Shown in pieces: positions 1-64,000 of a DNA stretch of 64,000 bases. The notes beneath the pieces were generated by a model, which searched no databases, was not told where the DNA came from, and worked only from the letters and a program-made list of their open reading frames with translations. Made by a program: the position numbers and the translations under genes. The DNA is from Sporolactobacillus laevolacticus DSM 442. Lineage in GTDB: Bacteria; Bacillota; Bacilli; Bacillales; Sporolactobacillaceae. The stretch is taken from assembly GCF_000497245.1 (NCBI RefSeq), contig NZ_AWTC01000003.1, positions 1,688 through 65,687 of the forward strand, read 5' to 3'. Each line of letters opens with the position of its first letter. The first letter of the stretch is position 1.

Positions 1-17
1 TCCATTATAAAGGAAAA

Positions 18-57
18 GGGCAGTTAAATGTTTGATTGAATAAACGTTCAACTGCCC
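18..57. terminator. Long hairpin next to the truncated VOC gene
   Basis: Two 16-nt arms (18-33 and 42-57) pair with only two weak positions around an 8-nt loop. On the minus strand the hairpin is followed by a U-rich stretch, so it resembles a leftward intrinsic terminator, yet no leftward gene lies to its right for several kb. It sits immediately before the broken start of the VOC gene and may be the edge of something lost or inserted; the window start hides the rest. Confidence 0.5.
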
Positions 58-80
58 AATGAAAACGAGGGACTTTTTCA

Positions 81-362
81 GTGACCTCGAGCTGGAGACT
101 GGGGGATACCTATATCGTTTTTGTGCAGACAAAAGAAAAGTATCTGGATGTTCCTTATCATCGGAGCCGTACCGGTTTGAATCATTTAGCTTTTCATGCA
201 GATTCGAGGGAGGAAGTTGATCAGTTCACCCGTCGCCTTGAGGAACGTGGGGTCACGATTCTTTATCGGGATAAGCATCCATTTGCGGGTGGGGATGATT
301 ATTACGCTGTGTATTTCGAAGATCCCGACCGGATTAAGGTAGAACTCGCTGCACCCTATTAA
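81..362 (+). pseudogene. 5'-truncated VOC (glyoxalase/bleomycin-resistance) family protein
   Basis: The 93-residue product matches the C-terminal two thirds of a small VOC metalloenzyme: a segment reading WRLGDTYIVFVQTKEKYL, then TGLNHLAFHADS and YAVYFEDPDRIKVEL, which in this family carry a metal-ligand His and the closing Glu. Intact relatives are about 125-130 residues and begin with a first beta-alpha-beta unit holding the first His; that unit is missing. An in-frame stop at 60-62 and the hairpin at 18-57 lie just upstream, so the loss is real within the window. A GTG at 81 with a GAGGGA 9 nt upstream could still start a fragment, but half of the metal site would be absent. No function is expected from the fragment alone. 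Confidence 0.6.
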
Positions 363-477
363 TCGTAATTTAACGAGCAAAACCAGCGATCATTCATTTT
401 TCGTGCAGGCATAGTTTTTGACACGGTTCGCGATCTTTTCTACGATGAAGATAATCTGCAAGGAAGCTGGTGATCAT

Positions 478-1419
478 TTGGATAAGATTCAAATCGGACA
501 GACAGATATGTATGTCAATCCCTTAGGTCTTGGGACAAACAAAATTGGAGGGTATAACTTATTTCCGAACTTGGATGATGAGACTGGAAAGAAGGTTGTA
601 CAGACGGCAATTGACCATGATGTTGAAATGATTGATACAGCCTTTATGTATGGTCTTGGTCATTCAGAAGAACTGATCGGAGAGGTCTTTCAGCAAAATG
701 ACCGTCACAAAGTGATTTTAGCGACCAAAGGCGCGCAACAAGTGTCAGCGGATGGAACGGTGACCTTGAATAACACACCTGATTTTTTAACAAAGTCTGT
801 AGATGAAAGCCTGAAACGCCTGCAAACGGATTATCTTGACATCTTTTACATTCACTTTCCTGATAAAGATACGCCGAAGGCTGAAGCAGTTGGGGCGCTG
901 CAGCGGCTGAAAGAAGCAGGCAAGCTGCGCGCGATTGGTATTTCAAATTTTACACTGGCGCAAGTGAAAGAAGCAAATGTGGACGGCTACGTGGATTTAG
1001 TAGAAAATCAATACAATTTGTTTCAGCAAAACGCGATGACCGATGTGGTGTCCTATTTGAATGAACAGCACATTTCGTTTGTGCCCTACGAACCATTTGC
1101 TGCATCACTGCTGACCGGTCGCTATTCACTAGACAATTTGCCCCATTTTGAGGAAGGCGATTATCGTTTGAACATTGATCTTTACAATCCAGATCAATTG
1201 AAAGACAATGTGGCGAAAGCGGATCAACTGAAACCGATAGCCTCGAAATATGACGCGACTGTGGCTCAGATCGTGCTCGCTTGGTACGTAAAGAATCCGC
1301 AAATTGGACCGATCATTCCTGGTGCGCGGACACCTGAACAACTCTTAGCTAACGTTCAATGTGAGAAGATTCAATTGAGTGATGCGGATTACGAATTGAT
1401 TGCTAAGCTTTTTGCTTGA
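478..1419 (+). CDS. iolS: Aldo/keto reductase, IolS-like
   Basis: NAD(P)H-dependent carbonyl reductase of the aldo/keto reductase superfamily, a cytosolic TIM barrel. The N-terminus VNPLGLGTNKIGGYNLFPNL, the catalytic Asp and Tyr in IDTAFMYG, the Lys in ILATKGA, the His in FYIHFPD and the C-terminal IPGARTPEQL are all present. From memory the text is closest to B. subtilis IolS (about 310 residues). I place the start at TTG 478 (313 residues, preceded by AAGGA); an upstream TTG at 418 would add 20 residues that do not look like the family. No inositol genes are nearby, so the in vivo substrate is unknown. A rho-independent terminator follows directly, so the gene is probably monocistronic. 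Confidence 0.85.
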   Translation: MDKIQIGQTDMYVNPLGLGTNKIGGYNLFPNLDDETGKKVVQTAIDHDVEMIDTAFMYGLGHSEELIGEVFQQNDRHKVILATKGAQQVSADGTVTLNNTPDFLTKSVDESLKRLQTDYLDIFYIHFPDKDTPKAEAVGALQRLKEAGKLRAIGISNFTLAQVKEANVDGYVDLVENQYNLFQQNAMTDVVSYLNEQHISFVPYEPFAASLLTGRYSLDNLPHFEEGDYRLNIDLYNPDQLKDNVAKADQLKPIASKYDATVAQIVLAWYVKNPQIGPIIPGARTPEQLLANVQCEKIQLSDADYELIAKLFA

Positions 1420-1447
1420 TTTTTTATAGATTATAAAGAGTTTGAAG

Positions 1448-1481
1448 GATTTGGGTTTCATCATGCCCGAATCTTTTTTTT
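1448..1481 (+). terminator. Rho-independent terminator after the aldo/keto reductase
   Basis: Stem GATTTGGG / CCCGAATC with a 10-nt loop, followed by eight T residues. Confidence 0.8.
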
Positions 1482-1626
1482 GTTCGTGCGGAACCTAGGT
1501 TAATTTCTTTTTTTTTGCATGCGCTTGAATACCACCAGGAAAGTGTGTTTTTTTCTATATACTAGTGAGCTGTCTTTCCAGAAAAGGGGGACGAACATAT
1601 GAATATAGAAAAGGAGTTGTCGAAGA

Positions 1627-2685
1627 ATGGCAAATTACAGTATTCACGCGGGACATAATGCAAATGTCCCAGGCGCACAGGGATATATCAGAGAAGAAGT
1701 TATTGATCGACAGATTAAGGACGCAACGATCAAGTATCTTCGTGCAGCCGGTCAAACGGTATACGACGATACGGATGAGCAGGGCAAGACGCAGAACGAA
1801 AATCTCTCATCAATTGTTCGAAAGATAAATGCGCACAGTGGTCTTGCTCTTGCGGTATCGATTCATTTGAACGCTGGCGGCGGAGCAGGAATCGAAGTCT
1901 ATCAATACGACAGTAAAACTGATACAGTCGCAGCTCGGGTGTTGAATAAGATCTACGCGGTAACGCGCCTGCGAAATCGCGGCCAAAAAAAGAATCAAAG
2001 TCTGTATGTGCTCCGTCATTCGAAACCACCGGCGATCCTTATTGAATGCGGGTTTGTCGATACAAAAACGGATGCGGAGATTGTTACAGCTAAGACGGAT
2101 GTAATCGGCAAGGCGATTGCTGAAGGTATTCTGGGCAAAGACATCAACAAAGAAAATCAGTCGAGTCAGCCATCCAAATCAGCATCAGTAAAACCTGTAC
2201 CATCAAGAACTCCTCTAAATAGATCAGACATTCTATTCAAAAAAAGTGATAAAGGTTTTGCTGTGAGAACTTTGCAGCAAGATCTGATTAAAGCGGGTTA
2301 CAGTGTTGGAAAATCAGGAGCGGATGGCGTGTTTGGACCAGCCACTGAAAATGCTGTTCGAGTGCTTCAGAAGGACTACAAGCTATTAGTGGACGGGATT
2401 GTTGGCGTTGAAACAAGAGCTGCTCTGTCAAAAGCGCTGGAAAAAAAGAAGAAACAGCCAAAACCGCCCGATTCTGCGATCGCTCCATACCCTGAAACCT
2501 TAATAAAACGGGGCAGTAGCGGAAAAGGTGTTGAGCGGATCCAGCGCGTACTGTCCATTCATGTTGATGGTATTTTCGGAGCAAAAACGGAGGCAGCTGT
2601 TAAAGCGTATCAAAAACGCCACAATCTGACTGCGGACGGTATTGTTGGCCCTCAGACATGGATTTCAATGTTTAAAAAAAGCTAG
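1627..2685 (+). CDS. N-acetylmuramoyl-L-alanine amidase with two peptidoglycan-binding domains
   Basis: Zinc amidase that cuts the bond between N-acetylmuramic acid and L-alanine in peptidoglycan. Residues 1-170 are an Amidase_3 domain: His10 (HAGH), a Glu near 23, His80 (SIHLNAGGG) as likely zinc ligands and catalytic Glu140 (LIECGFVD). Two PG_binding_1 repeats follow at about 205-272 and 293-351, each with the DG(V/I)FG and DGIVG signatures; the second is shorter. There is no signal peptide, which matches CwlC, the mother-cell lysis amidase of B. subtilis, and many phage endolysins; with no phage genes around I favour a sporulation role, but this is inference. AAAGGAG stands 11 nt before ATG 1627. 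Confidence 0.85.
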   Translation: MANYSIHAGHNANVPGAQGYIREEVIDRQIKDATIKYLRAAGQTVYDDTDEQGKTQNENLSSIVRKINAHSGLALAVSIHLNAGGGAGIEVYQYDSKTDTVAARVLNKIYAVTRLRNRGQKKNQSLYVLRHSKPPAILIECGFVDTKTDAEIVTAKTDVIGKAIAEGILGKDINKENQSSQPSKSASVKPVPSRTPLNRSDILFKKSDKGFAVRTLQQDLIKAGYSVGKSGADGVFGPATENAVRVLQKDYKLLVDGIVGVETRAALSKALEKKKKQPKPPDSAIAPYPETLIKRGSSGKGVERIQRVLSIHVDGIFGAKTEAAVKAYQKRHNLTADGIVGPQTWISMFKKS

Positions 2686-2911
2686 GATAACACATTTGCA
2701 ATAAGATAAAACATGATGATCAAAAATATGCTGGATTTTCGCCTTCTATAAAATTCTAGTTAGCGACAATTAGGCATGATTTAGGCTATTTTTTGTTGCA
2801 GCGTGAATAAAAGGGATAAATAAACTGTTGCTGGAGAAAATAATTCGCTTGATGTTCTATTAGAGGAAAGTTATTAATCGTCGCGGGAAATGCGAGTTCT
2901 TGCAAAGATGA
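2686..2911. other. Intergenic region, nothing recognised
   Basis: AT-rich sequence between the amidase and the broken 3' end of the coiled-coil gene. A weak TAGC/GCTA stem followed by TTTTTT near 2761-2800 may terminate the amidase transcript. No ORF with a ribosome site was seen. Confidence 0.3.
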
Positions 2912-3053
2912 TTACTTAACACGTTTCATATGACGAATTTCGGTTTCTTGTTCGATTGAGCGCAGAGCAAGTGTCTCAAGGATTTTGTCTTGACGCTGCT
3001 GGCTGGCAATTAGTAAGTTTTGATTTTCAGCAAGAAGCGTGAGCTGTTCAGAG
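2912..3053 (-). pseudogene. Displaced 3' end of the coiled-coil gene
   Basis: If one copy of the 32-bp duplication at 3054-3117 is removed, the reading frame of the upstream coiled-coil gene runs on without a stop for 46 more codons, ending at TAA 2912-2914. The added tail reads SEQLTLLAENQNLL, then IASQQRQDKILETLALRSIE and EQETEIRHMKRVK. Its heptad-like, Glu/Gln-rich character matches the rest of the protein, so this was very likely coding until the duplication. In the present sequence it is out of frame and lacks its own start. Confidence 0.75.
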
Positions 3054-3117
3054 TTTTTGACCACTTGATCGGTAATTACATTTAGTTTTTGACCACTTGA
3101 TCGGTAATTACATTTAG
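3054..3117. repeat. Perfect 32-bp tandem duplication inside a coding region
   Basis: Two exact 32-bp copies (3054-3085 and 3086-3117) head to tail, followed by the first five bases of a third. Because 32 is not a multiple of three, the second copy shifts the minus-strand frame and creates TAA at 3082-3084. Confidence 0.95.
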
Positions 3118-3501
3118 TTTTTGATCGATACGTTCAAACTTCTGATTGACTTGATCAAGTCTCTGATCGATGGCAACGATTTTTTGGTCAACTTGATCAA
3201 GTCTCTGATCGATGGCAACGAATTTCTTGTCAACTTGATCAAGTCTCTGATCGATGGCAACGATTTTTTTGTCGACTTGATCAAATCTCTGATCGATGGC
3301 AACGAATTTCTTGTCAACTTGATCAAATCTCTGATCGATGGCAACGAATTTCTTGTCAACTTGATCAAATCTTTGGTCAATGGCAACGAATTTCTGGTCA
3401 ATGAGGTCAAATTTTTTATAACTCTCATTTTTAAATTCTACAAGATTTTTCCCAAGGTCATCCAATTTGTCGACGATGCTTCTTAAAAGTTCTTCGCTCA
3501 T
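3082..3501 (-). CDS. Coiled-coil protein built of 14-residue repeats, truncated by a tandem duplication
   Basis: Cytosolic coiled-coil protein of unknown function, 139 residues as it stands and 185 if the duplication is collapsed. Residues 38-121 are six copies of a 14-residue unit (FVAIDQRFDQVDKK), two heptads each with F/I, I, F/L and V at a and d positions, so a long parallel coil is expected. No signal peptide or membrane segment is seen. The better start is ATG 3501, 9 nt after GGAG; ATG 3510 abuts the ribosome site. The C-terminal 46 residues are lost through the frameshift described for 3054-3117. The gene is isolated. Short repetitive bacterial proteins of this kind occur in phages and as structural adaptors; none can be named here. 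Confidence 0.75.
   Translation of the reverse strand: MSEELLRSIVDKLDDLGKNLVEFKNESYKKFDLIDQKFVAIDQRFDQVDKKFVAIDQRFDQVDKKFVAIDQRFDQVDKKIVAIDQRLDQVDKKFVAIDQRLDQVDQKIVAIDQRLDQVNQKFERIDQKLNVITDQVVKN
3139..3390. repeat. Six 42-bp tandem repeats encoding the coiled coil
   Basis: Six near-identical 42-bp units, each encoding 14 residues on the minus strand and rich in TTGATCAA and CTGATCGATGG motifs. Units are all in frame, so gain or loss of one would only change coil length by two heptads. Confidence 0.9.
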
Positions 3502-3715
3502 TACATTCATCTCCTTTTCTTTTTAGTATAACAGGAATCATCAAATTTTTTGACTATCTTTTCATGAGAAGGGCTAAATTGAAACATCAAAAAATTTAGT
3601 CCGGATGAATTTTTGGCAAAAACAACCATTGAAAGGCGAAGATATATATAATTAGTTAAATAAAATACGTATTGTTTTCAACTAAAAAAGAACATGTATC
3701 TTTGGAGCGATAAAA

Positions 3716-4456
3716 ATGGAGTATCTCATTAAATTTATTTATGCTTTTCTCCTTCCGCCCGGTTTATTTGTGACGCTTCTTGCAGCACTCGCCTTTTGGA
3801 TGTTTCGAAAAAAACAACGGTTTTGTTATGTATTCGGTGGGTTAACGCTATTCATGTATCTAGCTTTTATTCCTTTAACAGGCATCTTGCTTGTTCATCC
3901 ACTTGAAAACCATTACCTGCCTCCGGATCATCCAGAAGGTGATGTAATTGTTATGCTTGGCGGCGGGGCAACTTTGGGTACTCCGGATATGAATGGCGAA
4001 GGACAGCTCTCGGGTGATGCAGCGAACCGCCTGCTGACTACCTTTCGTTTATACAAATTAACCAAATTGCCCATTATATTATCCGGTGGGAAGGTCTATC
4101 CGGACAGTGGAGTTGAAGCTGAAATTGGCAGAAGGCAACTTGTGGCACTTGGTGTTCCGGAAAATAAGGTATTCATAGAAAATAAAAGTATTACAACGAG
4201 AACAAATGCACTGAATACAAAGAAAATCTTGGTCACGCATCATTTCAAGATGCCGATTTTGGTGACCTCTGCCTTTCATATGCCTCGCGCGGTGATGATC
4301 TTCAAGAAAATTGGAATTGACGTTACCCCTTATCCTACGGACTATTTAGTGAGCAAGAAGCTTGCCTTGTACCCTGGGCAATTTGTTCCATCTAGTGGTG
4401 GTATCGCGTTTACAGCATTAAAAGAATACGTAGGAATGCTTGCTTCAGCTTTCTAA
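3716..4456 (+). CDS. YdcF/ElyC-type DUF218 membrane protein
   Basis: Membrane-anchored protein of the YdcF/SanA/ElyC (DUF218) family, some members of which affect envelope integrity and lipid-carrier metabolism; the reaction is not established. Residues 5-30 and 37-62 form two hydrophobic helices, followed by the DUF218 core: DVIVMLGGGA, ILSGGKVYPDSGVEAEIGRR, ENKSITTRTNA and PILVTSAFHMPRAV. The 246-residue length and the two N-terminal helices match ElyC rather than the single-domain YdcF. ATG 3716 is preceded by GGAGCG. A strong terminator follows, so the gene is monocistronic. Confidence 0.8.
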   Translation: MEYLIKFIYAFLLPPGLFVTLLAALAFWMFRKKQRFCYVFGGLTLFMYLAFIPLTGILLVHPLENHYLPPDHPEGDVIVMLGGGATLGTPDMNGEGQLSGDAANRLLTTFRLYKLTKLPIILSGGKVYPDSGVEAEIGRRQLVALGVPENKVFIENKSITTRTNALNTKKILVTHHFKMPILVTSAFHMPRAVMIFKKIGIDVTPYPTDYLVSKKLALYPGQFVPSSGGIAFTALKEYVGMLASAF

Positions 4457-4494
4457 TTGCTTGATTTAGCAGAAATTAATGAGCGGCTTAACGT

Positions 4495-4526
4495 GAAAAG
4501 GGCGTCTTAACATAGGCGCCCTTTTC
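4495..4526 (+). terminator. Terminator after the DUF218 gene
   Basis: Ten-base-pair stem GAAAAGGGCG / CGCCCTTTTC with a 12-nt loop and T-rich end. Confidence 0.8.
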
Positions 4527-4605
4527 TTAGGAGGTTTTGCAGTTAACTAGAGACATGCGGCATCTGACAAAGTGTTAAATGGAGGTGCAACGTTACTCAT
4601 TTGGA

Positions 4606-4713
4606 TTAGTAACAGAATGCTGCACCAACGATAATTAACAGAATGAACAGAACAACGAGCAAAGCGAAGCCGCTTCCACCACAGCTAACACCGCCAGTAT
4701 TTGAACAACCCAT
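4606..4713 (-). CDS. YjcZ-family mini spore protein
   Basis: A 35-residue product, MGCSNTGGVSCGGSG followed by FALLVVLFILLIIVGAAFCY, has the hallmark of the YjcZ/SscA sporulation protein family: a short Gly/Cys-rich head and a FALLVVLFILLIIVG membrane helix at the C-terminus. Family members are 25-50 residues, made in the mother cell and associated with the spore. A strong GAGGGGGTG stands 8 nt before ATG 4713. The next gene upstream is the CBS protein about 200 bp away, with hairpins between, so it probably has its own promoter. Confidence 0.85.
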   Translation of the reverse strand: MGCSNTGGVSCGGSGFALLVVLFILLIIVGAAFCY

Positions 4714-4787
4714 AAATACACCCCCTCATCAATCGGATAATGTATTATATGTATCCTGGTCCAGTACGGAGAGGGCGAATATACCAA

Positions 4788-4822
4788 CAGCACCTGTCCT
4801 GGATAAAAAAGGACAGGTGCTG
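4788..4822. terminator. Hairpin between the CBS gene and the YjcZ mini-gene
   Basis: Perfect 12-bp arms CAGCACCTGTCC / GGACAGGTGCTG around an 11-nt loop. The U-run lies in the loop rather than after the stem, so it is an atypical terminator; it may end the CBS transcript or shape the 5' end of the mini-gene mRNA. A weaker A/T-rich hairpin lies at 4862-4886. Confidence 0.5.
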
Positions 4823-4910
4823 AAAAATACAAAAGAAGATAGGTCAGAATCAGAAAGAACACAGAAAAAACGATTTCGTTTTTCTGCGACATTAAGTGAA
4901 CTTGGACTGA

Positions 4911-5336
4911 TTAACGACCGCTTGGAGCGGAAATGCCGGATAGCGCTTTTTCTGCTTCATTATCATATTGATCTTCAATCGCCAGATCTCCCAATGAAAC
5001 AATACCGATAACACGTCCGTTTTCAACAATCGGCAATCGGCGGATTTGATGATCGGACATCAGCCGTGCAGCTTCGTGAACATCCATATCTGGTGTTCCG
5101 GAAATAAGCGGTTTACTGCTCATGCAATCAAGCACAGTCGCGTTATCCAATCCTTTCGCGGTTGTACGAATCGTTATGTCACGATCTGTGATGATACCTT
5201 CGAAGCGCCCATTTTCAGTCACAGGAATTGATCCAATGTTGTGGCTATTCATCAATTCAGCCACTTCCTTCACACTCTGATCCGGAGAACAGCAAACAAC
5301 ATCTCCGGACATGACATCTTTTAATGTTTGAGCCAT
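4911..5336 (-). CDS. CBS-pair domain protein
   Basis: A 141-residue protein of two CBS domains (about 8-60 and 75-130), the fold that binds adenine nucleotides and senses energy state. Typical elements are TLKDVMSGDVVCCSPDQSV, IGSIPVTENGRFEGIITDRD and RRLPIVENGRVIGIVSLGDLA. No effector domain is attached. It resembles B. subtilis YhcV in size and order. ATG 5336 is preceded by GGGAGG 9 nt upstream; a GTG at 5360 would place that ribosome site inside the gene and is less likely. No functional partner can be read from the neighbours. Confidence 0.85.
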   Translation of the reverse strand: MAQTLKDVMSGDVVCCSPDQSVKEVAELMNSHNIGSIPVTENGRFEGIITDRDITIRTTAKGLDNATVLDCMSSKPLISGTPDMDVHEAARLMSDHQIRRLPIVENGRVIGIVSLGDLAIEDQYDNEAEKALSGISAPSGR

Positions 5337-5434
5337 GGTTGTGAACCTCCCTTCGTTCACTAATTTACCCGTAAATCATCGCAATCATGAAAAAAAGGAG
5401 GTGGAAACAGCTTCCGGTAGTCAAAAATGTTCGA

Positions 5435-6247
5435 TCAATATTGAAAGGGAAAAAGTACATTGAAAATGATGGTCAGGCTGAAGGCAAGTAAAAACAATAA
5501 GATGGCGCCAACGTCGGTTTTTGAAAGCCTCAGAACCGACATCTTTGTCCGGCCTTCGCCGCCCCGATAGCAGCGGCATTCGATGGCGTTCGTCAATTCA
5601 AAAGCGCGCCTGAAGGCAGACATAAAAAGCGGAAGGATAACCGGGAAATAGGATTTAATCCTTTTTATAAAATTTCCACTTCCAAATTCAGCACCGCGCG
5701 CTTTCTGAGCATCGATGATCCGATCAAATTCATCCGCAAGCGTTGGCAAAAAGCGAAGCGTGATGGCAATCGTCATCGAGAGTTCACCGACTTTGAGATG
5801 AAATCGCTTGAAGGGAGAGAGCAGCTGCTCAAGTCCGGCGGCAAGCGTATTTAATGAGGTGGTATATGTAATCAACGAACACCCCGCGATCAAGGCTGTT
5901 AAACGAACCATTAATGTGAAACCTGTAAACAAGCCTTGTTTTGTGATGTGGAATATAGAAAAGCTAAGTACCGGATCGCCTGAGCCATAGAATATATTAA
6001 GCACCGCGGTAAATATAATTACCGGGATCATTGGACGGACGCCTTTAAATACTTTCCCTGGGGAAACCTGAGAACAGGCGATGAATACACCAAGCAGGGC
6101 GATCAAGAAGGATAAACTTATCGCACTTTTTGAAATAAAGACTTGAATAATAAAGAAAAATGTCAGTACAATTTTCGTTCGCGGATCAAGACGGTGCATG
6201 ATCGAGTGACCGGGAAGAAATTGACCGACCGTAATGTCACGAGGCAT
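5435..6247 (-). CDS. ecfT: Energy-coupling factor transporter membrane subunit EcfT
   Basis: Integral membrane scaffold of an ECF-type vitamin/metal importer; it ties the two ATPases to substrate-specific S components. The 270-residue protein has five to six hydrophobic helices (about 25-60, 68-85, 105-125, 245-265) and the long coupling-helix region with the conserved Ala-Arg-Gly motif in IIDAQKARGAEF (near 185) and a second, imperfect one (AIECRCYRGGEGR, near 220). It is the last gene of a module, 3 bp after ecfA2. In B. subtilis the same trio precedes truA-rplM-rpsI; here none of these follow, so the module has been moved or is a second set. Confidence 0.9.
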   Translation of the reverse strand: MPRDITVGQFLPGHSIMHRLDPRTKIVLTFFFIIQVFISKSAISLSFLIALLGVFIACSQVSPGKVFKGVRPMIPVIIFTAVLNIFYGSGDPVLSFSIFHITKQGLFTGFTLMVRLTALIAGCSLITYTTSLNTLAAGLEQLLSPFKRFHLKVGELSMTIAITLRFLPTLADEFDRIIDAQKARGAEFGSGNFIKRIKSYFPVILPLFMSAFRRAFELTNAIECRCYRGGEGRTKMSVLRLSKTDVGAILLFLLAFSLTIIFNVLFPFQY

Positions 6248-6250
6248 TTA

Positions 6251-7108
6251 TTACCCGCCTTTCTCAAATAAATGCATTATTTCTTGTTCTGCATCGTCGA
6301 TCGTGGTGGCTCCGGTGTTGACAGGATAGCCTTTCTTTTTCAGCTCGAGAAGTACTTTCGTGATTTGCGGAATATCGAGGCCAAGATGAACCAATTGTTC
6401 GGCCTGATTAAAAATGGCAGTTGTCGTTCCCGATAGCGCGATTCTTCCTTGGTCGAGGACAATAACGTGCTTCGCATGTTCGGCAATGTCCTCCATACTA
6501 TGAGAGACAAGGATGACAGCTGTGCCGCTTTCGCGTCTGAACCGTTCAATCTGCTCTAGAATCATATGCCGCCCTTCAGGATCAAGTCCAGCAGTTGGTT
6601 CGTCAAGAATGAGAGCTTGAGGTTTCATCGCGATCACACCTGCAATCGCAACTCGCCTCATTTCGCCACCGGAAAGACGGAAGGGATTCCGTCCGAGGTA
6701 GGAATCATCCAAACCGACAAACTGCAGAGCATCATGGACGCGAAGATCGATTCCTTCTTTGCTTAAACCCATATTGCGCGGGCCGTAGGAAACATCCGCA
6801 GCGACTGTATCCTCGAAAATTTGTGTCTCTGGGTATTGAAAAACCAAGCCAATTTGAAAGCGAATGGATCGAATGAGGCTCGGTTTTGCCCAAATGTCCT
6901 TTCCGTTTATCAAGACATGACCTGAATTTGGGCGAAGCAGCCCGTTGAAGTGACGGATCAAGGTTGACTTTCCAGAACCGGTATGGCCGATAATTCCAAT
7001 ATAATCACCAGGCGCTACGGATAATGAGACATTTCGCAGTGCCTGTTTTTCAAATGGAGTGCCGGCGCCATAACAATAGTTGATATTTATTAAATCAATG
7101 ATGGCCAT
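6251..7108 (-). CDS. ecfA2: Energy-coupling factor ATPase EcfA2
   Basis: One of the paired ATPases that power ECF importers. Walker A is GHTGSGKST, the Q-loop lies in GLVFQYPETQIFED, the ABC signature is LSGGEMRR and Walker B is ALILDEPTAGLDP with the switch His in ILVSHSMED. The start is ATG 7108 (285 residues), 6 nt after GGAGG; this overlaps the 3' end of ecfA1 by 14 bp, implying translational coupling. It heterodimerises with EcfA1 and docks on EcfT. Confidence 0.92.
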   Translation of the reverse strand: MAIIDLININYCYGAGTPFEKQALRNVSLSVAPGDYIGIIGHTGSGKSTLIRHFNGLLRPNSGHVLINGKDIWAKPSLIRSIRFQIGLVFQYPETQIFEDTVAADVSYGPRNMGLSKEGIDLRVHDALQFVGLDDSYLGRNPFRLSGGEMRRVAIAGVIAMKPQALILDEPTAGLDPEGRHMILEQIERFRRESGTAVILVSHSMEDIAEHAKHVIVLDQGRIALSGTTTAIFNQAEQLVHLGLDIPQITKVLLELKKKGYPVNTGATTIDDAEQEIMHLFEKGG

Positions 7109-7955
7109 TTTGTTCCTCCAAAGCTGCAATCAAAGCCTCAGCACATTGACCGACACTGGTGATCCGATCCATAATATGGATACCTTTTTTTCGCAGGCGC
7201 AAGCAAAGCTCAGTAATCTGCGGCACATCCAGCTTCAGCCGCTTTAACAAGTCCACCTGATAGAAAACATTGGCGGGTTCATCGTCAAGTGCGACTTGGC
7301 CATGGTCAAGCACAACCACCCGTTTTGCCCGTGCGGCTTCCTCCATGTGATGCGTGATCAGCACAATAGTTATACCTAGCTCACGGTTCAGCTGTTCAAT
7401 TGTTTTCATGACATCAGTGCGTCCTTTAGGATCAAGCATCGAAGTCGGCTCATCCAAGACAATGCATTGCGGATGCATGGCAAGTATGCCTGCGATTGCC
7501 ACTCTTTGCTTTTGCCCTCCAGACAGTTTAAAAGGGGTGTGGCGCCTGTAACCCAGCATATCCACCGCAGAGAGTGCCCAATCCACACGCTTGCGAATTT
7601 CAGAAGGTTTCAGTCCTAGATTTTCTGGGGCAAACGCGACATCTTCTTCAACGATCGTCGAGATGATCTGATTGTCGGGGTTTTGAAAAATCATTCCGAT
7701 CGTTTGGCGGATATCCAAATGATTCTGTTCGTCCTGAGTATCTAATCCGTTGATGAAGACTTCACCGCCTGATGGAACAAGCAGCGCATTGAAATGCTTG
7801 GCTAAAGTCGATTTGCCGCATCCATTTGGTCCGAGTATGGCGACGAATTCACCTTGCTGAATGGTCAGATTGATTCCATTAAGAATCCAGCCGCCTTGTG
7901 ACTGATTATGCAGATATTGAAAATATAAGTTGTTGATTTCAATCAGAGCGCTCAT
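7095..7955 (-). CDS. ecfA1: Energy-coupling factor ATPase EcfA1
   Basis: Second ATPase of the ECF module, 286 residues. Walker A GPNGCGKST, Q-loop MIFQNPDNQ, signature LSGGQKQR, Walker B CIVLDEPTSMLDP and switch His ITHHMEE are intact. First gene of ecfA1-ecfA2-ecfT. The 250 bp upstream hold a dispersed repeat and the terminator of the S-component gene, so the energising module may be transcribed separately from that S component. Confidence 0.92.
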   Translation of the reverse strand: MSALIEINNLYFQYLHNQSQGGWILNGINLTIQQGEFVAILGPNGCGKSTLAKHFNALLVPSGGEVFINGLDTQDEQNHLDIRQTIGMIFQNPDNQIISTIVEEDVAFAPENLGLKPSEIRKRVDWALSAVDMLGYRRHTPFKLSGGQKQRVAIAGILAMHPQCIVLDEPTSMLDPKGRTDVMKTIEQLNRELGITIVLITHHMEEAARAKRVVVLDHGQVALDDEPANVFYQVDLLKRLKLDVPQITELCLRLRKKGIHIMDRITSVGQCAEALIAALEEQNGHH

Positions 7956-7977
7956 GAAAACTCCTTAATAGAGGGTG

Positions 7978-8130
7978 TCGATAAGTCCGGGAAAAATTGC
8001 TGTCGAATCTCTGCGTCAACTTGTTTCTCCGCTCCTCACGTATTATTCGCATACGCTCCGGTTCTCAAAACTGCGCTTCCTTGATCTTCTCGGCCCTTTT
8101 TGTCCTCTCAATCGAACAGATTCTTAATAA
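7978..8130. repeat. Dispersed non-coding repeat (family B), longest copy
   Basis: About 150 bp without a gene. Its left edge holds CCGGGAAAAATTGC (7987-8000), which recurs at 10238-10250 and, inverted, at 17478-17491. On either strand the middle can fold through CGTAT/ATACG near 8039-8055. The three matches are short, so the element boundaries are uncertain. Confidence 0.4.
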
Positions 8131-8154
8131 AAATAAATATTTTCTGGCGAGTAT

Positions 8155-8183
8155 TAAAAAAGCCCGGACAGAGACTCTGTCCG
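8155..8183 (-). terminator. Terminator of the ECF S-component gene
   Basis: Perfect nine-base arms CGGACAGAG / CTCTGTCCG with a one-base centre (8165-8183); on the minus strand it is followed by GGGCTTTTTTAAT. Confidence 0.85.
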
Positions 8184-8205
8184 AACTTAATCATACACGG
8201 TTTAA

Positions 8206-8790
8206 TCAGGCTTTGGAAACCCCTTTGTTGGAGTCAAAGATCGATAGGCCCTTCTTTAATGGAAAATAAAGGACACTTACGATAATGACGGTAGAAACCG
8301 CGTTAATTGCTGTTGCAGGAAGACTCGTGAACGCACCGATAACCGCTGCACCGAATGCGCTGCCGCCAAGCAGCAATTCGATCAGCCCGTGCAAGAATTC
8401 AAGCACGATTTTTGATGCGCCTGCGACGAGTGCGAGAATGAAGATGTTCACAGGCGTGTCGGTATGTTTCAATAAATGAAAGGCATAGGTGACAATGCCT
8501 GCAACGGCAAATGCGAGAATGACTGTGACGGGTGCAGTGGAGGCGTATCCACTAAGCAGATCGAAAAGTCCGAGTCCGATCGCTCCGGCAAGACCGCCTC
8601 GGAAGCCGCCCAAAAGTAGTACAGCCAGAACGAGAAGTGAATTGCCAAAATGAATGAACGGTGCACCGACAGCTGCAGGAAGCGGTATTCTCAAAGCGGA
8701 AATGCCGAGATACGTTACTGCAGCGAACAAAGCGACGAGCACAATGTCACGAATACCAAAAGATTTTTTTTCAATGCTCTCATTGCTCAT
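8206..8790 (-). CDS. ECF transporter S component, substrate unknown
   Basis: Substrate-binding membrane subunit of an ECF importer, 194 residues with six predicted helices. The N-terminal RDIVLVALFAAVTYLGI holds the Ala-rich helix that contacts EcfT, followed by VGAPFIHFGNSLLVLAVLLLGG and LAGAIGLGLFDLLSGYA, the pattern of the riboflavin/unknown-substrate S family (PF07155-like). Substrate cannot be read from sequence. It precedes ecfA1-A2-T on the same strand but has its own terminator. A clear promoter (TTGACA-17-TAGAAT) and a leader hairpin lie upstream. AAGGAGG precedes ATG 8790. Confidence 0.8.
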   Translation of the reverse strand: MSNESIEKKSFGIRDIVLVALFAAVTYLGISALRIPLPAAVGAPFIHFGNSLLVLAVLLLGGFRGGLAGAIGLGLFDLLSGYASTAPVTVILAFAVAGIVTYAFHLLKHTDTPVNIFILALVAGASKIVLEFLHGLIELLLGGSAFGAAVIGAFTSLPATAINAVSTVIIVSVLYFPLKKGLSIFDSNKGVSKA

Positions 8791-8840
8791 TTTTAGTTCC
8801 TCCTTAAAAATGAATAAATAAAGTCAGTAAACAAATAAAA

Positions 8841-8868
8841 CCAACCAATGTACAGGGGATTAGGTTAG
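8841..8868 (-). promoter_or_regulatory. Leader hairpin of the S-component mRNA
   Basis: Arms CTAACC / GGTTGG (minus strand, one G.U pair) with a 16-nt C-rich loop, followed by TTTTATTTGTTT. It lies at the predicted 5' end of the transcript and could be a weak terminator or attenuator. It does not fit any riboswitch class I know. Confidence 0.35.
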
Positions 8869-8873
8869 AAGCA

Positions 8874-8902
8874 ATTCTACTATTTGTTCAGTGAACTGTC
8901 AA
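8874..8902 (-). promoter_or_regulatory. Sigma-A type promoter of the S-component gene
   Basis: Minus-strand TTGACA (8897-8902) and TAGAAT (8874-8879) are separated by 17 nt, predicting a start near 8867 and a leader of about 77 nt. Confidence 0.65.
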
Positions 8903-8946
8903 ACAGTTTTTTCAGGTCCTTAGGGAGTCTCCAATACATAATAACA

Positions 8947-9444
8947 CTAATGCGCCAGCAGGTGGTATGAGTGCCCGAATATCGTTTTCTTATCGCGGGT
9001 AAAGCCGCATTTTTCAAATGCGCGTTGTGACCCGATATTGTCGTTATAAATGTCTTCAACATAAACCTCCGTCATCCCCTGAGCAAAAGCGCGGGCGACT
9101 AGGCCATGTATGACCTGACGGCCAATCCCTTTTCCGCGGAATTTTGGATTGCCGATTACAATGGGAAGGTCATGCGGCATCAGGGTAACGTCTCCAATTT
9201 TAATAAATCTGTTTCCTGTCATGTATTCGATGTAATATAATTCACCGCGTCCATTAAGGTAGTCATACATCCGTTTTAATCGAGTCTGATCGTAAGGTGC
9301 GATGTTTTGCCTGGAGATGAGGCGTAGTATTTGTTCATCTTGATACCAAGACAGCGCCTGGGGAACGATTTCCTGAAATTTACCTAATCGCAGTTTCTGT
9401 GAAATATAGAGATTATCCGGCTGTTTTTCTTGGAAAATATCCAC
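8947..9444 (-). CDS. GNAT family N-acetyltransferase
   Basis: Acetyl-CoA dependent acyltransferase of about 165 residues. The acetyl-CoA binding motif A is visible as GNPKFRGKGIGRQVIHGLVARA, followed by EVYVEDIYNDNIGSQRAFEKCGF (motif B with the usual Asn and aromatic end). The acceptor is unknown. I prefer GTG 9444, which is 6 nt after AGAGGTG, over TTG 9462. It reads divergently from the thioredoxin-fold gene and ends before the S-component promoter. Confidence 0.8.
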   Translation of the reverse strand: MDIFQEKQPDNLYISQKLRLGKFQEIVPQALSWYQDEQILRLISRQNIAPYDQTRLKRMYDYLNGRGELYYIEYMTGNRFIKIGDVTLMPHDLPIVIGNPKFRGKGIGRQVIHGLVARAFAQGMTEVYVEDIYNDNIGSQRAFEKCGFTRDKKTIFGHSYHLLAH

Positions 9445-9597
9445 TGCAAGCACCTCTTTCAATTATTTACAATGTCCAGTGTACACCTAAAGATCGACAT
9501 TATGTTGAACAGCTGTAAAAGGTGCTCTATTCCAAGCAGAAGGCATGACATGAAGGACAATTATTGGTTACAATAAGACAAAAGAGGAGTGGAAAAT

Positions 9598-9867
9598 ATG
9601 TCTGAGAAAAAAGTATTGATGATTACGAAAACGGTTTGTCCTTATTGCGATCGGGCAAAGGTTGTCTTGAACCAAGCACTTGAAGGAAAATACAATGATC
9701 AAATTGAAGTGTTCGTACGTGAACATGATGAGGAGCGATTTGCTCAGCTGAAAGACAAATATCAGTTTATGACTGTTCCGACATTCATTGATAATAAGAC
9801 AGGCAAGGTGCTGAGTGATTCAAAGGTAGAAACAATTACCGCATTTATGAAAGAAGCAATTGGTTAA
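9598..9867 (+). CDS. Glutaredoxin/thioredoxin-fold protein with CPYC motif
   Basis: An 89-residue redox protein. The N-terminal KVLMITKTVCPYCDRAKVVL places a CPYC active site at the start of helix 1; the cis-Pro loop is MTVPTFID. Size and motif match small glutaredoxin-like proteins that reduce disulfides; low-GC Gram-positives mostly use bacillithiol rather than glutathione, so the reductant is unclear. GAGGAG lies before ATG 9598; GTG 9589 overlaps that site. A terminator follows. Confidence 0.8.
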   Translation: MSEKKVLMITKTVCPYCDRAKVVLNQALEGKYNDQIEVFVREHDEERFAQLKDKYQFMTVPTFIDNKTGKVLSDSKVETITAFMKEAIG

Positions 9868-9878
9868 TTTCAGTTGGT

Positions 9879-9909
9879 GAGCCCGGAGGCTAGATCCGGA
9901 CTCTTTTTT
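9879..9909 (+). terminator. Terminator after the CPYC protein gene
   Basis: Arms GAGCCCGGA / TCCGGACTC with one mismatch, then TTTTTT. Confidence 0.8.
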
Positions 9910-9987
9910 GCAAGTTAAGAAAATATAAAATTTTGAACTTGCTGATATGGTGCGAAGCGGTGCTCCCTCAATAAATTAAGTTCGGGA

Positions 9988-10097
9988 CACGGAGGCGCGA
10001 GACGCCTGCGGCAAGCGAGCAGCTGAAGTGTTGTTCAAGCAGAAGATTGATGCATATAGAGTGAGAGTAAAGGACCAGGCATAGCCTGGTTTTTTTA
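9988..10097. repeat. Dispersed repeat family A, short copy ending in a terminator
   Basis: This 110-bp sequence aligns with 50514-50696 from CACGGAGGCGCGAGACGCC to the ACCAGGC/GCCTGGT hairpin and T-run at 10074-10097, but lacks 65 bp found in the long copy. The missing part lies between two GCGG direct repeats, suggesting loss by slippage or recombination. No ORF is associated. Confidence 0.75.
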
Positions 10098-10297
10098 ATA
10101 AAAATAAAAAAACTAAGACTCAGCCGGCGTCAAAGACTTGCCTTCGCCAATTTTTTCTTTATGTAATGATTTAAGAGATTGGCAAATAGGGTTTCCTATT
10201 TACATAAAATTAGGGTAGGATGATGAATAGAGTCTGTCCGGGAAAAATTGGGGCAGTCTTGAATTCATTTTATGTAAATGACAGAGGAGACGTGGGG
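10098..10297. other. Leader region of the DedA gene
   Basis: AT-rich non-coding stretch with a short family-B match (10238-10250). No clear promoter consensus was identified; GAGGAGACGTGGGG precedes the DedA start. Confidence 0.3.
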
Positions 10298-10957
10298 ATG
10301 AATTCTGTATCATGGTTTGTTGATGTCTTTCTCCATATTGATAAGTTTCTAACACAAATCGTCAATCAATACGGAGCATGGACGTATGCCATTTTGTTTA
10401 TCGTGATTTTTATCGAGACCGGACTTGTTATTTGTCCGTTTTTGCCTGGAGATTCACTGCTATTCGCTGCCGGTGCGATTGCTGCTCATAGTGGTTCCGA
10501 ATTAAATATCTGGCTGCTTGTTTTCCTCATTATTATTGCAGCTGTGCTTGGCGATACAATCAATTATTGGATCGGCCGTGAAATCGGACAATCTTTGGAG
10601 AAACACAATCGGTTACAACGCTTGATTAATCAGGAGAAAATGGCAAAAGCAGAAGAATTTTTCAATAAATACGGCGGTTTCGCAATTTTTCTGGGTAGAT
10701 TTGCTCCTTTTATCCGTACATTTATCCCCTTTATCGCGGGCGCGAGCCGAATGCATTATCCTTTTTTCTTGTTATACAACATTCTTGGCGGTGTGGTTTG
10801 GACGTTGGCAGGGCTAATGGCCGGTTTCTTCTTCGGTCAGATTCCTTTCATTAAGGATCATTTCTCGATGATGATGCTGCTGATTGTCTTCGTGTCACTT
10901 CTGCCGGTGATTCTGGTCATGATTAAAAATCTATTCAAAGGGAAGCAGATTGATTGA
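10298..10957 (+). CDS. DedA/SNARE-associated family membrane protein
   Basis: Polytopic membrane protein, 219 residues, of the DedA superfamily, some members of which recycle undecaprenyl phosphate or other lipids across the membrane. Signature elements are ETGLVICPFLPGDSLLFAAGAIAA (re-entrant hairpin 1), LGDTINYWIGREIG, and GRFAPFIRTFIPFIAGASRMHYPFF (conserved basic residues and second hairpin). I choose ATG 10298, directly after a GAGGAG site; the in-frame ATG at 10220 has none. Terminator at 10981. Which lipid it moves is unknown. Confidence 0.85.
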   Translation: MNSVSWFVDVFLHIDKFLTQIVNQYGAWTYAILFIVIFIETGLVICPFLPGDSLLFAAGAIAAHSGSELNIWLLVFLIIIAAVLGDTINYWIGREIGQSLEKHNRLQRLINQEKMAKAEEFFNKYGGFAIFLGRFAPFIRTFIPFIAGASRMHYPFFLLYNILGGVVWTLAGLMAGFFFGQIPFIKDHFSMMMLLIVFVSLLPVILVMIKNLFKGKQID

Positions 10958-10979
10958 ACGATTGTTCCTGAATAAACAG

Positions 10980-11009
10980 AAAGCCGGTATATGACATGCC
11001 GGCTTTTTT
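10980..11009 (+). terminator. Terminator after the DedA gene
   Basis: AAGCCGG / CCGGCTT with an 11-nt loop and TTTTTT tail. Confidence 0.85.
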
Positions 11010-11292
11010 CTTTATTCAAAAATGATGATAGGTGTACTAGTGATGATAAATGTTTTATTAGGAAGCAGAGGATAAGGGAAGTCACGTGGAATTCGTTATG
11101 AATTTGCATAGTGACTACGTTTTTACTCCCGTTAGCATTAGTTGAGAAAAATGTACAAAGATGTTATTCAACGAAGCAAATAAACAAGTTCTTTTTACTT
11201 AAACGGAAACAATGATCGCGGAAATAGGATAAATAGCCATAGAATCGGTTAGCAAGGTGACTGGCAGAGAAAACTGTACCAAACAGATAATG
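11010..11292. other. Intergenic region without a recognised gene
   Basis: About 280 bp of AT-rich sequence between two terminators. I see no ORF with a ribosome site; because it ends in a strong orphan terminator (11293-11329), a small transcript cannot be excluded. Confidence 0.3.
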
Positions 11293-11329
11293 AAAAAGCG
11301 CCGGCATCGATCGGATGCCGGCGCTTTTT
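11293..11329. terminator. Bidirectional terminator
   Basis: Perfect 16-base arms (AAAAAGCGCCGGCATC / GATGCCGGCGCTTTTT) around GATCG, with U-runs in both directions. It is the second hairpin beyond the MIP gene and not adjacent to any rightward gene end. Confidence 0.85.
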
Positions 11330-11349
11330 GCAATTGGTTAACAGAGAAA

Positions 11350-11388
11350 AATACCGGAAAAGCAGAATAATCCTGCCTTTCCGGTATT
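11350..11388 (-). terminator. Terminator of the MIP channel gene
   Basis: AATACCGGAAA / TTTCCGGTATT arms with an inner GCAG/CTGC extension; on the minus strand it is followed by TTTTCTC. Confidence 0.8.
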
Positions 11389-11405
11389 GTTTTCGTTTTT
11401 TTGGA

Positions 11406-12116
11406 TTAAAGTCCGAGGAATCCTCTGGCGAACAGTGCGGCACAGGCAGCACCAAGGAATGGAGCAATACCCGGCACGAGAATGCCATATTGCCAGTCGT
11501 TGTTCGCTTTTCCACCTGGAATCGGCAAAATTGCGTGTGCAATACGAGGCCCCATGTCACGGGCGAGGTTCATTGCGAATCCTGTGACACCGCCCATACC
11601 CATGCCGATTGCCCAAACAAGCAATCCGACAGCGATTGGAACAATGCCCGGAGTTTTCGTTGAAGCGATAGCTAAAATTGCGGTAATAAAGATAAACGTA
11701 TCAATAAATTCGACAAAGAAGTTACGTGGTAAATTACGCACATTTGGATTCGTTGAGAAAATGTTGCGGATTTTCACCCTGTCGACGTCTTGGGAAGCCT
11801 TGAACTGATCATAGTAAGCGATGAATACGACAATCGATCCAAATACGCCGCCAAGCACTTCCGCGATGCTGAGCGGAATCACATTTGCCCAAGGAATATT
11901 GCCAAGTACTGCCTGAGCGACAACCATCGCTGGATTGATGTTGACATCTCCGAAGATAAACAACGTGATGGTGATACCGAATCCCCAGGTTGTGATGGCG
12001 AAAATGTGACCGGAGTCCTGATATTTCGATGTTTTCAGCACCTCACAGCAGTGCACGCCGACACCGAAGATGATCATTAACGCCGTTCCCAAAAATTCCG
12101 CAATTAATTGATGCAT
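11406..12116 (-). CDS. MIP family channel (aquaglyceroporin-like) with atypical second NPA box
   Basis: Membrane channel of the major intrinsic protein family, 236 residues, six helices. The first pore motif is canonical (VNINPAMVVAQAV); the second reads GFAMNLARDMGPR, with Leu in place of Pro (NLA). The rest of the second half-helix, including the ARD-x-GPR signature, is conserved, so the protein is probably functional. Such channels pass glycerol, water or small acids; in lactic bacteria some move lactic acid, but the substrate here is not established. ATG 12116 follows GGGGGA. It is divergent from an AraC-type regulator, a likely controller. Confidence 0.82.
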   Translation of the reverse strand: MHQLIAEFLGTALMIIFGVGVHCCEVLKTSKYQDSGHIFAITTWGFGITITLFIFGDVNINPAMVVAQAVLGNIPWANVIPLSIAEVLGGVFGSIVVFIAYYDQFKASQDVDRVKIRNIFSTNPNVRNLPRNFFVEFIDTFIFITAILAIASTKTPGIVPIAVGLLVWAIGMGMGGVTGFAMNLARDMGPRIAHAILPIPGGKANNDWQYGILVPGIAPFLGAACAALFARGFLGL

Positions 12117-12130
12117 TGATTCTTTTTCCC

Positions 12131-12349
12131 CCTGCAAATTGTTTTAACAGAAAGAGTATAAGAGGAATGCAAGCCTATTTCTTTTCCGTTTTATCGATGA
12201 AATTTAGCCAAATTTCATAGAACACGCTTACAAAATGCAAATTTGTTGACTTCTAAAAATTGGATTGACTTTTTTCTGATAAAATACTTAACAATTTGCA
12301 ACATCATCTACGCATAGGCAACGATTATTTGTTATACTGCAAATTGCAG
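12131..12349. promoter_or_regulatory. Repeated TGCAAATTG motifs between MIP gene and AraC-type regulator
   Basis: TGCAAATTG occurs at 12133-12141 and 12338-12346, its exact reverse complement at 12292-12300, and a one-base variant TGCAAATTTG at 12237-12246. The copy at 12337-12349 is nearly palindromic (CTGCAAATTGCAG). Recurrence across a 320-bp divergent promoter region fits binding sites for the adjacent AraC-family protein. TATACT at 12334-12339 is a possible -10 box for the regulator. Confidence 0.5.
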
Positions 12350-12434
12350 AGCAAAATTATACATCCCTTTTTAGCAAAAGAGACGAACAGTTGAAACGAA
12401 AGCACAGACATCAGATCAGAGGAGGTTCAGCCCA

Positions 12435-13148
12435 TTGGAAGGCATTTACTTTTATTTTATGTCATTCAGTAAGGAGCAACAGTATTGCAGTGCAACACAC
12501 TGTAAAATCGTGATTCCGATTCATGGCTATACGGGTATTGTGACTGACTCTGGTGAAAAACAGATTGACGGCACTCAATTTTGTTTACTGCCGACTCGTT
12601 TTCCTTACTCGCTCTGCTCATTGGATTCAAATGAGAGCCTGATCATTGAAATCCCTGAGCACTACATTCGTGAACATTTGAATAACCAAGTTGATGGGCA
12701 GAGTGAATTGATCTGGGATGCGAATTCCGTTTGGCAATCGATTAAAGAATTGCTGATACATGAAGTCATGCACCATAATCATGACGAAGCCGTTCTGCTG
12801 CTTAACTATTGGTTTCATAAAATGATGGATGAGCCGGCGAGCGTATCGATACGTTATATACACAAGCATTATACTGAAAAAATTGATGTGAAATCTTTGG
12901 CAGCGATGGAGCACTATACCCCGTCCTATTATTGCGATTGGTTCAAGCGGAAAATGAAAATGACCCCGCTTGAATACATTCACTACTTACGTATTAATCG
13001 AGCAAAAGAATTGTTAGGAGATCCGAAATTGAGTGTGTTGACCATTTCCTATCAATTGGGCTATGAGTACAACGCATCATTTACAAAAATGTTTAAGAAA
13101 TATGAACGGCGTTCTCCATCAGAGTATCGGGCTACTATGCAATCCTAA
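12435..13148 (+). CDS. AraC-family transcriptional regulator
   Basis: DNA-binding regulator of 237 residues. The N-terminal 130 residues resemble the cupin-like sensing domain of AraC proteins. The C-terminal region carries two helix-turn-helix units: KIDVKSLAAMEHYTPSYYCDWFKRKMKMTPLEYIHYLR and KLSVLTISYQLGYEYNASFTKMFKKYERRSPSEYR, the latter being the conserved AraC signature. Start is TTG 12435, 10 nt after AGGAGG. It faces away from the MIP channel gene, suggesting control of that gene and of itself. The ligand is unknown. Confidence 0.85.
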   Translation: MEGIYFYFMSFSKEQQYCSATHCKIVIPIHGYTGIVTDSGEKQIDGTQFCLLPTRFPYSLCSLDSNESLIIEIPEHYIREHLNNQVDGQSELIWDANSVWQSIKELLIHEVMHHNHDEAVLLLNYWFHKMMDEPASVSIRYIHKHYTEKIDVKSLAAMEHYTPSYYCDWFKRKMKMTPLEYIHYLRINRAKELLGDPKLSVLTISYQLGYEYNASFTKMFKKYERRSPSEYRATMQS

Positions 13149-13260
13149 AGGCAGCCGCATGCTGGCTTAATTGGATTGTGCCCATTGCACGGACAGTTGT
13201 GGTACACTAGTCCCCAGAGAAAAAATTTTTTTCGGAATATAAACAATGGGGGCTTTCTGG

Positions 13261-13707
13261 ATGATTACTACAAAACTTCCGGTGCGATTCGTTGATTGTG
13301 ACGCCATGGGCCACGTCAATAATGCGGTTTATTACACCTACTTTGAAGAGGGAAAACGGGAAATTTTCCGGTGGTTCACGCCAAGCATGGATCTGAGCGA
13401 CTGGCGTGTGATCGTTGCTTCTACACACTGCGACTACATTCAAGAGATTAATTATGACGAAGAAATTACTGTGTATACATGGATCAGCACGATATCTCGA
13501 TCGAGTTTTGATGTGGAGCACGCAATCGCAGGTCCGAGCGGCAATTGGCATGCGAGAGGCCGTGTGACCTTGATCGGCTATGATTACAAAAATAAAAAAG
13601 TCATGCCATTGACTGAAGCGATTAAAGGTATTCTGAAACAGCATCAGGACGCACCTGAGGGTGTTCCCGCGTTGCGTCAGATTCGTATTGCGGAAGAAAT
13701 AAATTAA
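13261..13707 (+). CDS. Acyl-CoA thioesterase, 4HBT/YbgC-like hot-dog protein
   Basis: A 148-residue hot-dog fold enzyme that hydrolyses acyl-CoA thioesters. VRFVDCDAMGHVNNAVYYTYFEEGKREIF contains the catalytic Asp (DCDAMGHVNN) and the family signature of 4-hydroxybenzoyl-CoA thioesterases. Cytosolic. ATG 13261 lies 8 nt after GGGGG; ATG 13246 would put that site inside the ORF. The acyl substrate cannot be inferred. Ends in a strong terminator shared with the convergent cardiolipin synthase gene. Confidence 0.85.
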   Translation: MITTKLPVRFVDCDAMGHVNNAVYYTYFEEGKREIFRWFTPSMDLSDWRVIVASTHCDYIQEINYDEEITVYTWISTISRSSFDVEHAIAGPSGNWHARGRVTLIGYDYKNKKVMPLTEAIKGILKQHQDAPEGVPALRQIRIAEEIN

Positions 13708-13718
13708 TAGAAGGCAAT

Positions 13719-13749
13719 AAAAAGCAGCCGGCATTCGGCTGCTTTTTTT
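13719..13749. terminator. Terminator between thioesterase and cardiolipin synthase genes
   Basis: AAAAAGCAGCCG / CGGCTGCTTTTT with a 5-nt loop and U-runs on both strands; it can serve both convergent genes. Confidence 0.88.
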
Positions 13750-13751
13750 GC

Positions 13752-15200
13752 TCAAAGGACTGGAGATAAAAGACGCGAAATACTTTCCTTAAACTTGATG
13801 AGGAACGAACGTTTGCTGTAATCCGCCATCGTCAATTCTTTCGAAAGCTTGATATCCTGCTTGAATATTGCGGCGAGCTGCTTGGCAGTCTGCTGATGAT
13901 AAATAAAGGCGTTCACCTCAAAGTTCAAGCCGAAGCTCCGGAAGTCTAGGTTGGATGTGCCAACTGTAGCCAGCCGTTCATCAACAATAATGGTTTTCGC
14001 ATGAAGAAAACCATTTTGATAAAGATAGACACGTGCACCGGTTTCCAGAAGCAAGCCGACGTTGGAATAAGTCGCCCAATAAACAAACGGATGATCCGGT
14101 TTGTTTGGGATCATGATCCGAACATCGACATGGGACAGTGAAGCGATCGAAATGGCATTCAGCAGACTTTCATCGGGAATCAGATAGGGAGTCTGAATGT
14201 AAACTGTTTTTTTCGCTGATAAAATCATTTTAATAAAGGCATTCTTAATTTGCTCCCATTTTTGATCCGGACCGCTCGAGACCACTTGAATACCTACTTC
14301 ACCATAAACGGCTTTGTCATCGATTGTATAATACGATTGAAACGGCACCTGCTCGCCGGAGGCCTGATTCCAATCCAGAAGAAATCGCGATTGAATGCTG
14401 TTTACGGATTCTCCGATAATGCGCAAATGGGTATCACGCCAAAAGCCAAACTTTTTGCTGAGACCCAGATACTCGTCACCGACATTGAAGCCACCAATAT
14501 AACCAATTTTACTGTCAATAATAACAAGTTTTCGGTGATTACGGTAATTAATACGTAGGTTTAGTAGCGGCAGACGGCCAGGAAAGAAGGTCTGGAATTT
14601 TCCACCTGCCTGCATCAGATGCCGCACTAATTTCTTAGGTAGCCGCCTTGAGCCCTCATCGTCCACAAGGAGTCTAACCATGACACCTTCAGCTGCTTTC
14701 TGAATGAGCGTATCGATCAGTTGATTTCCCAAAAAATCGCCTCTGAAGATATAGTATTCTATATGAATATGGTGGTGGGCGGATCGAATATCCTTAAGCA
14801 GTTGCTGAAACTTGGTCTCACCGTCGGTATAGATCGAAAGACTATTGTTCAGTGTGAGCGGTGCTTCATCGTTATTCAGATTCAGGTAGATTAGGCTATG
14901 GTAATCACAAAGAATCGGATCAGAGAAAGGCGGTTCTTGATTAACAATGGCCAGCATCTGACTGCTTACCAATTCTTTTGTTCGCTGATGAACCGTATGA
15001 TCCCATTTAAATATCTTTCGTCGGCTTAGATTCTGGCCGAATATGAGATAAAGGATAAATCCGATGATCGGCAGGAAATTGAGTATCATCAACCATGCCC
15101 ATGTAGAGCTGACACTTTTCCGCTCGAGAAAGACGACAGTCGCGCCCAATAAAATATTTGTCACGATCATGATCGTCAGTAATATCGTGATGATGCTCAT
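13752..15200 (-). CDS. cls: Cardiolipin synthase
   Basis: Membrane phospholipase-D type enzyme that joins two phosphatidylglycerols into cardiolipin. Of 482 residues, the first about 60 form two membrane helices (MSIITILLTIMIVTNILLGA and STWAWLMILNFLPIIGFILY). Two HKD motifs follow: HRKLVIIDSKIGYIGG near 220 and HAKTIIVDERLATVGTSN near 400. Length and layout are standard for ClsA-type enzymes. ATG 15200 is preceded by AAAGGATGTGGTG; an upstream in-frame start at 15305 adds non-family sequence. Monocistronic. Confidence 0.92.
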   Translation of the reverse strand: MSIITILLTIMIVTNILLGATVVFLERKSVSSTWAWLMILNFLPIIGFILYLIFGQNLSRRKIFKWDHTVHQRTKELVSSQMLAIVNQEPPFSDPILCDYHSLIYLNLNNDEAPLTLNNSLSIYTDGETKFQQLLKDIRSAHHHIHIEYYIFRGDFLGNQLIDTLIQKAAEGVMVRLLVDDEGSRRLPKKLVRHLMQAGGKFQTFFPGRLPLLNLRINYRNHRKLVIIDSKIGYIGGFNVGDEYLGLSKKFGFWRDTHLRIIGESVNSIQSRFLLDWNQASGEQVPFQSYYTIDDKAVYGEVGIQVVSSGPDQKWEQIKNAFIKMILSAKKTVYIQTPYLIPDESLLNAISIASLSHVDVRIMIPNKPDHPFVYWATYSNVGLLLETGARVYLYQNGFLHAKTIIVDERLATVGTSNLDFRSFGLNFEVNAFIYHQQTAKQLAAIFKQDIKLSKELTMADYSKRSFLIKFKESISRLLSPVL

Positions 15201-15435
15201 TTCACCACATCCTTTTTGCATGGCGGATCGATAATAATTGATTATACCTCGAAACAAGCAAGACGCGCTAGCTATGGATAAGCTATTGTGAAGCTTGCAG
15301 ATCAAGAAACTAGGGGGCTACCGGGCAGTCCATATACAACTTTCGTTGATTCAGCGCTTGGTTACACGCTATAATTAAACTAATAAAATTTGGCAGATCA
15401 TGTCCATTGAGGGCTTGTGAAAAGGTGTGGGGACT

Positions 15436-16548
15436 GTGCTGAAAAAACATTCAAATCTGATTTTCTGGACTGTGGAGCTTCTTGGAATTGCGCTGCTTAT
15501 CTTCATTTTAACGAAAATTTCTTTTATTTTCATCCCGGTAGTCACTTTAATTACGACACTTTTCTTCCCGATTATTGTAGCAGGTTTTCTGTTTTTTCTG
15601 ATCAGCCCGTTCGTAGACATTTTCCAGCGAATGAAAATACCGAGAGCAGTCAGCATACTGATTATTTACATTATCCTGACGGGGATGATTACGTTGCTTG
15701 TCGTAATTGTTGGGCCGCCGTTGGCGGATCAGGTCAAATCGCTGTTCAGCCAGCTTCCGGATTACATCACCAACTGGAGAAAAAGCATTGAGCATCTGGC
15801 AGATTCACGCGGCTTTAAGTGGCTGATTCATCAGAACTATTATTCCATTGACAAAATTCAGCACAGCCTTGAACAGATGTTGAAATCATTCACGAATAAT
15901 GCTGGAACTGGGTTGTCGACATTTTTTAATGTGCTGGTCAACGTGACACTAACCGTAGTAACGGTACCATTTATTTTGTTCTATATGTTAAAGGATGGAA
16001 ACAGGCTGCCTTATGCGGTCACCCGTTTCTTCCCCCAAAAGTATCATGGTGAAGTCAATCATATCTTGAGTGATCTGAATGATACACTTTCTTCCTACAT
16101 TCATGGGCTGATCATTGTCGCTTCATTTGTAGGGATTACTTCAAGCATTGGCTTTGCAGTAATCGGCTTGCCGTATAGTCTTCTTTTGGGATTGATCGTA
16201 GGCGTGACGAATATCATTCCTTATCTCGGTCCGATTATTGGTGCAACACCAGCGTTAGTCATCGCGCTGATGGATTCCCCGGCCAAAGCATTGCTTGTCC
16301 TAGCTGTGATTGTTGTCGTTCAGCAGCTCGATGGACACTTGATTTCTCCACTCGTCATGGGAAAAAGACTGAATACGCATCCGCTGACCATTATCGTTCT
16401 GCTGCTCGTCTCGGGAAAATGGATTGGTCCGATCGGCATGATTCTTGCCGTACCAACCTACGCGATGATCAAGACATTTATTGCACACATGATTCGGCTG
16501 GTGCGCTTGCGCCGCAAGAGCAAAGACGATAGTTTAATTAAATCATAG
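15436..16548 (+). CDS. AI-2E family (PerM-type) membrane protein
   Basis: Polytopic membrane protein, 370 residues, of the AI-2E transporter family (PF01594), some members of which export small molecules or exchange sodium and protons. About eight helices, a periplasmic-type segment near 110-160, and the family hallmark LIVGVTNIIPYLGPIIGATPALVIALM around 265-290 are visible. GTG 15436 lies 9 nt after AAAGGTG; GTG 15427 overlaps that site. It converges on alsR with only 1 bp between stop codons and no separate terminator seen. Confidence 0.82.
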   Translation: MLKKHSNLIFWTVELLGIALLIFILTKISFIFIPVVTLITTLFFPIIVAGFLFFLISPFVDIFQRMKIPRAVSILIIYIILTGMITLLVVIVGPPLADQVKSLFSQLPDYITNWRKSIEHLADSRGFKWLIHQNYYSIDKIQHSLEQMLKSFTNNAGTGLSTFFNVLVNVTLTVVTVPFILFYMLKDGNRLPYAVTRFFPQKYHGEVNHILSDLNDTLSSYIHGLIIVASFVGITSSIGFAVIGLPYSLLLGLIVGVTNIIPYLGPIIGATPALVIALMDSPAKALLVLAVIVVVQQLDGHLISPLVMGKRLNTHPLTIIVLLLVSGKWIGPIGMILAVPTYAMIKTFIAHMIRLVRLRRKSKDDSLIKS

Positions 16549-16549
16549 A

Positions 16550-17443
16550 TTATTCATCTTCGCCGCTGCGAATCCGCTTTGTGAGTGAGACAAATTGTTT
16601 CAGAGCCGGATTCGTATTTTTTTTCAGATAGGCGAGTGATAGCACGGCTTTGAGCGGATACTGATCAATGTATCGGTAGACCACTTCCAGGTTGAACAGC
16701 TTTTCAGCGGACGCGGGTACTACACCAATGCCGATACCGGCCGACACAAGTCCTACAACCATCTGGTATTCGGTCGCTTCTTGGACAATCTTTGGGGTGA
16801 AATCGACATTTTGGAAAAGTGAAAGAAATTCATCATAAAGGCCTGGCCAAATGTCACGAGAGACAAGAATAAAAGGTATGTCGCGAAGATCCTCAATCAA
16901 TATTTTGTCTTTCTTTGCCAGTGGATGGTTTTTCGGCAACGAAAGTGCCGCGTAGCCACGCTTGATTGGCGTGGTTTCAATCAAAGAACTGCTGACCGGA
17001 GGATGCAGGAGTCCGACATCAATACGATCGCCGATCAGTGCGTTCACTTGATCGGGCGTAGAGAATTCATGAAGACGGATCGAGACATAAGGGAAAGTTC
17101 GCCGATACTCCCTGATGATGCTTGGCAAAATGTCATAGGTTGCCGAACCGACAAAGCCGATCACCAATCGTCCAAACTCGCCGCGGTGCGCTCTTTGCGC
17201 TGTGTCTACAGCCTGGTTGACTTGCGCGACTACTTCGCGGGCTTCCGGCAGAAAAAGCTCACCGGCCGTTGTCAATTCAACATGACGTTTATTCCGCTTA
17301 AAAAGGGCGACGCCAATTTCTTCTTCAAACTGCTGAATTTGTTTGCTGAGCGGCGGTTGTGTCATTTGCAACCGAGCAGCTGCCCGTCCGAAATGAAGTT
17401 CTTCTGCGACTGTAATGAAATAAATAAAATGGCGGAGTTCCAT
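16550..17443 (-). CDS. alsR: LysR-type regulator AlsR
   Basis: Activator of the acetolactate/acetoin operon, responding in B. subtilis to acetate and growth phase. The 297-residue protein has an N-terminal winged HTH (MELRHFIYFITVAEELHFGRAA, MTQPPLSKQIQQFEEEIG) and a periplasmic-binding-like effector domain from about 90. IVQEATEYQMVVGLVSAGIGIGVVP is nearly identical to what I recall of B. subtilis AlsR. Divergence from alsS, 270 bp apart, is the classical arrangement. ATG 17443 follows GGAG. Confidence 0.93.
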   Translation of the reverse strand: MELRHFIYFITVAEELHFGRAAARLQMTQPPLSKQIQQFEEEIGVALFKRNKRHVELTTAGELFLPEAREVVAQVNQAVDTAQRAHRGEFGRLVIGFVGSATYDILPSIIREYRRTFPYVSIRLHEFSTPDQVNALIGDRIDVGLLHPPVSSSLIETTPIKRGYAALSLPKNHPLAKKDKILIEDLRDIPFILVSRDIWPGLYDEFLSLFQNVDFTPKIVQEATEYQMVVGLVSAGIGIGVVPASAEKLFNLEVVYRYIDQYPLKAVLSLAYLKKNTNPALKQFVSLTKRIRSGEDE

Positions 17444-17713
17444 CTAAGCTCATGCTCCTTTTAAAATAGATTCACTGGCAATTTTTCCCGGCCTTTTTGA
17501 ACATCCTCTTCATTACTAATATACCCTGTGTATTACATAGTGTTCAATAATATATTTCACATTGCTAATTTCAAGCGGTACAATGATATTAATCACAGTA
17601 ACATTTGGTAAATGATGAACGGAAAGGTCTCCTGACATTCATTACAACGATTGAAACCATGAGGCTGATTCGCCTTATAATGAAACACTCACAAATCAAG
17701 AGGAGGAATTATC
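17444..17713. promoter_or_regulatory. alsR-alsS divergent control region
   Basis: 270 bp of AT-rich sequence expected to hold AlsR sites. Near the alsR side a 14-bp family-B repeat match (17478-17491) is visible. I could not settle on exact promoter hexamers; GAGGAGGA precedes alsS. Confidence 0.4.
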
Positions 17714-19405
17714 GTGAGCGAATTGAAAAAGGAAAAAGAAGAGCAGAAGCTTGCCACTGGTGCTGAACTCGTCGTCGATTGCTTAATCAAGCAAGGGGTG
17801 AAATATATCTTTGGGATTCCCGGAGCGAAGATTGACGCGGTGTATGATGTGTTGAAGGACCGTGGGCCGGAATTGATTGTTTGCCGTCACGAGCAAAATG
17901 CCGCTTTTATGGCTGCCGCGATCGGACGTATCACATGTAAACCCGGTGTCTGCTTGGTAACATCAGGTCCGGGCGCTTCAAACCTTGCAACTGGCATTGT
18001 GACAGCCAATGTTGAGAATGACCCGATTGTCGCTTTAGTAGGAGCTGTTCCGCGTGCCGACAGGCTGAAAAGAACTCACCAGTCCATGGATAACGCGGCT
18101 TTGTTCCAGCCTATCTCAAAGTTCAGTGCTGAAGTTGTTGATCCGAAAAACGTACCGGAAGTGGTTACCAACGCATTCCGTGCAGCGGAATCCACTTCAG
18201 CTGGTGCGAGTGTAGTCAGCTTCCCGCAGGACGTGCTTGTTTCTACAACAACTGTTAATGCACTTGGCCCGTTGGAAAGCCCGAAACTTGGAACAGCTTC
18301 TGAAGCAGCTATTGACCGGGCAGTTGAAGCAATTAAAAATGCAAAGATGCCGGTGATTCTCGCAGGAATGCGTGCTAACCGGTTCTCCGTAGTTTCTTCA
18401 GTTCGCTCGCTGCTTCGGAAGATTGCCTTTCCTGTTGTGGAAACGTTCCAGGCAGCAGGTTTGATTCCGCGTGATATGGAAGAACATTTCTTCGGCCGAA
18501 TCGGTCTGTTCCGCAATCAACCGGGTGACTTGGTATTGGAAAAAGCAGATGTTATTATCACGATCGGATACGATTCGGTGGAATATGATCCAAAGTACTG
18601 GAATAATGTCGGGAACCGAACAATTATCCACCTAGATGAAGTGCGCGCTGATATTGATCACTATTATCAGCCATCCATTGAGCTGGTTGGTGACATTGAG
18701 TCAACAGTTCAACGCATTAAGGATAAGCTGACTAACCTGAACATGACCAAGGATAGCCTCACTTATCTTGAAGAAATGCGACACAAGCTGGATGCGCGTG
18801 ATGAGCCGCCGAAGAAAGCAAACGGTAATCTAGTGCATCCGCTCAGTCTGATTCACACGTTGCGCCACTTGATCAGTGATGATACGACTGTAACCTGTGA
18901 TGTCGGCTCTCACTACATTTGGATGGCACGCCATTTCCGTTCCTATGAACCAAAGACACTGCTGTTCAGTAACGGTATGCAGACACTAGGTGTCGCGCTT
19001 CCATGGGCAATGGCCGCTTCGCTAGTTAATAATCATGCGAAAACCATTTCAATGTCCGGTGACGGAGGATTCTTGTTCTCAGCCATGGAACTGGAAACAG
19101 CGGTTCGTCTGAAACTGCCGATCGTTCATATTATTTGGAATGACGGAACCTATGATATGGTTGCATTCCAGCAGAAAATGAAGTATGACCGTACATCAGG
19201 AATCGACTTTGGAGCAATTGATATTGTTAAATATGCAGAATCCTTTGGCGCTAAAGGCCTTCGGGTCAACAAGCCTGAGGAATTGGAGAATGTATTGCGA
19301 GAAGGACTCGAATACAATGACGGACCGGTAATTATTGATGTGCCGGTTGATTACAGTGACAATATCGCACTTGGCAAGAGTCTGATTCCGAACCAATTAA
19401 ACTAA
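17714..19405 (+). CDS. alsS: Acetolactate synthase, catabolic
   Basis: ThDP enzyme condensing two pyruvates to 2-acetolactate and CO2. The 563 residues contain the ThDP-activating Glu in [17 protein letters not shown] (near 60), a central domain and the cofactor motif [35 protein letters not shown] (near 450). It lacks the FAD-dependent features and small-subunit partner of the anabolic enzyme, as expected for AlsS. Followed by alsD after 76 bp without a terminator, so alsSD is one operon. The pathway removes excess pyruvate as neutral acetoin. GTG start after AGAGGAGGA. Confidence 0.95.
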
Positions 19406-19481
19406 TCCTATTCAAACGATTAGGTGGGTATATTGGGCACCTGTCAGCTATTAACTTTTGAGGAAAGAGGTTTTTCCCATT

Positions 19482-20201
19482 ATGGCAAGTACAAAGAATA
19501 ATGGACAATTGTTTCAGCTTTCAACAATGTCGTCTCTGCTGGACGGTGTATTTGAAGGCGCGATGAGTTACGATGAGATTAAAGAATATGGGGATTTCGG
19601 TATTGGCACCTTTGAACATCTGGATGGTGAAATGATCGCTTTTGACGGACAATTTTACCGATTGCGGGGTGACGGCACAGCTACCCCTCTTAAGAGCGAG
19701 GACATGACACCTTTCTGTTCACTGACGTATTTCCAGCCAACCGTTGAGAAAAAGTTTGAGCAACCCCTTGAAAAAGCGGCGTTTGAGAATGAATTGAAGA
19801 AGCTGATGGCTAGCGAAAACCTGTTTTACGCCTTCCGGATTGACGGCGTCTTCAAGGAAGTTAGTACGCGAACGGTTGCTTATCAGGAACAACCAATTCC
19901 TATGATTGAAGCCGTTAAATCACAACCGATCTTTCATTTTAAAAATGTGAAAGGAACGATTGTCGGTTTCTGGTCGCCTGCTTACACACAAGGTATCGCT
20001 GTATCAGGTTTTCATCTCCACTTTATTGATGAGGAACGAAAAGGCGGAGGCCATGTGTTTGACTATTCATTCGATCACGGCACAGTGCAGATCGACAAAA
20101 AATCACATATGAGTCTTTACACTCCGGAAACAGAAGGGTTCCTCAAAGCCAATCTTTCACGGAGCGACTTAGAGAAAGAAATTAAAGTAACTGAAGGCTA
20201 A
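19482..20201 (+). CDS. alsD: Alpha-acetolactate decarboxylase
   Basis: Metalloenzyme converting 2-acetolactate to (R)-acetoin; 239 residues. The metal-binding region is visible as SGFHLHFIDEERKGGGHVFDYS (two His in HLH and a third in GGGHVFD). LFQLSTMSSLLDGVFEGAMSYDEI and GIGTFEHLDGEMIAFDG at the N-terminus match the family. ATG 19482 is chosen; TTG 19458 overlaps the AGAGG site. Second gene of alsSD. Confidence 0.95.
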   Translation: MASTKNNGQLFQLSTMSSLLDGVFEGAMSYDEIKEYGDFGIGTFEHLDGEMIAFDGQFYRLRGDGTATPLKSEDMTPFCSLTYFQPTVEKKFEQPLEKAAFENELKKLMASENLFYAFRIDGVFKEVSTRTVAYQEQPIPMIEAVKSQPIFHFKNVKGTIVGFWSPAYTQGIAVSGFHLHFIDEERKGGGHVFDYSFDHGTVQIDKKSHMSLYTPETEGFLKANLSRSDLEKEIKVTEG

Positions 20202-20212
20202 AAAAATAGCAA

Positions 20213-20248
20213 TAAATAAAATGATAAATAAAATGATAAATAAAATGA
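20213..20248. repeat. Three 12-bp tandem repeats
   Basis: ATAAATAAAATG is repeated three times directly after alsD, before the terminator. Probably a replication-slippage product in AT-rich spacer. Confidence 0.8.
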
Positions 20249-20249
20249 T

Positions 20250-20300
20250 TAAGAGATCTGAAACGGAAAAGATTGTATTTCCGCTTCGGATCTTTTATTT
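20250..20300 (+). terminator. Terminator of alsSD
   Basis: Nineteen-base arms starting AAGAGATCTGAAACGG pair with CCGCTTCGGATCTTTT with three mismatches or wobbles, followed by ATTTTG. Confidence 0.75.
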
Positions 20301-20430
20301 TGACTCTATTGCACGATGATTCATTGTAGATCAGCAGCAGTGTTCTATTCGAGTGAGATGAAGAATACAGTGGGTAAAAACTGTGCCTTTCAAGATTGGA
20401 ATAAGGATAAAAAAGAGGCAGGCGAAGATC

Positions 20431-20709
20431 TTGATTCAAATGATGATCATACCGGCATTTGCAGCATTAGGATCGATCATGGTGTTGACCATACTTATCA
20501 AGCTATTATTTCATGCGCATGATCTGATTCTATTTCCTGTAGCTCTTGCATTAGGTTTGTTTTACACAGCGTTTGTTGAACAAAGATCTAAGCTGGTTGA
20601 AGGTGCTTTGGCTGCAGGGATTTACGCACTTTCAGCTTATGGGCTTTATATGATTGTAAGAAAACTGTTGGTACTCTATCGTCATTCAAAGGAAGGGCCT
20701 TACCAGTAA
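20431..20709 (+). CDS. Small membrane protein of unknown function
   Basis: About 92 residues with three predicted membrane helices: MMIIPAFAALGSIMVLTILIKLLF, LILFPVALALGLFYTAFVE and LVEGALAAGIYALSAYGLYMIV, ending in a basic tail. I do not recognise the family. TTG 20431 and ATG 20440 both lie after an AGAGGCAGG; GTG 20383 would add a basic head without a ribosome site. Stands alone between terminators. Confidence 0.55.
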   Translation: MIQMMIIPAFAALGSIMVLTILIKLLFHAHDLILFPVALALGLFYTAFVEQRSKLVEGALAAGIYALSAYGLYMIVRKLLVLYRHSKEGPYQ

Positions 20710-20748
20710 TGATTTTTGGAGAGTGAAAATGTATGGGTTTGTTTCATG

Positions 20749-20775
20749 CGCTTATTTTAAGGCGCTTTTTTTGTT
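20749..20775 (+). terminator. Terminator after the small membrane protein gene
   Basis: GCGCTT / AAGGCGC imperfect stem followed by TTTTTTT. Confidence 0.55.
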
Positions 20776-21007
20776 AAATAAAAGGCTCTGTTCATTTCTA
20801 CTGTTGATCAAAAATTTGCGGAACTCCTGCGGGAAGGTGAAGGTACCTGCTAATTACTCGCCGTGGCGCACTTCGAAAAAGCCTGTCCAACAAGTACATA
20901 CCCAACGTGGTCCTGGTCTTCTCAAATACTCAGAATGGCCAAGACATGAAATGGGCGATAAATAAATCGTTTATCTGATAGAAAATACACCTTTACCAGG
21001 ATTACAT
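20776..21007. other. Non-coding stretch with degenerate repeat-like text
   Basis: Contains GGAACTCCTGCGGGAAG, reminiscent of the CTGCGGGA core of repeat family A, but too diverged to align. The ORF 20723-20965 has no ribosome site and no protein-like composition. No gene is called here. Confidence 0.3.
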
Positions 21008-21589
21008 TTACGAAGTAAAGAGTGTATAGATCCCGATGAAGATCAGCAAAAGCGATGCAGCGTATTCAGACATTCTGCCAATACGTGACCTGAGTCTTTT
21101 TAGCCCTACCCGTTGCCCGGCTTCAATGGAGAAAAAGGAGAGCGTGCCGACCGTCAAAGCGACACCAGCAGGATTTAATCCACCAATTCCGGCGCCAAAA
21201 GCAGTGCCCATGGCGTTGAAAGATAAAGCAAAGCTTAACCAAAATGTCTCGTTGAAAGAAATAAGATTGTTTTGATCACGATCAATCTGATCCGCCTGGG
21301 GAATGGTTTTTGATGGCTTATCACGATGCCTGAATGCACCTGCGAATGTCCAAAGTCCGATGCCGAGAATGATCGCGCCACTCATCATATTCGCGAAGAA
21401 TTCCGGAATGGAAAATCCAAGCAACGATCCAGCGATAATCGTGGCAAGTGATGTGATCAGTGCCACGGTAGCCATGAATAGATTAGCGATCCAAGTGATT
21501 TTTTTACCTTGGATTCCGTACGACATACCGACAGCGAAATTATCAATGCTCGCTGCGATGCCGATTAAGAGAATCATGAACCAATGCAT
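21008..21589 (-). CDS. MntP/YtaF-like membrane protein
   Basis: 193-residue polytopic membrane protein of the MntP family (PF02659), built from two inverted three-helix halves. ASIDNFAVGMSYGIQG in helix 1 and LSFNAMGTAFGAGIGG in helix 4 carry the conserved acidic/small residues; in true MntP the second half also has an Asp, here Asn. That pattern is closer to the sporulation protein YtaF than to the Mn2+ exporter. AAGGGGATG precedes ATG 21589. Function therefore uncertain: manganese export or a spore-specific role. Confidence 0.75.
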   Translation of the reverse strand: MHWFMILLIGIAASIDNFAVGMSYGIQGKKITWIANLFMATVALITSLATIIAGSLLGFSIPEFFANMMSGAIILGIGLWTFAGAFRHRDKPSKTIPQADQIDRDQNNLISFNETFWLSFALSFNAMGTAFGAGIGGLNPAGVALTVGTLSFFSIEAGQRVGLKRLRSRIGRMSEYAASLLLIFIGIYTLFTS

Positions 21590-21821
21590 TTTCTCATCCC
21601 CTTAGCTACATAAATAGTACAAACGGGCCAACGAATTGTTGTTTTACAAATTGCCCGGTCGGAAGGTATAGTATGTTAAAATAAGAAAGGTGTTCATTAA
21701 GAATGCCGACGTTGACATGAAGCTATATAAAAAAGAGTTGGTAGGCTGCTTGTTCCTTTCGGGATCACCGGGAGACAGACAGTAAAGCATGAACCGAATT
21801 GGTTGAGAGACAGGTGATCGA

Positions 21822-22601
21822 GTGAAACAGATTTTAAAGACGCATGGCCTCTTTGACGGCGCTGCCTATTATTATCTGAAATATCGGGGCCAATATAGTG
21901 AGCAATTGATACAAACATTAGCAAAAAAGTGTAATTTGGATGGTAAGGGGCGGCTGCTCGATCTAGGCTGTGGAACAGGCAAATTGACTTTCCCGATGGC
22001 CAAATATTTTCAGGAGACGATCGGCCTTGATGTCAGTACTGATATGTTGCAATCTGCCCAGAGTCAGTGTGAATTGCTGGATATCGAGAATATGAAATGG
22101 GTCAACATGCCTTCTGAAAGCGTGGACGCTAAGCTCGGCACATTCCGGATGATTACGTCAGGAGATGCGTTTCACTGGATGGATCGTGAGCGGGTTCTGA
22201 AACTGAGTTATGATCGCCTTGAATCAGGCGGGGCGCTTGCGCTCGTTGGTCAGGGACATATGCTTGGTGATCGTTCACTGGATTGGCAGCAGTCCGTTCA
22301 ACGAGTTATTGACAACTGGTTTCCCAATGCCGGTCAAAGAAAGATTGGTGTCCGACATGAACAGTTACTGGCTCAATCTTCGTTTCATTCCTTACTAAGC
22401 GATCAGATTCATTCAGTAAGACACCGTGATATCCCGTCTATTATTGGCTATCTTTACTCCACTTCAGCATGCCGAAAAGAATTTCTCGGCAAAGATGCAC
22501 CTAATTTCGAAAAAGAAATGTACGATCAGCTTAAATCGCTTAATTCGAGCGGGATCTTCACAGAGCCTGTTACTGATTATTACATCATTGCATTTAAATA
22601 A
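21822..22601 (+). CDS. SAM-dependent methyltransferase
   Basis: Class I methyltransferase, 259 residues. The SAM-binding motif I is LLDLGCGTGKLTFPMA (near 48), motif II acidic residue in TIGLDVSTDML, followed by SGDAFHWMD, a sequence typical of Methyltransf_11 family proteins whose substrate is unknown. C-terminal 90 residues are not diagnostic. Start GTG 21822 follows AGGTGAT. Neighbour genes give no substrate. Confidence 0.8.
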   Translation: MKQILKTHGLFDGAAYYYLKYRGQYSEQLIQTLAKKCNLDGKGRLLDLGCGTGKLTFPMAKYFQETIGLDVSTDMLQSAQSQCELLDIENMKWVNMPSESVDAKLGTFRMITSGDAFHWMDRERVLKLSYDRLESGGALALVGQGHMLGDRSLDWQQSVQRVIDNWFPNAGQRKIGVRHEQLLAQSSFHSLLSDQIHSVRHRDIPSIIGYLYSTSACRKEFLGKDAPNFEKEMYDQLKSLNSSGIFTEPVTDYYIIAFK

Positions 22602-22660
22602 GGCCACTGTTATTAATAAAATTCAAAGCATTATAGACAGAAATTGAGGAGGAAGCGCGC

Positions 22661-23455
22661 GTGAATAATCATGACATCGACTACAAAATCGAAGGCCAGG
22701 AAATGCAATTTGTAGAAATTGAACTGGATCCAAGTGAGACGGTCATCGCTGAAGCTGGAAGCTTCATGATGATGGAGGACGGGATCGCGATGGAGACGAT
22801 TTTTGGTGACGGAAGCAGCCAAGGCGGTGGCGTTATGGGCAAGTTGTTTGGAGCCGGAAAACGTTTGCTGACAGGCGAAAGCTTGTTTATGACCGCCTTC
22901 ACCAATGAAGGAGCTGGAAAGAAGCATGTTTCTTTCGCTTCGCCCTACCCCGGAAAGATTATTCCGCTTGACCTGAGCCAGTATGGTGGCCGAATGATCT
23001 GTCAGAAGGATTCGTTTTTATGTGCTGCAAAAGGTGTTTCCGTAGGTATTGCTTTCCAAAAACGATTAGGTACGGGCTTTTTTGGCGGTGAAGGGTTCAT
23101 CATGCAGAAACTTGAAGGTGACGGGCTCGCCTTTGTTCACGCAGGCGGCATGATTAAAGAAATTGATCTTGAATCTGGTGAAATGCTAAAGGTAGATACA
23201 GGCTGCCTTGTCGCAATGACAAGCGGCGTCGACTATGACATTGAGCTAGTCAAAGGCGTGAAAACAGCGTTATTTGGTGGTGAAGGGCTGTTTTTTGCGA
23301 CTTTAAGAGGTCCGGGAAAAGTGCTCGTTCAATCGCTGCCATTCAGCCGATTGGCGAGCCGCGTGTTCAGTGCGATGCCAGGCAACCCTGTAGGACGAAG
23401 CAAGGACGAAGGGAGTATTACAGGCGGTTTGTTTAACCTATTTGACGGCAATTAA
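22661..23455 (+). CDS. AIM24/TIGR00266 family protein
   Basis: 264-residue Gly-rich beta-structured protein of the AIM24 (TIGR00266) family. Repeating elements such as [45 protein letters not shown] and [25 protein letters not shown] are characteristic. The molecular role is unknown. GTG 22661 follows GAGGAGGA at 8 nt. Immediately after the methyltransferase (60 bp, no terminator), so the two may be cotranscribed. Confidence 0.85.
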
Positions 23456-23518
23456 TTGCTTAGACAATATGTTAATAAATTGACTGCTGTGTTCGCATAT
23501 AATGGAGCTCCTTTTGAT

Positions 23519-23553
23519 AACAGCGCCGCTGGTAAATGCCGCGGCGCTGTTTC
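23519..23553 (+). terminator. Terminator after the AIM24 gene
   Basis: AACAGCGCCGC / GCGGCGCTGTT with a 11-nt loop and T-rich tail. Confidence 0.8.
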
Positions 23554-23650
23554 ATTCCTTCAAAGTATCTTTTTTTTCGGGCAACATGCTAGGTTTCTGA
23601 CTGCTAATTCGTTACAATAAAGTGAATGAAATAAATCGGAGTGGTATCAG

Positions 23651-24607
23651 GTGAGTGAAACAAAGAACCGGAATGTATCGGATACGGCGTCCGGAAAGAA
23701 AAGTATGAAATGGGTGTTCTGGCTGCTTGCCGCGAAGGTCCTCTTTATTCTTTTGCTTGCTGGGCTGACTATCTGGATTATTTACGCTGTTCGCGCTGCA
23801 AATATGGACGGAAATCAGGCCAACCATTTTGAGCGTGTGCTCGGGGCAGGCTACAGCAATGATGGAAAAACGCTATGGCTTGGAACTGAGAAAAAGTTGC
23901 TTTTCTATAAAAAAGGCGTCTGGCATGCAGAAAAACTTAAAGATGATGAACATGCGACAGCCTTTTTACCTATTAACTCAGGATTCATTCAGCAGAATAT
24001 GGATCGCAGTTTACACTGGAAAACTCTGAATCAAGAACGCTTGATAAGCAATTCAGTGAAAAGGGATCATAGAGTTTTGGCAGTTGGTTACGCGACTGGA
24101 AGACTTTATAATCTGCGGCAGAGCGGCAGCAGTCAGATTCTTCTTTTTTCAGATGACGGAGGGAAGAAATGGAAGGACAAGAGCCTGGATCATATAGTTG
24201 GTACCGTGCAGGCTATAGCCGCAGCACCAAAAAATAAGCAATTGCTGTCGATTGGAACAACAAACGGTCTTTATGTAAGCGAAGATAATGGTGTGCATTT
24301 TCAACATTACTTAAAAGGTTATTCTGTTACCTGTGTATCCTATGGCTTCTCCAAACAAACTTCACTGCTTGCTGGTACTACGGGCAAGGAAACAGAGCTT
24401 TATCAGATTCTTCCAGATCAGAAGAAAACCATCAATCTCGATATGGGCACTGTGGAGAGCGATAATCTAATTCAGATTGCACAAAACCCTGTAAAATTTG
24501 GTGAGGCAGCCATGTTGACAAAGCACGGTGATATTTACCTGACTGAAAACAGTGGGCAGAACTGGACGATTTTGGCAAAAAAAGGACGCGCATTGAATGG
24601 AAGATAA
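23651..24607 (+). CDS. Membrane-anchored BNR/Asp-box repeat protein
   Basis: 318 residues. A basic head, one membrane helix at about 21-45 (WVFWLLAAKVLFILLLAGL), then an extracellular domain with Asp-box motifs SDDGGKKWKD, SEDNGVHFQH and TENSGQNWTI spaced as in BNR/YCF48-type beta propellers. This suggests a cell-surface propeller; ligand or enzymatic activity is unknown, and catalytic residues of sialidases are not recognisable. GTG 23651 after GGAGTGG. Probably monocistronic or followed by the HAD gene 60 bp on. Confidence 0.7.
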   Translation: MSETKNRNVSDTASGKKSMKWVFWLLAAKVLFILLLAGLTIWIIYAVRAANMDGNQANHFERVLGAGYSNDGKTLWLGTEKKLLFYKKGVWHAEKLKDDEHATAFLPINSGFIQQNMDRSLHWKTLNQERLISNSVKRDHRVLAVGYATGRLYNLRQSGSSQILLFSDDGGKKWKDKSLDHIVGTVQAIAAAPKNKQLLSIGTTNGLYVSEDNGVHFQHYLKGYSVTCVSYGFSKQTSLLAGTTGKETELYQILPDQKKTINLDMGTVESDNLIQIAQNPVKFGEAAMLTKHGDIYLTENSGQNWTILAKKGRALNGR

Positions 24608-24667
24608 TAAGAATAAAGACTAAATCTATGATACACTGATGGAAATGACGAAAGGATCGGTGAAAAA

Positions 24668-25816
24668 ATGATTCAAACGGTTTTATTCGATGTCGATGGC
24701 GTTTTTCTCAGTGAGGAACGTTATTTTGACGCTTCGGCGCTCACAGTCAGAGAATTGCTTCTGAGTGAAAACTATCTTGGACTGGGGAATAGCCGAAACT
24801 TTCAGACGGAATACAGCGATGAAGAAATCGCGGAGATCCGATCGAAACTATTCTTGAACGACGATGTGCTGAATTTCTTAAAATCCCGAGGCATGAATGC
24901 AAACTGGGATATGATTTACATAACGATATCCGTTCAACTGATCCATTTGACTGAGCAGCTTCCGAGCGACGTGCGCGCTGAAGCGGCAAAGCTTTTGACA
25001 AGGACGATTGATCAAAAAACACTGGATCAATTCAGAGCGTGGTTTAAAAATTATCCGGTAAAACCAGACTTTAGCCAATTTATGATCGATTTTCGTGAGA
25101 GCAAAGCTGTGAAGCAAGAGTTGATTCTTTATTTGAACGAGATAGCGGAGCGGCGGCTTGGTATTAAGACCGATGTTTTTAAACCGAAGAGTACTTTCTG
25201 GCATATAGGGGAGCATGCCTCGCAAGAATGGTACATAGGTGATGAGAATGTTCTTGGAGCAACCGGCTTGCCTTCAGTTCAGACAGGGAAGAAAGGGTTC
25301 ATGAATGAAGAGGTTACACTGGCAGAACCTGATTTTATTCGTGGAATGTTTCAGACCTTCCGTGACAAGGGACTGCAGGTAGGTATTGCTACCGGACGCC
25401 CTCGCCTTGAGACCGTTAAACCATTTACGTACTTGAATTGGATTGGTGAGCTCGATCAAAACCATATTGTTACCGCCGACGATGTGCTGGCGGCAGAACG
25501 GAAATATGATGCAGCACCTCTTGCAAAGCCGCATCCGTTTACGTATCTTACCTCATTTTATGGAAAAGACAGCGATATTGAACGCTGGACTGCCCGCCAG
25601 CCGGAAAAACTTCCAGATGGGGAACAAACCTTGATTGTTGGCGATTCGCTAGCCGATTTGCTCTGTGCGAAGCAATTGGGGTGCAGATTTGCAGGAGTAT
25701 TGACCGGGCTTTCAGGCCAGAAAGCCCGAAGTGAACTGGAAGAGCACGGTGCCGACTTTATCCTCGATTCGGTCGCGGATGTGAAGGAACTCGTGCTCGA
25801 ACTAATAGAAAAATAA
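24668..25816 (+). CDS. HAD-superfamily hydrolase with inserted helical domain
   Basis: Probable phosphatase, 382 residues. HAD motif I is VLFDVDGVFL (residues 4-13), motif II lies in VGIATGRPR, the Lys in LAKPHPF and motif IV in LIVGDSLADLLCAKQLG. Between motif I and II are about 220 residues, much longer than in standard HADs, mostly helical; this cap insert should set the substrate. GCRFAGVLTGLSGQKARSELEEHGADFIL is a typical C-terminal end. AAGGATCGG precedes ATG 24668. Confidence 0.8.
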   Translation: MIQTVLFDVDGVFLSEERYFDASALTVRELLLSENYLGLGNSRNFQTEYSDEEIAEIRSKLFLNDDVLNFLKSRGMNANWDMIYITISVQLIHLTEQLPSDVRAEAAKLLTRTIDQKTLDQFRAWFKNYPVKPDFSQFMIDFRESKAVKQELILYLNEIAERRLGIKTDVFKPKSTFWHIGEHASQEWYIGDENVLGATGLPSVQTGKKGFMNEEVTLAEPDFIRGMFQTFRDKGLQVGIATGRPRLETVKPFTYLNWIGELDQNHIVTADDVLAAERKYDAAPLAKPHPFTYLTSFYGKDSDIERWTARQPEKLPDGEQTLIVGDSLADLLCAKQLGCRFAGVLTGLSGQKARSELEEHGADFILDSVADVKELVLELIEK

Positions 25817-25823
25817 TTGATCA

Positions 25824-25858
25824 AAAAGGGCGGGCTTGTATAGTCCGCCTTATTTTTT
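25824..25858 (+). terminator. Terminator after the HAD gene
   Basis: AAGGGCGG / CCGCCTT stem followed by ATTTTTTT. Confidence 0.75.
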
Positions 25859-25989
25859 TACTGCTCTGATGAATAAGTTTGTTGTTTTTTGATTCATTAA
25901 GAGAGATTACGATTCAATAATTGTTTGATCAACACGAAAATAGATGTCGTCTACATTCAGATTTTGTAGAGTAGAAAGAAGGTTAGTAT

Positions 25990-26808
25990 GTGTCTATCAG
26001 AGAAAAAGTAGGCGTTGATGTCGGTGGAACACTAATAAAAGCAGCTATTCATACCGAGAATGACTGGATTTATCAATCCTTCCCCATAAGTCAGATTGAT
26101 GATGTCGCCGGATGGTTAACTAAGCATTCTGATCACCGATCATTGTGTCTGACAGGCGGAAAAGCGAGCCTTTTACAGTCAAAGATGAGTCGATCAGACA
26201 TTTATTTCGCCCCGGAATTTTTAGCCTCATGCAATGGTGCACGTTATCTGTTAACGATGCAACAAACAAACACACTTACGGATTTTATCCTGACCAATGT
26301 TGGTACAGGAACGTCCATGAACCTGATTAAAGGAGAAACGCAGCAATGGATCGGCGGAACAGGAGTTGGAGGCGGTACAATAATGGGTCTTTCGCGGTTA
26401 TTAACCGGAATTCACGATTATGATCGATTGGTGAAATTAGCTGCGTCAGGAAGAAGAGATACTGTTGACTTGACGGTCGCCAATATCTATGAGGGAGAAA
26501 CACCACCGATACCAGGCGATCTAACAGCTAGTAATTTTGGCGGTTTAATGGGTCAGCCAAGCACCCCCTCATCTGTAGATCAGTTGGCTTCAGTGATTGG
26601 GCTCGTTGCGGAAACCGTTGCCTCATTAAGCGTATTTGCTGCTAAGAACGCTCATGTAGATCATGCCGTTTATATTGGGAGTTCATTTGTCGACAATTCA
26701 CAATTAAGCAAGATTGTGGAATCCTATAGTAATTATTGTGGGATCACACCTATTATTCTTCATCATGGGCAATTCTGCGGAGCAATTGGTGCGGCTTTGG
26801 AAGTATAG
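25990..26808 (+). CDS. coaW: Type II pantothenate kinase
   Basis: Catalyses ATP-dependent phosphorylation of pantothenate, the first step of CoA synthesis. 272 residues, the size of Staphylococcus CoaW. Acetate/sugar-kinase-fold motifs are VGVDVGGTLIKAA (phosphate 1), ILTNVGTGTSMNL (phosphate 2) and GGTGVGGGTIMGLSRLL (adenosine/pantothenate loop). The predicted catalytic Glu would lie in FAPEFLASCNGARYLL. Type II enzymes are refractory to CoA feedback in Staphylococcus. GTG 25990 after AAGAAGG. Monocistronic. Confidence 0.88.
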   Translation: MSIREKVGVDVGGTLIKAAIHTENDWIYQSFPISQIDDVAGWLTKHSDHRSLCLTGGKASLLQSKMSRSDIYFAPEFLASCNGARYLLTMQQTNTLTDFILTNVGTGTSMNLIKGETQQWIGGTGVGGGTIMGLSRLLTGIHDYDRLVKLAASGRRDTVDLTVANIYEGETPPIPGDLTASNFGGLMGQPSTPSSVDQLASVIGLVAETVASLSVFAAKNAHVDHAVYIGSSFVDNSQLSKIVESYSNYCGITPIILHHGQFCGAIGAALEV

Positions 26809-26894
26809 CTCAGTTGGAAGACCTATATGAACGTCAAAAGAACATAATTAATTATTTGATAGAGTGACAGACGCACTTTGAATAAGATATAGAT

Positions 26895-26940
26895 AAGAAA
26901 CCTCCGCTCATCCCATGCTGGGAATAAGAGGAGGTTTCTT
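26895..26940. terminator. Terminator between coaW and serA
   Basis: Arms AAGAAACCTCC / GGAGGTTTCTT with an inner CCC/GGG pair; serves serA (minus strand, followed by ATCTATAT) and possibly coaW. Confidence 0.75.
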
Positions 26941-26955
26941 GGATGGGTCAAAAGT

Positions 26956-28560
26956 TTAGTTTTCTTCTTCAGGTACATCTATTTCAACAAATTGGACATC
27001 ATTCAGATCTTGAATGCCAAGAATTTCTGTACGAACGTTTTCCGGTACCGGTTTGTCGACGGTTAAGACCATAACCGCTTTTCCGCCGATCGTCTGGCGC
27101 CCAACGTACATACTGCCAATATTGATGCTGCCTTTTCCGAGTATTGATCCCACACTACCGATCATGCCCGGCACGTCCATATGGTCGATGTACAGCAAAT
27201 ATTTTTCGGGTTCCATATCTAGGCGATAGCCATTGATTGATACAATTCGGCCGCCGAATCCGGAAAGGTATGTGCAGGCGATCGTTGCCTTGTCGTCTCC
27301 ATTCACGATTTCAAGCTCAATAAAGTTTGTGAATCCCTTATGAGCAGCATTTTTTTGTACGCTGTAGGAGAGGCTGTGCGCCTTAAGCACCTGCATGACG
27401 TTCACAATATTAATCGAAGAATCAAGGTAATAAGAGAGTAGGGCCTTGATCATCTGCCGTGTCAGTAGTCCTGTGTCTTCGAGAAAAAGTTCGCCGTAGT
27501 AATTAATATTGATTTTTTCAGGTGCCTTCTTGAAAATTTGCATCAGCAGTTCGGCCATCTGTTCGCTCAGCGTCAGATAAGGCCTGATTTTTTGCTGAAC
27601 TGAAGCAGAAATGTGCGGCAGGTTGATTGCGTGTTGAACGCTGCCAGCTGTGAATATGCCGACAATTTCTTCACTGACTGATTCCGCAACTTTTTCTTGC
27701 GCTTCGGCTGTCGACGCACCGAGGTGCGGGGTCACGATGATCCGGGGATTCTGTGTGAGCCCTGTATTCTGAGGAGGTTCATGTTCAAATACATCGATTG
27801 CCGCTCCGGCCACTTGTCCACTGTTCACCGCGTCTACCAATGCTTGTTCATCAATAATTCCACCACGGGCACAGTTAACGATTCGCAAGCCTTTTTTTGT
27901 TTTGGCAAAATAATCAGCATCAATCAGTCCGCGTGTCTCAGGAGTCAATGGAGTGTGAACGGTAATGAAATCTGCTTGTTCAGCAATCTCATCCAGACTT
28001 GCCTTGATTATGCCAAGTTTCTTTGCACGGTCTTCGGTAAGGAATGGGTCATAACCAAGAATATTCATCTGGAAGCCCTTTGCCCGTTTGGCAACCTCTG
28101 TACCGATTCTGCCCATACCGACAACGCCAAGCGTCTTCTGATAAAGTTCAACGCCTTTGAAAAGTTTGCGTTCCCATTTTCCCGAAGTTAGGGAGCCGTA
28201 CGCCTGTGGGATGCTGCGTGCCAGTGAGAGCATCATAGCTAGTGTATGTTCCGTTGCAGCGATCGTATTGCCGGCCGGAGCATTGATAACAATGATGCCT
28301 TTTTCAGTAGCTGCTTCAATATCAATATTGTCGACACCGACACCAGCTCGTGCAATCACCTTCAGCCGATCAGCGGCCTGAATAATGTCGCGTGTGACTT
28401 GTGTCTGGCTGCGGACAATCAAAGCATCGTAATCCTTGATCATTTCAGCGAGCACTGCCGGATCAAGACCGGTCTGCTGTTCAACCTTGAATTCAGGATT
28501 GCTTGTCAGTGCCCGCAAACCGCTCTCACTGATTGGATCCGTAACAATGACTTTATACAT
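26956..28560 (-). CDS. serA: D-3-phosphoglycerate dehydrogenase
   Basis: NAD-dependent first enzyme of serine synthesis, oxidising 3-phosphoglycerate. 534 residues: substrate/NAD domain with GVVGMGRIGTEVAKRAKGF, catalytic Arg in NCARGGIIDE, Glu in DVFEHEPP and His in VTPHLGASTAEAQ; then an intervening domain and a C-terminal ACT domain (LLYIDHMDVPGMIGSVGSILG) that binds serine in regulated forms. ATG 28560 overlaps the stop of the upstream aminotransferase by 8 bp; GAGGAGG lies 12 nt upstream. Expression should follow the serine-type T-box leader of the operon. Confidence 0.95.
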   Translation of the reverse strand: MYKVIVTDPISESGLRALTSNPEFKVEQQTGLDPAVLAEMIKDYDALIVRSQTQVTRDIIQAADRLKVIARAGVGVDNIDIEAATEKGIIVINAPAGNTIAATEHTLAMMLSLARSIPQAYGSLTSGKWERKLFKGVELYQKTLGVVGMGRIGTEVAKRAKGFQMNILGYDPFLTEDRAKKLGIIKASLDEIAEQADFITVHTPLTPETRGLIDADYFAKTKKGLRIVNCARGGIIDEQALVDAVNSGQVAGAAIDVFEHEPPQNTGLTQNPRIIVTPHLGASTAEAQEKVAESVSEEIVGIFTAGSVQHAINLPHISASVQQKIRPYLTLSEQMAELLMQIFKKAPEKININYYGELFLEDTGLLTRQMIKALLSYYLDSSINIVNVMQVLKAHSLSYSVQKNAAHKGFTNFIELEIVNGDDKATIACTYLSGFGGRIVSINGYRLDMEPEKYLLYIDHMDVPGMIGSVGSILGKGSINIGSMYVGRQTIGGKAVMVLTVDKPVPENVRTEILGIQDLNDVQFVEIDVPEEEN

Positions 28561-29722
28561 GCTGTACCCAAACCTCCTCGGCTTTTTTGACGGCTGCGCC
28601 GAAACGCGGCGTCTGTCCAAATTTTGCTAATGTCAATTCGAGTGCGCTCAATACTTTCAGGACGTCGAAAGGTGTGCAATAGCCCATATGTCCAATCCGG
28701 AAGATCTTGCCCTTTAAATCTTTTTGTCCGCCTGCGATGGTGATTGAGAAATCTTTCTTTAGCGCTTTTTGAATATCAGGAGCGGAGATTCCTTCAGGCT
28801 TAACAGCTGTAACTGTCGGTGAAGCGTCAGCCTCTGAAGTCAACAGAGGGAGGCCAAGCTCACGAACGCCTGCGCGTATCATGTCTCTGAGTAGAAGATG
28901 GCGTTTGATCACATTCACCCAGCCTTCTTCTTCAATCATGTCGCAAACTGCTTGAGCACCTTGAATGAGCGAAACAGCCGGTGTGAACGGCGTCGACTTT
29001 TGTTTTTCATAAGTATCTACATAACGTTTCAGATCGAGATAGAAGCGTCTTTCCGGACATTCGCGAATCGCTTTTAAGCCTTTATCACTAAAAGCGACGA
29101 ATGCAAGACCAGGAGGAAGCATTAGTGCTTTTTGTGAACTGGTGACGAGCAAGTCGATGTTGTCCTTTTCCATATCAACAGGAACAGCGCCGATGCAGCT
29201 TACACCATCCACTAGGAACAACGCATCTGTCTTTTCCTTAACCACCTTGCCAAGCGCGTGGATAGGGTTCAGAACACCTGTCGACGTTTCGTTGAACGTG
29301 CCGAACACTGCCTTAATCGGTGTGCCTGCAAGACTGTCAATAAACGCTTCGAGTTGTTCAGGTGAACAGGATTTGCCCCACTCAATATTCAAACGGTGAA
29401 CAGTTGCCCCGTAATTTTCCGCGATCGTAGCCAGGCGGTCGCCAAAGGAACCGGCGACAATGACAATGGCGTGGTCGCCTTCATGAACCGTATTCACGAC
29501 GGCCGCCTCAAGTGCCGAAGTGCCGCTGCTTGTCAAAATCATAACAGGATGCTTGGTGCCGAAAACAGGTTGGAGCCGTGTTGCGACATCTTCAATCAGT
29601 ACGGAGAAGTCAGGACTCCGGTGCCCGATCATCGGGCGCGCCATAGCGGCATTTACTTGGTTTGGAATTGGGGTCGGGCCTGGTGTAAACAAATACGTCT
29701 GATCTAAAAACAATGAACTCAT
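28553..29722 (-). CDS. Class V aminotransferase, likely phosphoserine aminotransferase role
   Basis: PLP enzyme of 389 residues in the alanine/serine-glyoxylate aminotransferase group. LFTPGPTPIPNQV at the start, GHRSPDFS, SSGTSALEAAVVNTV, and the PLP lysine in LLVTSSQKALMLPPGLAF are diagnostic. Its overlap with serA under one T-box leader suggests that it supplies the transamination step to phosphoserine in place of, or beside, SerC; this is inference from context. ATG 29722 stands close to AAAGG, and TTG 29713 is an alternative start. Confidence 0.85.
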   Translation of the reverse strand: MSSLFLDQTYLFTPGPTPIPNQVNAAMARPMIGHRSPDFSVLIEDVATRLQPVFGTKHPVMILTSSGTSALEAAVVNTVHEGDHAIVIVAGSFGDRLATIAENYGATVHRLNIEWGKSCSPEQLEAFIDSLAGTPIKAVFGTFNETSTGVLNPIHALGKVVKEKTDALFLVDGVSCIGAVPVDMEKDNIDLLVTSSQKALMLPPGLAFVAFSDKGLKAIRECPERRFYLDLKRYVDTYEKQKSTPFTPAVSLIQGAQAVCDMIEEEGWVNVIKRHLLLRDMIRAGVRELGLPLLTSEADASPTVTAVKPEGISAPDIQKALKKDFSITIAGGQKDLKGKIFRIGHMGYCTPFDVLKVLSALELTLAKFGQTPRFGAAVKKAEEVWVQHV

Positions 29723-29785
29723 CCTTTCTGTTTCTCTTTGATCTGCGGAAACGAGGCAATGCAGTGCATGTCCCGTCCGTTAATA

Positions 29786-30086
29786 TAATAAAAACGTCCC
29801 TCGCGACATGCAGAAACATGCCGCGAGGGACGTTAGTATACGTGGTGCCACCCTCATTTACCGCCAACGCAAAATCCAAAAGCTAGGCGGTCTTCATTAA
29901 ATTCGATAACGACTTTGAGCCGAATCAGCCTACTCAGGTGACCTACAGAGAGTGAATCTCTTACAAAGTCAAATGTTCAACTGATTTATTCCGAAGTGCT
30001 AAGTTAGGAGGAAATCGTACCGGCTCTCAGCAGTCACCGGTTCTCTGAAACTGATCTCCCAAAAACTGTTGTCTTCATCATCACAT
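29786..30086 (-). promoter_or_regulatory. T-box riboswitch of the aminotransferase-serA operon
   Basis: Leader of about 300 nt on the minus strand. Stem I carries the AGAGA bulge and the ACCGGT-GACTGCTGAGA-GCCGGT apical hairpin; the T-box core GGGTGGCACCACG is at 29841-29853, followed by a very strong terminator (ACGTCCCTCGCG / CGCGAGGGACGT arms, 29794-29833, then TTTTTATT). Uncharged tRNA would stabilise the antiterminator. Gene content points to tRNA-Ser; I could not place the specifier codon with certainty, a TCA lies in the expected region. Confidence 0.9.
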
Positions 30087-30092
30087 GTAAAT

Positions 30093-30121
30093 TTATAAAA
30101 TTCATAACTTATTGTGTCCAA
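30093..30121 (-). promoter_or_regulatory. Promoter of the serine operon
   Basis: Minus-strand TTGGAC (30116-30121) and TTATAA (30093-30098) with 17-nt spacing, placing the start near 30086, just before the T-box stem I. Confidence 0.6.
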
Positions 30122-30187
30122 ATTGTAACAGCAATTGGATTGTTTGTAAAGAAAAATATTTTTTTCTGAAAGAGAGTGCTCTTTTCT

Positions 30188-31276
30188 TTACTTACTTGGT
30201 TCCGGAGACATTTCTTTAATCGCATGATCAAGAACCATTAGCAATTCTTTCATATCGTCCATTTTTCCGATCGTGATTCGGACACCGTCCTGAAATGCGT
30301 TAATTAAATAACCATTTTTCTTGCAAAGTTCTGCAACTTTTTTTGGTTCGGCGACCTTCACAAAAATAAAATTGGCTTGAGTCTTGTAATAGGAAATCCC
30401 TTTCGCATCAAGAAAAGAAGTGGTCATTGCCGAGACTTCATTATTTTTTCTTACACATTCATCTTTAAAAGCGTCATCCTTAAGCGCAGCAAGCGCTGCT
30501 ACCTGGCTCAATCGTGGATTATTGAACGGAGGCCTGACTTTGTCAATTTCTTCGATTACGCGACGTCCGCCAATCGCATAACCAACCCGGAAGGAAGCTA
30601 ATCCGTACGATTTGGAGAAGGTTCTGAGTACCAGTACATTCTCATTCATCGCAAGATAATCAATTCCGTTTGGAAAGTCAGCTGCTGTGACAAAATCAAT
30701 ATAGGCCTCGTCAAGGACAATAATCACATCTTTTGGCACACGCTGGATAAAATCATTCAACTCTTCGGCATTCAGGTAAGTACCAGTTGGATTATTCGGA
30801 TTGCAGACCCAAATGATTTTGGTCGTAGGATCAATGGCTTCGAACATGGCGTTTAAATCATGTTTTCCATCACTGTCGCATGGAATCCTTTTTGTAGTTG
30901 CGCCCTCAATCTGGGCATGGCAATAATATTCATAAAATGTTGGCCAGGCCATGATGATGCTGTCACCTGATTCGAGAAATGCACGGCTGATCAAAACGAT
31001 CATCTCATCCAGGCCGGCACCAAACAGAAAATGTTCCGGCCCAACACCAAGCCGCGTCGATAACTCAAGGCGTAATGCCTGGTTGCGGCAATCGGGGTAG
31101 AGCTCAGGCAGCAGCATGTCTTCGCTTATTGCTTTGCGTACATTCGGGGAAGCGCCATACACATTTTCATTTGAATCCAGTTTGACGATCCTTTCCAAGC
31201 CATAAGCTTGCTTAATCTCATCTGTGGATGGACCGGGATTATAGGCCCTGAGGTTTTCAAGATTTTTCTTAAACAC
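30188..31276 (-). CDS. hisC: Histidinol-phosphate aminotransferase (HisC family)
   Basis: Class I/II PLP aminotransferase of 362 residues. KLDSNENVYG, FGAGLDEMI, WVCNPNNPTG, VLDEAYIDF, the PLP lysine in LRTFSKSYGLASFRVGYAIG and the Arg in GVRITIG are typical of HisC. No other his genes are near; stand-alone HisC proteins often also transaminate aromatic keto acids, so phenylalanine/tyrosine synthesis is an alternative role. Start GTG 31276, 7 nt after AGGAGG. Located directly upstream of the T-box operon but separated by its promoter. Confidence 0.85.
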   Translation of the reverse strand: MFKKNLENLRAYNPGPSTDEIKQAYGLERIVKLDSNENVYGASPNVRKAISEDMLLPELYPDCRNQALRLELSTRLGVGPEHFLFGAGLDEMIVLISRAFLESGDSIIMAWPTFYEYYCHAQIEGATTKRIPCDSDGKHDLNAMFEAIDPTTKIIWVCNPNNPTGTYLNAEELNDFIQRVPKDVIIVLDEAYIDFVTAADFPNGIDYLAMNENVLVLRTFSKSYGLASFRVGYAIGGRRVIEEIDKVRPPFNNPRLSQVAALAALKDDAFKDECVRKNNEVSAMTTSFLDAKGISYYKTQANFIFVKVAEPKKVAELCKKNGYLINAFQDGVRITIGKMDDMKELLMVLDHAIKEMSPEPSK

Positions 31277-31395
31277 GTGCAACCCTCCTTATCTTTGACC
31301 GTATCACATTTTGCAGAACGCTTATTCTTTCACAATATTCCATGGATTTTCAGAAGCCACTGATTAGAAAGCCGTTGTTCAAAATTTTAATAAAA

Positions 31396-31541
31396 CCCCT
31401 GATTTAGCAGGGGAGTGCAAGTCCGCTCAATCCATTACATTTAAACATGGGGAACAGTAAAAGTAAAGATGTGCTCATGGATTGCTAAGCGGTACACGAG
31501 TTGTGCACACGCAGAAAAAATGGACGTGTGGGCATTTTTTT
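31396..31541 (+). ncRNA. Candidate structured small RNA (strand uncertain)
   Basis: No ORF lies between hisC and the RpiR-type gene. Three structures cluster here: CCCCTG/CAGGGG (31396-31413); a long interrupted helix CCGCT + AATCCA + ACAT (31423-31440) with ATGT + TGGATT + AGCGG (31469-31492); and CACACG/CGTGTG followed by GGCATTTTTTT (31506-31541), a rightward terminator. On the opposite strand the first hairpin is followed by TTTTATT and would also terminate. A TTTAAT at 31386-31391 could be a -10 for a rightward RNA. No known RNA family recognised. Confidence 0.35.
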
Positions 31542-31626
31542 AAAAGTGGAGCTGGAAAAGCAATGTATAAGTTGCATGTCTGTTATGCATGAATAAGCGT
31601 TAAAAAAAATACGAAATCACTGATTT

Positions 31627-31677
31627 AGAAAACGTTTACAGAAAATTATTTTCAAATGAAAGCGTTTGATGTACAAT
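31627..31677 (+). promoter_or_regulatory. Two cre-like boxes at the RpiR-type regulator promoter
   Basis: AGAAAACGTTTACA (31627-31640) and ATGAAAGCGTTTGAT (31656-31670) resemble CcpA cre sites (TGNNANCGNTNNCA); the second sits just upstream of TACAAT (31672-31677), a good -10. Carbon catabolite control of the regulator gene is plausible; autoregulation by the RpiR protein is an alternative. Confidence 0.45.
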
Positions 31678-31706
31678 AGAATCATAGATGAAGGAGGGAC
31701 TTATGC

Positions 31707-32549
31707 ATGGCAGAGAGTCAATGTATTGTACGCATTCAGTCAGCCTATCCACATTTAAGCGAAAAGGAACGAAGAATTGCTGATTACATTTTAAATCATC
31801 CGAAGGAAACGATTCACAGCAGCATCAATCAAGTGTCCGCACGAATAAAAGTTGCCGATGCAACCGTTTTCCGTTTTTGCCGGAGACTGGATTTCAAAGG
31901 GTTTCAAGAAATGAAAATTGTGCTGGCTTCAGATATCGCTCGAAGTAAGCGCTTCGATGAGAGCAAGAATACTGAGCAGAACGATGATGTACTAGGCCTG
32001 GCGGAGCAAGTGTTTCAGGATAACATTCGTACACTTGAAAACACGTATCAGATACTGAATAGCGAACAGTTTAAAAAGGCAATCGATATTTTAGCTCATT
32101 CTGAACGGATTGCTTTCTTTGGCAGCAGTGGATCAGCGCTCATTGCTCAAGAAGCACACAGGAAATTTGTAAGAGCCGGTGTCATGACTTATGCGCCAAG
32201 TGATGGAGAATTTCAAATGTTATCAGCGTCTCAATTGACGGATCGGGATGCAGCGGTATTTATCTCTTATTCAGCGGCAGATAAGCATCTTGTTCAGGTT
32301 GCGAAAACGGCGAAACAAAAGGGTTGCCCTACGATCGGATTAACCGGCTTTATGAAATCTGCACTTGCTGAACTGATGGATGTATCGCTTCATACAGTTT
32401 CGGTGCCAACTGATTTCAGATCTGAGTCTTATGTGGCACGCGCTGCTCAAGTGACGCTGATCGACGCGCTTTTTGTCAGCGTAATGCATCAGCGTCAGAA
32501 AAAACAACAGATTGATGACAAACTTCAAGATGTGCTTTTGCAGGGATAA
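31707..32549 (+). CDS. MurR/RpiR family transcriptional regulator
   Basis: 280 residues with an N-terminal HTH_6 domain (LSEKERRIADYILNHPKETIHSS, then VADATVFRFCRRLDFKGFQEMKIVLA) and a C-terminal SIS domain (about 125-255; IAFFGSSGSALIAQEAHRKFVRAG) that binds phosphosugars. Such regulators control sugar or amino-sugar catabolic genes, usually adjacent, but here no such gene is present, so the regulon is elsewhere. AAGGAGGG precedes ATG 31707. Preceded by cre-like boxes; transcript ends at the convergent terminator near 32716-32758. Confidence 0.85.
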   Translation: MAESQCIVRIQSAYPHLSEKERRIADYILNHPKETIHSSINQVSARIKVADATVFRFCRRLDFKGFQEMKIVLASDIARSKRFDESKNTEQNDDVLGLAEQVFQDNIRTLENTYQILNSEQFKKAIDILAHSERIAFFGSSGSALIAQEAHRKFVRAGVMTYAPSDGEFQMLSASQLTDRDAAVFISYSAADKHLVQVAKTAKQKGCPTIGLTGFMKSALAELMDVSLHTVSVPTDFRSESYVARAAQVTLIDALFVSVMHQRQKKQQIDDKLQDVLLQG

Positions 32550-32616
32550 TTGTGAAATCCAATGGAAACGGTTGTAGGAAAAAGCACGCTCCATTTGTCC
32601 ATGGATATGGGTGCAT

Positions 32617-32712
32617 TCAGTATTGTGAATGCATCACGAGAAACAGAATGTATAGGCAGCCTAGTACGGCAGCAAAAAAGAAAATAAAGATCCAGCCAAT
32701 TTTCACTTTCAT
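32617..32712 (-). CDS. 31-residue single-pass membrane peptide
   Basis: The ORF encodes MKVKIGWIFIFFFAAVLGCL followed by YILFLVMHSQY: a short basic head and one long membrane helix. GAGGAGG lies 7 nt before ATG 32712, an excellent ribosome site. That site is inside the 3' arm of the hom-thrC-thrB terminator hairpin, and the U-run leads straight into the start codon, so it would be translated only on read-through or when the hairpin is open. I do not recognise the family; a chance ORF behind the terminator is possible. Confidence 0.45.
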   Translation of the reverse strand: MKVKIGWIFIFFFAAVLGCLYILFLVMHSQY

Positions 32713-32758
32713 AAAAAAACCTCCTCATCTGTTCATAGTTTGATCAGATGGGGAGGTT
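32713..32758. terminator. Terminator of hom-thrC-thrB, overlapping a ribosome site
   Basis: Fourteen-base arms (32718-32731 and 32745-32758) with one G.U pair; U-runs on both sides, so it can also end the RpiR-type transcript. On the minus strand the distal arm contains GAGGAGG of the 31-codon ORF. Confidence 0.85.
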
Positions 32759-32790
32759 TCTATTTAGGTACTCGTTATTGAAATCGTTAA

Positions 32791-33699
32791 TTATTTGGTG
32801 GAGACGATGTGAATACGTGCGCCATGATTCACTGGTTCAAGAACAACGCATTCATAGTCTGGGAACGCATTTTGCAGAGCATCCCGAACCTGACTGCTCT
32901 TTTCATGGTCGGCGAGCGACATGACTGTAGGTCCGGCTCCGCTTAGGAAGGTGCCGTAAGCACCACTCTCGTGAGCAATTAATACGATCTTGTCCATATC
33001 CGGAATAAGCTTTGCACGATAAGGTTGGTGAAAAAGATCGCTCTCCATCATTTTACCTGCTGTAGCACCATTTTCGGTGAGCAGGGCAGCAATCAGCACA
33101 TTACCTACACTGCTCGCTTCAATCGCCTGTTTGAATGAAAGGCTTTTGGGCAGTGCCTTACGCGCTTCGCTTGTTTTTAATTCGTAATTTGGTATGACGG
33201 TCACGAAATCAAATTTTGGCGCCGGAAGCAGTACACTTGAGACACTGGTTTGAGATTGGGTCGATACCACTAAACCACCGTAGAGCGAGGCCGTAACATT
33301 ATCCGGATGACCTTCTGCTTTGCAAGCAATCCAGGATTTTTCTTCCAACGTCATGTTGAGGTCAAGAAGAAAATCAGCAAGCTCAATGCCGGCGATAATT
33401 GCTGCGCCGCTGCTACCCAAACCATGAGATAGTGGAATGTCATTAAGCACGTCCACCGAATAGGGAGGCAAATCTTTTCCATGTTGGTCTGCTATTTTTT
33501 TAGCAGTAACAAAGATTAGGTTGCTTTCCAATGCAGGACGGAATGTAGGCTGATTGATATAATGAAATGCCCACGATTCAGCTTTGACAGCGTTTAGAAC
33601 CAGATAGCGACCGAAGGCAAGACCAATTGAATCAAATCCTGGCCCGAGATTGGCTGTGCTTCCAGGCACTTTTATCTGGAATGCCGACGGTTCATTCAT
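32791..33699 (-). CDS. thrB: Homoserine kinase
   Basis: GHMP-family kinase phosphorylating homoserine in threonine synthesis, 302 residues. [22 protein letters not shown] at the N-terminus, the ATP loop [17 protein letters not shown] (near 90) and [18 protein letters not shown] (near 250) are all present. Its ATG at 33699 overlaps the thrC stop by 4 bp (ATGA), so translation is coupled. Last gene of hom-thrC-thrB. Confidence 0.95.
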
Positions 33700-34754
33700 T
33701 TGGACACCTGCTGTAAATGATCGACAACTGCCGATTCCTCAGCGCCAATTATTGTCGGTTCAATGGTCAATGTATCCATCGCTGTTGCTGGATCCTTCAG
33801 GCCGTTACCGGTCAGGATACAGACAATCTTCGATCCTTTCTTGATTTTTCCAGCTTCGACGTGTTTAATCAGGCCGGCGATTGAAGCGCAAGAAGCAGGT
33901 TCAGCAAACACACCTTCCGTGCGGGCGATCAGTTTGTAAGCAGCAATGATTTCATCATCAGTAACGGAGTCAATTTCTCCATGTGATTCTTTTTCAGCGG
34001 CGACCGCGAGTTTCCAGCTGGCAGGGTTGCCGATCCGGATCGCAGTAGCAATGGTTTCAGGATGTTCGATCACTTTATTTTTAACAATCGCCGCAGAACC
34101 TTCGGCTTCGAATCCGTGAATTTCAGGAGGAGCGATTTGCTTATTGTCGCGCAGTTCCTTAAAGCCTTTCCAGTATGCAGAAATATTGCCAGCATTTCCG
34201 ACAGGAATGCAGAGTACATCCGGAGCGGAACCGAGCTGGTCAACAATTTCATAGGCGCCTGTTTTCTGACCTTCCAGTCTATAAGGGTTGATTGAGTTGA
34301 CGATTGCTAAGTCGGAATGAGCCCCTGTGTAGCGTACGATGTCAAGTGCTTGGTCAAAGTTGCCGTTGACTTCAAAAATTTTAGCGCCATACATGACAGA
34401 CTGAGCCAGTTTTCCAAGAGCAATTTTTCCTTTTGGAATGACGATGATGCAGTCCATTCCAGCACGTGCACTGTATGCAGCGGCTGAAGCGGACGTGTTG
34501 CCGGTCGACGCGCAGATGACACCAGTGCTGCCGTTTTCTTTAGCTTTGGCAACAGCAAGAAACATCCCGCGATCTTTGAAGCTGCCTGTTGGGTTCAAGC
34601 CTTCAAATTTTCCATAAATCTCACAGCCTAATTGCTCAGAAAGCTTTTCGAGCGGGATAAGTGGAGTGTTCCCTTCAAGCAAAGTCAGGCGCGGCGTTTT
34701 GTCGGTCACCGGCAAAACATCCTTGTATTTTTCCATAAGTCCTTTCCAAACCAT
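33696..34754 (-). CDS. thrC: Threonine synthase
   Basis: PLP enzyme converting O-phosphohomoserine to threonine, 352 residues, same length as in B. subtilis. The PLP lysine is in [13 protein letters not shown], the cofactor-phosphate loop near [14 protein letters not shown], and [18 protein letters not shown] is the fold-type II signature. ATG 34754 lies 8 nt after AAAGGGG; the 4-bp gap to hom and the ATGA overlap with thrB mark one operon. Confidence 0.95.
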
Positions 34755-34758
34755 TACA

Positions 34759-36045
34759 TTAACCCCTTTCAACACGGAAATATTTGGCGTTCACAACAAC
34801 GTCTAGCTGTTTAAGTATTTCAAATGATTTCTCAAAAAGCACTTTATTTGTGACGTGGGTAACAATGGCGACTTCAGCGATATCTCGCCCTGGGATCGGT
34901 TCCTGATAAAGTTTGCCTAAGCTGATGTTTTGCTCCCTGAAGAGATCGGTCAACTTTGAAAAGGATCCCGGTTCATCTTTGATATGCATGCGGACAAAAA
35001 ATTGGCTGTCCACAAGATTATCCTTGCGGGCGTGCAGTTCTTTTTTCGGTAGAAAGATATGATTGCCGGTCACGCCTAACGCCATATTTTGGAGAACGGC
35101 GAGCAAATCCGAAACGATGGAGACGGCAGTTGGTCCTTCTCCGGCCCCAGCTCCGTAATACATGGTTTCTCCAAGCGCCGAACTGTAGACATAAATTGCA
35201 TTGTTTTCATTCTCTACGGCAGCGAGCGGATGTCCGTCAGGGAGCAGCGTAGGTTCTACTCGAACATCGATATCACCATTGTTGACCTCTGAAATGCCGA
35301 CCAGTTTAATGGTGTAGCCAAGCTTTTGCGCAAAGACAATATCCTCTCGAGTGACATCAGTGATTCCCTTGATCTTCACGTCGTCAAGCTTTACAGGAAT
35401 TGAATAGGCTAGATGACTGAGAATGACCATTTTTCGTGCGGCATCAAGTCCTTCGACATCCGAAGTAGGATCAGCTTCAGCAAATCCAAGCCTTTGCGCG
35501 GAGGCAAGCGCCTTTTCATAGGACAGTCCATCACCGCTCATTTTGCTCAGAATATAGTTTGTTGTGCCATTCACAATTCCAATCATTTTCTGAATGCGAT
35601 CGGCACCTAAACTGTCGGTTAGTGTTCGGAGGATTGGTATGCCTCCCGCAACACTGGCTTCATAGTAGAGGTCGCATTGATTTGCGCGCGCTTCAAGAAG
35701 AAGTTCCTCACCGTAAGAGGCCATCAAATCCTTGTTCGCAGTGATCACATTTTTTTTGTTTTTTAGTGCACGAAGGATGTAACGGTACGCTTGGTCAACC
35801 CCGCCAATCAACTCAATGATTACATTAATTTCAGGATTGTCAAGGATCTCATACACATCAGTCGTTAATTTTCTGTTGTCAATCAATACTTTTCTCGCTC
35901 TGTTTTTGTTGCGGACCAGCACTTTTTCCAAATGGATCTTGCAGCCTGCACGTTCTTCCAGCCGCTCCCTATCTTTGGTAAGCAGTCTGACAACGCCTGT
36001 TCCTACTGTTCCGAATCCAAGTAAGCCTATGGACACCTTCTCCAA
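34759..36045 (-). CDS. hom: Homoserine dehydrogenase
   Basis: NAD(P)H-dependent reduction of aspartate semialdehyde to homoserine. 428 residues: Rossmann motif [16 protein letters not shown], catalytic region [27 protein letters not shown] and [19 protein letters not shown], and a C-terminal ACT domain ([20 protein letters not shown]) for threonine feedback. TTG 36045 is 9 nt after GAGGAG. First gene of the threonine operon, with a good promoter and an operator-like palindrome upstream. Confidence 0.95.
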
Positions 36046-36108
36046 CTCACATCACTCCTCGTATACATCACACAACAGCCATCGTACATTTTCGCATATA
36101 AAACTGCG

Positions 36109-36128
36109 GTTGCGACAGAAAACGCAAC
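36109..36128 (-). promoter_or_regulatory. Hairpin in the hom leader
   Basis: GTTGCG / CGCAAC arms with an 8-nt loop inside the predicted 5' untranslated region. No terminator U-run; role unknown. Confidence 0.35.
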
Positions 36129-36157
36129 TGTCTGCACTTTTTTATTTTTCAGTAAAA

Positions 36158-36174
36158 ATAACGTACCACGTTAT
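36158..36174. promoter_or_regulatory. Operator-like palindrome at the hom start site
   Basis: Perfect inverted repeat ATAACGT-ACC-ACGTTAT. It covers the predicted first transcribed bases of the hom promoter (start near 36177), a classical repressor position. No known threonine repressor motif matches that I can recall. Confidence 0.5.
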
Positions 36175-36183
36175 GTATCTTGC

Positions 36184-36212
36184 ATTATAACCCGAAGATA
36201 AATCAACAACAA
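36184..36212 (-). promoter_or_regulatory. hom-thrC-thrB promoter
   Basis: Minus-strand TTGTTG (36207-36212) and perfect TATAAT (36184-36189), 17 nt apart. Confidence 0.65.
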
Positions 36213-36307
36213 GACCATTTTTCTTGACAAACGTGACGAACAGCAAAGAACAGGCTCGCAATTTGAATGGTCATTAAGATTATGTTCTGAAGAATGTATT
36301 TGGGGTG

Positions 36308-36336
36308 TTGACCATTCATGTAAAATACGTTATTAT
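36308..36336 (+). promoter_or_regulatory. Promoter of the T-box/IlvN-like unit
   Basis: TTGACC (36308-36313) and TATTAT (36331-36336) with 17-nt spacing, start near 36343. Confidence 0.65.
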
Positions 36337-36342
36337 GAATTT

Positions 36343-36652
36343 CAATCCTCAAGTTTTAATTAACTAAAGTGATGACGGGGACTTGCGATGCAATCATGGT
36401 TTTCAGAGAGTCGGGAAAGGTGAGAGCCCGGCAACCGGAGCATTGGCATACCGCCCCTGAGTGCTTGTCTGAATCGAGTAAGGCAAGTCGAGTGCAAGTC
36501 ACTTGTTACAAAAATGACTGTTCTTTCATTTGAGAATACAGCCGTCAAGCCAATGTTTGCAAAAACATTGGGAAGCCGGGTGGAACGTGAAAAGCCAAAC
36601 CTTTTCGCCCCTGCACAAATTGTGCGGGACGAAAAGGTTTTTTGTTTTTTCT
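36343..36652 (+). promoter_or_regulatory. T-box riboswitch upstream of an IlvN-like gene
   Basis: Stem I base GACTTGC/GCAAGTC, the AGAGAG bulge, the apical GTCGGGAAAGGTGAGAGCCCGGC element, the T-box core GCCGGGTGGAACGTG (36575-36589) and a strong terminator (AACCTTTTCG / CGAAAAGGTT, 36597-36640, followed by TTTTTGTTTTTT). The text GAATCGAG at 36471-36478 is in the specifier loop; reading ATC (Ile) fits a branched-chain gene, but the frame of the specifier is not certain (TCG is the alternative). Confidence 0.85.
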
Positions 36653-36730
36653 AAGACATGATGAAGAGAGCACTGATGGAATTTTACTGTATGTCGGTTG
36701 CAACTGAAAATGAATTGTGGGGTGGAAAGA

Positions 36731-37240
36731 ATGAAACAGAGTATGAAAGTGGCTTTGAATCAGGTTTCTTTTTATGACCGTCTTTTGAAATTGATTACGA
36801 CTCAGAGGACACATTTGAAAAGTGTTTCGGTCAGGCGTTACCCAGCGGAAGCGGTTGTCACTATTGAATCAGACGATCAATTTGTGCTTCGTGATGAGCC
36901 AAAGGATATTAGAGTATGGGAAAAAGAGTCTTATGCGGGAACCGCGGATTGTGAACTTTTGACAATCTGTATCAGTAATTCGGAAAAATCTTTAGCGCTT
37001 GAATTAAAACGCATCATTTCTGAATACGATGGAGCCCTCACTGCAAATGGTTCAACCGATTTTATCATTACGGCGAAGGCAGGATCCGAACAAATTGATG
37101 AGTTGATTGGTCAGATTTTGCCCTTTGGGATCACATGTATGTCGCGCATTGCACTAGATTCGGAAGATCTCCAAAATCAACTCCCGTCTGGAAAAAAGGA
37201 CGATTTGGAATCTTCACAGATGGTCCGATCAGGGGGTTGA
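36731..37240 (+). CDS. Acetolactate synthase small subunit-like (IlvN/IlvH-like) protein, orphan
   Basis: 169 residues, the size of IlvN. The C-terminal half (ELLTICISNSEKSLALELKR then GSTDFIITAKAGSEQIDELI and GQILPFGITCMSRIAL) follows the IlvN regulatory domain closely, where relatives end in a PYGIKEIARTG-type block. The N-terminal half (LLKLITTQRTHLKSVSVRRY) fits a degenerate ACT domain but lacks the usual Asn-x-x-Gly valine-binding turn. IlvN subunits bind and regulate the catalytic subunit IlvB; no ilvB or ilvC is adjacent. GGGGTGG precedes ATG 36731. It is the only gene behind a T-box leader. AlsS in this window is usually subunit-independent. Confidence 0.7.
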   Translation: MKQSMKVALNQVSFYDRLLKLITTQRTHLKSVSVRRYPAEAVVTIESDDQFVLRDEPKDIRVWEKESYAGTADCELLTICISNSEKSLALELKRIISEYDGALTANGSTDFIITAKAGSEQIDELIGQILPFGITCMSRIALDSEDLQNQLPSGKKDDLESSQMVRSGG

Positions 37241-37266
37241 TGATTGCTAGCAGAGTGCATGCGCAT

Positions 37267-37824
37267 TTATTGATCATCACGAGTCATTACTGACTTCACA
37301 ATTTGTTCAGCCGTTGTCTGAACATCCGGCAGTAAGCGCAATTTATTTGCATCGAAACGCTGGTAACTTGGCGTTTCTGATCGCACAAGACCGGCAAACC
37401 TTGTCATTAAATTCTGATAGGCGGGACTGTCCCCCTGATCAGCAGCAGATTCTGCATTTACGTCCTCGTTTCGGTCGTCTAGACGCATGATCCAGTAAAT
37501 GATAGACGCCGTGACGTGTTCGCAGTAAGGTCCGTCTGAAGGGCAGTCGCAAAAACAGTCCAGTTTGTCGGGATTAGGAAGAAGCTGATCTGTTCCATAA
37601 ATCTCGCAATCTTCTTTGCGCCAGCGTATATGGACCTGAAAAAAGGAGTTATGAAGATCTTCAACGCTGGCATTTAATCCGTTTTCTGAAGCGTGATAAT
37701 CCCAAACGCGATGTTTATCGAATAGACCTATGCCGCGTTCAAAGGTATTTTTTTTCATATTCGTTACGAAATGTGACAGCCAGTTTGCCAGTTTTGCACT
37801 GCGAAAGGTCAATCGACGGACCAT
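37267..37824 (-). CDS. SWIM zinc-finger protein
   Basis: About 185 residues. CFCDCPSDGPYCEHVTA fits the SWIM motif (CxC...CxH), a zinc-binding module for DNA or protein contacts. The flanks are not diagnostic. The gene lies directly behind the SNF2 ATPase; ATG 37824 is 10 nt after GGAG, while GTG 37830 overlaps the ATPase stop codon. In many Firmicutes a SWIM domain is found on or beside SNF2 proteins, so the two likely act together. Confidence 0.75.
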   Translation of the reverse strand: MVRRLTFRSAKLANWLSHFVTNMKKNTFERGIGLFDKHRVWDYHASENGLNASVEDLHNSFFQVHIRWRKEDCEIYGTDQLLPNPDKLDCFCDCPSDGPYCEHVTASIIYWIMRLDDRNEDVNAESAADQGDSPAYQNLMTRFAGLVRSETPSYQRFDANKLRLLPDVQTTAEQIVKSVMTRDDQ

Positions 37825-37826
37825 AA

Positions 37827-40800
37827 TCACACCACTCCTTCATGCAGCTGGATCAAATTCAAGAGTTCCTGGTCACTCATTTCCGTAAGCCAGGACTCGC
37901 CTCCACTGAGAATTTGCTTCTGAAGGCTCTTTTTCCGTTCGATAAGCTGATCAATTCGTTCTTCAAGAGTTCCTTCACAGATGAGCTTGTAGACATAGAC
38001 ATTGCGATCCTGTCCAATACGGTAGGCACGGTCTGTCGCCTGCTCTTCAACGGCTGGATTCCACCAGCGGTCATAATGAATGACATAACCTGCGGCAGTT
38101 AGATTGATCCCCACGCCCCCGGCTTTTAAAGAAAGAATGAAGAGCGTTTTTTTTCGCTCTGTACCTTGAAACTTCTCAATCATTTTCTGACGTTGTTCCG
38201 CACTGAGGGCTCCGTGAAGAAAGAAAATGTCTGCATCCGGATACCGCCGCTGCGCTTCATCCAAAAGGATTTTCCCCATCTGCACATATTGTGTGAAGAC
38301 GAGAACCTTCTCCTCCTGATCAAAAAGCGGATCTAGAATGTGAAAAAATAAATCGAGTTTTCCAGAGGTTTGTTCCTCCGAAGTATGATCGCTAACCAGG
38401 GAAGGATGATCACACACTTGCTTTAATTTCGTTAAAGTAGAAAGGATCAGACCTTTTCTTTGAATACCGCCGGTTTCTGCAACATTCCTTTTTAAACGAT
38501 TAACGATTGACTGATAAAGCGACGCCTGACTTTTTGTCAGATTACAGATTCTCTTAGCTTCCACTTTTTCCGGAAGGTCGTGAATGATTTTCTTATCCGT
38601 TTTCTCACGGCGTAGCAGAAAGGGACGAATCATTCGAGTTAGCTGGCTAGCCTTAGAACGATTGTTTTTTTTCTCGACCGGGTGAATAAACTGTTTACGA
38701 AACCGTTCAAGCGATCCTAGATAGCCTGGGTTCAGGAAGTCCATGATTGACCAAAGTTCTTCCAGACGGTTTTCAATCGGGGTTCCGGTTAGGACAAGCC
38801 GATGTGCTGTTTGGATATGGCGAAGCGCCCGTGTCTTCTGGGCATGCGGGTTTTTTATCGCTTGAGCCTCGTCAAGAATCACACACGTCCAGTTGTAGCT
38901 AAGCATTTCATGGGCTTCTTTCGTATAAATTGCATAGCTAGTGATCACGACATCGCATTCACGAAGTCGTTCTTTGAACGCTGCTCCCCGCAAGCGTTCA
39001 CCCCCGTGATGAACGTAAATGTCAAGCTCCGGTGAGAACACCGCACATTCGTGTTTCCAGTTGGCGACCAAAGATGTTGGGCAAATGATTAAGGATGGGC
39101 CCATTGGGATGGACCCATTCGACGGAACATTTTCCGGATGCTGTTTGCAATAATCCAGATAGGCGATCGCTTGCACAGTTTTTCCAAGGCCCATGTCATC
39201 GGCGAGACATCCGCCAACCCGTTGATTGCGTAAATTGACAAGCCAAGTGTACCCTCTCTTCTGATAAGGACGAAGATTGCCGACGAACGCATCGGGAAGA
39301 GGGACCGTCCGTGATGGTTTCTTCAATAGATGACTGAGATAATTGTCAAGATCAGCATCAAGATGAATCGAAAGGCTGCTATTTCGCTTGCGGCGCCTTG
39401 ATGCCTCAAGTTTCATTGCTGAAGACACACTCGGTTTCTTATCAAAAAGATTTAGTGTGTCTTCCATTTCTTCATAGGCTTTCATCATTTGCTGAATGGG
39501 CAGATGAATCCACTGGTTTCCTTGATGAATAAAAGGCTGATTCGCAGTGACCAGCTTCTTAAATTCCTCGGCACTCAGCTGCATATCGCCAATAGCGATT
39601 CTCCAGTCATAGCTGATTAAGGAAGCAAGATTAAAAAGAGAAGCGCCTTTCCCGTTTGTTTCCGGACGAATATCAAGGTCGACGGTTACTGAATCCGAGG
39701 CATCCTGAATCTCAATGTTATCGGGAAATGAGACATTAATCGAAGCCTTCGCAAGTACTTCCTCGTATTGATAGAATTCAGAAATATCGTGAATCGTCAT
39801 AAAACCTTCAGATGGACCTTCAAAAAATTGAAGAATGGAATTCGAAACTTTAGACTTTACCGTCTCCAACCGTTCCAGAAGCCAACTGCCCTTCTCCAAT
39901 GCGGATGGATTCTCAATCTGTTCAGGTGCTTGGCTCACTTTGTGTCCGTTTTGCCAGCCCACTATTTTGATGGCATATGTCCAAAGTGCAGAAGGCGAAA
40001 AGAGGTCGTCTGGGTTCACTGGATTGAGGATGACCTGAGCAGTTTCAGGTTCAAAATAAGCTTCCATCTGTTCCCGTTTATAACTGAGCAACGCCTGGGT
40101 CCACGATTCCGGTTGTCTGGAAGCGACGGAATGAACCCATCCGGCCATTTCAAATTCCAGTTGCTCCATTTGTATGATTTGTTGAGGATCGCTGACAATT
40201 AGCCAAGGCTTTCCTGATTCGGTAAACAGATTTTCTGTGGTCATATGTTCATTGAAAGAGTCGAGACTAACGTGTTGGATCGAATCCTTTAATTGTATCG
40301 TTTCATTTGATGACAGAGTCGAAGTCGTTGACCGAATCATGGCATTTAACCAATAAATGACAATTAAATAGAGCCATTGCTGCACTTTTTGATCCTGAAG
40401 CTCATCGATAGCGAAGGCGAGTCGAGGCAAGCGGCCCAGCCAGTCGGCAAACAGCCCGCTTTCGGTCAGTGTGTGCGCGTCGGGAATCCAATGGCAGAAA
40501 TAACACTGCTCATTCTTACCACGTTTAAGATGATAGAAGAAGGGATAAAAGAGTCCATTTCTTAATAAAATAGCTAAAGCTTCAGAAATTTGACGGAACC
40601 ATTGCGTTGTTATTCCCGGAAAGATACCAGCTTGATTTTCATAGAGAACGCCATCTCGAATCAAACGGAAAACGCCGGCCATGGGCATAATCGCCCCGGC
40701 AACATTAATTTCACCTCTGCCATCGATGAATACGGCTTTGTATGGAAAGAATGGGTAAGCAGATGTCTCAGTGAGCCAGTCTGGTACGGCTTCTTTATCG

Positions 40801-40913
40801 GTCAGTGCATCCGGAAAAGGCACCGCCTGCCCATGATCATCGGTCAGCCAGATGAAAAAGTTCCATGTGTTCTCAATATGAGGAATAAATGTCATCTGAA
40901 GATAGCGATCCAT
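37827..40913 (-). CDS. SNF2-family DNA-dependent ATPase/helicase
   Basis: 1028-residue superfamily 2 protein. The N-terminal 500 residues hold a poorly conserved region typical of bacterial SNF2 proteins. The motor begins near 555: motif Ia/I GCLADDMGLGKTVQAIAYL, motif II CVILDEAQAIKN, motif III LTGTPIENRLEELW; the helicase C part has LVFTQYVQMGKILLDEAQRRYP, LSLKAGGVGINLTAAGYVIHYDRWWNPAVEEQATDRAYRIGQ and the VYKLICEGTLEERI end. Role probably in DNA repair or transcription recycling; no direct evidence. ATG 40913 with AAGGAG upstream. Confidence 0.88.
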   Translation of the reverse strand: MDRYLQMTFIPHIENTWNFFIWLTDDHGQAVPFPDALTDKEAVPDWLTETSAYPFFPYKAVFIDGRGEINVAGAIMPMAGVFRLIRDGVLYENQAGIFPGITTQWFRQISEALAILLRNGLFYPFFYHLKRGKNEQCYFCHWIPDAHTLTESGLFADWLGRLPRLAFAIDELQDQKVQQWLYLIVIYWLNAMIRSTTSTLSSNETIQLKDSIQHVSLDSFNEHMTTENLFTESGKPWLIVSDPQQIIQMEQLEFEMAGWVHSVASRQPESWTQALLSYKREQMEAYFEPETAQVILNPVNPDDLFSPSALWTYAIKIVGWQNGHKVSQAPEQIENPSALEKGSWLLERLETVKSKVSNSILQFFEGPSEGFMTIHDISEFYQYEEVLAKASINVSFPDNIEIQDASDSVTVDLDIRPETNGKGASLFNLASLISYDWRIAIGDMQLSAEEFKKLVTANQPFIHQGNQWIHLPIQQMMKAYEEMEDTLNLFDKKPSVSSAMKLEASRRRKRNSSLSIHLDADLDNYLSHLLKKPSRTVPLPDAFVGNLRPYQKRGYTWLVNLRNQRVGGCLADDMGLGKTVQAIAYLDYCKQHPENVPSNGSIPMGPSLIICPTSLVANWKHECAVFSPELDIYVHHGGERLRGAAFKERLRECDVVITSYAIYTKEAHEMLSYNWTCVILDEAQAIKNPHAQKTRALRHIQTAHRLVLTGTPIENRLEELWSIMDFLNPGYLGSLERFRKQFIHPVEKKNNRSKASQLTRMIRPFLLRREKTDKKIIHDLPEKVEAKRICNLTKSQASLYQSIVNRLKRNVAETGGIQRKGLILSTLTKLKQVCDHPSLVSDHTSEEQTSGKLDLFFHILDPLFDQEEKVLVFTQYVQMGKILLDEAQRRYPDADIFFLHGALSAEQRQKMIEKFQGTERKKTLFILSLKAGGVGINLTAAGYVIHYDRWWNPAVEEQATDRAYRIGQDRNVYVYKLICEGTLEERIDQLIERKKSLQKQILSGGESWLTEMSDQELLNLIQLHEGVV

Positions 40914-41039
40914 CAATGAAGAACTCCTTAAACTGTAAAAGCTGGAAAGTACGGCTATTTAATAGAAAAAACTGTCCATGAATGAACGAATTAATAAATA
41001 ATTGGTCATGACATTCACATAAAAATACTATCCTATAAG

Positions 41040-41068
41040 TGTATCATAGCGACCAATGAGATGATACA
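41040..41068. promoter_or_regulatory. Inverted repeat TGTATCAT-N13-ATGATACA
   Basis: Perfect 8-base arms separated by 13 nt, no U-run. It may be an operator between the SNF2 and lipM promoters; binding protein unknown. Confidence 0.4.
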
Positions 41069-41242
41069 GCAATGCCGGAGATTATTTCTTGTTCCAAAAG
41101 CAGTATGCAATTTTGCTGTAATCTTGTTATTATTAAAGAAGAAGGTACATGAATGCTAAATAGCAGTATGGCACAGGTCGCGTTAAAACTATACCGTGTA
41201 TTTTCGAAAATCTTGTTAACGTTCACATATAATAGCTCAGTA

Positions 41243-41272
41243 TTGAATTGAACAATGCCTACATTATATAAA
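41243..41272 (+). promoter_or_regulatory. lipM-lipA promoter
   Basis: TTGAAT (41243-41248) and TATAAA (41267-41272) with 18-nt spacing, about 95 nt before lipM. Confidence 0.5.
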
Positions 41273-41367
41273 AGTATTTAGAAAAGGGTATAGGCGCTGA
41301 GGCTTTGTCTATATTTAATGGGTAGCGAAGCCAGGCTTTAGTTTCTACTGTGAAGGCGGGATCATTT

Positions 41368-42189
41368 ATGAATGAACACGAGTGGCTATTTATCGATTCA
41401 GGCATCCAATCGCCGGCATATAATATGGCTCTCGATGAATATTTGCTTGAATGTGGAGCGAAAGGGCGGAAGCAGCCAGTACTACGATTCTATGGATGGA
41501 ATCCTCCTGGTTTATCAATCGGTTATTTTCAAAAGACATCTGGAAGAATTGATCTTGATGGAGTACACAAGCGTGGCGCAGTTTGTGTCCGTCGGTTGAC
41601 GGGAGGACTAGCCGTCTTGCATCATGATGAACTGACATACAGCGTGATTATTCCTGAAGATTATCCAGATATGCCTCGCTCGGTTGTCGGTGCGTATCGG
41701 GTCTTATCTAGGGGATTACTTGAAGGCTTCAGAACTTTGGGACTGGATGCAGATCTCGCGATTCCTGAAAACAAGCTAGGCAGTTCACATTCTCCGGTTT
41801 GTTTTGAGGAAGCGTCTTGGTACGAGCTCGTCGTGGAAGGGCGAAAAGCGGCAGGGAGCGCTCAGACGAGACAAAAAGGCATGATTCTCCAGCACGGTTC
41901 AATCCCGATAACCGTTAACGAGGATGAACTTTTCGACTGTTTCCAATATGCGAATGAGCGAATCAAGGAAAGAGCGAAAAGAGCTTTCTCTGGAAAAGCG
42001 GTAGCGCTTGAAGATCTGCTCGGTCGCAAGGTGTCCATTGATGAAGTCAAACAAGCCTTTTATCATGGATTTGAAAAGGGACTGGGTATTCATCTGAACC
42101 CGCTGGTACTTACTGAGGAAGACAAGCGTGAAGTGCTTTTGCTGGCAAGCAATAAATATGAAACGGATCAATGGAATTTATCTAGGTGA
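41368..42189 (+). CDS. lipM: Octanoyltransferase LipM
   Basis: Transfers octanoyl from acyl carrier protein to GcvH, the entry to lipoate synthesis in Firmicutes. 273 residues. [58 protein letters not shown] and the acyl-acceptor cysteine Cys145 in [14 protein letters not shown] match B. subtilis LipM (Cys150), not the lipoate-scavenging LplJ. ATG 41368 has GGCGGGAT upstream. Followed by lipA after 44 bp, so the two steps are cotranscribed; LipL should be elsewhere. Confidence 0.9.
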
Positions 42190-42233
42190 GCGAGGGCTTC
42201 CTGCCATCTATAATCCGCGAGGGGGAAAGAACC

Positions 42234-43163
42234 ATGGAAAAACACGGGACCTATTTGAGAAAGCCAGATTGGTTAAAAATAAAAATTAATACAAACCAAG
42301 ATTACCGAGGCATTAAACATTTGATGCGTGAAGAGCGGCTGCATACGGTCTGTGAAGAAGCCAAATGTCCGAATATACATGAATGCTGGGCATCGAGACG
42401 TACCGCAACGTTTATGATACTTGGAGATATTTGTACGAGAGGCTGTCGTTTCTGTGCGGTAAAGACTGGCCGTCCAACGGAACTAGATCTCCGCGAACCG
42501 GAACGTGTGGCAGATTCGGTCGTCAAGATGCAGCTCCGCCATGTGGTGGTTACCGCTGTTGCTCGTGATGACCTGAATGACGGCGGTGCATATGTTTTTG
42601 CGGAAACAATCCGAGCAATTCGCAGAAAAGCTCCATACTGCACAATTGAAGTACTGCCGTCGGACATGAAGGGTGATGACGATAGCATCTTGACTTTAAT
42701 GGATGCTAAACCGGATATCTTTGATCACAATATCGAAACGGTTCGGCGGCTGACAAAAAGAGTTCGAGCGATTGCGACCTATGACCGCTCGTTAGCAGTT
42801 CTTAAAAGAGTAAAAGAATTAAGCCCGAATACACCGGTGAAGTCGAGTATCATGGTCGGACTAGGCGAAACCAAAGAAGAAATTCTCCAAACAATGGATG
42901 ATTTGCTTGCCAATCACGTAGATATTATGGTCATCGGCCAATATCTTCAGCCGACACGCAAGCACCTAGATGTTGTTCGCTATTATTCCCCTGAAGAATT
43001 CGATGAACTTAAAGAAATTGCTTTGTCGAAAGGGTTCAAGCACTGTGAGGCGGGTCCTCTGGCACGTTCATCGTATCATGCTGACGAGCAGGTTGGTGAA
43101 GAATCGCGACGCCGCCATGACGAGCTAATTGCGCCATCGGAAAATGAAAATGGAACTGAATGA
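42234..43163 (+). CDS. lipA: Lipoyl synthase
   Basis: Radical SAM enzyme inserting two sulfurs into protein-bound octanoate. 309 residues. Auxiliary cluster motif [12 protein letters not shown] near 40, radical SAM motif CTRGCRFC near 66, and [21 protein letters not shown] near 245 are present. ATG 42234 follows GAGGGGG; the upstream in-frame start overlapping lipM has no ribosome site. Ends in a terminator facing gltC. Confidence 0.95.
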
Positions 43164-43174
43164 TCAATAATAGA

Positions 43175-43212
43175 CGAAAGCCGCTCTTCCGAATTGGATG
43201 GGCGGCTTTTGA
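43175..43212. terminator. Terminator between lipA and gltC
   Basis: AAAGCCGC / GCGGCTTTT arms with a 17-nt loop, T-rich on the plus strand. Confidence 0.65.
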
Positions 43213-43225
43213 TCGAGTAGGCTTC

Positions 43226-44131
43226 TTATTGGCCAAACCGATGCAAACGTTCATAAAATTCATCTATAAATAGAGAAAAAAGTTGTTCGGATGGGGCAAG
43301 GTCACGATCACGAGGGCTGATAATCCCGACTGCTCGTGATAATTTTGGAGCACTGAGTGAAACAGCAGCGACAGTCTCAGGAAGGTTATAAGCAGCCGCG
43401 TTTTCAGGCATCAAAGCAATGCCGAAATTAGATGCGACCAGGCTTTTGATGGTGTCCATATCTTCGCCTTCAAAGACGATATTCGGTACGAACCCCGCCT
43501 GTCGGCATGCATCCCGAAACAATTCTTGAAGGGAAAGCTTGCTTCGGAAGGTAATAAATCGTTCTTTTTTTAACTGGCTGAGCGTGATCGGACCATGTCC
43601 TGTTTTCTCGTGCTGCTTTGACATGAGTAATACCATGCGTTCGGTATAAAGAATGCTGCTGCGGACAATTTCATGATGCTTCGGAATAGGTGAAGCAAAA
43701 GCAAGATCGATGCTACCTTGTTCAATCAGTTTTATTAAGTAAGGAACTGTGCCTTGATGCAGTTGAAAATCAATTCCGGGATGTACATTATGGAAGTTTT
43801 GCAAAACAATTGGCAGTGTGTGTACTGAAAGACTGGTTGAGATTCCAAGCCGGATCAGACCGGTCTCCGGATTTAGATATTCTTTGATTTTTTGTTGTGC
43901 TTTATCAAATTCAATTAATCCACGTTCGGCATGTTCTAGAAATATTTTTCCTGCCTGAGTGAGCTGTATGTTCCTACCTTTGCGCGAAAAAAGAGCAACA
44001 CCAAGCTCGTCTTCAAGTAATGCAATCTGTCGACTGATGGCCGATTGAGCAACATGAAGCGCTTCTGATGCTTGTGTGATATGTTCTCTGGTTGCGGCTT
44101 CAATAAAATACTGAATTTGTCTCAGTTCCAT
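43226..44131 (-). CDS. gltC: LysR-type regulator GltC
   Basis: Activator of glutamate synthase genes, in B. subtilis sensing 2-oxoglutarate and glutamate. 301 residues; N-terminal wHTH with MELRQIQYFIEAATREHITQASEALHVAQSAISRQIALLEDELG, then the effector domain containing FEGEDMDTIKSLVASNFGIALMPENA, and the RAVGIISPRDRDLAPSEQLFSLFI end, all close to B. subtilis GltC. Its divergent position 190 bp from gltA confirms the assignment. Confidence 0.93.
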   Translation of the reverse strand: MELRQIQYFIEAATREHITQASEALHVAQSAISRQIALLEDELGVALFSRKGRNIQLTQAGKIFLEHAERGLIEFDKAQQKIKEYLNPETGLIRLGISTSLSVHTLPIVLQNFHNVHPGIDFQLHQGTVPYLIKLIEQGSIDLAFASPIPKHHEIVRSSILYTERMVLLMSKQHEKTGHGPITLSQLKKERFITFRSKLSLQELFRDACRQAGFVPNIVFEGEDMDTIKSLVASNFGIALMPENAAAYNLPETVAAVSLSAPKLSRAVGIISPRDRDLAPSEQLFSLFIDEFYERLHRFGQ

Positions 44132-44317
44132 GAAAAAATAGCCCCATTCATCTAAAATCGATATTAATTTATTCTAAATTATATATTGTAAAGATTGATA
44201 ATGAAAGAGTAAAATAAACACACCATACTTTTGACCTAAATAGAGATAAAAAAGATGTTTTCAGAAAAGTCACGCAGATGTGGTGAGTGATTGCGAACAG
44301 AAGGAAGGATGAGGTTT
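44132..44317. promoter_or_regulatory. gltC-gltA divergent control region
   Basis: AT-rich 186 bp between GltC and its target. ATCTAAAATCGATAT (44152-44166) has the T-N11-A form expected for LysR-type boxes. Exact promoter elements were not resolved. Confidence 0.4.
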
Positions 44318-47300
44318 ATGATGACCAAGGGTCAGATGAGAGAGAGAGCAGAAGGCCTTTACCGCCCGGAATTTGAACATGACGCTTGTGGTATTGGTTT
44401 GTACGCGGATATTAAGGGACGCGCGTCCAACGAAATTGTCAGAACAGCAGTGGAAATGTTGGCAAGGCTTGACCATAGGGCCGGTAAGGCTGCAGATGGA
44501 AAAACCGGAGATGGTGCTGGTATTTTGGTCCAGATTCCTGATCGTTTTTTTCAAGAAGTCTGCGATTTTGAATTGCCTTCTGCCGGGCACTACGGTGTCG
44601 GTATGTTTTTTATGCCGCAGGATCGTTCGAGCCGGCTTGTTGCTATTGGGAAAATTAAAGCGTGCATTGCCGCACGTAATTTAAGAATATACGGTGAACG
44701 TGATGTGCCGATTGATGAAAATGAGATCAGCCGTTTAGCGCGAAGCAAAGCGCCTTATATGTACCAAATGTTTATCGGTACTGCAAACCAGGATTCCGGC
44801 AAAGAGCTGGATTCAAAACTGTACCTGTTAAGAAAAGCGATTGAAGCCAAGCTCAAGGATGAAATCTATGTCGCAAGCCTTTCGAGCCAGACGCTGGTGT
44901 ATAAAGGTATGCTCCGTGCAAAGGAAGTTTCGGCTTTTTATACGGATCTGCAGGACGAACGTTTCGTTTCGGCTGTTGCTTTAGTGCATTCCCGCTATAG
45001 CACAAACACGTTTCCAAGCTGGGAACGTGCTCATCCGAACCGAATGATTGTACACAATGGTGAAATTAATACCATTCGTGGAAATATGAGCTGGTTCACG
45101 GCTAAAGCAAAGCACCTGAATGGAGGCAAATTCCCGCAGATCATTGATCCGGAGGGCAGCGACTCGGCTATTTTTGATAATGTGTTGGAATTTTTGACCT
45201 ACCATGGTTTTTCGCTTCCTCACGCCGTTATGATGATGGTACCGGAACCTTGGGAAGGCGATAGTGATCTTCCGGATTATCTCCGTAATTTCTATGAATT
45301 CCACAGCAGAGTCATGGAACCTTGGGACGGACCTATGGCGCTTGGATTCTGTAACGGAAAGCAAATTGGAGCCATTCTTGACCGCAATGGTTTAAGACCG
45401 GCACGTTACTATATCACAAATGATGATAAAGTTGTCTTCTCATCGGAGGTCGGTGTTGCAGACCTGAAGGCGGAAAACATCAAACAACGCTGCCATCTTA
45501 AACCGGGCCAGCTCTTGCTCATCGATACAGAAAAAGGCAAGATCGTGCCAAGCGACGAACTGAAAGAAGAGATATGCAACTCAATTAACTATGAGGATTT
45601 ACTGAAAAAATCAGTTATTGAACTTACTCGAAATCATGGGAACGGTGACCTGCTCTCCGACGAAAAACGGCTGTTTCAACAAAAAGTATTCGGTTATACC
45701 TATGAAGATGTTACAAAAGCAATACAACCGATGGCGGACCAGGGCAAAGAACCGACTGGATCAATGGGGAATGATACTCCTCTTGCGGTATTATCTAATA
45801 AATCACAACTGCTTTTTGACTATTTCAAACAATGGTTCTCACAGGTAACCAATCCGCCGATTGATGCAATCCGAGAAGCTCGGGTCATGTCCAAAATCAC
45901 TTGGCTTGGACCGCAGATCAATCTGTTAGAACCAAGCAAACATGTCACTTCGCAAATTCGTCTAAAACATCCGGTGCTTGATCGGAAAACATTCCGGGAT
46001 ATCCATCATCAGACGATGAAGACACGGATCATTGGATTGACTTATCCTGCTGTAAAGGGAATATTTGGTCTTGAAAAGGCAGTGGATCAACTCATCCTTC
46101 ACGTTGATGAGGTCATTCATGATGGAGCATCATTGATTATACTTTCTGACCGCAATGTTGATGAGAACAGCCTGCCGATTCCATCACTGCTTGCAGTGAG
46201 TGCTTTGCATCATCATCTTATTGAACAGGGAACTCGTCCTCAAATCAGTCTGATTGTCGATTCCGGTGAACCGAGAGACAGTCATCAGGTTGCTGCATTG
46301 CTTGGTTATGGCGCAGATGCCATCCATCCGTATTTGGCACTGGAAACCGTGCAAGCCTTGATAAAAGAGAACCACTTGTCTATTGACGAAGAGAAGGCGG
46401 AACAGAATTACATCAAGGCACTTGTGGCCGGGATCGTAAAAATCATGTCTAAAGTGGGTATCTCGTCGATTCAGAGCTACCGTGGGGCACAAACCTTTGA
46501 GGCTCTTGGTTTATCCGATCGCTTAATTGATAAATATTTTGAAGGAACGGTTTCGCAAATTGGCGGCATCGGGTTGGAAGAAATTGAAACGGAAACGCTT
46601 CGACGACACAAGAAAGCGAATGATGAACACAACCAAGGCAACATGAAACCGCTGGATGCCGGAAGTACTCTGCAATGGAGACAAGGCGGCGAGCAGCATA
46701 AAATTGAACCGCTTATTGTGCATACACTGCAGCAAGCAGCAAGAAATAACGATTATCAATTATATAAAGACTATACAAAAATGGTTGACAATGCGCCGTT
46801 TTCAACGATCCGCAGCTTACTTACTTTTGAAAAGGATCGCAAGCCGATTCCTTTGGAAGAAGTTGAGCCGATAGAGAAAATCTTGCAACGATTTAAGACT
46901 GGTGCCATGTCTTACGGATCGATCAGCAAGGAAGCCCACGAAGCGATGGCGATTGCCATGAATCGCATCGGAGGAAAGAGCAACAGTGGTGAAGGTGGCG
47001 AGGATGCCGAACGTTTTACACCTGATGCAGATGGTAATTGGCGCCGCAGTGCAATCAAACAGGTTGCATCTGCTCGCTTCGGTGTAACCAGTTATTACTT
47101 GTCTGAAGCTGATGAACTGCAGATCAAAATGGCACAAGGTGCGAAGCCGGGAGAAGGCGGACAATTGCCGGCCGGAAAAGTGTATCCTTGGGTTGCCCGT
47201 ACACGTCACGCAACAACGGGTGTTGCCTTGATTTCACCGCCGCCGCATCATGATATTTATTCAATTGAAGATTTAGCTCAGCTGATTTATGATTTGAAGT

Positions 47301-48868
47301 CGAGCAACCCGAAAGCGAGAATCAGTGTCAAGCTAGTTGCTAAAGGCGGAGTTGGAACAATTGCCGCTGGTGTTGCCAAAGGGAAGGCTGATGTGATCCT
47401 AATCAGTGGTCATGACGGTGGAACCGGAGCTGCTTCAAAGACAAGTATCAAGCATGCAGGACTACCATGGGAAATCGGTTTGGCGGAAGCACATCAGACG
47501 CTGATGAAAAATGGCCTGCGCGACCGTGTACGGCTTGAAACCGACGGTAAATTGATGACAGGGCGTGACGTCTTGGTAGCGGCATGCCTAGGTGCCGAAG
47601 AATTCGGCTTTGCGACGGCACCGCTTGTCGTGCTTGGCTGTCTGATGATGCGCGCGTGTCATTTGGATTCCTGTCCGGTCGGAATTGCCACACAAAATCC
47701 GGAATTGCGCAAGAACTTTATGGGTAATCCGGACCATATTGTGAACTTCATGACGTTTATCGCTCAAGACATTCGTGAACAGCTGGCTGAACTGGGTTAC
47801 CGTTCATTGAATGAAGTTGTTGGTCAGGCGCATTTGCTTAGAATCAAAAAAGAAGTGCACAGTCACTGGAAGGCACGCACCTTGGATCTGTCTGATTTGC
47901 TGTACCAGGCAGAAAGCGATGTTTCTAAGCGGTATTTTTCACGTGCACAAGAGCATCATGTGGAACGCCGCTTTGATGAACGAAATCTCGTTGCTACCTG
48001 CCTACCGACAATCGAAAATAAGCAGCCTGTCCATCTCGTATATAAATTAAAGAATTCTGATCGCACCGTCGGCTCTACACTTGGGTACTTCATCTCGAGA
48101 TCAACTGGTGGGAAAGGACTTCCTGAGGATACGATCACGTTATCCTTTACAGGAAGCGCAGGACAAAGTTTCGCATCATTTATTCCTAAAGGCGTGACCA
48201 TGATTCTGACCGGCGACGCTAATGACTATGTCGGCAAAGGACTTTCAGGTGGAAAAGTAATCATTAAATCTGAAGAATTGGCCGGTACTAATTCGGATCC
48301 TCAGGCAATGATGGGAAACGTTGCGTTGTTTGGAGCGACGAGCGGAGAAGCCTATGTACGCGGAACAGCTGGCGGACGTTTCTGCGTGCGTAACAGTGGT
48401 GCAAAGGCTGTTGTCGAAGGTGTTGGAGAGAATGGTTGCGAATACATGACCGGCGGGCGGGTTGTTGTGCTTGGCTCGGTTGGCCGAAACTTTGCAGCAG
48501 GAATGTCAGGTGGAAAAGCCTTCATACTTCCGGATGATCAACCAGATCAGATCATTCACTATATCAACAAGGAACTGGTGAACATTGAACCGTTAACGGA
48601 TAAGCGGGAACAAGATGAAGTCTATCAATTAATAAAAAATCATCTTGACTATACGGGCAGTCCGAAGGCTGAACAAGTGCTGATGAATTGGAAAGAATCT
48701 ATTCAACGGATCATCAAGATTATCCCGCGTGATTATGAAGCGATGCTCGGCCAGATTGAGCAGTTTGAATCGCAGGGAATGAACGAAGAGCAGGCGAAGG
48801 AACAGGCGTTTTATTTAAAAAAGCAAGGAAAGTTAAACGTCCGTAATTCTACTTATCTGCCAGTTTGA
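44318..48868 (+). CDS. gltA: Glutamate synthase (NADPH) large subunit
   Basis: Converts glutamine plus 2-oxoglutarate to two glutamates. 1516 residues. A short propeptide precedes the class II glutaminase Cys in EFEHDACGIGLYAD (near 28); the amidotransferase domain runs to about 430, a central domain to 800, the FMN/3Fe-4S synthase domain (GKSNSGEGGEDAERF, GHDGGTGAASKTSIKHAG, CLMMRACHLDSCPVGIATQ) to 1200, and the GXG beta-helix domain (GLSGGKVIIKSEELAG, SGEAYVRGTAGGRFCVRNSG) to the end. ATG 44318 or 44321 lies behind GGATGAGG. Forms the enzyme with GltB. Confidence 0.96.
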   Translation: MMTKGQMRERAEGLYRPEFEHDACGIGLYADIKGRASNEIVRTAVEMLARLDHRAGKAADGKTGDGAGILVQIPDRFFQEVCDFELPSAGHYGVGMFFMPQDRSSRLVAIGKIKACIAARNLRIYGERDVPIDENEISRLARSKAPYMYQMFIGTANQDSGKELDSKLYLLRKAIEAKLKDEIYVASLSSQTLVYKGMLRAKEVSAFYTDLQDERFVSAVALVHSRYSTNTFPSWERAHPNRMIVHNGEINTIRGNMSWFTAKAKHLNGGKFPQIIDPEGSDSAIFDNVLEFLTYHGFSLPHAVMMMVPEPWEGDSDLPDYLRNFYEFHSRVMEPWDGPMALGFCNGKQIGAILDRNGLRPARYYITNDDKVVFSSEVGVADLKAENIKQRCHLKPGQLLLIDTEKGKIVPSDELKEEICNSINYEDLLKKSVIELTRNHGNGDLLSDEKRLFQQKVFGYTYEDVTKAIQPMADQGKEPTGSMGNDTPLAVLSNKSQLLFDYFKQWFSQVTNPPIDAIREARVMSKITWLGPQINLLEPSKHVTSQIRLKHPVLDRKTFRDIHHQTMKTRIIGLTYPAVKGIFGLEKAVDQLILHVDEVIHDGASLIILSDRNVDENSLPIPSLLAVSALHHHLIEQGTRPQISLIVDSGEPRDSHQVAALLGYGADAIHPYLALETVQALIKENHLSIDEEKAEQNYIKALVAGIVKIMSKVGISSIQSYRGAQTFEALGLSDRLIDKYFEGTVSQIGGIGLEEIETETLRRHKKANDEHNQGNMKPLDAGSTLQWRQGGEQHKIEPLIVHTLQQAARNNDYQLYKDYTKMVDNAPFSTIRSLLTFEKDRKPIPLEEVEPIEKILQRFKTGAMSYGSISKEAHEAMAIAMNRIGGKSNSGEGGEDAERFTPDADGNWRRSAIKQVASARFGVTSYYLSEADELQIKMAQGAKPGEGGQLPAGKVYPWVARTRHATTGVALISPPPHHDIYSIEDLAQLIYDLKSSNPKARISVKLVAKGGVGTIAAGVAKGKADVILISGHDGGTGAASKTSIKHAGLPWEIGLAEAHQTLMKNGLRDRVRLETDGKLMTGRDVLVAACLGAEEFGFATAPLVVLGCLMMRACHLDSCPVGIATQNPELRKNFMGNPDHIVNFMTFIAQDIREQLAELGYRSLNEVVGQAHLLRIKKEVHSHWKARTLDLSDLLYQAESDVSKRYFSRAQEHHVERRFDERNLVATCLPTIENKQPVHLVYKLKNSDRTVGSTLGYFISRSTGGKGLPEDTITLSFTGSAGQSFASFIPKGVTMILTGDANDYVGKGLSGGKVIIKSEELAGTNSDPQAMMGNVALFGATSGEAYVRGTAGGRFCVRNSGAKAVVEGVGENGCEYMTGGRVVVLGSVGRNFAAGMSGGKAFILPDDQPDQIIHYINKELVNIEPLTDKREQDEVYQLIKNHLDYTGSPKAEQVLMNWKESIQRIIKIIPRDYEAMLGQIEQFESQGMNEEQAKEQAFYLKKQGKLNVRNSTYLPV

Positions 48869-48923
48869 ACTCTAGATTCAAATTCATGATTCGGATAAAT
48901 TTTGAAAGGATGAAGTTGACACA

Positions 48924-50384
48924 ATGGGACAATTAATGGGTTTCCTAAATATAGAGAAAAAAAATCAAAAAGAACGCAAAACGGTCGAACGTGTTTTGGA
49001 CTGGAATGAGTATAAAATTCCCTTGGCAGAAAGTGAAGCAAAAGAACAAGCGGCACGGTGCATGGACTGTGGTATCCCCTATTGCCAAATAGGTACCACA
49101 ATCAATCGAGGAACAACCGGATGTCCCATTCATAATCTTATTCCTGAATGGAATGATCTCGTTTATCATGGGCTGTGGAAAGAAGCTTATGACCGTTTGG
49201 CAAAAACGAACAACTTTCCGGAATTCACATCCAAAGCCTGTCCGGCACCTTGTGAGGGTTCTTGTACAGCAGGTTTCGTGAGCAGCCCGGTATCAATTAA
49301 ATCGATCGAACGGGCAATCATTGATCGCGCATTTGATGAAGGCTGGGTTGTACCAAAGCCTCCAAAAAGACGGACAGGAAAAAAAGTTGCTGTGATTGGT
49401 TCTGGTCCTGCAGGACTCGCATGTGCGGATCAATTGAATAAAGTCGGTCATGAAGTAACCGTTTTTGAACGTTCAGATCGTCCGGGTGGTTTGCTTATGT
49501 ATGGCATTCCGAGCATGAAGATTGAAAAAGACGTTGTCGACCGGCGGATTCATTTGCTTGAAGAAGAGGGCATTATTTTTAAAACCAATGTTGATGTCGG
49601 TAAAACGATTAGTGTCCAGTCCCTGAAAGAATCATTTGATGCGGTCGTTCTTTGCACCGGTGCAGGCAAACACCGTGAAGTAACGATCGAAGGGCGAGAT
49701 CTAAAGGGGATTTCACCGGCAATGGAATACTTGATCGCGAGCAATCGCCATCAGCTCTATGGAGAACCACTGCAACCGGATTATGATGCAAAAGACAAAC
49801 ACATTATTGTCATCGGCGGCGGGGACACGGGTGAAGATTGTGTTGCAACCGCGATCCGTCAAGGTTGCAAGAGCGTCGTGCAGTTTGGCAAGCATGGCAA
49901 GCTGCCTGAGCAACGTACTGAAAAGAATCCATGGCCCCAGCATCCGAATGTTTTCTCAGTGGATTATGCCTATGAAGAAGCGGAGGATGTACTAGGTAAA
50001 GATCCACGTGAGTATTATGTGGAAACGAAGAAGTTTATCGGTGATGAAGTGAATCATGTTTCTAACTTGATTACCGGATCGTTTAAGAAGGATCAGGATG
50101 ATGAATCAGCACAAAAGACTTGGAAAGCAGATCTTGTACTGATTGCAATCGGCTTTCAAGGCGCTGAGGATAAAATCTTCGAAGACTTTGAAGTAAGCAG
50201 AGATTCATCCGGTAGGGTGATTGATGCTGATACACGCGGTTATCAGACCAGCCAGGAAGGTATCTTCGCTGCAGGAGATGCACGACGTGGAGCAAGCCTG
50301 ATTGTCTGGGCGATCGAGGAAGGTCGCAAGGCAGCAGCAGCTGTTGATCTTTATCTGGATAAAAAACTGTCGTTGCTGCATTAA
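48924..50384 (+). CDS. gltB: Glutamate synthase (NADPH) small subunit
   Basis: Electron-entry subunit carrying FAD, NADPH site and two 4Fe-4S clusters; 486 residues. Cys clusters CMDCGIPYCQ and GCPIHN with CPAPCEGSC near 45-110, FAD motif VAVIGSGPAGLACADQL (near 150), NADPH motif HIIVIGGGDTGEDCVATAIRQG (near 295) and the C-terminal GIFAAGDARRGASLIVWAIEEGRKAA. ATG 48924 after GAAAGGATG, 55 bp behind gltA without a terminator: gltAB operon. Confidence 0.96.
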   Translation: MGQLMGFLNIEKKNQKERKTVERVLDWNEYKIPLAESEAKEQAARCMDCGIPYCQIGTTINRGTTGCPIHNLIPEWNDLVYHGLWKEAYDRLAKTNNFPEFTSKACPAPCEGSCTAGFVSSPVSIKSIERAIIDRAFDEGWVVPKPPKRRTGKKVAVIGSGPAGLACADQLNKVGHEVTVFERSDRPGGLLMYGIPSMKIEKDVVDRRIHLLEEEGIIFKTNVDVGKTISVQSLKESFDAVVLCTGAGKHREVTIEGRDLKGISPAMEYLIASNRHQLYGEPLQPDYDAKDKHIIVIGGGDTGEDCVATAIRQGCKSVVQFGKHGKLPEQRTEKNPWPQHPNVFSVDYAYEEAEDVLGKDPREYYVETKKFIGDEVNHVSNLITGSFKKDQDDESAQKTWKADLVLIAIGFQGAEDKIFEDFEVSRDSSGRVIDADTRGYQTSQEGIFAAGDARRGASLIVWAIEEGRKAAAAVDLYLDKKLSLLH

Positions 50385-50403
50385 TGAATAGAATATACGT
50401 TTG

Positions 50404-50432
50404 AAAAAAGCCGACATCGTTCGGCTTTTTTT
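50404..50432 (+). terminator. Terminator of gltAB
   Basis: AAAAAGCCGA / TCGGCTTTTT arms followed by TT. Confidence 0.85.
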
Positions 50433-50513
50433 GACAGGATAAGAAAGTATATAATTTCGAGTGATTCAGAGTTCATATTAGCGGCGTAATGCTCGGAAAA
50501 ATTCTGATTCAAA

Positions 50514-50696
50514 CACGGAAGCGCGAGACGCCTGCGGGAGTGCAGGCCAGGGAGACCCCGCAGATGCAAGGTTGATCGAGGAGGCTCCCGGACTGCCCGC
50601 GGCAAGCGAGCAGCTGAAGTGTCGTTCAAGCACAAGATTAATGATTCAAAGCCGCATATAGAGTGACAGGAAAGGACCAGGCGCAGCCTGGTTTTT
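50514..50696. repeat. Dispersed repeat family A, long copy
   Basis: 183-bp GC-rich element in an AT-rich spacer, rich in inverted motifs around CCTGCGGG / CCCGCGG, ending in the hairpin ACCAGGC-GCA-GCCTGGT and a T-run. Its outer parts match 9988-10097 closely; similar palindromic elements scattered in intergenic regions are known in Bacillales genomes. No ORF. Confidence 0.75.
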
Positions 50697-50844
50697 CTCA
50701 TACGGGAACAATATAAGAGGCCATGCTCCGTAAATTTTTTGTAAATAATTGTAATAATTCTCATACGTGTTTCGATATACCGTATAATAAAAGTTAAGTG
50801 TGAAAAATGAAAAGACAGAGATAGTTGAATGCGGGGTGAGGACG

Positions 50845-52362
50845 GTGGCGAAACATAAACTGTTCGCATCGATAACGGTTGGTTTGCAGACGATTGTTCT
50901 AAAAATAGCTGATTTAACGAACATGTCGATCATGGATTACGTTAAGGCTAATGTTTCAATAGGCGCGGATATATACAACCAACAGATGATTGCTTTTCAA
51001 ACAGTTGATCAGGCATGCCATCAGCTAGCCGGATTTGTTCAGATTATGAAAGATTATGGAGTGACCAGCTATCGTGCGGTAGCGGCGAGTTCTGTTCAAG
51101 AGGCGAGAAATGCTGAGTATGTCAGAGAACAAATTCGTATTAAGACCGGACTCAATGTGGAATGGTTGGCAAATGCCGAAGAACGTTATTTGCATAATCA
51201 AGCGGTAGCATATAATACGGATACGTTCAGTGAACTGATCCAGGACGGCACCATGCTGATTGACATCGGGTCAGGCAGTATGCAGTTGACGGTTTATAAT
51301 GATGGCCACTTTTTATTTTCAAGAAATATTAAACTTGGTCCGCTCCGAATCCGTGAAATGCTGGGTGACCTGGAAAGTAAGACCGGCGATTTTGTCGAGA
51401 TTATGGAAGACTACATACGAAGCAAGATCGATGGCTATCACCAATTTGCGCCCAAAGGGGTCGTCTATAAAAATTTTGTGCTTGTCGGTACAGATCTCCT
51501 TGCGTTTAAGCAGACCTTCATGGAGACGAGCATTAACAAAATAAGCAGGACGCGCTTTGCGGAACTGTACCAGCACATTTTGACGATTCCTCCGCAGGCA
51601 TTGGCAAAGGAATATCGAGTACCTTATGATTCGGCTACGCAGTTATTGCCGTCAGCCATGATTCTTAAAATGACGCTTGAGATTACGGGAGCCGAGAGTA
51701 TCATCCTTTCTGATGCAGATCTTGCCGATGGCATTCTTGTCCATGAGCTCTTTCGCACACGGAATAATTCACTGAATCATTCATTCACCGAAGATATTAT
51801 TGTATCAGCGCGTAACATTGCTTCTCGATACAATTGTGACACGGAGCATATTAAGATGGTGGAGCATTTTGCACTACACTTGTTTGATCGTCTGAGAAGG
51901 CTCCATGGACTAGGTAAACGGGACAGGCTGCTCCTGCAGCTTGCCGCGATTCTTCAGGACACGGGAAGTTACATTGATATGAATGCCCATTATGTACATT
52001 CCTATTACATCATTGTGTCCTCAGAGATTATCGGAATATCTGAACACGAGCGCGACATCGTTGCTAATATTGCTCGTTATCATAGTGCTGAAACACCATC
52101 AAGCAATTCATCTGCGTTTCAAAAATTGCCGACAAAGAGCAGACTAGTCGCGGCGAAGCTTGCAGCGATCTTGCGCATTGCCGATGCGCTTGATGACAGC
52201 CGCCAGCAAAAAGTAGAGAAAATGACTGTTTCACTCAAAAATGACCAAGTGACTATAACTGTCCATTCAGATGATGATCTTTCACTGGAAAAGCAGACAT
52301 TCAAGGACAAGGCGGCTTACTTTGAAGAAGTTTTTGGACTGAAACCGATTTTAAGAGGGTAG
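50845..52362 (+). CDS. ppx: Exopolyphosphatase (Ppx/GppA family)
   Basis: Releases phosphate from the ends of polyphosphate, or hydrolyses pppGpp. 505 residues. The ASKHA N-domain has AVAASSVQEARNAEYVREQI and the phosphate loop MLIDIGSGSMQLTV with LGPLRIREM; the C-terminal half (about 320-480) is an HD-like domain (RDRLLLQLAAILQDTGSYIDMNAHYVHSYYII) as in longer Ppx proteins. GTG 50845 is 6 nt after GGGGTG; ATG 50800 lacks a site. Operon with ppk, 10 bp downstream. Confidence 0.9.
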   Translation: MAKHKLFASITVGLQTIVLKIADLTNMSIMDYVKANVSIGADIYNQQMIAFQTVDQACHQLAGFVQIMKDYGVTSYRAVAASSVQEARNAEYVREQIRIKTGLNVEWLANAEERYLHNQAVAYNTDTFSELIQDGTMLIDIGSGSMQLTVYNDGHFLFSRNIKLGPLRIREMLGDLESKTGDFVEIMEDYIRSKIDGYHQFAPKGVVYKNFVLVGTDLLAFKQTFMETSINKISRTRFAELYQHILTIPPQALAKEYRVPYDSATQLLPSAMILKMTLEITGAESIILSDADLADGILVHELFRTRNNSLNHSFTEDIIVSARNIASRYNCDTEHIKMVEHFALHLFDRLRRLHGLGKRDRLLLQLAAILQDTGSYIDMNAHYVHSYYIIVSSEIIGISEHERDIVANIARYHSAETPSSNSSAFQKLPTKSRLVAAKLAAILRIADALDDSRQQKVEKMTVSLKNDQVTITVHSDDDLSLEKQTFKDKAAYFEEVFGLKPILRG

Positions 52363-52372
52363 GGGTATCGTC

Positions 52373-54517
52373 ATGGATCAGTTTGATCGTGAAGATTATT
52401 TCAGTAATCGTGAACTTAGCTGGATTCTTTTTAATGAGCGGGTTCTTGAAGAGGCAAGGGACAAAACAAACCCGTTGCTTGAACGTGTGAAGTTTTTGTC
52501 GATCACAGCGAGCAATCTGGATGAATTCTTTATGGTTCGGGTAGCCTCTTTAATTGACATGGTTAATGTAGGCTACGACAAACCAGATGCTTCCGGATTA
52601 AAACCAACCCAACAGCTTACGGCGATCAGCGAAGCGGCGCATCAGATGGTCAGTCAGCAGTACACCACATATAACCGGATGCTTAAAAAGGTACTTACCG
52701 AGAAGAACATTCATATATTGGAAGTTGCTGAACTGTCACAAAAACAGCTGGACTTTATCGATCACTATTTCAGTCGCGAAGTTTATCCGGTTCTGACGCC
52801 TATGGCGGTTGACTCATCTCGGCCATTTCCGCTAATCCTTAACAAAAGCATCAACATCGCTGCGTTTATTCATAAAACGGGTAGTAAGACAGCACACAGA
52901 GAATTTGTTACAGTGCAAGTGCCTAACGTTCTGCCTCGTGTCGTCAAACTTCCAGACAAGGAAGGGCATACGAGTTTTATTCTGCTTGAGAATATTATCC
53001 GTAGGCACCTGGGTCAGCTGTTTGTTGGTTATGAACTTGATGAAGCATCCTGTTACCGTGTGATGCGTGATATGGATCTTGAGGTGGATGAGGAAGACAC
53101 AGAAGACTTACTGAAAGAGATTGAAAAGCAGCTCAGATTGAGAGAACGGGGCAATGTCATTCATTTAGATGTAGAGGCGGGAATCAGTGAGCGACTCGTT
53201 GAAAAGCTGTTTGATCGGCTTGCTGTGAGTGCTGACAACGTGTACAGGGTGAACGGACCGATTGATCTTACCTTCTTGTCTAAACTGGTCGGGCAAATTA
53301 ATGAGCCAGGCGATTTGGTATACCCGCCGCATCGGCCATTCGTTCATTACGAGCTTCTGGAACATTCCATTTTTGACGCGATGCGTGCTGGTGATATTTT
53401 CCTGCATCATCCCTATGAAGCGTTTGATCCGGTGATAGAACTGATCAGGCAAGCATCACGAGACAGTCAGGTATTAGCAATCAAGATGACACTTTATCGG
53501 GTGTCCGGCAATTCGCCAATCATTCGCTACTTGGAAAAAGCGGCGGAAAATGGAAAACAGGTGACGGTTCTCGTCGAATTGAAAGCGCGTTTTGATGAAG
53601 AAAACAATATCAACTGGGCTCAAAAACTTGAAAAAACAGGCTGCCATGTCATTTATGGACTTGTTGGGTTGAAAACACACTGCAAAATGGCGCTTGTCGT
53701 GCGCCGAGAATCAGATGGTATCAAACGCTATATGCATTTCGGTACAGGAAACTACAATGATATTACCGCGCGTTTTTATACCGATATGGGTCTCCTTACT
53801 TGTAATGAGCAAATGGGCGTTGATGCCTCAAATGTATTTAACATGCTCTCTGGCTATTCTGAACCACCTTACTTTCATAAACTTGTGATGGCTCCGCTAT
53901 GGCTGCGCAGCACCCTGCTTGATCTTATTGAAACGGAAATTAAAAATGCACAAGCAGGAAAACCGGCGTTTATTCGTGCGAAGATGAATGCCCTATCCGA
54001 TGAGGGGATCATTAAAGCCCTGTATCGTGCCTCAGCGGCCGGAGTCTCCATCCAACTGCTCGTTCGCGGGATCTGCTGCCTGAGGACAGGTATCCCTGGC
54101 GTCAGCGACACCATTGAAGTGCATTCAATTGTCGGCCGTTACCTAGAGCATAGTCGAATTTATCTCTTTGGAAATGGCGGAGAAACGCTTGCTTTCTTGG
54201 CGAGCGCAGATTTAATGCCGCGAAATATTAACCGGCGCGTTGAACTGATGTTCCCGATTGAGGATGAGGAAATCAAAACAACGATAATCGGCCTATTTGA
54301 CCTGATGATGAAAGATAATGCGAAGACACGAGTACTGGGCAGCGACAATCTCTATGAAAAACCAGATCGACGCGGGAAGACACCATTCAATGTACAGGAG
54401 TATCTTGCGGAAGTCGCGGAACAGCAGACCATTAAACGTGAACGTTCACTTCGTGATAAGCGAACGTTCACACCGATTAAAGGTCGGCGTGAAGATATTC
54501 TGAATCCGGAAGATTAA
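52373..54517 (+). CDS. ppk: Polyphosphate kinase 1
   Basis: Makes polyphosphate from ATP reversibly through a phospho-histidine. 714 residues. N-domain FSNRELSWILFNERVLEEA, head domain, and the two PLD-like C domains with the catalytic His in GLKTHCKMALVVRRE (near 435) followed by YMHFGTGNYND, and VHSIVGRYLEHSRIYLF (second active-site His region, near 590). GTAGGGGTATCGTC precedes ATG 52373. Opposing functions of Ppx and Ppk in one transcript are common. Confidence 0.95.
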   Translation: MDQFDREDYFSNRELSWILFNERVLEEARDKTNPLLERVKFLSITASNLDEFFMVRVASLIDMVNVGYDKPDASGLKPTQQLTAISEAAHQMVSQQYTTYNRMLKKVLTEKNIHILEVAELSQKQLDFIDHYFSREVYPVLTPMAVDSSRPFPLILNKSINIAAFIHKTGSKTAHREFVTVQVPNVLPRVVKLPDKEGHTSFILLENIIRRHLGQLFVGYELDEASCYRVMRDMDLEVDEEDTEDLLKEIEKQLRLRERGNVIHLDVEAGISERLVEKLFDRLAVSADNVYRVNGPIDLTFLSKLVGQINEPGDLVYPPHRPFVHYELLEHSIFDAMRAGDIFLHHPYEAFDPVIELIRQASRDSQVLAIKMTLYRVSGNSPIIRYLEKAAENGKQVTVLVELKARFDEENNINWAQKLEKTGCHVIYGLVGLKTHCKMALVVRRESDGIKRYMHFGTGNYNDITARFYTDMGLLTCNEQMGVDASNVFNMLSGYSEPPYFHKLVMAPLWLRSTLLDLIETEIKNAQAGKPAFIRAKMNALSDEGIIKALYRASAAGVSIQLLVRGICCLRTGIPGVSDTIEVHSIVGRYLEHSRIYLFGNGGETLAFLASADLMPRNINRRVELMFPIEDEEIKTTIIGLFDLMMKDNAKTRVLGSDNLYEKPDRRGKTPFNVQEYLAEVAEQQTIKRERSLRDKRTFTPIKGRREDILNPED

Positions 54518-54549
54518 TCAAAGGATCTGCAAAAAATTTATCGACAAAG

Positions 54550-54626
54550 TTAGAGAGGGCATTTTCCCTGTATCTGGCGATTTTTAGCCGAATGAGGGGG
54601 TTATGCCCTCTAATTTTAGTTTGGTT
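54550..54626 (+). terminator. Terminator of ppx-ppk
   Basis: TTAGA(GA)GGGCAT / ATGCCCTCTAA outer helix enclosing CCCT/AGGG and GGC/GCC inner pairs, followed by TTTTAGTTTGGTTTT. Confidence 0.65.
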
Positions 54627-54704
54627 TTATGTTGAACAGAGCGGGGACATGCCTTATGATTAGAGATAGTTTCATCAAAGAATACAAACAAATAGCTTGA
54701 ATTG

Positions 54705-54751
54705 CAACTATATATTGTGGTAATCTATTTATCATAAACTATATATAGTGA
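54705..54751 (+). promoter_or_regulatory. Two NrdR boxes upstream of nrdIEF
   Basis: CAACTATATATTGTGG (54705-54720) and AAACTATATATAGTGA (54736-54751) match the NrdR consensus ACACTATATATTGTGT; their starts are 31 bp apart, three helical turns, the spacing typical for NrdR. They should repress nrd transcription when dATP is high. Confidence 0.85.
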
Positions 54752-54801
54752 CTTGCTTACATCGTTACGTGTTGCTGTATATGGGAAGGGAGGAGCGTCG
54801 A

Positions 54802-55185
54802 ATGATGATCTTATACGAAACGATGACAGGGAATGTCAAACGTTTTTTGGCAAAAACCGGACTGGATCACCAGCCTATCAGCAGTGTGGACCAGGTGAAT
54901 GAGCCATATGTTCTTGTGACAAATACGATTGGATTTGGCGACGCTCCGGATCACGTCAAGGACTTTTTGGCAAGAAATGGGCAGTATCTCATCGCGGTTG
55001 CGGCGAGCGGAAACCGAAATTGGGGACGAAACTTCGCACGCGCGGCGGATGTCGTGGCCAACATGTACCATGTTCCCGTTTTATATAAGTTTGAACTTGG
55101 CGGAACTGAGAAAGACGTCATTGAATTTCGAGAGAGGGTGAAGGCACTTGCCGAACGAAGCGACAAAGTCAAAGTCTTATACTGA
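54802..55185 (+). CDS. nrdI: Flavodoxin-like NrdI
   Basis: FMN protein that delivers an oxidant to build the dimanganese-tyrosyl cofactor of NrdF. 127 residues. YETMTGNVKRFLAKTG is the FMN-phosphate loop, TNTIGFGDAPDHVKDFL and AVAASGNRNWGRNFARAAD the isoalloxazine loops, and KFELGGTEKDV the C-terminal helix. ATG 54802 follows GGAGG at 8 nt. First gene of nrdIEF, overlapping nrdE by 38 bp. Confidence 0.92.
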   Translation: MMILYETMTGNVKRFLAKTGLDHQPISSVDQVNEPYVLVTNTIGFGDAPDHVKDFLARNGQYLIAVAASGNRNWGRNFARAADVVANMYHVPVLYKFELGGTEKDVIEFRERVKALAERSDKVKVLY

Positions 55186-57253
55186 ATTGAATAATGAAGT
55201 GCTAACGCGCGGAGACGACGGTTTCTACCGTTTAGATAAAGACAGCGAAGCGATCGATGTCTACATGGAAGAAGTGCGTGAAAAAACCATGCATTTTCAC
55301 AGCATTTTGGAGCGCTTGCATTATTTAGTCGATCAAAATTACTATTATGATGTATTTGCGGAATACAGCGATGAGCAAATTGAGAACATTCATCAAATGG
55401 CGGCGAACTATCAATTCCAATTTAAATCTTATATGGCCGCAAGCAAATTTTACCGCGATTATGCGATGAAAACCAATGACAAATCTCACTACTTAGAAAA
55501 TTATGATGAGCGAATTGCAATTGTTTCATTATTTCTGGCTCGTGGGAACTTTGAGCATGCTGTTCGGTTTATGCGTGCGATGATGGAACAGCGTTATCAA
55601 CCGGCGACACCGACATTTCTAAACGCCGGCAAGGCGCGTCGCGGTGAGATGGTCTCCTGTTTTCTTATTGAGGCGGATGACTCGCTCAATTCGATTAACT
55701 ACATAGAGAGCACATCCCAGCAGCTTTCCAAAATTGGGGGCGGCGTTGCGCTTAATCTGTCGAAGATTCGTGCCCGTGGCGAGGCGATCAAAGGTGTCGA
55801 GGGTGTGGCCAAAGGTGTTGTACCGGTTGCCCGTAAACTTCAGCTTGGCTTTTCCTATGCCGATCAATTAGGCCAGCGGCCTGGCGCAGGCGCTGCTTAT
55901 CTGAACATTTTTCATTGGGATGTACCGGAATTTCTGGATACGAAAAAAGAAAATGCCGATGAAGATATTCGACTGTCCACGCTTTCGATCGGGCTGATTG
56001 TTCCCGGCAAATTCTTTGAACTTGCAGAAGCTGGAGAACCCTTTTATATGTTTGCGCCTTACACCGTTTATAAGGAATACGGTAAGCATCTGGATGACAT
56101 GGATATGGATGAGATGTACGACAAACTTGCTGCCAATCCTGCAGTAAAGAAGAAGAGTGCGGATTCGCGGGAATTCTTAAATCTGATTGCCCAGATGCAG
56201 ATGCAATCCGGTTATCCGTATATCTTCTACAAGGATAATGCAAATAAAAATCATCCGTTGCACCGGCTTGGCGATATTAAGATGTCTAATTTGTGCACCG
56301 AGATCTTTCAGTTGCAGGAGACCTCTACAATTAATGACTATAATGTTCCAGACGACATCCGCCGTGACGTTTCTTGTATCCTCGGCTCATTAAACATTGT
56401 GAACGTGATGGAAACCGGAAAGGTTCGCGATTCTGTTCACGCAGGTATTGAGGCACTGACCCAGGTCAGTGAAATGACGGAAATCGCCAATGCACCGGGC
56501 GTGAGTCTGGCGAACCGCGAATTACATTCTGTCGGCCTAGGAGCGATGAATCTGAACGGTTATCTCGCGAAAAATCAGCTTGCTTATGAGTCAGCAGAAG
56601 CCCGAGATTTCGCGCGTACGTTCTTCTCTCTGGTTAACTTTTATTCAATCGAAAAATCAATGCTGATTGCCAAAGATCGTGGGCAAACCTTTAAAGGGTT
56701 TGAACAATCGGATTACGCCGACGGTTCTTATTTTAAAAAATATGAACATGAATTTTTTGGCCCTAAAACTGAAAAAATCGCTGAACTCTTTAAAGACATT
56801 CATATACCGACAACCGCTGAGTGGACGGAATTAAAGAAGCAGGTTGCTGAATTTGGTTTATATAATGCTTATCGTCTTGCTGTCGCTCCGACGCAATCGA
56901 TCAGCTATGTGCAGAACGCGACCAGTTCGGTTATGCCTGTTGTAAATATCATTGAACGTCGCAAATACGGAAATAGTGAAACGATCTATCCGATGCCGTT
57001 CTTGTCTCCTCAGACGATGTGGTATTACAAATCAGCTTATCAGACGAATCAATTCCGCGTGATCGATATGATTTCTGAAATCCAGCAACATGTTGATCAA
57101 GGAATATCAACAATTCTTTACGTTGACAGTATGACCAGCACACGGCAATTAGCCAGATTGTATGTTTATGCACACAAGAGGGGACTAAAGTCATTGTACT
57201 ACACACGAACACAGCTTCTGTCGCCTGAAGAGTGCACGGCTTGCTCAGTCTGA
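55148..57253 (+). CDS. nrdE: Class Ib ribonucleotide reductase alpha subunit
   Basis: Reduces ribonucleoside diphosphates. 701 residues. PATPTFLNAG and SCFLIEADDSLNSI (active-site Cys), LSKIGGGVALNLSKIRARG, the catalytic NLCTEIFQL loop (Asn, Cys and Glu) and APTQSISYVQNATSSVMPV are intact; the C-terminal ECTACSV pair is the redox relay. No ATP-cone is present at the N-terminus, as in class Ib. No intein or intron. TTG 55148 lies within nrdI, so translation is coupled. Confidence 0.95.
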   Translation: MPNEATKSKSYTELNNEVLTRGDDGFYRLDKDSEAIDVYMEEVREKTMHFHSILERLHYLVDQNYYYDVFAEYSDEQIENIHQMAANYQFQFKSYMAASKFYRDYAMKTNDKSHYLENYDERIAIVSLFLARGNFEHAVRFMRAMMEQRYQPATPTFLNAGKARRGEMVSCFLIEADDSLNSINYIESTSQQLSKIGGGVALNLSKIRARGEAIKGVEGVAKGVVPVARKLQLGFSYADQLGQRPGAGAAYLNIFHWDVPEFLDTKKENADEDIRLSTLSIGLIVPGKFFELAEAGEPFYMFAPYTVYKEYGKHLDDMDMDEMYDKLAANPAVKKKSADSREFLNLIAQMQMQSGYPYIFYKDNANKNHPLHRLGDIKMSNLCTEIFQLQETSTINDYNVPDDIRRDVSCILGSLNIVNVMETGKVRDSVHAGIEALTQVSEMTEIANAPGVSLANRELHSVGLGAMNLNGYLAKNQLAYESAEARDFARTFFSLVNFYSIEKSMLIAKDRGQTFKGFEQSDYADGSYFKKYEHEFFGPKTEKIAELFKDIHIPTTAEWTELKKQVAEFGLYNAYRLAVAPTQSISYVQNATSSVMPVVNIIERRKYGNSETIYPMPFLSPQTMWYYKSAYQTNQFRVIDMISEIQQHVDQGISTILYVDSMTSTRQLARLYVYAHKRGLKSLYYTRTQLLSPEECTACSV

Positions 57254-57303
57254 ATGCACAAAGATTTTTTAACTGAATACCGAACGAAGGATGGATTGGA
57301 ATC

Positions 57304-58284
57304 ATGAAAGCCATTAACTGGAACAGTAGCGACAATCAAGTCGCGAAAGTATATTGGAAACAAAATATCAATCAATTTTGGACGGAAGAAGCGTTTAAAG
57401 TTTCGCGCGATCTTTCAGACTGGTCAAAAATGAATGAGGATGAGCGTGCGACCTATGTTGAAGTGTTGTCCGGACTGACAGGACTTGACCGTGAACAAGG
57501 AGACAATGGTATGCCGCTCGTCTCCATTCATCACGACAATATGCACGAACAGGCGGTTTTTGCCTGGATGGGCATGATGGAGCATATTCACGCAAAGTCC
57601 TATTCTCATATTTTCTCGACTTTGATTTCATCACGTGAAACAGACTACTATCTTGGAGAATGGGTAAATAATCAGCCGGAGCTCCAGAAAAAGTACAGCC
57701 TGATCGCTCAATGGTATAATCAGCTCTACGATAAACATGAAAACGTGACGCCATTCAAACGCTATATGGCTATGGTTGCTTCCGTGTTTCTGGAAAGTTT
57801 TTCTTTTTACAGCGGCTTCTTTTATCCTGTATTTTTATCTGGTCAAGGACGCATGATTGCTAGCGGTGAAATTATTCGCAAGATCATCCAGGATGAATCC
57901 ATTCACGGTAGCTTTACTGGAATGGTTGCGCAAAGATTGTACCGGGAAAACCTTACTGATGAGGAACGAGCAAAGGCAGACTTGGAGCGTGAACGTTTGC
58001 TTGATCAATTGATTGAGGTTGAGAAGACGTACACAGCAAATATTTATACAAAGATTGGTTTAGTAGACGAAGTCATGAATTATGTCTACTATAATGCAAA
58101 CCGGGCGCTGCAAAACTTAGGATATGACGATAAGTACACGCACGATCCGGTCAGCCAGATTGTCTTAAACGGTATTGATACCAGCACGATCAATCATGAT
58201 TTCTTTTCAACAAAGGGAGATTATGTTGTTCCGCTGAATATCGAGCCCTTATCTGATGAGGATTTTAATTTTGACAATGTGTAA
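57304..58284 (+). CDS. nrdF: Class Ib ribonucleotide reductase beta subunit
   Basis: Carries the metal-tyrosyl radical. 326 residues. Metal ligands appear as Asp in LTGLDREQGDNG, the ExxH motif in MMEHIHAKSYSHIF (with the radical Tyr nearby), Glu in SVFLESFSFYSGF and ExxH in IQDESIHGSF. The C-terminus EPLSDEDFNFDNV contacts NrdE. ATG 57304 with GGATTGGA upstream. Last gene of nrdIEF. Confidence 0.95.
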   Translation: MKAINWNSSDNQVAKVYWKQNINQFWTEEAFKVSRDLSDWSKMNEDERATYVEVLSGLTGLDREQGDNGMPLVSIHHDNMHEQAVFAWMGMMEHIHAKSYSHIFSTLISSRETDYYLGEWVNNQPELQKKYSLIAQWYNQLYDKHENVTPFKRYMAMVASVFLESFSFYSGFFYPVFLSGQGRMIASGEIIRKIIQDESIHGSFTGMVAQRLYRENLTDEERAKADLERERLLDQLIEVEKTYTANIYTKIGLVDEVMNYVYYNANRALQNLGYDDKYTHDPVSQIVLNGIDTSTINHDFFSTKGDYVVPLNIEPLSDEDFNFDNV

Positions 58285-58285
58285 A

Positions 58286-58324
58286 GAAAAGTTCCGACTT
58301 GCAGAGTCGGAACTTTTCTTTTTT
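58286..58324 (+). terminator. Terminator of nrdIEF
   Basis: Thirteen-base arms GAAAAGTTCCGAC / GTCGGAACTTTTC and TTTTTT. Confidence 0.9.
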
Positions 58325-58381
58325 ACTGCCTGATACGTAGTCAGCTACACGAATGTTATAGTATAGTATAAAAAAGAGGTT

Positions 58382-58418
58382 GTTCGAAAAGTCTGCTTTT
58401 ATGTCCTCCTTTTCGAAC
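58382..58418. repeat. Inverted repeat upstream of ypjP
   Basis: Perfect 10-base arms GTTCGAAAAG / CTTTTCGAAC around a 17-nt pyrimidine-rich loop. No U-run; may be a leader hairpin or a short mobile repeat. Confidence 0.6.
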
Positions 58419-58484
58419 GGAATCATAAAGTGCGGTTTTTAAGATAAACGATGGAAAAAGCGCCGATCAGTGGAGGTCATGCCT

Positions 58485-59123
58485 GTGATTCCTCAATGGA
58501 TTAGAAAAAGTCTGGTTGCCTGTGTTGCCGTATTAACTTTTGGCACGGTGATTCCGACACTGCCAGCGCATTATCTGGACAAACAGAATGACAAACAAAA
58601 TGTCCAAGGCAGTAAAGCGCCTATTATCGCATCACGACCTGACGACAAGTCAGCTTCAAAACTGGAGCAATCCTCTTTGGAGATTGTCGATCGCTCGAGT
58701 TTATCAAAAGCTGAGTTGATTGATCGACTTTCAACGTATGTGTTGGATGAGGCGAAAAATCAAGGAACTGAAAAATTTGGTGCGCGAATTAGTGCAAAGA
58801 TTAATGGGCAATATGCTAATCAGATTGCGCCGGCTTTTGCTGAGGCGTTTAGAAATGTCAGCAATGCTCATGATTCTTCCTGGATTCAGGAGCTTGAAGT
58901 TACACATGCCCCAACGCCTGGACTCGGCGAACGAATTATGCATGTGTACAATAAGAAGACAGGCAAAGAAGTGATCAAACTACATGTCCGGCGCGACCAT
59001 CCACCCCTTGATGGCTACTACTTCAATTTTCACTACCACACAGCGCTAGATGGCTTTCAAAAACATCATGAATTAAAGACCATTTACTGGGGTAAAAATA
59101 TGCCACCGAAATGGAAAGCTTAA
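58485..59123 (+). CDS. ypjP: YpjP-like protein
   Basis: 212-residue protein of unknown function conserved in Bacillales. WIRKSLVACVAVLTFGTVIPTLPAHYL is a likely signal peptide or membrane anchor. The diagnostic C-terminal block is KLHVRRDHPPLDGYYFNFHY followed by HTALDGFQKHHELKTIYW and NMPPKW, His-rich and nearly identical to B. subtilis YpjP as I recall it. GTG 58485 stands 8 nt after GGAGG; GTG 58470 overlaps it. Monocistronic, terminator at 59135. Confidence 0.88.
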   Translation: MIPQWIRKSLVACVAVLTFGTVIPTLPAHYLDKQNDKQNVQGSKAPIIASRPDDKSASKLEQSSLEIVDRSSLSKAELIDRLSTYVLDEAKNQGTEKFGARISAKINGQYANQIAPAFAEAFRNVSNAHDSSWIQELEVTHAPTPGLGERIMHVYNKKTGKEVIKLHVRRDHPPLDGYYFNFHYHTALDGFQKHHELKTIYWGKNMPPKWKA

Positions 59124-59134
59124 GTCTTACAGAC

Positions 59135-59163
59135 AACCGGAGCGGGAACCGCTTCGGTTTTTT
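59135..59163 (+). terminator. Terminator of ypjP
   Basis: AACCGGAGCGG / CCGCTTCGGTT with a GAA loop and one mismatch, then TTTT. Confidence 0.75.
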
Positions 59164-59205
59164 AACGTTCAATTATTGATAAGAGCGGGTATCTTCTGTA
59201 AATGA

Positions 59206-59874
59206 TTAATTAAAAGTAGTAGACGTTTGAAAAGGAGTGAGTTCAAAACCTAAAGCTGCTGTTGCTTGTGCCATAACTCGGTAGCCAATTGGATTAGGGT
59301 GAATGTGGTCAAAGCTAAGCAATTGAGACTCATGTCCGGAGAATGCATGATAAATGTCAGCGACTTGAACAGCAGGATAGCGTTCCAATGAGAGAAGACG
59401 TTGATTATAGTTTTCTAACCACCGATTTGTTTCAGGTATATAAAATAGGGGATTATACAGATTCAATACACGAATCATTAAAGGAATTGGACGATTTGAG
59501 TGGATGGTTATGATCTGATTGATCATTTGATCGAAATGCGAAAGGCTTTGCTGAGTTGCTTGAAGCACTACTGAAAAGTCGCCGGTTTTAAGCCACACTT
59601 TACCCGCTTTCAAGAAATCGTTCCCGCCACCCGTTAAAGTGATAAAATTGGCGTTCTGAACGGCTTCCATGACCTCGGGTCTTGAGAGACTTTGCAGTAT
59701 AGCTGCAGTTGTTGCACCATTTTTCGCAAAGACGCGTCGTTCAATGGGAGTCTGATAATAGACTTCGAGGTCGTGATGGAAGAGTTTCACGAAATTCGGC
59801 TGGAATAGAGTTGATCCAACACCAACCGTCAGAGAATCGCCTAATGCAACATAAAGTGGACGCTCGTTCAACAC
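59206..59874 (-). CDS. GDSL/SGNH-family lipase or esterase
   Basis: Serine hydrolase of about 222 residues. Block I YVALGDSLTVGVG (nucleophile Ser), block II Gly in FAKNGATTAAIL, block III GGGNDFL (oxyanion Asn), block V DHIHPNPIGY (catalytic Asp and His) are all intact. No obvious signal peptide, so probably intracellular, unlike many GDSL lipases. GGAGGTGATT directly precedes candidate starts GTG 59874 and TTG 59871. Downstream of the CAP gene on the same strand, separated by a terminator. Confidence 0.85.
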   Translation of the reverse strand: MLNERPLYVALGDSLTVGVGSTLFQPNFVKLFHHDLEVYYQTPIERRVFAKNGATTAAILQSLSRPEVMEAVQNANFITLTGGGNDFLKAGKVWLKTGDFSVVLQATQQSLSHFDQMINQIITIHSNRPIPLMIRVLNLYNPLFYIPETNRWLENYNQRLLSLERYPAVQVADIYHAFSGHESQLLSFDHIHPNPIGYRVMAQATAALGFELTPFQTSTTFN

Positions 59875-59970
59875 AATCACCTCCGTTCACGTGAGACTTC
59901 TTTGTACCAGTGTATTCATTACCAGAATATGAGGTTCAGTTCCAGAAAAGGCTTTTGATAGGGACAACGC

Positions 59971-60016
59971 AAAAACAGCGTCCACATGTGAAACACAGTG
60001 AGACGCTGTTTTCTTT
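59971..60016 (-). terminator. Terminator of the CAP-domain gene
   Basis: AAAACAGCGTC / GACGCTGTTTT arms with an inner CAC/GTG pair; U-rich on both sides. Confidence 0.8.
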
Positions 60017-60048
60017 TGGGATCGTTGATGGATTGTGTAAAGATGGGG

Positions 60049-60822
60049 TTAGTTTCCGATGAATTCTTGAGTCCAATACGAGCCATAAGATCCGCCTTTG
60101 ACATAGCCAACACCAATGGTCGTGAAGCTTGCATTCAAAATATTTGCGCGGTGACCAGGGCTGTTCATCCAGCCATTCACAACTTCTTCTGGTGTTTTTT
60201 GTCCGGCAGCAATATTTTCCCCGGCACTCTTATAGGTGATGCCATATTTTTTCATCATGTCGAATGGAGAACCGTAAGTTGGTGACTGGTGGTCAAAGTA
60301 GTTTTTGTCAGCCATATCTTGAGATTTAGCGCGGGCCATTTTTGATAGAGTGCTATTGTCCGCTTTCAGTGGCTTAAGTCCTGCCTTGGTTCGTTCTTGA
60401 TTCGTCAGATCGACGACCTTTTGTTCAAAGGCATTCATCTCACTGTTTGATGATTGATTTTCTGTGTTCTTTGTATCGTTGTTAGCAGCAGGCTTCTCAG
60501 GCTGAGCAGGTTGATTAGATTTCTGCGGTTGTGCCGGTTGAGTCGCCTTTTCAGGAGCTTTTACAGGAGCCTTAGCTTCTGGTTTTTTCGCACCCTGTTC
60601 CTGAACTTTTGAAACATCAAGTTTAATGCCCAAATTTTTCAAAACTTCGTTAATATCAATCCCCTGCTGATCTTTCAACTTCCATGGGTTAAGCAAGTTT
60701 GTAAAGTCCTGCTTGCATTCTTTTGCGTACTGCGGGGTAGCCGCGTTCGCCGATCCTCCTCCCATAACAAGTGGCAGTGCAAGCATCCCTGCAACGGTTA
60801 AACCAATAACTTTCTTTTTCAT
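60049..60822 (-). CDS. Secreted CAP/SCP-domain protein, YkwD-like
   Basis: 257 residues. A signal peptide (MKKKVIGLTVAGMLALPLVM, cleavage after ANA near 27), a middle linker of about 60 residues rich in Pro, Lys, Ala and Gln (KAPEKATQPAQPQKSNQPAQ), and a C-terminal CAP domain from 130: VVDLTNQERTKAGLKPLKAD, YFDHQSPTYGSPF, AGENIAAGQKTPEEVVNGWMNSPGHRANIL and the GSYWTQEF end. Related to YkwD and SafA-associated spore proteins; activity unknown. GGAGGGAG precedes ATG 60822. Monocistronic. Confidence 0.9.
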   Translation of the reverse strand: MKKKVIGLTVAGMLALPLVMGGGSANAATPQYAKECKQDFTNLLNPWKLKDQQGIDINEVLKNLGIKLDVSKVQEQGAKKPEAKAPVKAPEKATQPAQPQKSNQPAQPEKPAANNDTKNTENQSSNSEMNAFEQKVVDLTNQERTKAGLKPLKADNSTLSKMARAKSQDMADKNYFDHQSPTYGSPFDMMKKYGITYKSAGENIAAGQKTPEEVVNGWMNSPGHRANILNASFTTIGVGYVKGGSYGSYWTQEFIGN

Positions 60823-60963
60823 TGTGTAACTCCCTCCTTGGTCATAGGTTTCGGGATTGGGAGATTTGTAGTGGGGTAAAAGATAGAATTACATGATGTT
60901 ACCAGTTTTGTGGAAGAACCAGCCAGTATGTAATAGGAGTGGTTTTGAGTGGATATTTTATAG

Positions 60964-61008
60964 GAAAAAAGCAGTCTCTCAATCCCAGGAGGGAACGAAA
61001 GACTGCTT
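60964..61008 (-). terminator. Terminator of the S9 peptidase gene
   Basis: AAGCAGTCT / AGACTGCTT arms; followed on the minus strand by TTTTCC. Confidence 0.8.
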
Positions 61009-61040
61009 GATTACTTATTCTTGTGATTGTGGGCTGATGG

Positions 61041-63029
61041 TCACAAATCAGCAGCTGAATCCTTTGTATTATAGCGATTGAACCAATTAATGATCTCGCT
61101 TAAACGGGATAATCGATTTTTTGGCCGTCCACTTCTTGAAAGTTCATGATTTTCACCTTTAATGCGTACAAAGCGTGTTTCCACACCAAGGCGGCGAAGT
61201 GCCACATACCATTGTTCCGCTTGTTCAATTGGACAGCGATGATCTTCTTCACTGTGGATGATGCATATTGGTGTTTTTACTTTGTTCGCATTTCGGATCG
61301 GTGAAAAACTCATCAATAGATCTTCATCCGTCCAAAGATCAGCACCATTGAAATAGCGAGTCAGGAAATAATAACCGATATCGCTCGTTCCGTAAAAATT
61401 ATACAGATTACAGATTGATCTTTGCGTTACGGCTGCACGAAAGCGATCTGTTGTTCCAACTATTGTGTTCGTCATAAAGCCGCCGTAGCTGCCACCGGTC
61501 ACATATTGACGTTCCCGGTCACATTCGGGGAAATGTTCCAATACATAGTCCAGACCCTTAAGAATGTCGATCTTGTCTTTTCGTCCCCAGTCGCCATAAC
61601 AGCCAGCGCAGAATTTGGCGCCATAACCGCGGCTGCCGCGAGGATTCGTAAAGACGACAGCATAGCCTTGTGCAGCCAGACATTGAAATTCATGATTGAA
61701 TGAATTGCCGTATGCAAATGCAGGGCCTCCGTGGATCTCCAATACAACCGGCACTTTTTCAGTGGCACGCACGGATTTTGGAGGGAAGAGCACCCATCCA
61801 TCTATTTGCCAATCATCATCTGCCCCTGAATATGTAAATGCAATCGGTTCATTTAAGTCAAGCTGTTCAAACAATTGCTGATTATGATGACTAACTTGTC
61901 GAATGCTGTCGTTATTTCCTAGGAAATAAAGATCACCTGTCGAAAGTGGGGATGAAATGATAGCAATAATGTGCTCGTTTTTGATATCAAAAGAAGTGAC
62001 CACAGATTTATCTTTCATGTAGACCGTTGAAAGGTTTCCATCAAGATCGACGCGCTTTAATCCAGTGGAACCGCCATCTTGAACAAGATAAATCAGCGAA
62101 CGCCCGCTCTTATCCCAAAGAAAAAGTGTGTTGCTGCTATCAAATCGGACATCAGTGCCGACAAAATTGCCAAGTGATAACTTTTCTTTTTCCATCAGAT
62201 TTTTTGCGAATCCACCGGTTATAGGAACAAGGAAGATCCCGATGTTTTCAGGGGTACATTCGCCATCTTCATTTCCAGCAAGCGCTATAGTTTGTCCATC
62301 AGGTGAAACCTGGATATCATAAATATAACCTTTGGCATCATAAATGCGTCTTGTGGTTTGATTGGAAAGATCATAAGCGTACATATCTTTAAGATAATCT
62401 GTTTGATCTGGATTTTGTTTTCCCATACAAAAAAATAGTTGGGTCCCATCGGGAGAAAATACAGGTAATTCTGAGGTGCATTGCGGATCAGTAATTAGTG
62501 TCTTTTGTTTGTTCTCAATCGAATAGAGATACAAAGCTGTTGTGCCATCAACAAATCCTTTTCCGTTTTGCAAAAATCGGAGTCTGCTAATTATCGTTAC
62601 ATCCTCATTGTCACTCTCAATTTTGTCTTTGATCATCGTTTGGCAAGCGAGCTGCTTTCCATCGGGACTAAGTGCAAAGTCACTGACTCCTTCTTCAAAG
62701 TCAGTTAGAAGCTCGGATTCACCAAGCGTCAAGGCAATGCGCCACACTTGATCTTTTCCTGTGCGATTAGAAAGGAAATAAACGAACGAACCATCGGCAG
62801 AAAAACGTGGGCTGTGATGCTTAACCAAAGTGTCTTCATTGTAGTCATGAGTCAGCGGTTTCGGTTCGCTTTCGCCATCCGTCCAATATAGGGATGAAGC
62901 ATAACCGTTTTGTTTTAGATAGGTCTTGGTGACGACATAAACGGCCTTTTTTCCATCTGGTGAGAGTACTGGCGCACCCGCAAAGGTAAATGCCGATAAA
63001 TCATTAATCGTAATCAAACGCTTGTTCAA
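61041..63029 (-). CDS. S9 family prolyl oligopeptidase (acylaminoacyl-peptidase-like)
   Basis: Serine peptidase acting on short peptides, 662 residues, cytosolic, like B. subtilis YuxL. The first about 400 residues form a beta propeller with TolB/DPP-like repeats (APVLSPDGKKAVYVV, SPRFSADGSFVYFLSNRTG, PVFSPDGTQLFFC, IQVSPDGQTIALAG). The C-terminal alpha/beta hydrolase has the nucleophile in VTGGSYGGFMTN, Asp in IIHSEEDHRCP and His in KGENHELSRSG. TTG 63029 lies 7 nt after GGAGGG. Confidence 0.92.
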   Translation of the reverse strand: MNKRLITINDLSAFTFAGAPVLSPDGKKAVYVVTKTYLKQNGYASSLYWTDGESEPKPLTHDYNEDTLVKHHSPRFSADGSFVYFLSNRTGKDQVWRIALTLGESELLTDFEEGVSDFALSPDGKQLACQTMIKDKIESDNEDVTIISRLRFLQNGKGFVDGTTALYLYSIENKQKTLITDPQCTSELPVFSPDGTQLFFCMGKQNPDQTDYLKDMYAYDLSNQTTRRIYDAKGYIYDIQVSPDGQTIALAGNEDGECTPENIGIFLVPITGGFAKNLMEKEKLSLGNFVGTDVRFDSSNTLFLWDKSGRSLIYLVQDGGSTGLKRVDLDGNLSTVYMKDKSVVTSFDIKNEHIIAIISSPLSTGDLYFLGNNDSIRQVSHHNQQLFEQLDLNEPIAFTYSGADDDWQIDGWVLFPPKSVRATEKVPVVLEIHGGPAFAYGNSFNHEFQCLAAQGYAVVFTNPRGSRGYGAKFCAGCYGDWGRKDKIDILKGLDYVLEHFPECDRERQYVTGGSYGGFMTNTIVGTTDRFRAAVTQRSICNLYNFYGTSDIGYYFLTRYFNGADLWTDEDLLMSFSPIRNANKVKTPICIIHSEEDHRCPIEQAEQWYVALRRLGVETRFVRIKGENHELSRSGRPKNRLSRLSEIINWFNRYNTKDSAADL

Positions 63030-63182
63030 ATTAGTTCCCTCCTTTGTTCCAATTATAGGTTATTTGCGGATGTACCACATCTCTTTTTACCTTGCTACAG
63101 CAAAAAAAAGAAAAGTAATTATCTAATCTGAAGCCATACTCCTCGTCTATTAGTGAAATAACCGAGTTATTACTACAGCTTG

Positions 63183-63217
63183 CAAAAAAAAACACCATCT
63201 TCAATTGAAGATGGTGT
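63183..63217 (-). terminator. Terminator of the CotF-like gene pair
   Basis: A perfect 26-bp palindrome, 13-base arms ACACCATCTTCAA / TTGAAGATGGTGT, followed on the minus strand by nine T residues. Confidence 0.9.
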
Positions 63218-63245
63218 GAAGAATGGTGTGAGAGAAGGATCAAAC

Positions 63246-63584
63246 TTATTTAGGAAATTGCTGCTGGGCGTATTGGGCAAATTGTTGTTGAGTTTGCTGA
63301 ATTTTTTGCGGATCCTGAGATTCAAACTTATACCATCCTTTATTAAACATCAGGTTGAATAGATCACGCTGATGATCACAGGTCGCGTCAAAAACGGATT
63401 TGATGTCTTGATATAATGCTTGGTGGCTTGCTTCCTGCAGCGCATGAACATAAGAGGTGCCCAAATACTTTTCGGTTAGAAGTACATCGTTGAGATAATC
63501 TCTGTCGTTCATCTGCTGCGTTTTCGGGACTTGTGTTTCGGTGTTCTGAATTGGCATGGATTGTACCGGTTGTTTTTCCATCAT
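63246..63584 (-). CDS. CotF-like spore coat protein
   Basis: 112 residues, four-helix ferritin-like CotF domain (Coat_F, PF07875): MNDRDYLNDVLLTEKYLGTSYVHALQEASHQALYQDIKSVFDATCDHQRDLFNLMFNKGWY, then a Gln-rich tail (QKIQQTQQQFAQYAQQQFPK). Found in the coat of dormant spores and expected in the mother cell late in sporulation. ATG 63584 is 9 nt after GGAGG and overlaps the upstream gene's stop (ATGA), so the two are translated together. Confidence 0.85.
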   Translation of the reverse strand: MMEKQPVQSMPIQNTETQVPKTQQMNDRDYLNDVLLTEKYLGTSYVHALQEASHQALYQDIKSVFDATCDHQRDLFNLMFNKGWYKFESQDPQKIQQTQQQFAQYAQQQFPK

Positions 63585-63859
63585 TGCATCACACCTCCTG
63601 CCATGGCTGTTGTTTGAATGTGTTTGCCCAGGTGATTGAGGATGTCCTGATAATGACGAATATGGAGTTGGGATGTACGGTTCATTGCCTGGATAACATC
63701 CTGATCTTGACACATCGCCGCATAGGCATGTGCTTTCTTGATAATCGCAAGGTTCCATGACAGAATATCTTCAATGTAAAGAAAATCTTTAGTGGAAAGG
63801 ATCGCCGGTGGCTGAGCAAAATTCATTGGGGTTTGACCGCTCTGCTGCTGCATGTTCAT
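63581..63859 (-). CDS. Small CotF-related spore protein
   Basis: 92 residues (ATG 63859, AAGGAG 12 nt upstream; ATG 63901 lacks a site). A Gln/Pro-rich head, then two helices, STKDFLYIEDILSWNLAIIKKAHAYAAMCQDQDVIQAM and SQLHIRHYQDILNHLGKHIQ, with the ferritin-like pattern of CotF partners. In Bacilli such short proteins precede Coat_F genes. Cotranscribed and overlapping with the CotF-like gene; probable spore coat role. Confidence 0.7.
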   Translation of the reverse strand: MNMQQQSGQTPMNFAQPPAILSTKDFLYIEDILSWNLAIIKKAHAYAAMCQDQDVIQAMNRTSQLHIRHYQDILNHLGKHIQTTAMAGGVMQ

Positions 63860-64000
63860 GTGTTTTTCACACTCCTTTTTTTTTGTGGTGGCGGTGCTCA
63901 TATGTATTATGTCCTTGGGTCCTTAAAAAAATTTGGTCCTGGTGAATTAAATAAGTCTTTTTCATGGCTTGTTTTTTTGCTTGCTGCATCGATGTGGTTA
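63860..64000. other. Upstream region of the coat gene pair
   Basis: Presumed sporulation promoter of the pair; I could not fix a sigma-E/K element. The neighbour further left on the minus strand is outside the window. Confidence 0.3.

Follow-up and report, generated by a model that had tools for sequence, protein, structure and literature searches.

A 32-bp Tandem Duplication of Probable Microhomology-Mediated Origin Breaks a Coiled-Coil Gene of a Bacilli Family in Sporolactobacillus laevolacticus

Introduction

Tandem duplications mediated by short stretches of microhomology have been described (PMC13207564), and in Escherichia coli tandem repeats of 101 bp often undergo deletion by a route independent of RecA (PMC8378479). 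Spontaneous reversible duplications are reported for the capsule genes of pneumococci (Waite et al., 2001, 2003, cited in PMC4243769 and PMC4022640), where such duplications in the capsule operon are described for capsule loss (PMC4243769). Variation in repeat length is reported in bacteria both for promoter repeats, with copy-number variants found within isogenic populations (PMC12817950), and for serine-aspartate repeat surface proteins (PMC3324548).

The locus analyzed here lies in a stretch of 64,000 nucleotides from Sporolactobacillus laevolacticus DSM 442 (hereafter, the window). It brings two kinds of repeats together in one gene: a 32-bp tandem duplication that breaks the reading frame and a coiled-coil rod composed of in-frame 42-bp units. 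The gene is thus divided into a head, which precedes the break, and a tail, which follows it in another frame.

Results

The 32-bp Array and the Frame of the Head

The genome is a draft of 3.59 Mb in 32 contigs, and the window belongs to contig 3. At positions 3052–3124 (minus strand) TRF, run on the 64-kb window, revealed an array of period 32 with 2.3 copies and 100% matches, and a search for perfect arrays returned the same 73 bp. Copy 1 occupies positions 3124–3093, copy 2 positions 3092–3061, and a third, partial copy of 9 bases positions 3060–3052; the homology common to both copies amounts to 41 bp. The unit is bounded by an exact 9-bp direct repeat, TCAAAAACT, a putative microhomology located at 3116–3124, 3084–3092 and 3052–3060 on the minus strand. 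A perfect array of 73 bp is no chance match.

Since 32 is not divisible by three, the head frame stops in copy 2, at a TAA (3082–3084, minus strand) made by the duplication. The head ORF (3082–3501, minus strand) encodes the N-cap and the coiled-coil rod, 139 aa in total. A longer product of 142 aa would start at 3510, but the ATG at 3501 is the likelier start since AGGAG, by eye a likely ribosome-binding site (3511–3515, minus strand), is found 9 nt upstream of it. Thus, the exact 32-bp tandem duplication described in the earlier note was recovered, and its second copy does close the frame, as had been stated there.

The search for perfect arrays (period 10–400, at least two full copies) covered the window and 20 stretches of 20 kb (400 kb), and in these 464 kb only four arrays were found. 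Two of them, of 32 and 42 bp, are both located in the head gene, and the other two have a period of 12 bp, so that 32 bp is the sole period not divisible by three. One of the 12-bp arrays (3.2 copies) lies in the window at 20212–20249, where it overlaps an 85-codon ORF on the minus strand. Promoter-like sites at 2600–3800 numbered 3 against 4.0 expected, and terminator-like sites 1 against 0.8 expected.

The Out-of-Frame Tail

The tail (2912–3064, minus strand) corresponds to the conserved C-cap, VVKNSEQ...RSIEQETEIRHMKRVK. It consists of 50 codons counted from GTG 3064, translates to VVKNSEQLTLLAENQNLLIASQQRQDKILETLALRSIEQETEIRHMKRVK and contains no further stop or frameshift. Since 46 of these codons lie beyond the VVKN common to the head, with the end at 2912, the lengths of 139 and 185 residues predicted earlier for the two states are correct.

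When the tail alone was used as a query, matches were obtained in 6 of the 15 genomes of the genus, including the own genome and a remnant in G004 whose open frame spans 42 codons. Identity to the tail was 66% in G005, 57% in S. vineae DSM 21990 (G014) and 66% in S. shoreae BK92 (G007), while the match in G008 was weak. The pS/pN values (Nei-Gojobori) were 0.85/0.25 against G005 and 0.75/0.27 against S. vineae; pS is saturated, and these values count by their direction alone. They indicate purifying selection on the tail before the break, and region 2912–3064 is a genuine conserved protein end. The concern, raised beforehand, that the tail might lack conservation at the protein level therefore does not apply: it is kept in other species under purifying selection.

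The Junction in Sporolactobacillus Relatives

Head and tail are joined in one frame, with no duplication, in S. shoreae BK92 (L030/L092), S. vineae (L086), G005 (L023) and strain THM7-7 (L087/L091/L096). The intact form was also found in Bacillaceae bacterium Marseille-Q3522. The window N-cap, MSEELLRSIVDKL, has the counterparts MDESLLKQILDKL in G005, MSDELLKQIVDKL in S. vineae and NDDLLKQIVDKL in S. shoreae. All three relatives aligned at the junction (G005, G014 and G007, one genome per species) have one copy there, and by eye the identical pair of 9-bp sites is absent from the corresponding positions in each of them. A 101-bp DNA probe spanning the junction gave a full-length match in the own genome only, among the 15 genomes of the genus, the runner-up being 47 bp at 81% in G005. 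Thus, the possibility that all relatives carry the duplication does not hold as far as other species are concerned, the relatives examined being free of it.

The gene of S. shoreae BK92 is a likely ortholog, as judged from partial synteny. On one flank it shares with the window the CBS gene and three other genes, while the other flank differs, the DUF218 gene and the transporter genes of the window being absent there. A search with the head (query P0001) was rejected as evidence of orthology: it matched 14 of the 15 genomes of the genus, largely because of generic coiled-coil repeats, and missed this likely ortholog; the tail search was used instead.

The Rod and Its Repeat Units

The rod (3149–3401, minus strand) is composed of six in-frame 42-bp units, each encoding 14 aa or two heptads (TRF: period 42, 6.0 copies, 93% matches), and a stretch of 98 bp within it (3275–3372) is perfect. 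The hydrophobic period of the window protein is 3.51, and none of 1000 shuffles reached its power at 3.5. The rod of S. shoreae is built differently, of 33-bp (11-residue) units as against 42 bp in the window, and this difference in unit length is firm. The best hydrophobic period of the S. shoreae protein, taken whole with its caps, is 3.63 as against 3.51; this value falls between the plain helix (3.6, power 2.38) and the hendecad (3.67, power 1.92), and the term hendecad-like is tentative for this rod. Coil geometry may therefore have changed between the two likely orthologs, while their caps are similar. The view that the 42-bp units form a second, frame-preserving repeat level is supported, and rods vary between relatives.

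It should be added that Sporolactobacillus has a second coiled-coil family (L008, L009, L010, L011 and L018) with a similar variable-rod design and other caps. Near the start these read ..SDFHQLFE or SEFHQLFE..TDTRK.., and toward the end ..RIGNLETAQ or ETSQ...

A Bacilli-Wide Family with Conserved Caps

The window gene belongs to a Bacilli-wide family, defined in this analysis, in which conserved N- and C-caps enclose a tandem-repeat coiled-coil rod of varying unit. Its N-cap conforms to MS-[DE]-[DE]-LL-x-x-I-x-D-K-L, a motif replaced by other N-caps in more distant members, and its rod is an in-frame array (42 bp x 6.0). The C-cap QDKILExLAxRSLEQExxIRxLKR is present as well, but because of the duplication it is out of frame with the rest. 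The window gene is thus a broken family member. An intact paralogue of B type (L039) is located in the same genome.

With a C-cap profile (A2), matches were obtained in 12 of 26 genomes at the family level and in 59 of 398 drawn from the class; these counts include the own genome and weak matches. A closer profile (A3) revealed 31 loci among genomes of named species, the window's own genome not being among them, from Sporolactobacillus to Aneurinibacillus, Neobacillus, Paenibacillus, Alicyclobacillus, Shouchella and others. The C-cap is common to the members and the N-cap is shared among close relatives, while the rods differ.

In total, 69 distinct frames were recognized by the C-cap pattern (loci L036–L116, not curated singly; L053 and L073 fall outside the pattern). 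Tandem arrays were present in 39 of the 68 frames other than the window. Their main periods were 21 and 42 bp (12 frames each), 63 and 84 bp (four each), 99 and 126 bp (two each), and 60, 33 and 8 bp (one each). The main period was therefore a multiple of three in 38 of 39 frames, the exception being the 8-bp array of Bacillus niameyensis (L110). A weak additional row, with a period of 23 and copies 54% alike, was recorded in one frame whose main period is 42 (L087, strain THM7-7).

A wider C-cap pattern was used to scan 72 distinct C-cap places (L004–L116, the window included as L022), each with 900 bases upstream. Only in the window was the cap junction found to hold a perfect array that breaks the frame. 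Other rows with a period not divisible by three were the 8-bp array of L110 (read as 16); an 11-bp array in L104, at a distance of 873 bases from where the scanned stretch ends; and many rows in L080 derived from a single uniform run of 100 bases, 792 bases from that end, which we took as a gap of N. The array of B. niameyensis (L110, 3860–3908) is a perfect 8-bp array of 6.1 copies that ends at the ATG leading into the C-cap frame and is located downstream of apparent CRISPR repeats (by eye); it is a classical octamer slippage candidate.

Decayed Family Members

Frame-broken or remnant copies recur in the family. Five of them (L103, L105, L106, L107 and L108) are among the 31 loci of profile A3, and searches of genomes added L053, L054, L066 and L073. 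Head and tail lie in different frames in L054 (G005), L105 (a MAG) and L106; the latter, from Shouchella clausii, differs from L107 of Shouchella tritolerans by 1 base over 1,093. A perfect array was present in none of the nine decayed copies, which therefore decayed by other changes, and duplication is not a general route of decay in the family. Recurrence of broken copies shows that loss is common and points to ordinary decay. That the gene is lost repeatedly elsewhere is no proof, however, that it is dispensable in the window species.

Function, Neighbors and Mobility

The searched libraries (Pfam, NCBIfam, PHROG and PADLOC) name no function. Among the best 25 of 58 Pfam matches of the head, SOAR, a generic coiled coil, was the one model above its cut-off, at the margin (25.9 versus 25). 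In NCBIfam, the best 25 of 36 matches all stayed below the cut-off. The matches in both libraries were mostly coiled-coil stretches. The tail had no Pfam match and one NCBIfam match far below the cut-off. Relatives L012 and L007 score above the thresholds of a small number of Pfam models for generic coiled coils, e.g., NPV_P10. PADLOC gave matches to coiled-coil regions within large defence proteins, along with HTH models that recognized two XRE neighbors. A search of PDB sequences with the C-cap profile gave no matches up to E = 1, and the AlphaFold2 model of the intact protein from S. shoreae consists of one helix (residues 2–168, pLDDT 94.8, pTM 0.43) without a cap fold. As a guess, the joined protein could be a cytosolic oligomerising spacer with binding caps, in which case loss of the C-cap would inactivate it. 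Among the matches listed in a narrow literature search, which is no proof of absence, no title dealt with this coiled-coil family.

The window gene is flanked by genes for an Amidase_3/PG-binding protein and a DUF218 protein. When up to two of the longest upstream ORFs per view were surveyed in 36 locus views (34 distinct places), no general functional partner was found. In five views a Cro/C1-type HTH gene was directly upstream of, or overlapped, the coiled-coil gene (L028 7371–7868; L088 3320–3838; L090 3320–3838; L097 3399–3827; L100 3424–3840); the window has no such neighbor. These genes are possible operon partners and weakly suggest that, in those species, the coiled-coil protein acts as a partner of a DNA-binding regulator.

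PHROG 5553 (114 aa), a phage-derived family of unassigned function, matches relatives of the window gene. Residues 76–162 of the B-type relative L012, comprising rod and C-cap, align with profile positions 26–112 (E 3e-17). In the window, by contrast, the tail alone was unmatched, and the match of the head is one of the rod. Phage searches gave no match for the window tail or for the THM7-7 protein (L096), and plasmid searches none for the L085 protein or for window DNA; an origin from a mobile element was rejected on these grounds, and the family could still be mobile on occasion. A putative viral contig of IMG/VR (L084/L116) carries a relative between apparent exonuclease and integrase genes (by eye).

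Discussion

We consider it quite probable that a recent, lineage-specific tandem duplication mediated by microhomology broke a gene of a probably dispensable Bacilli family. Two TCAAAAACT sites, which may have arisen by chance in the window lineage and are situated 32 bp apart at the junction of rod and C-cap, would have mispaired during replication, and the segment between them would have been copied twice. Translation would then end in the second copy, and the protein would lose its conserved 46-residue C-cap. Elsewhere in the family, rods change by in-frame units and members are often lost. The exact 9-bp repeat at the bounds of the duplicated unit is a feature of microhomology duplications, and the one copy seen in three of three aligned Sporolactobacillus relatives represents the expected single-copy ancestral state. 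The duplication is probably recent, as indicated by the 100% identity of its copies and its absence from other species. An undamaged tail is also what one would expect of an allele that is frequently restored.

The array is probably unstable and the frameshift allele reversible in principle, and a population containing both one-copy and two-copy molecules is plausible. An unselected polymorphism, in which a culture holds both states at frequencies driven by mutation and the assembled state is one of the two, is compatible with the duplication event proposed above, and we put its chances slightly short of even. The deletions between 101-bp repeats in E. coli and the copy-number variants of promoter repeats, both introduced above, speak for it. 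Against it, recombination is rarer between short repeats than between long ones.

It is far less probable that the array is a selected contingency switch, which often gains or loses a 32-bp copy while the short and long proteins serve as alternative states. In favor of such a switch are the exact head-to-tail arrangement of the copies, their 41 bp of homology and a conserved tail free of further damage, and the reversible pneumococcal duplications offer a precedent. Yet the three relatives compared lack the 9-bp microhomology, none of the 71 other C-cap places has a frame-breaking junction array, and the recurrence of frame-broken or remnant copies argues for ordinary decay. Relatives of a phase-variable gene would be expected to keep the repeat tract at the locus, but such conservation was seen neither in the three relatives nor in the 72 C-cap places. 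Typical phase-variable products are surface-exposed, while the protein studied here has, by eye, no signal peptide or membrane segment. An evolved on/off switch is therefore unsupported, and over a selected switch we favor a frameshift of recent date that may revert and that affects a gene which is probably dispensable.

A related idea, to which we give just as little credence, is slippage variation at two levels: in-frame units would rebuild the rod, perhaps as far as a change from heptad to hendecad-like geometry between the likely orthologs, and the frame-breaking junction duplication would toggle the C-cap in the window species. Should both states coexist and matter, the locus would represent slippage switching at two levels in a lactic acid bacterium that forms spores.

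An assembly artefact, with a single copy in the true genome, is likewise very improbable. The assembly is a draft of 32 contigs, and short perfect repeats are error-prone regions; however, an array of 73 bp with 41 bp of homology fits within ordinary read lengths, and assemblers tend to collapse such repeats rather than expand them. Least credible of all is the existence of two products, whether a head protein with a separately translated C-cap or a ribosomal frameshift, for although GTG 3064 opens the tail frame 17 nt after the head stop, by eye it is preceded by no ribosome-binding site, no obvious slippery sequence was noticed, and relatives encode a single joined protein.

Compared with the systems described so far, the microhomology-mediated duplication that we favor for the window is a mutation of an already known kind. 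As in the known microhomology duplications, which are unstable, a segment between short direct repeats is duplicated and a premature stop results; the window differs in that it is bacterial and that the event is inferred from sequence. With the pneumococcal capsule duplications, as they are presented in the citing reports, it has in common that a potentially reversible duplication is located within an ORF. For the capsule genes both reversion and a phenotype are reported, whereas the window offers an uncharacterised coiled-coil gene with the duplication seen in one genome. The number of units changes in the window family as it does in the reported promoter and serine-aspartate repeats; here, however, the rod varies between conserved caps and across species only, and the 32-bp array breaks the frame. 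Possibly the family itself, with conserved caps around a rod rebuilt from different units and a coil geometry that may differ between orthologs, will prove the more useful subject. The window adds to the known cases what appears to be a clean instance, found in nature, of a gene broken by a tandem duplication with microhomology at its bounds, in a family that otherwise varies its rods in frame.
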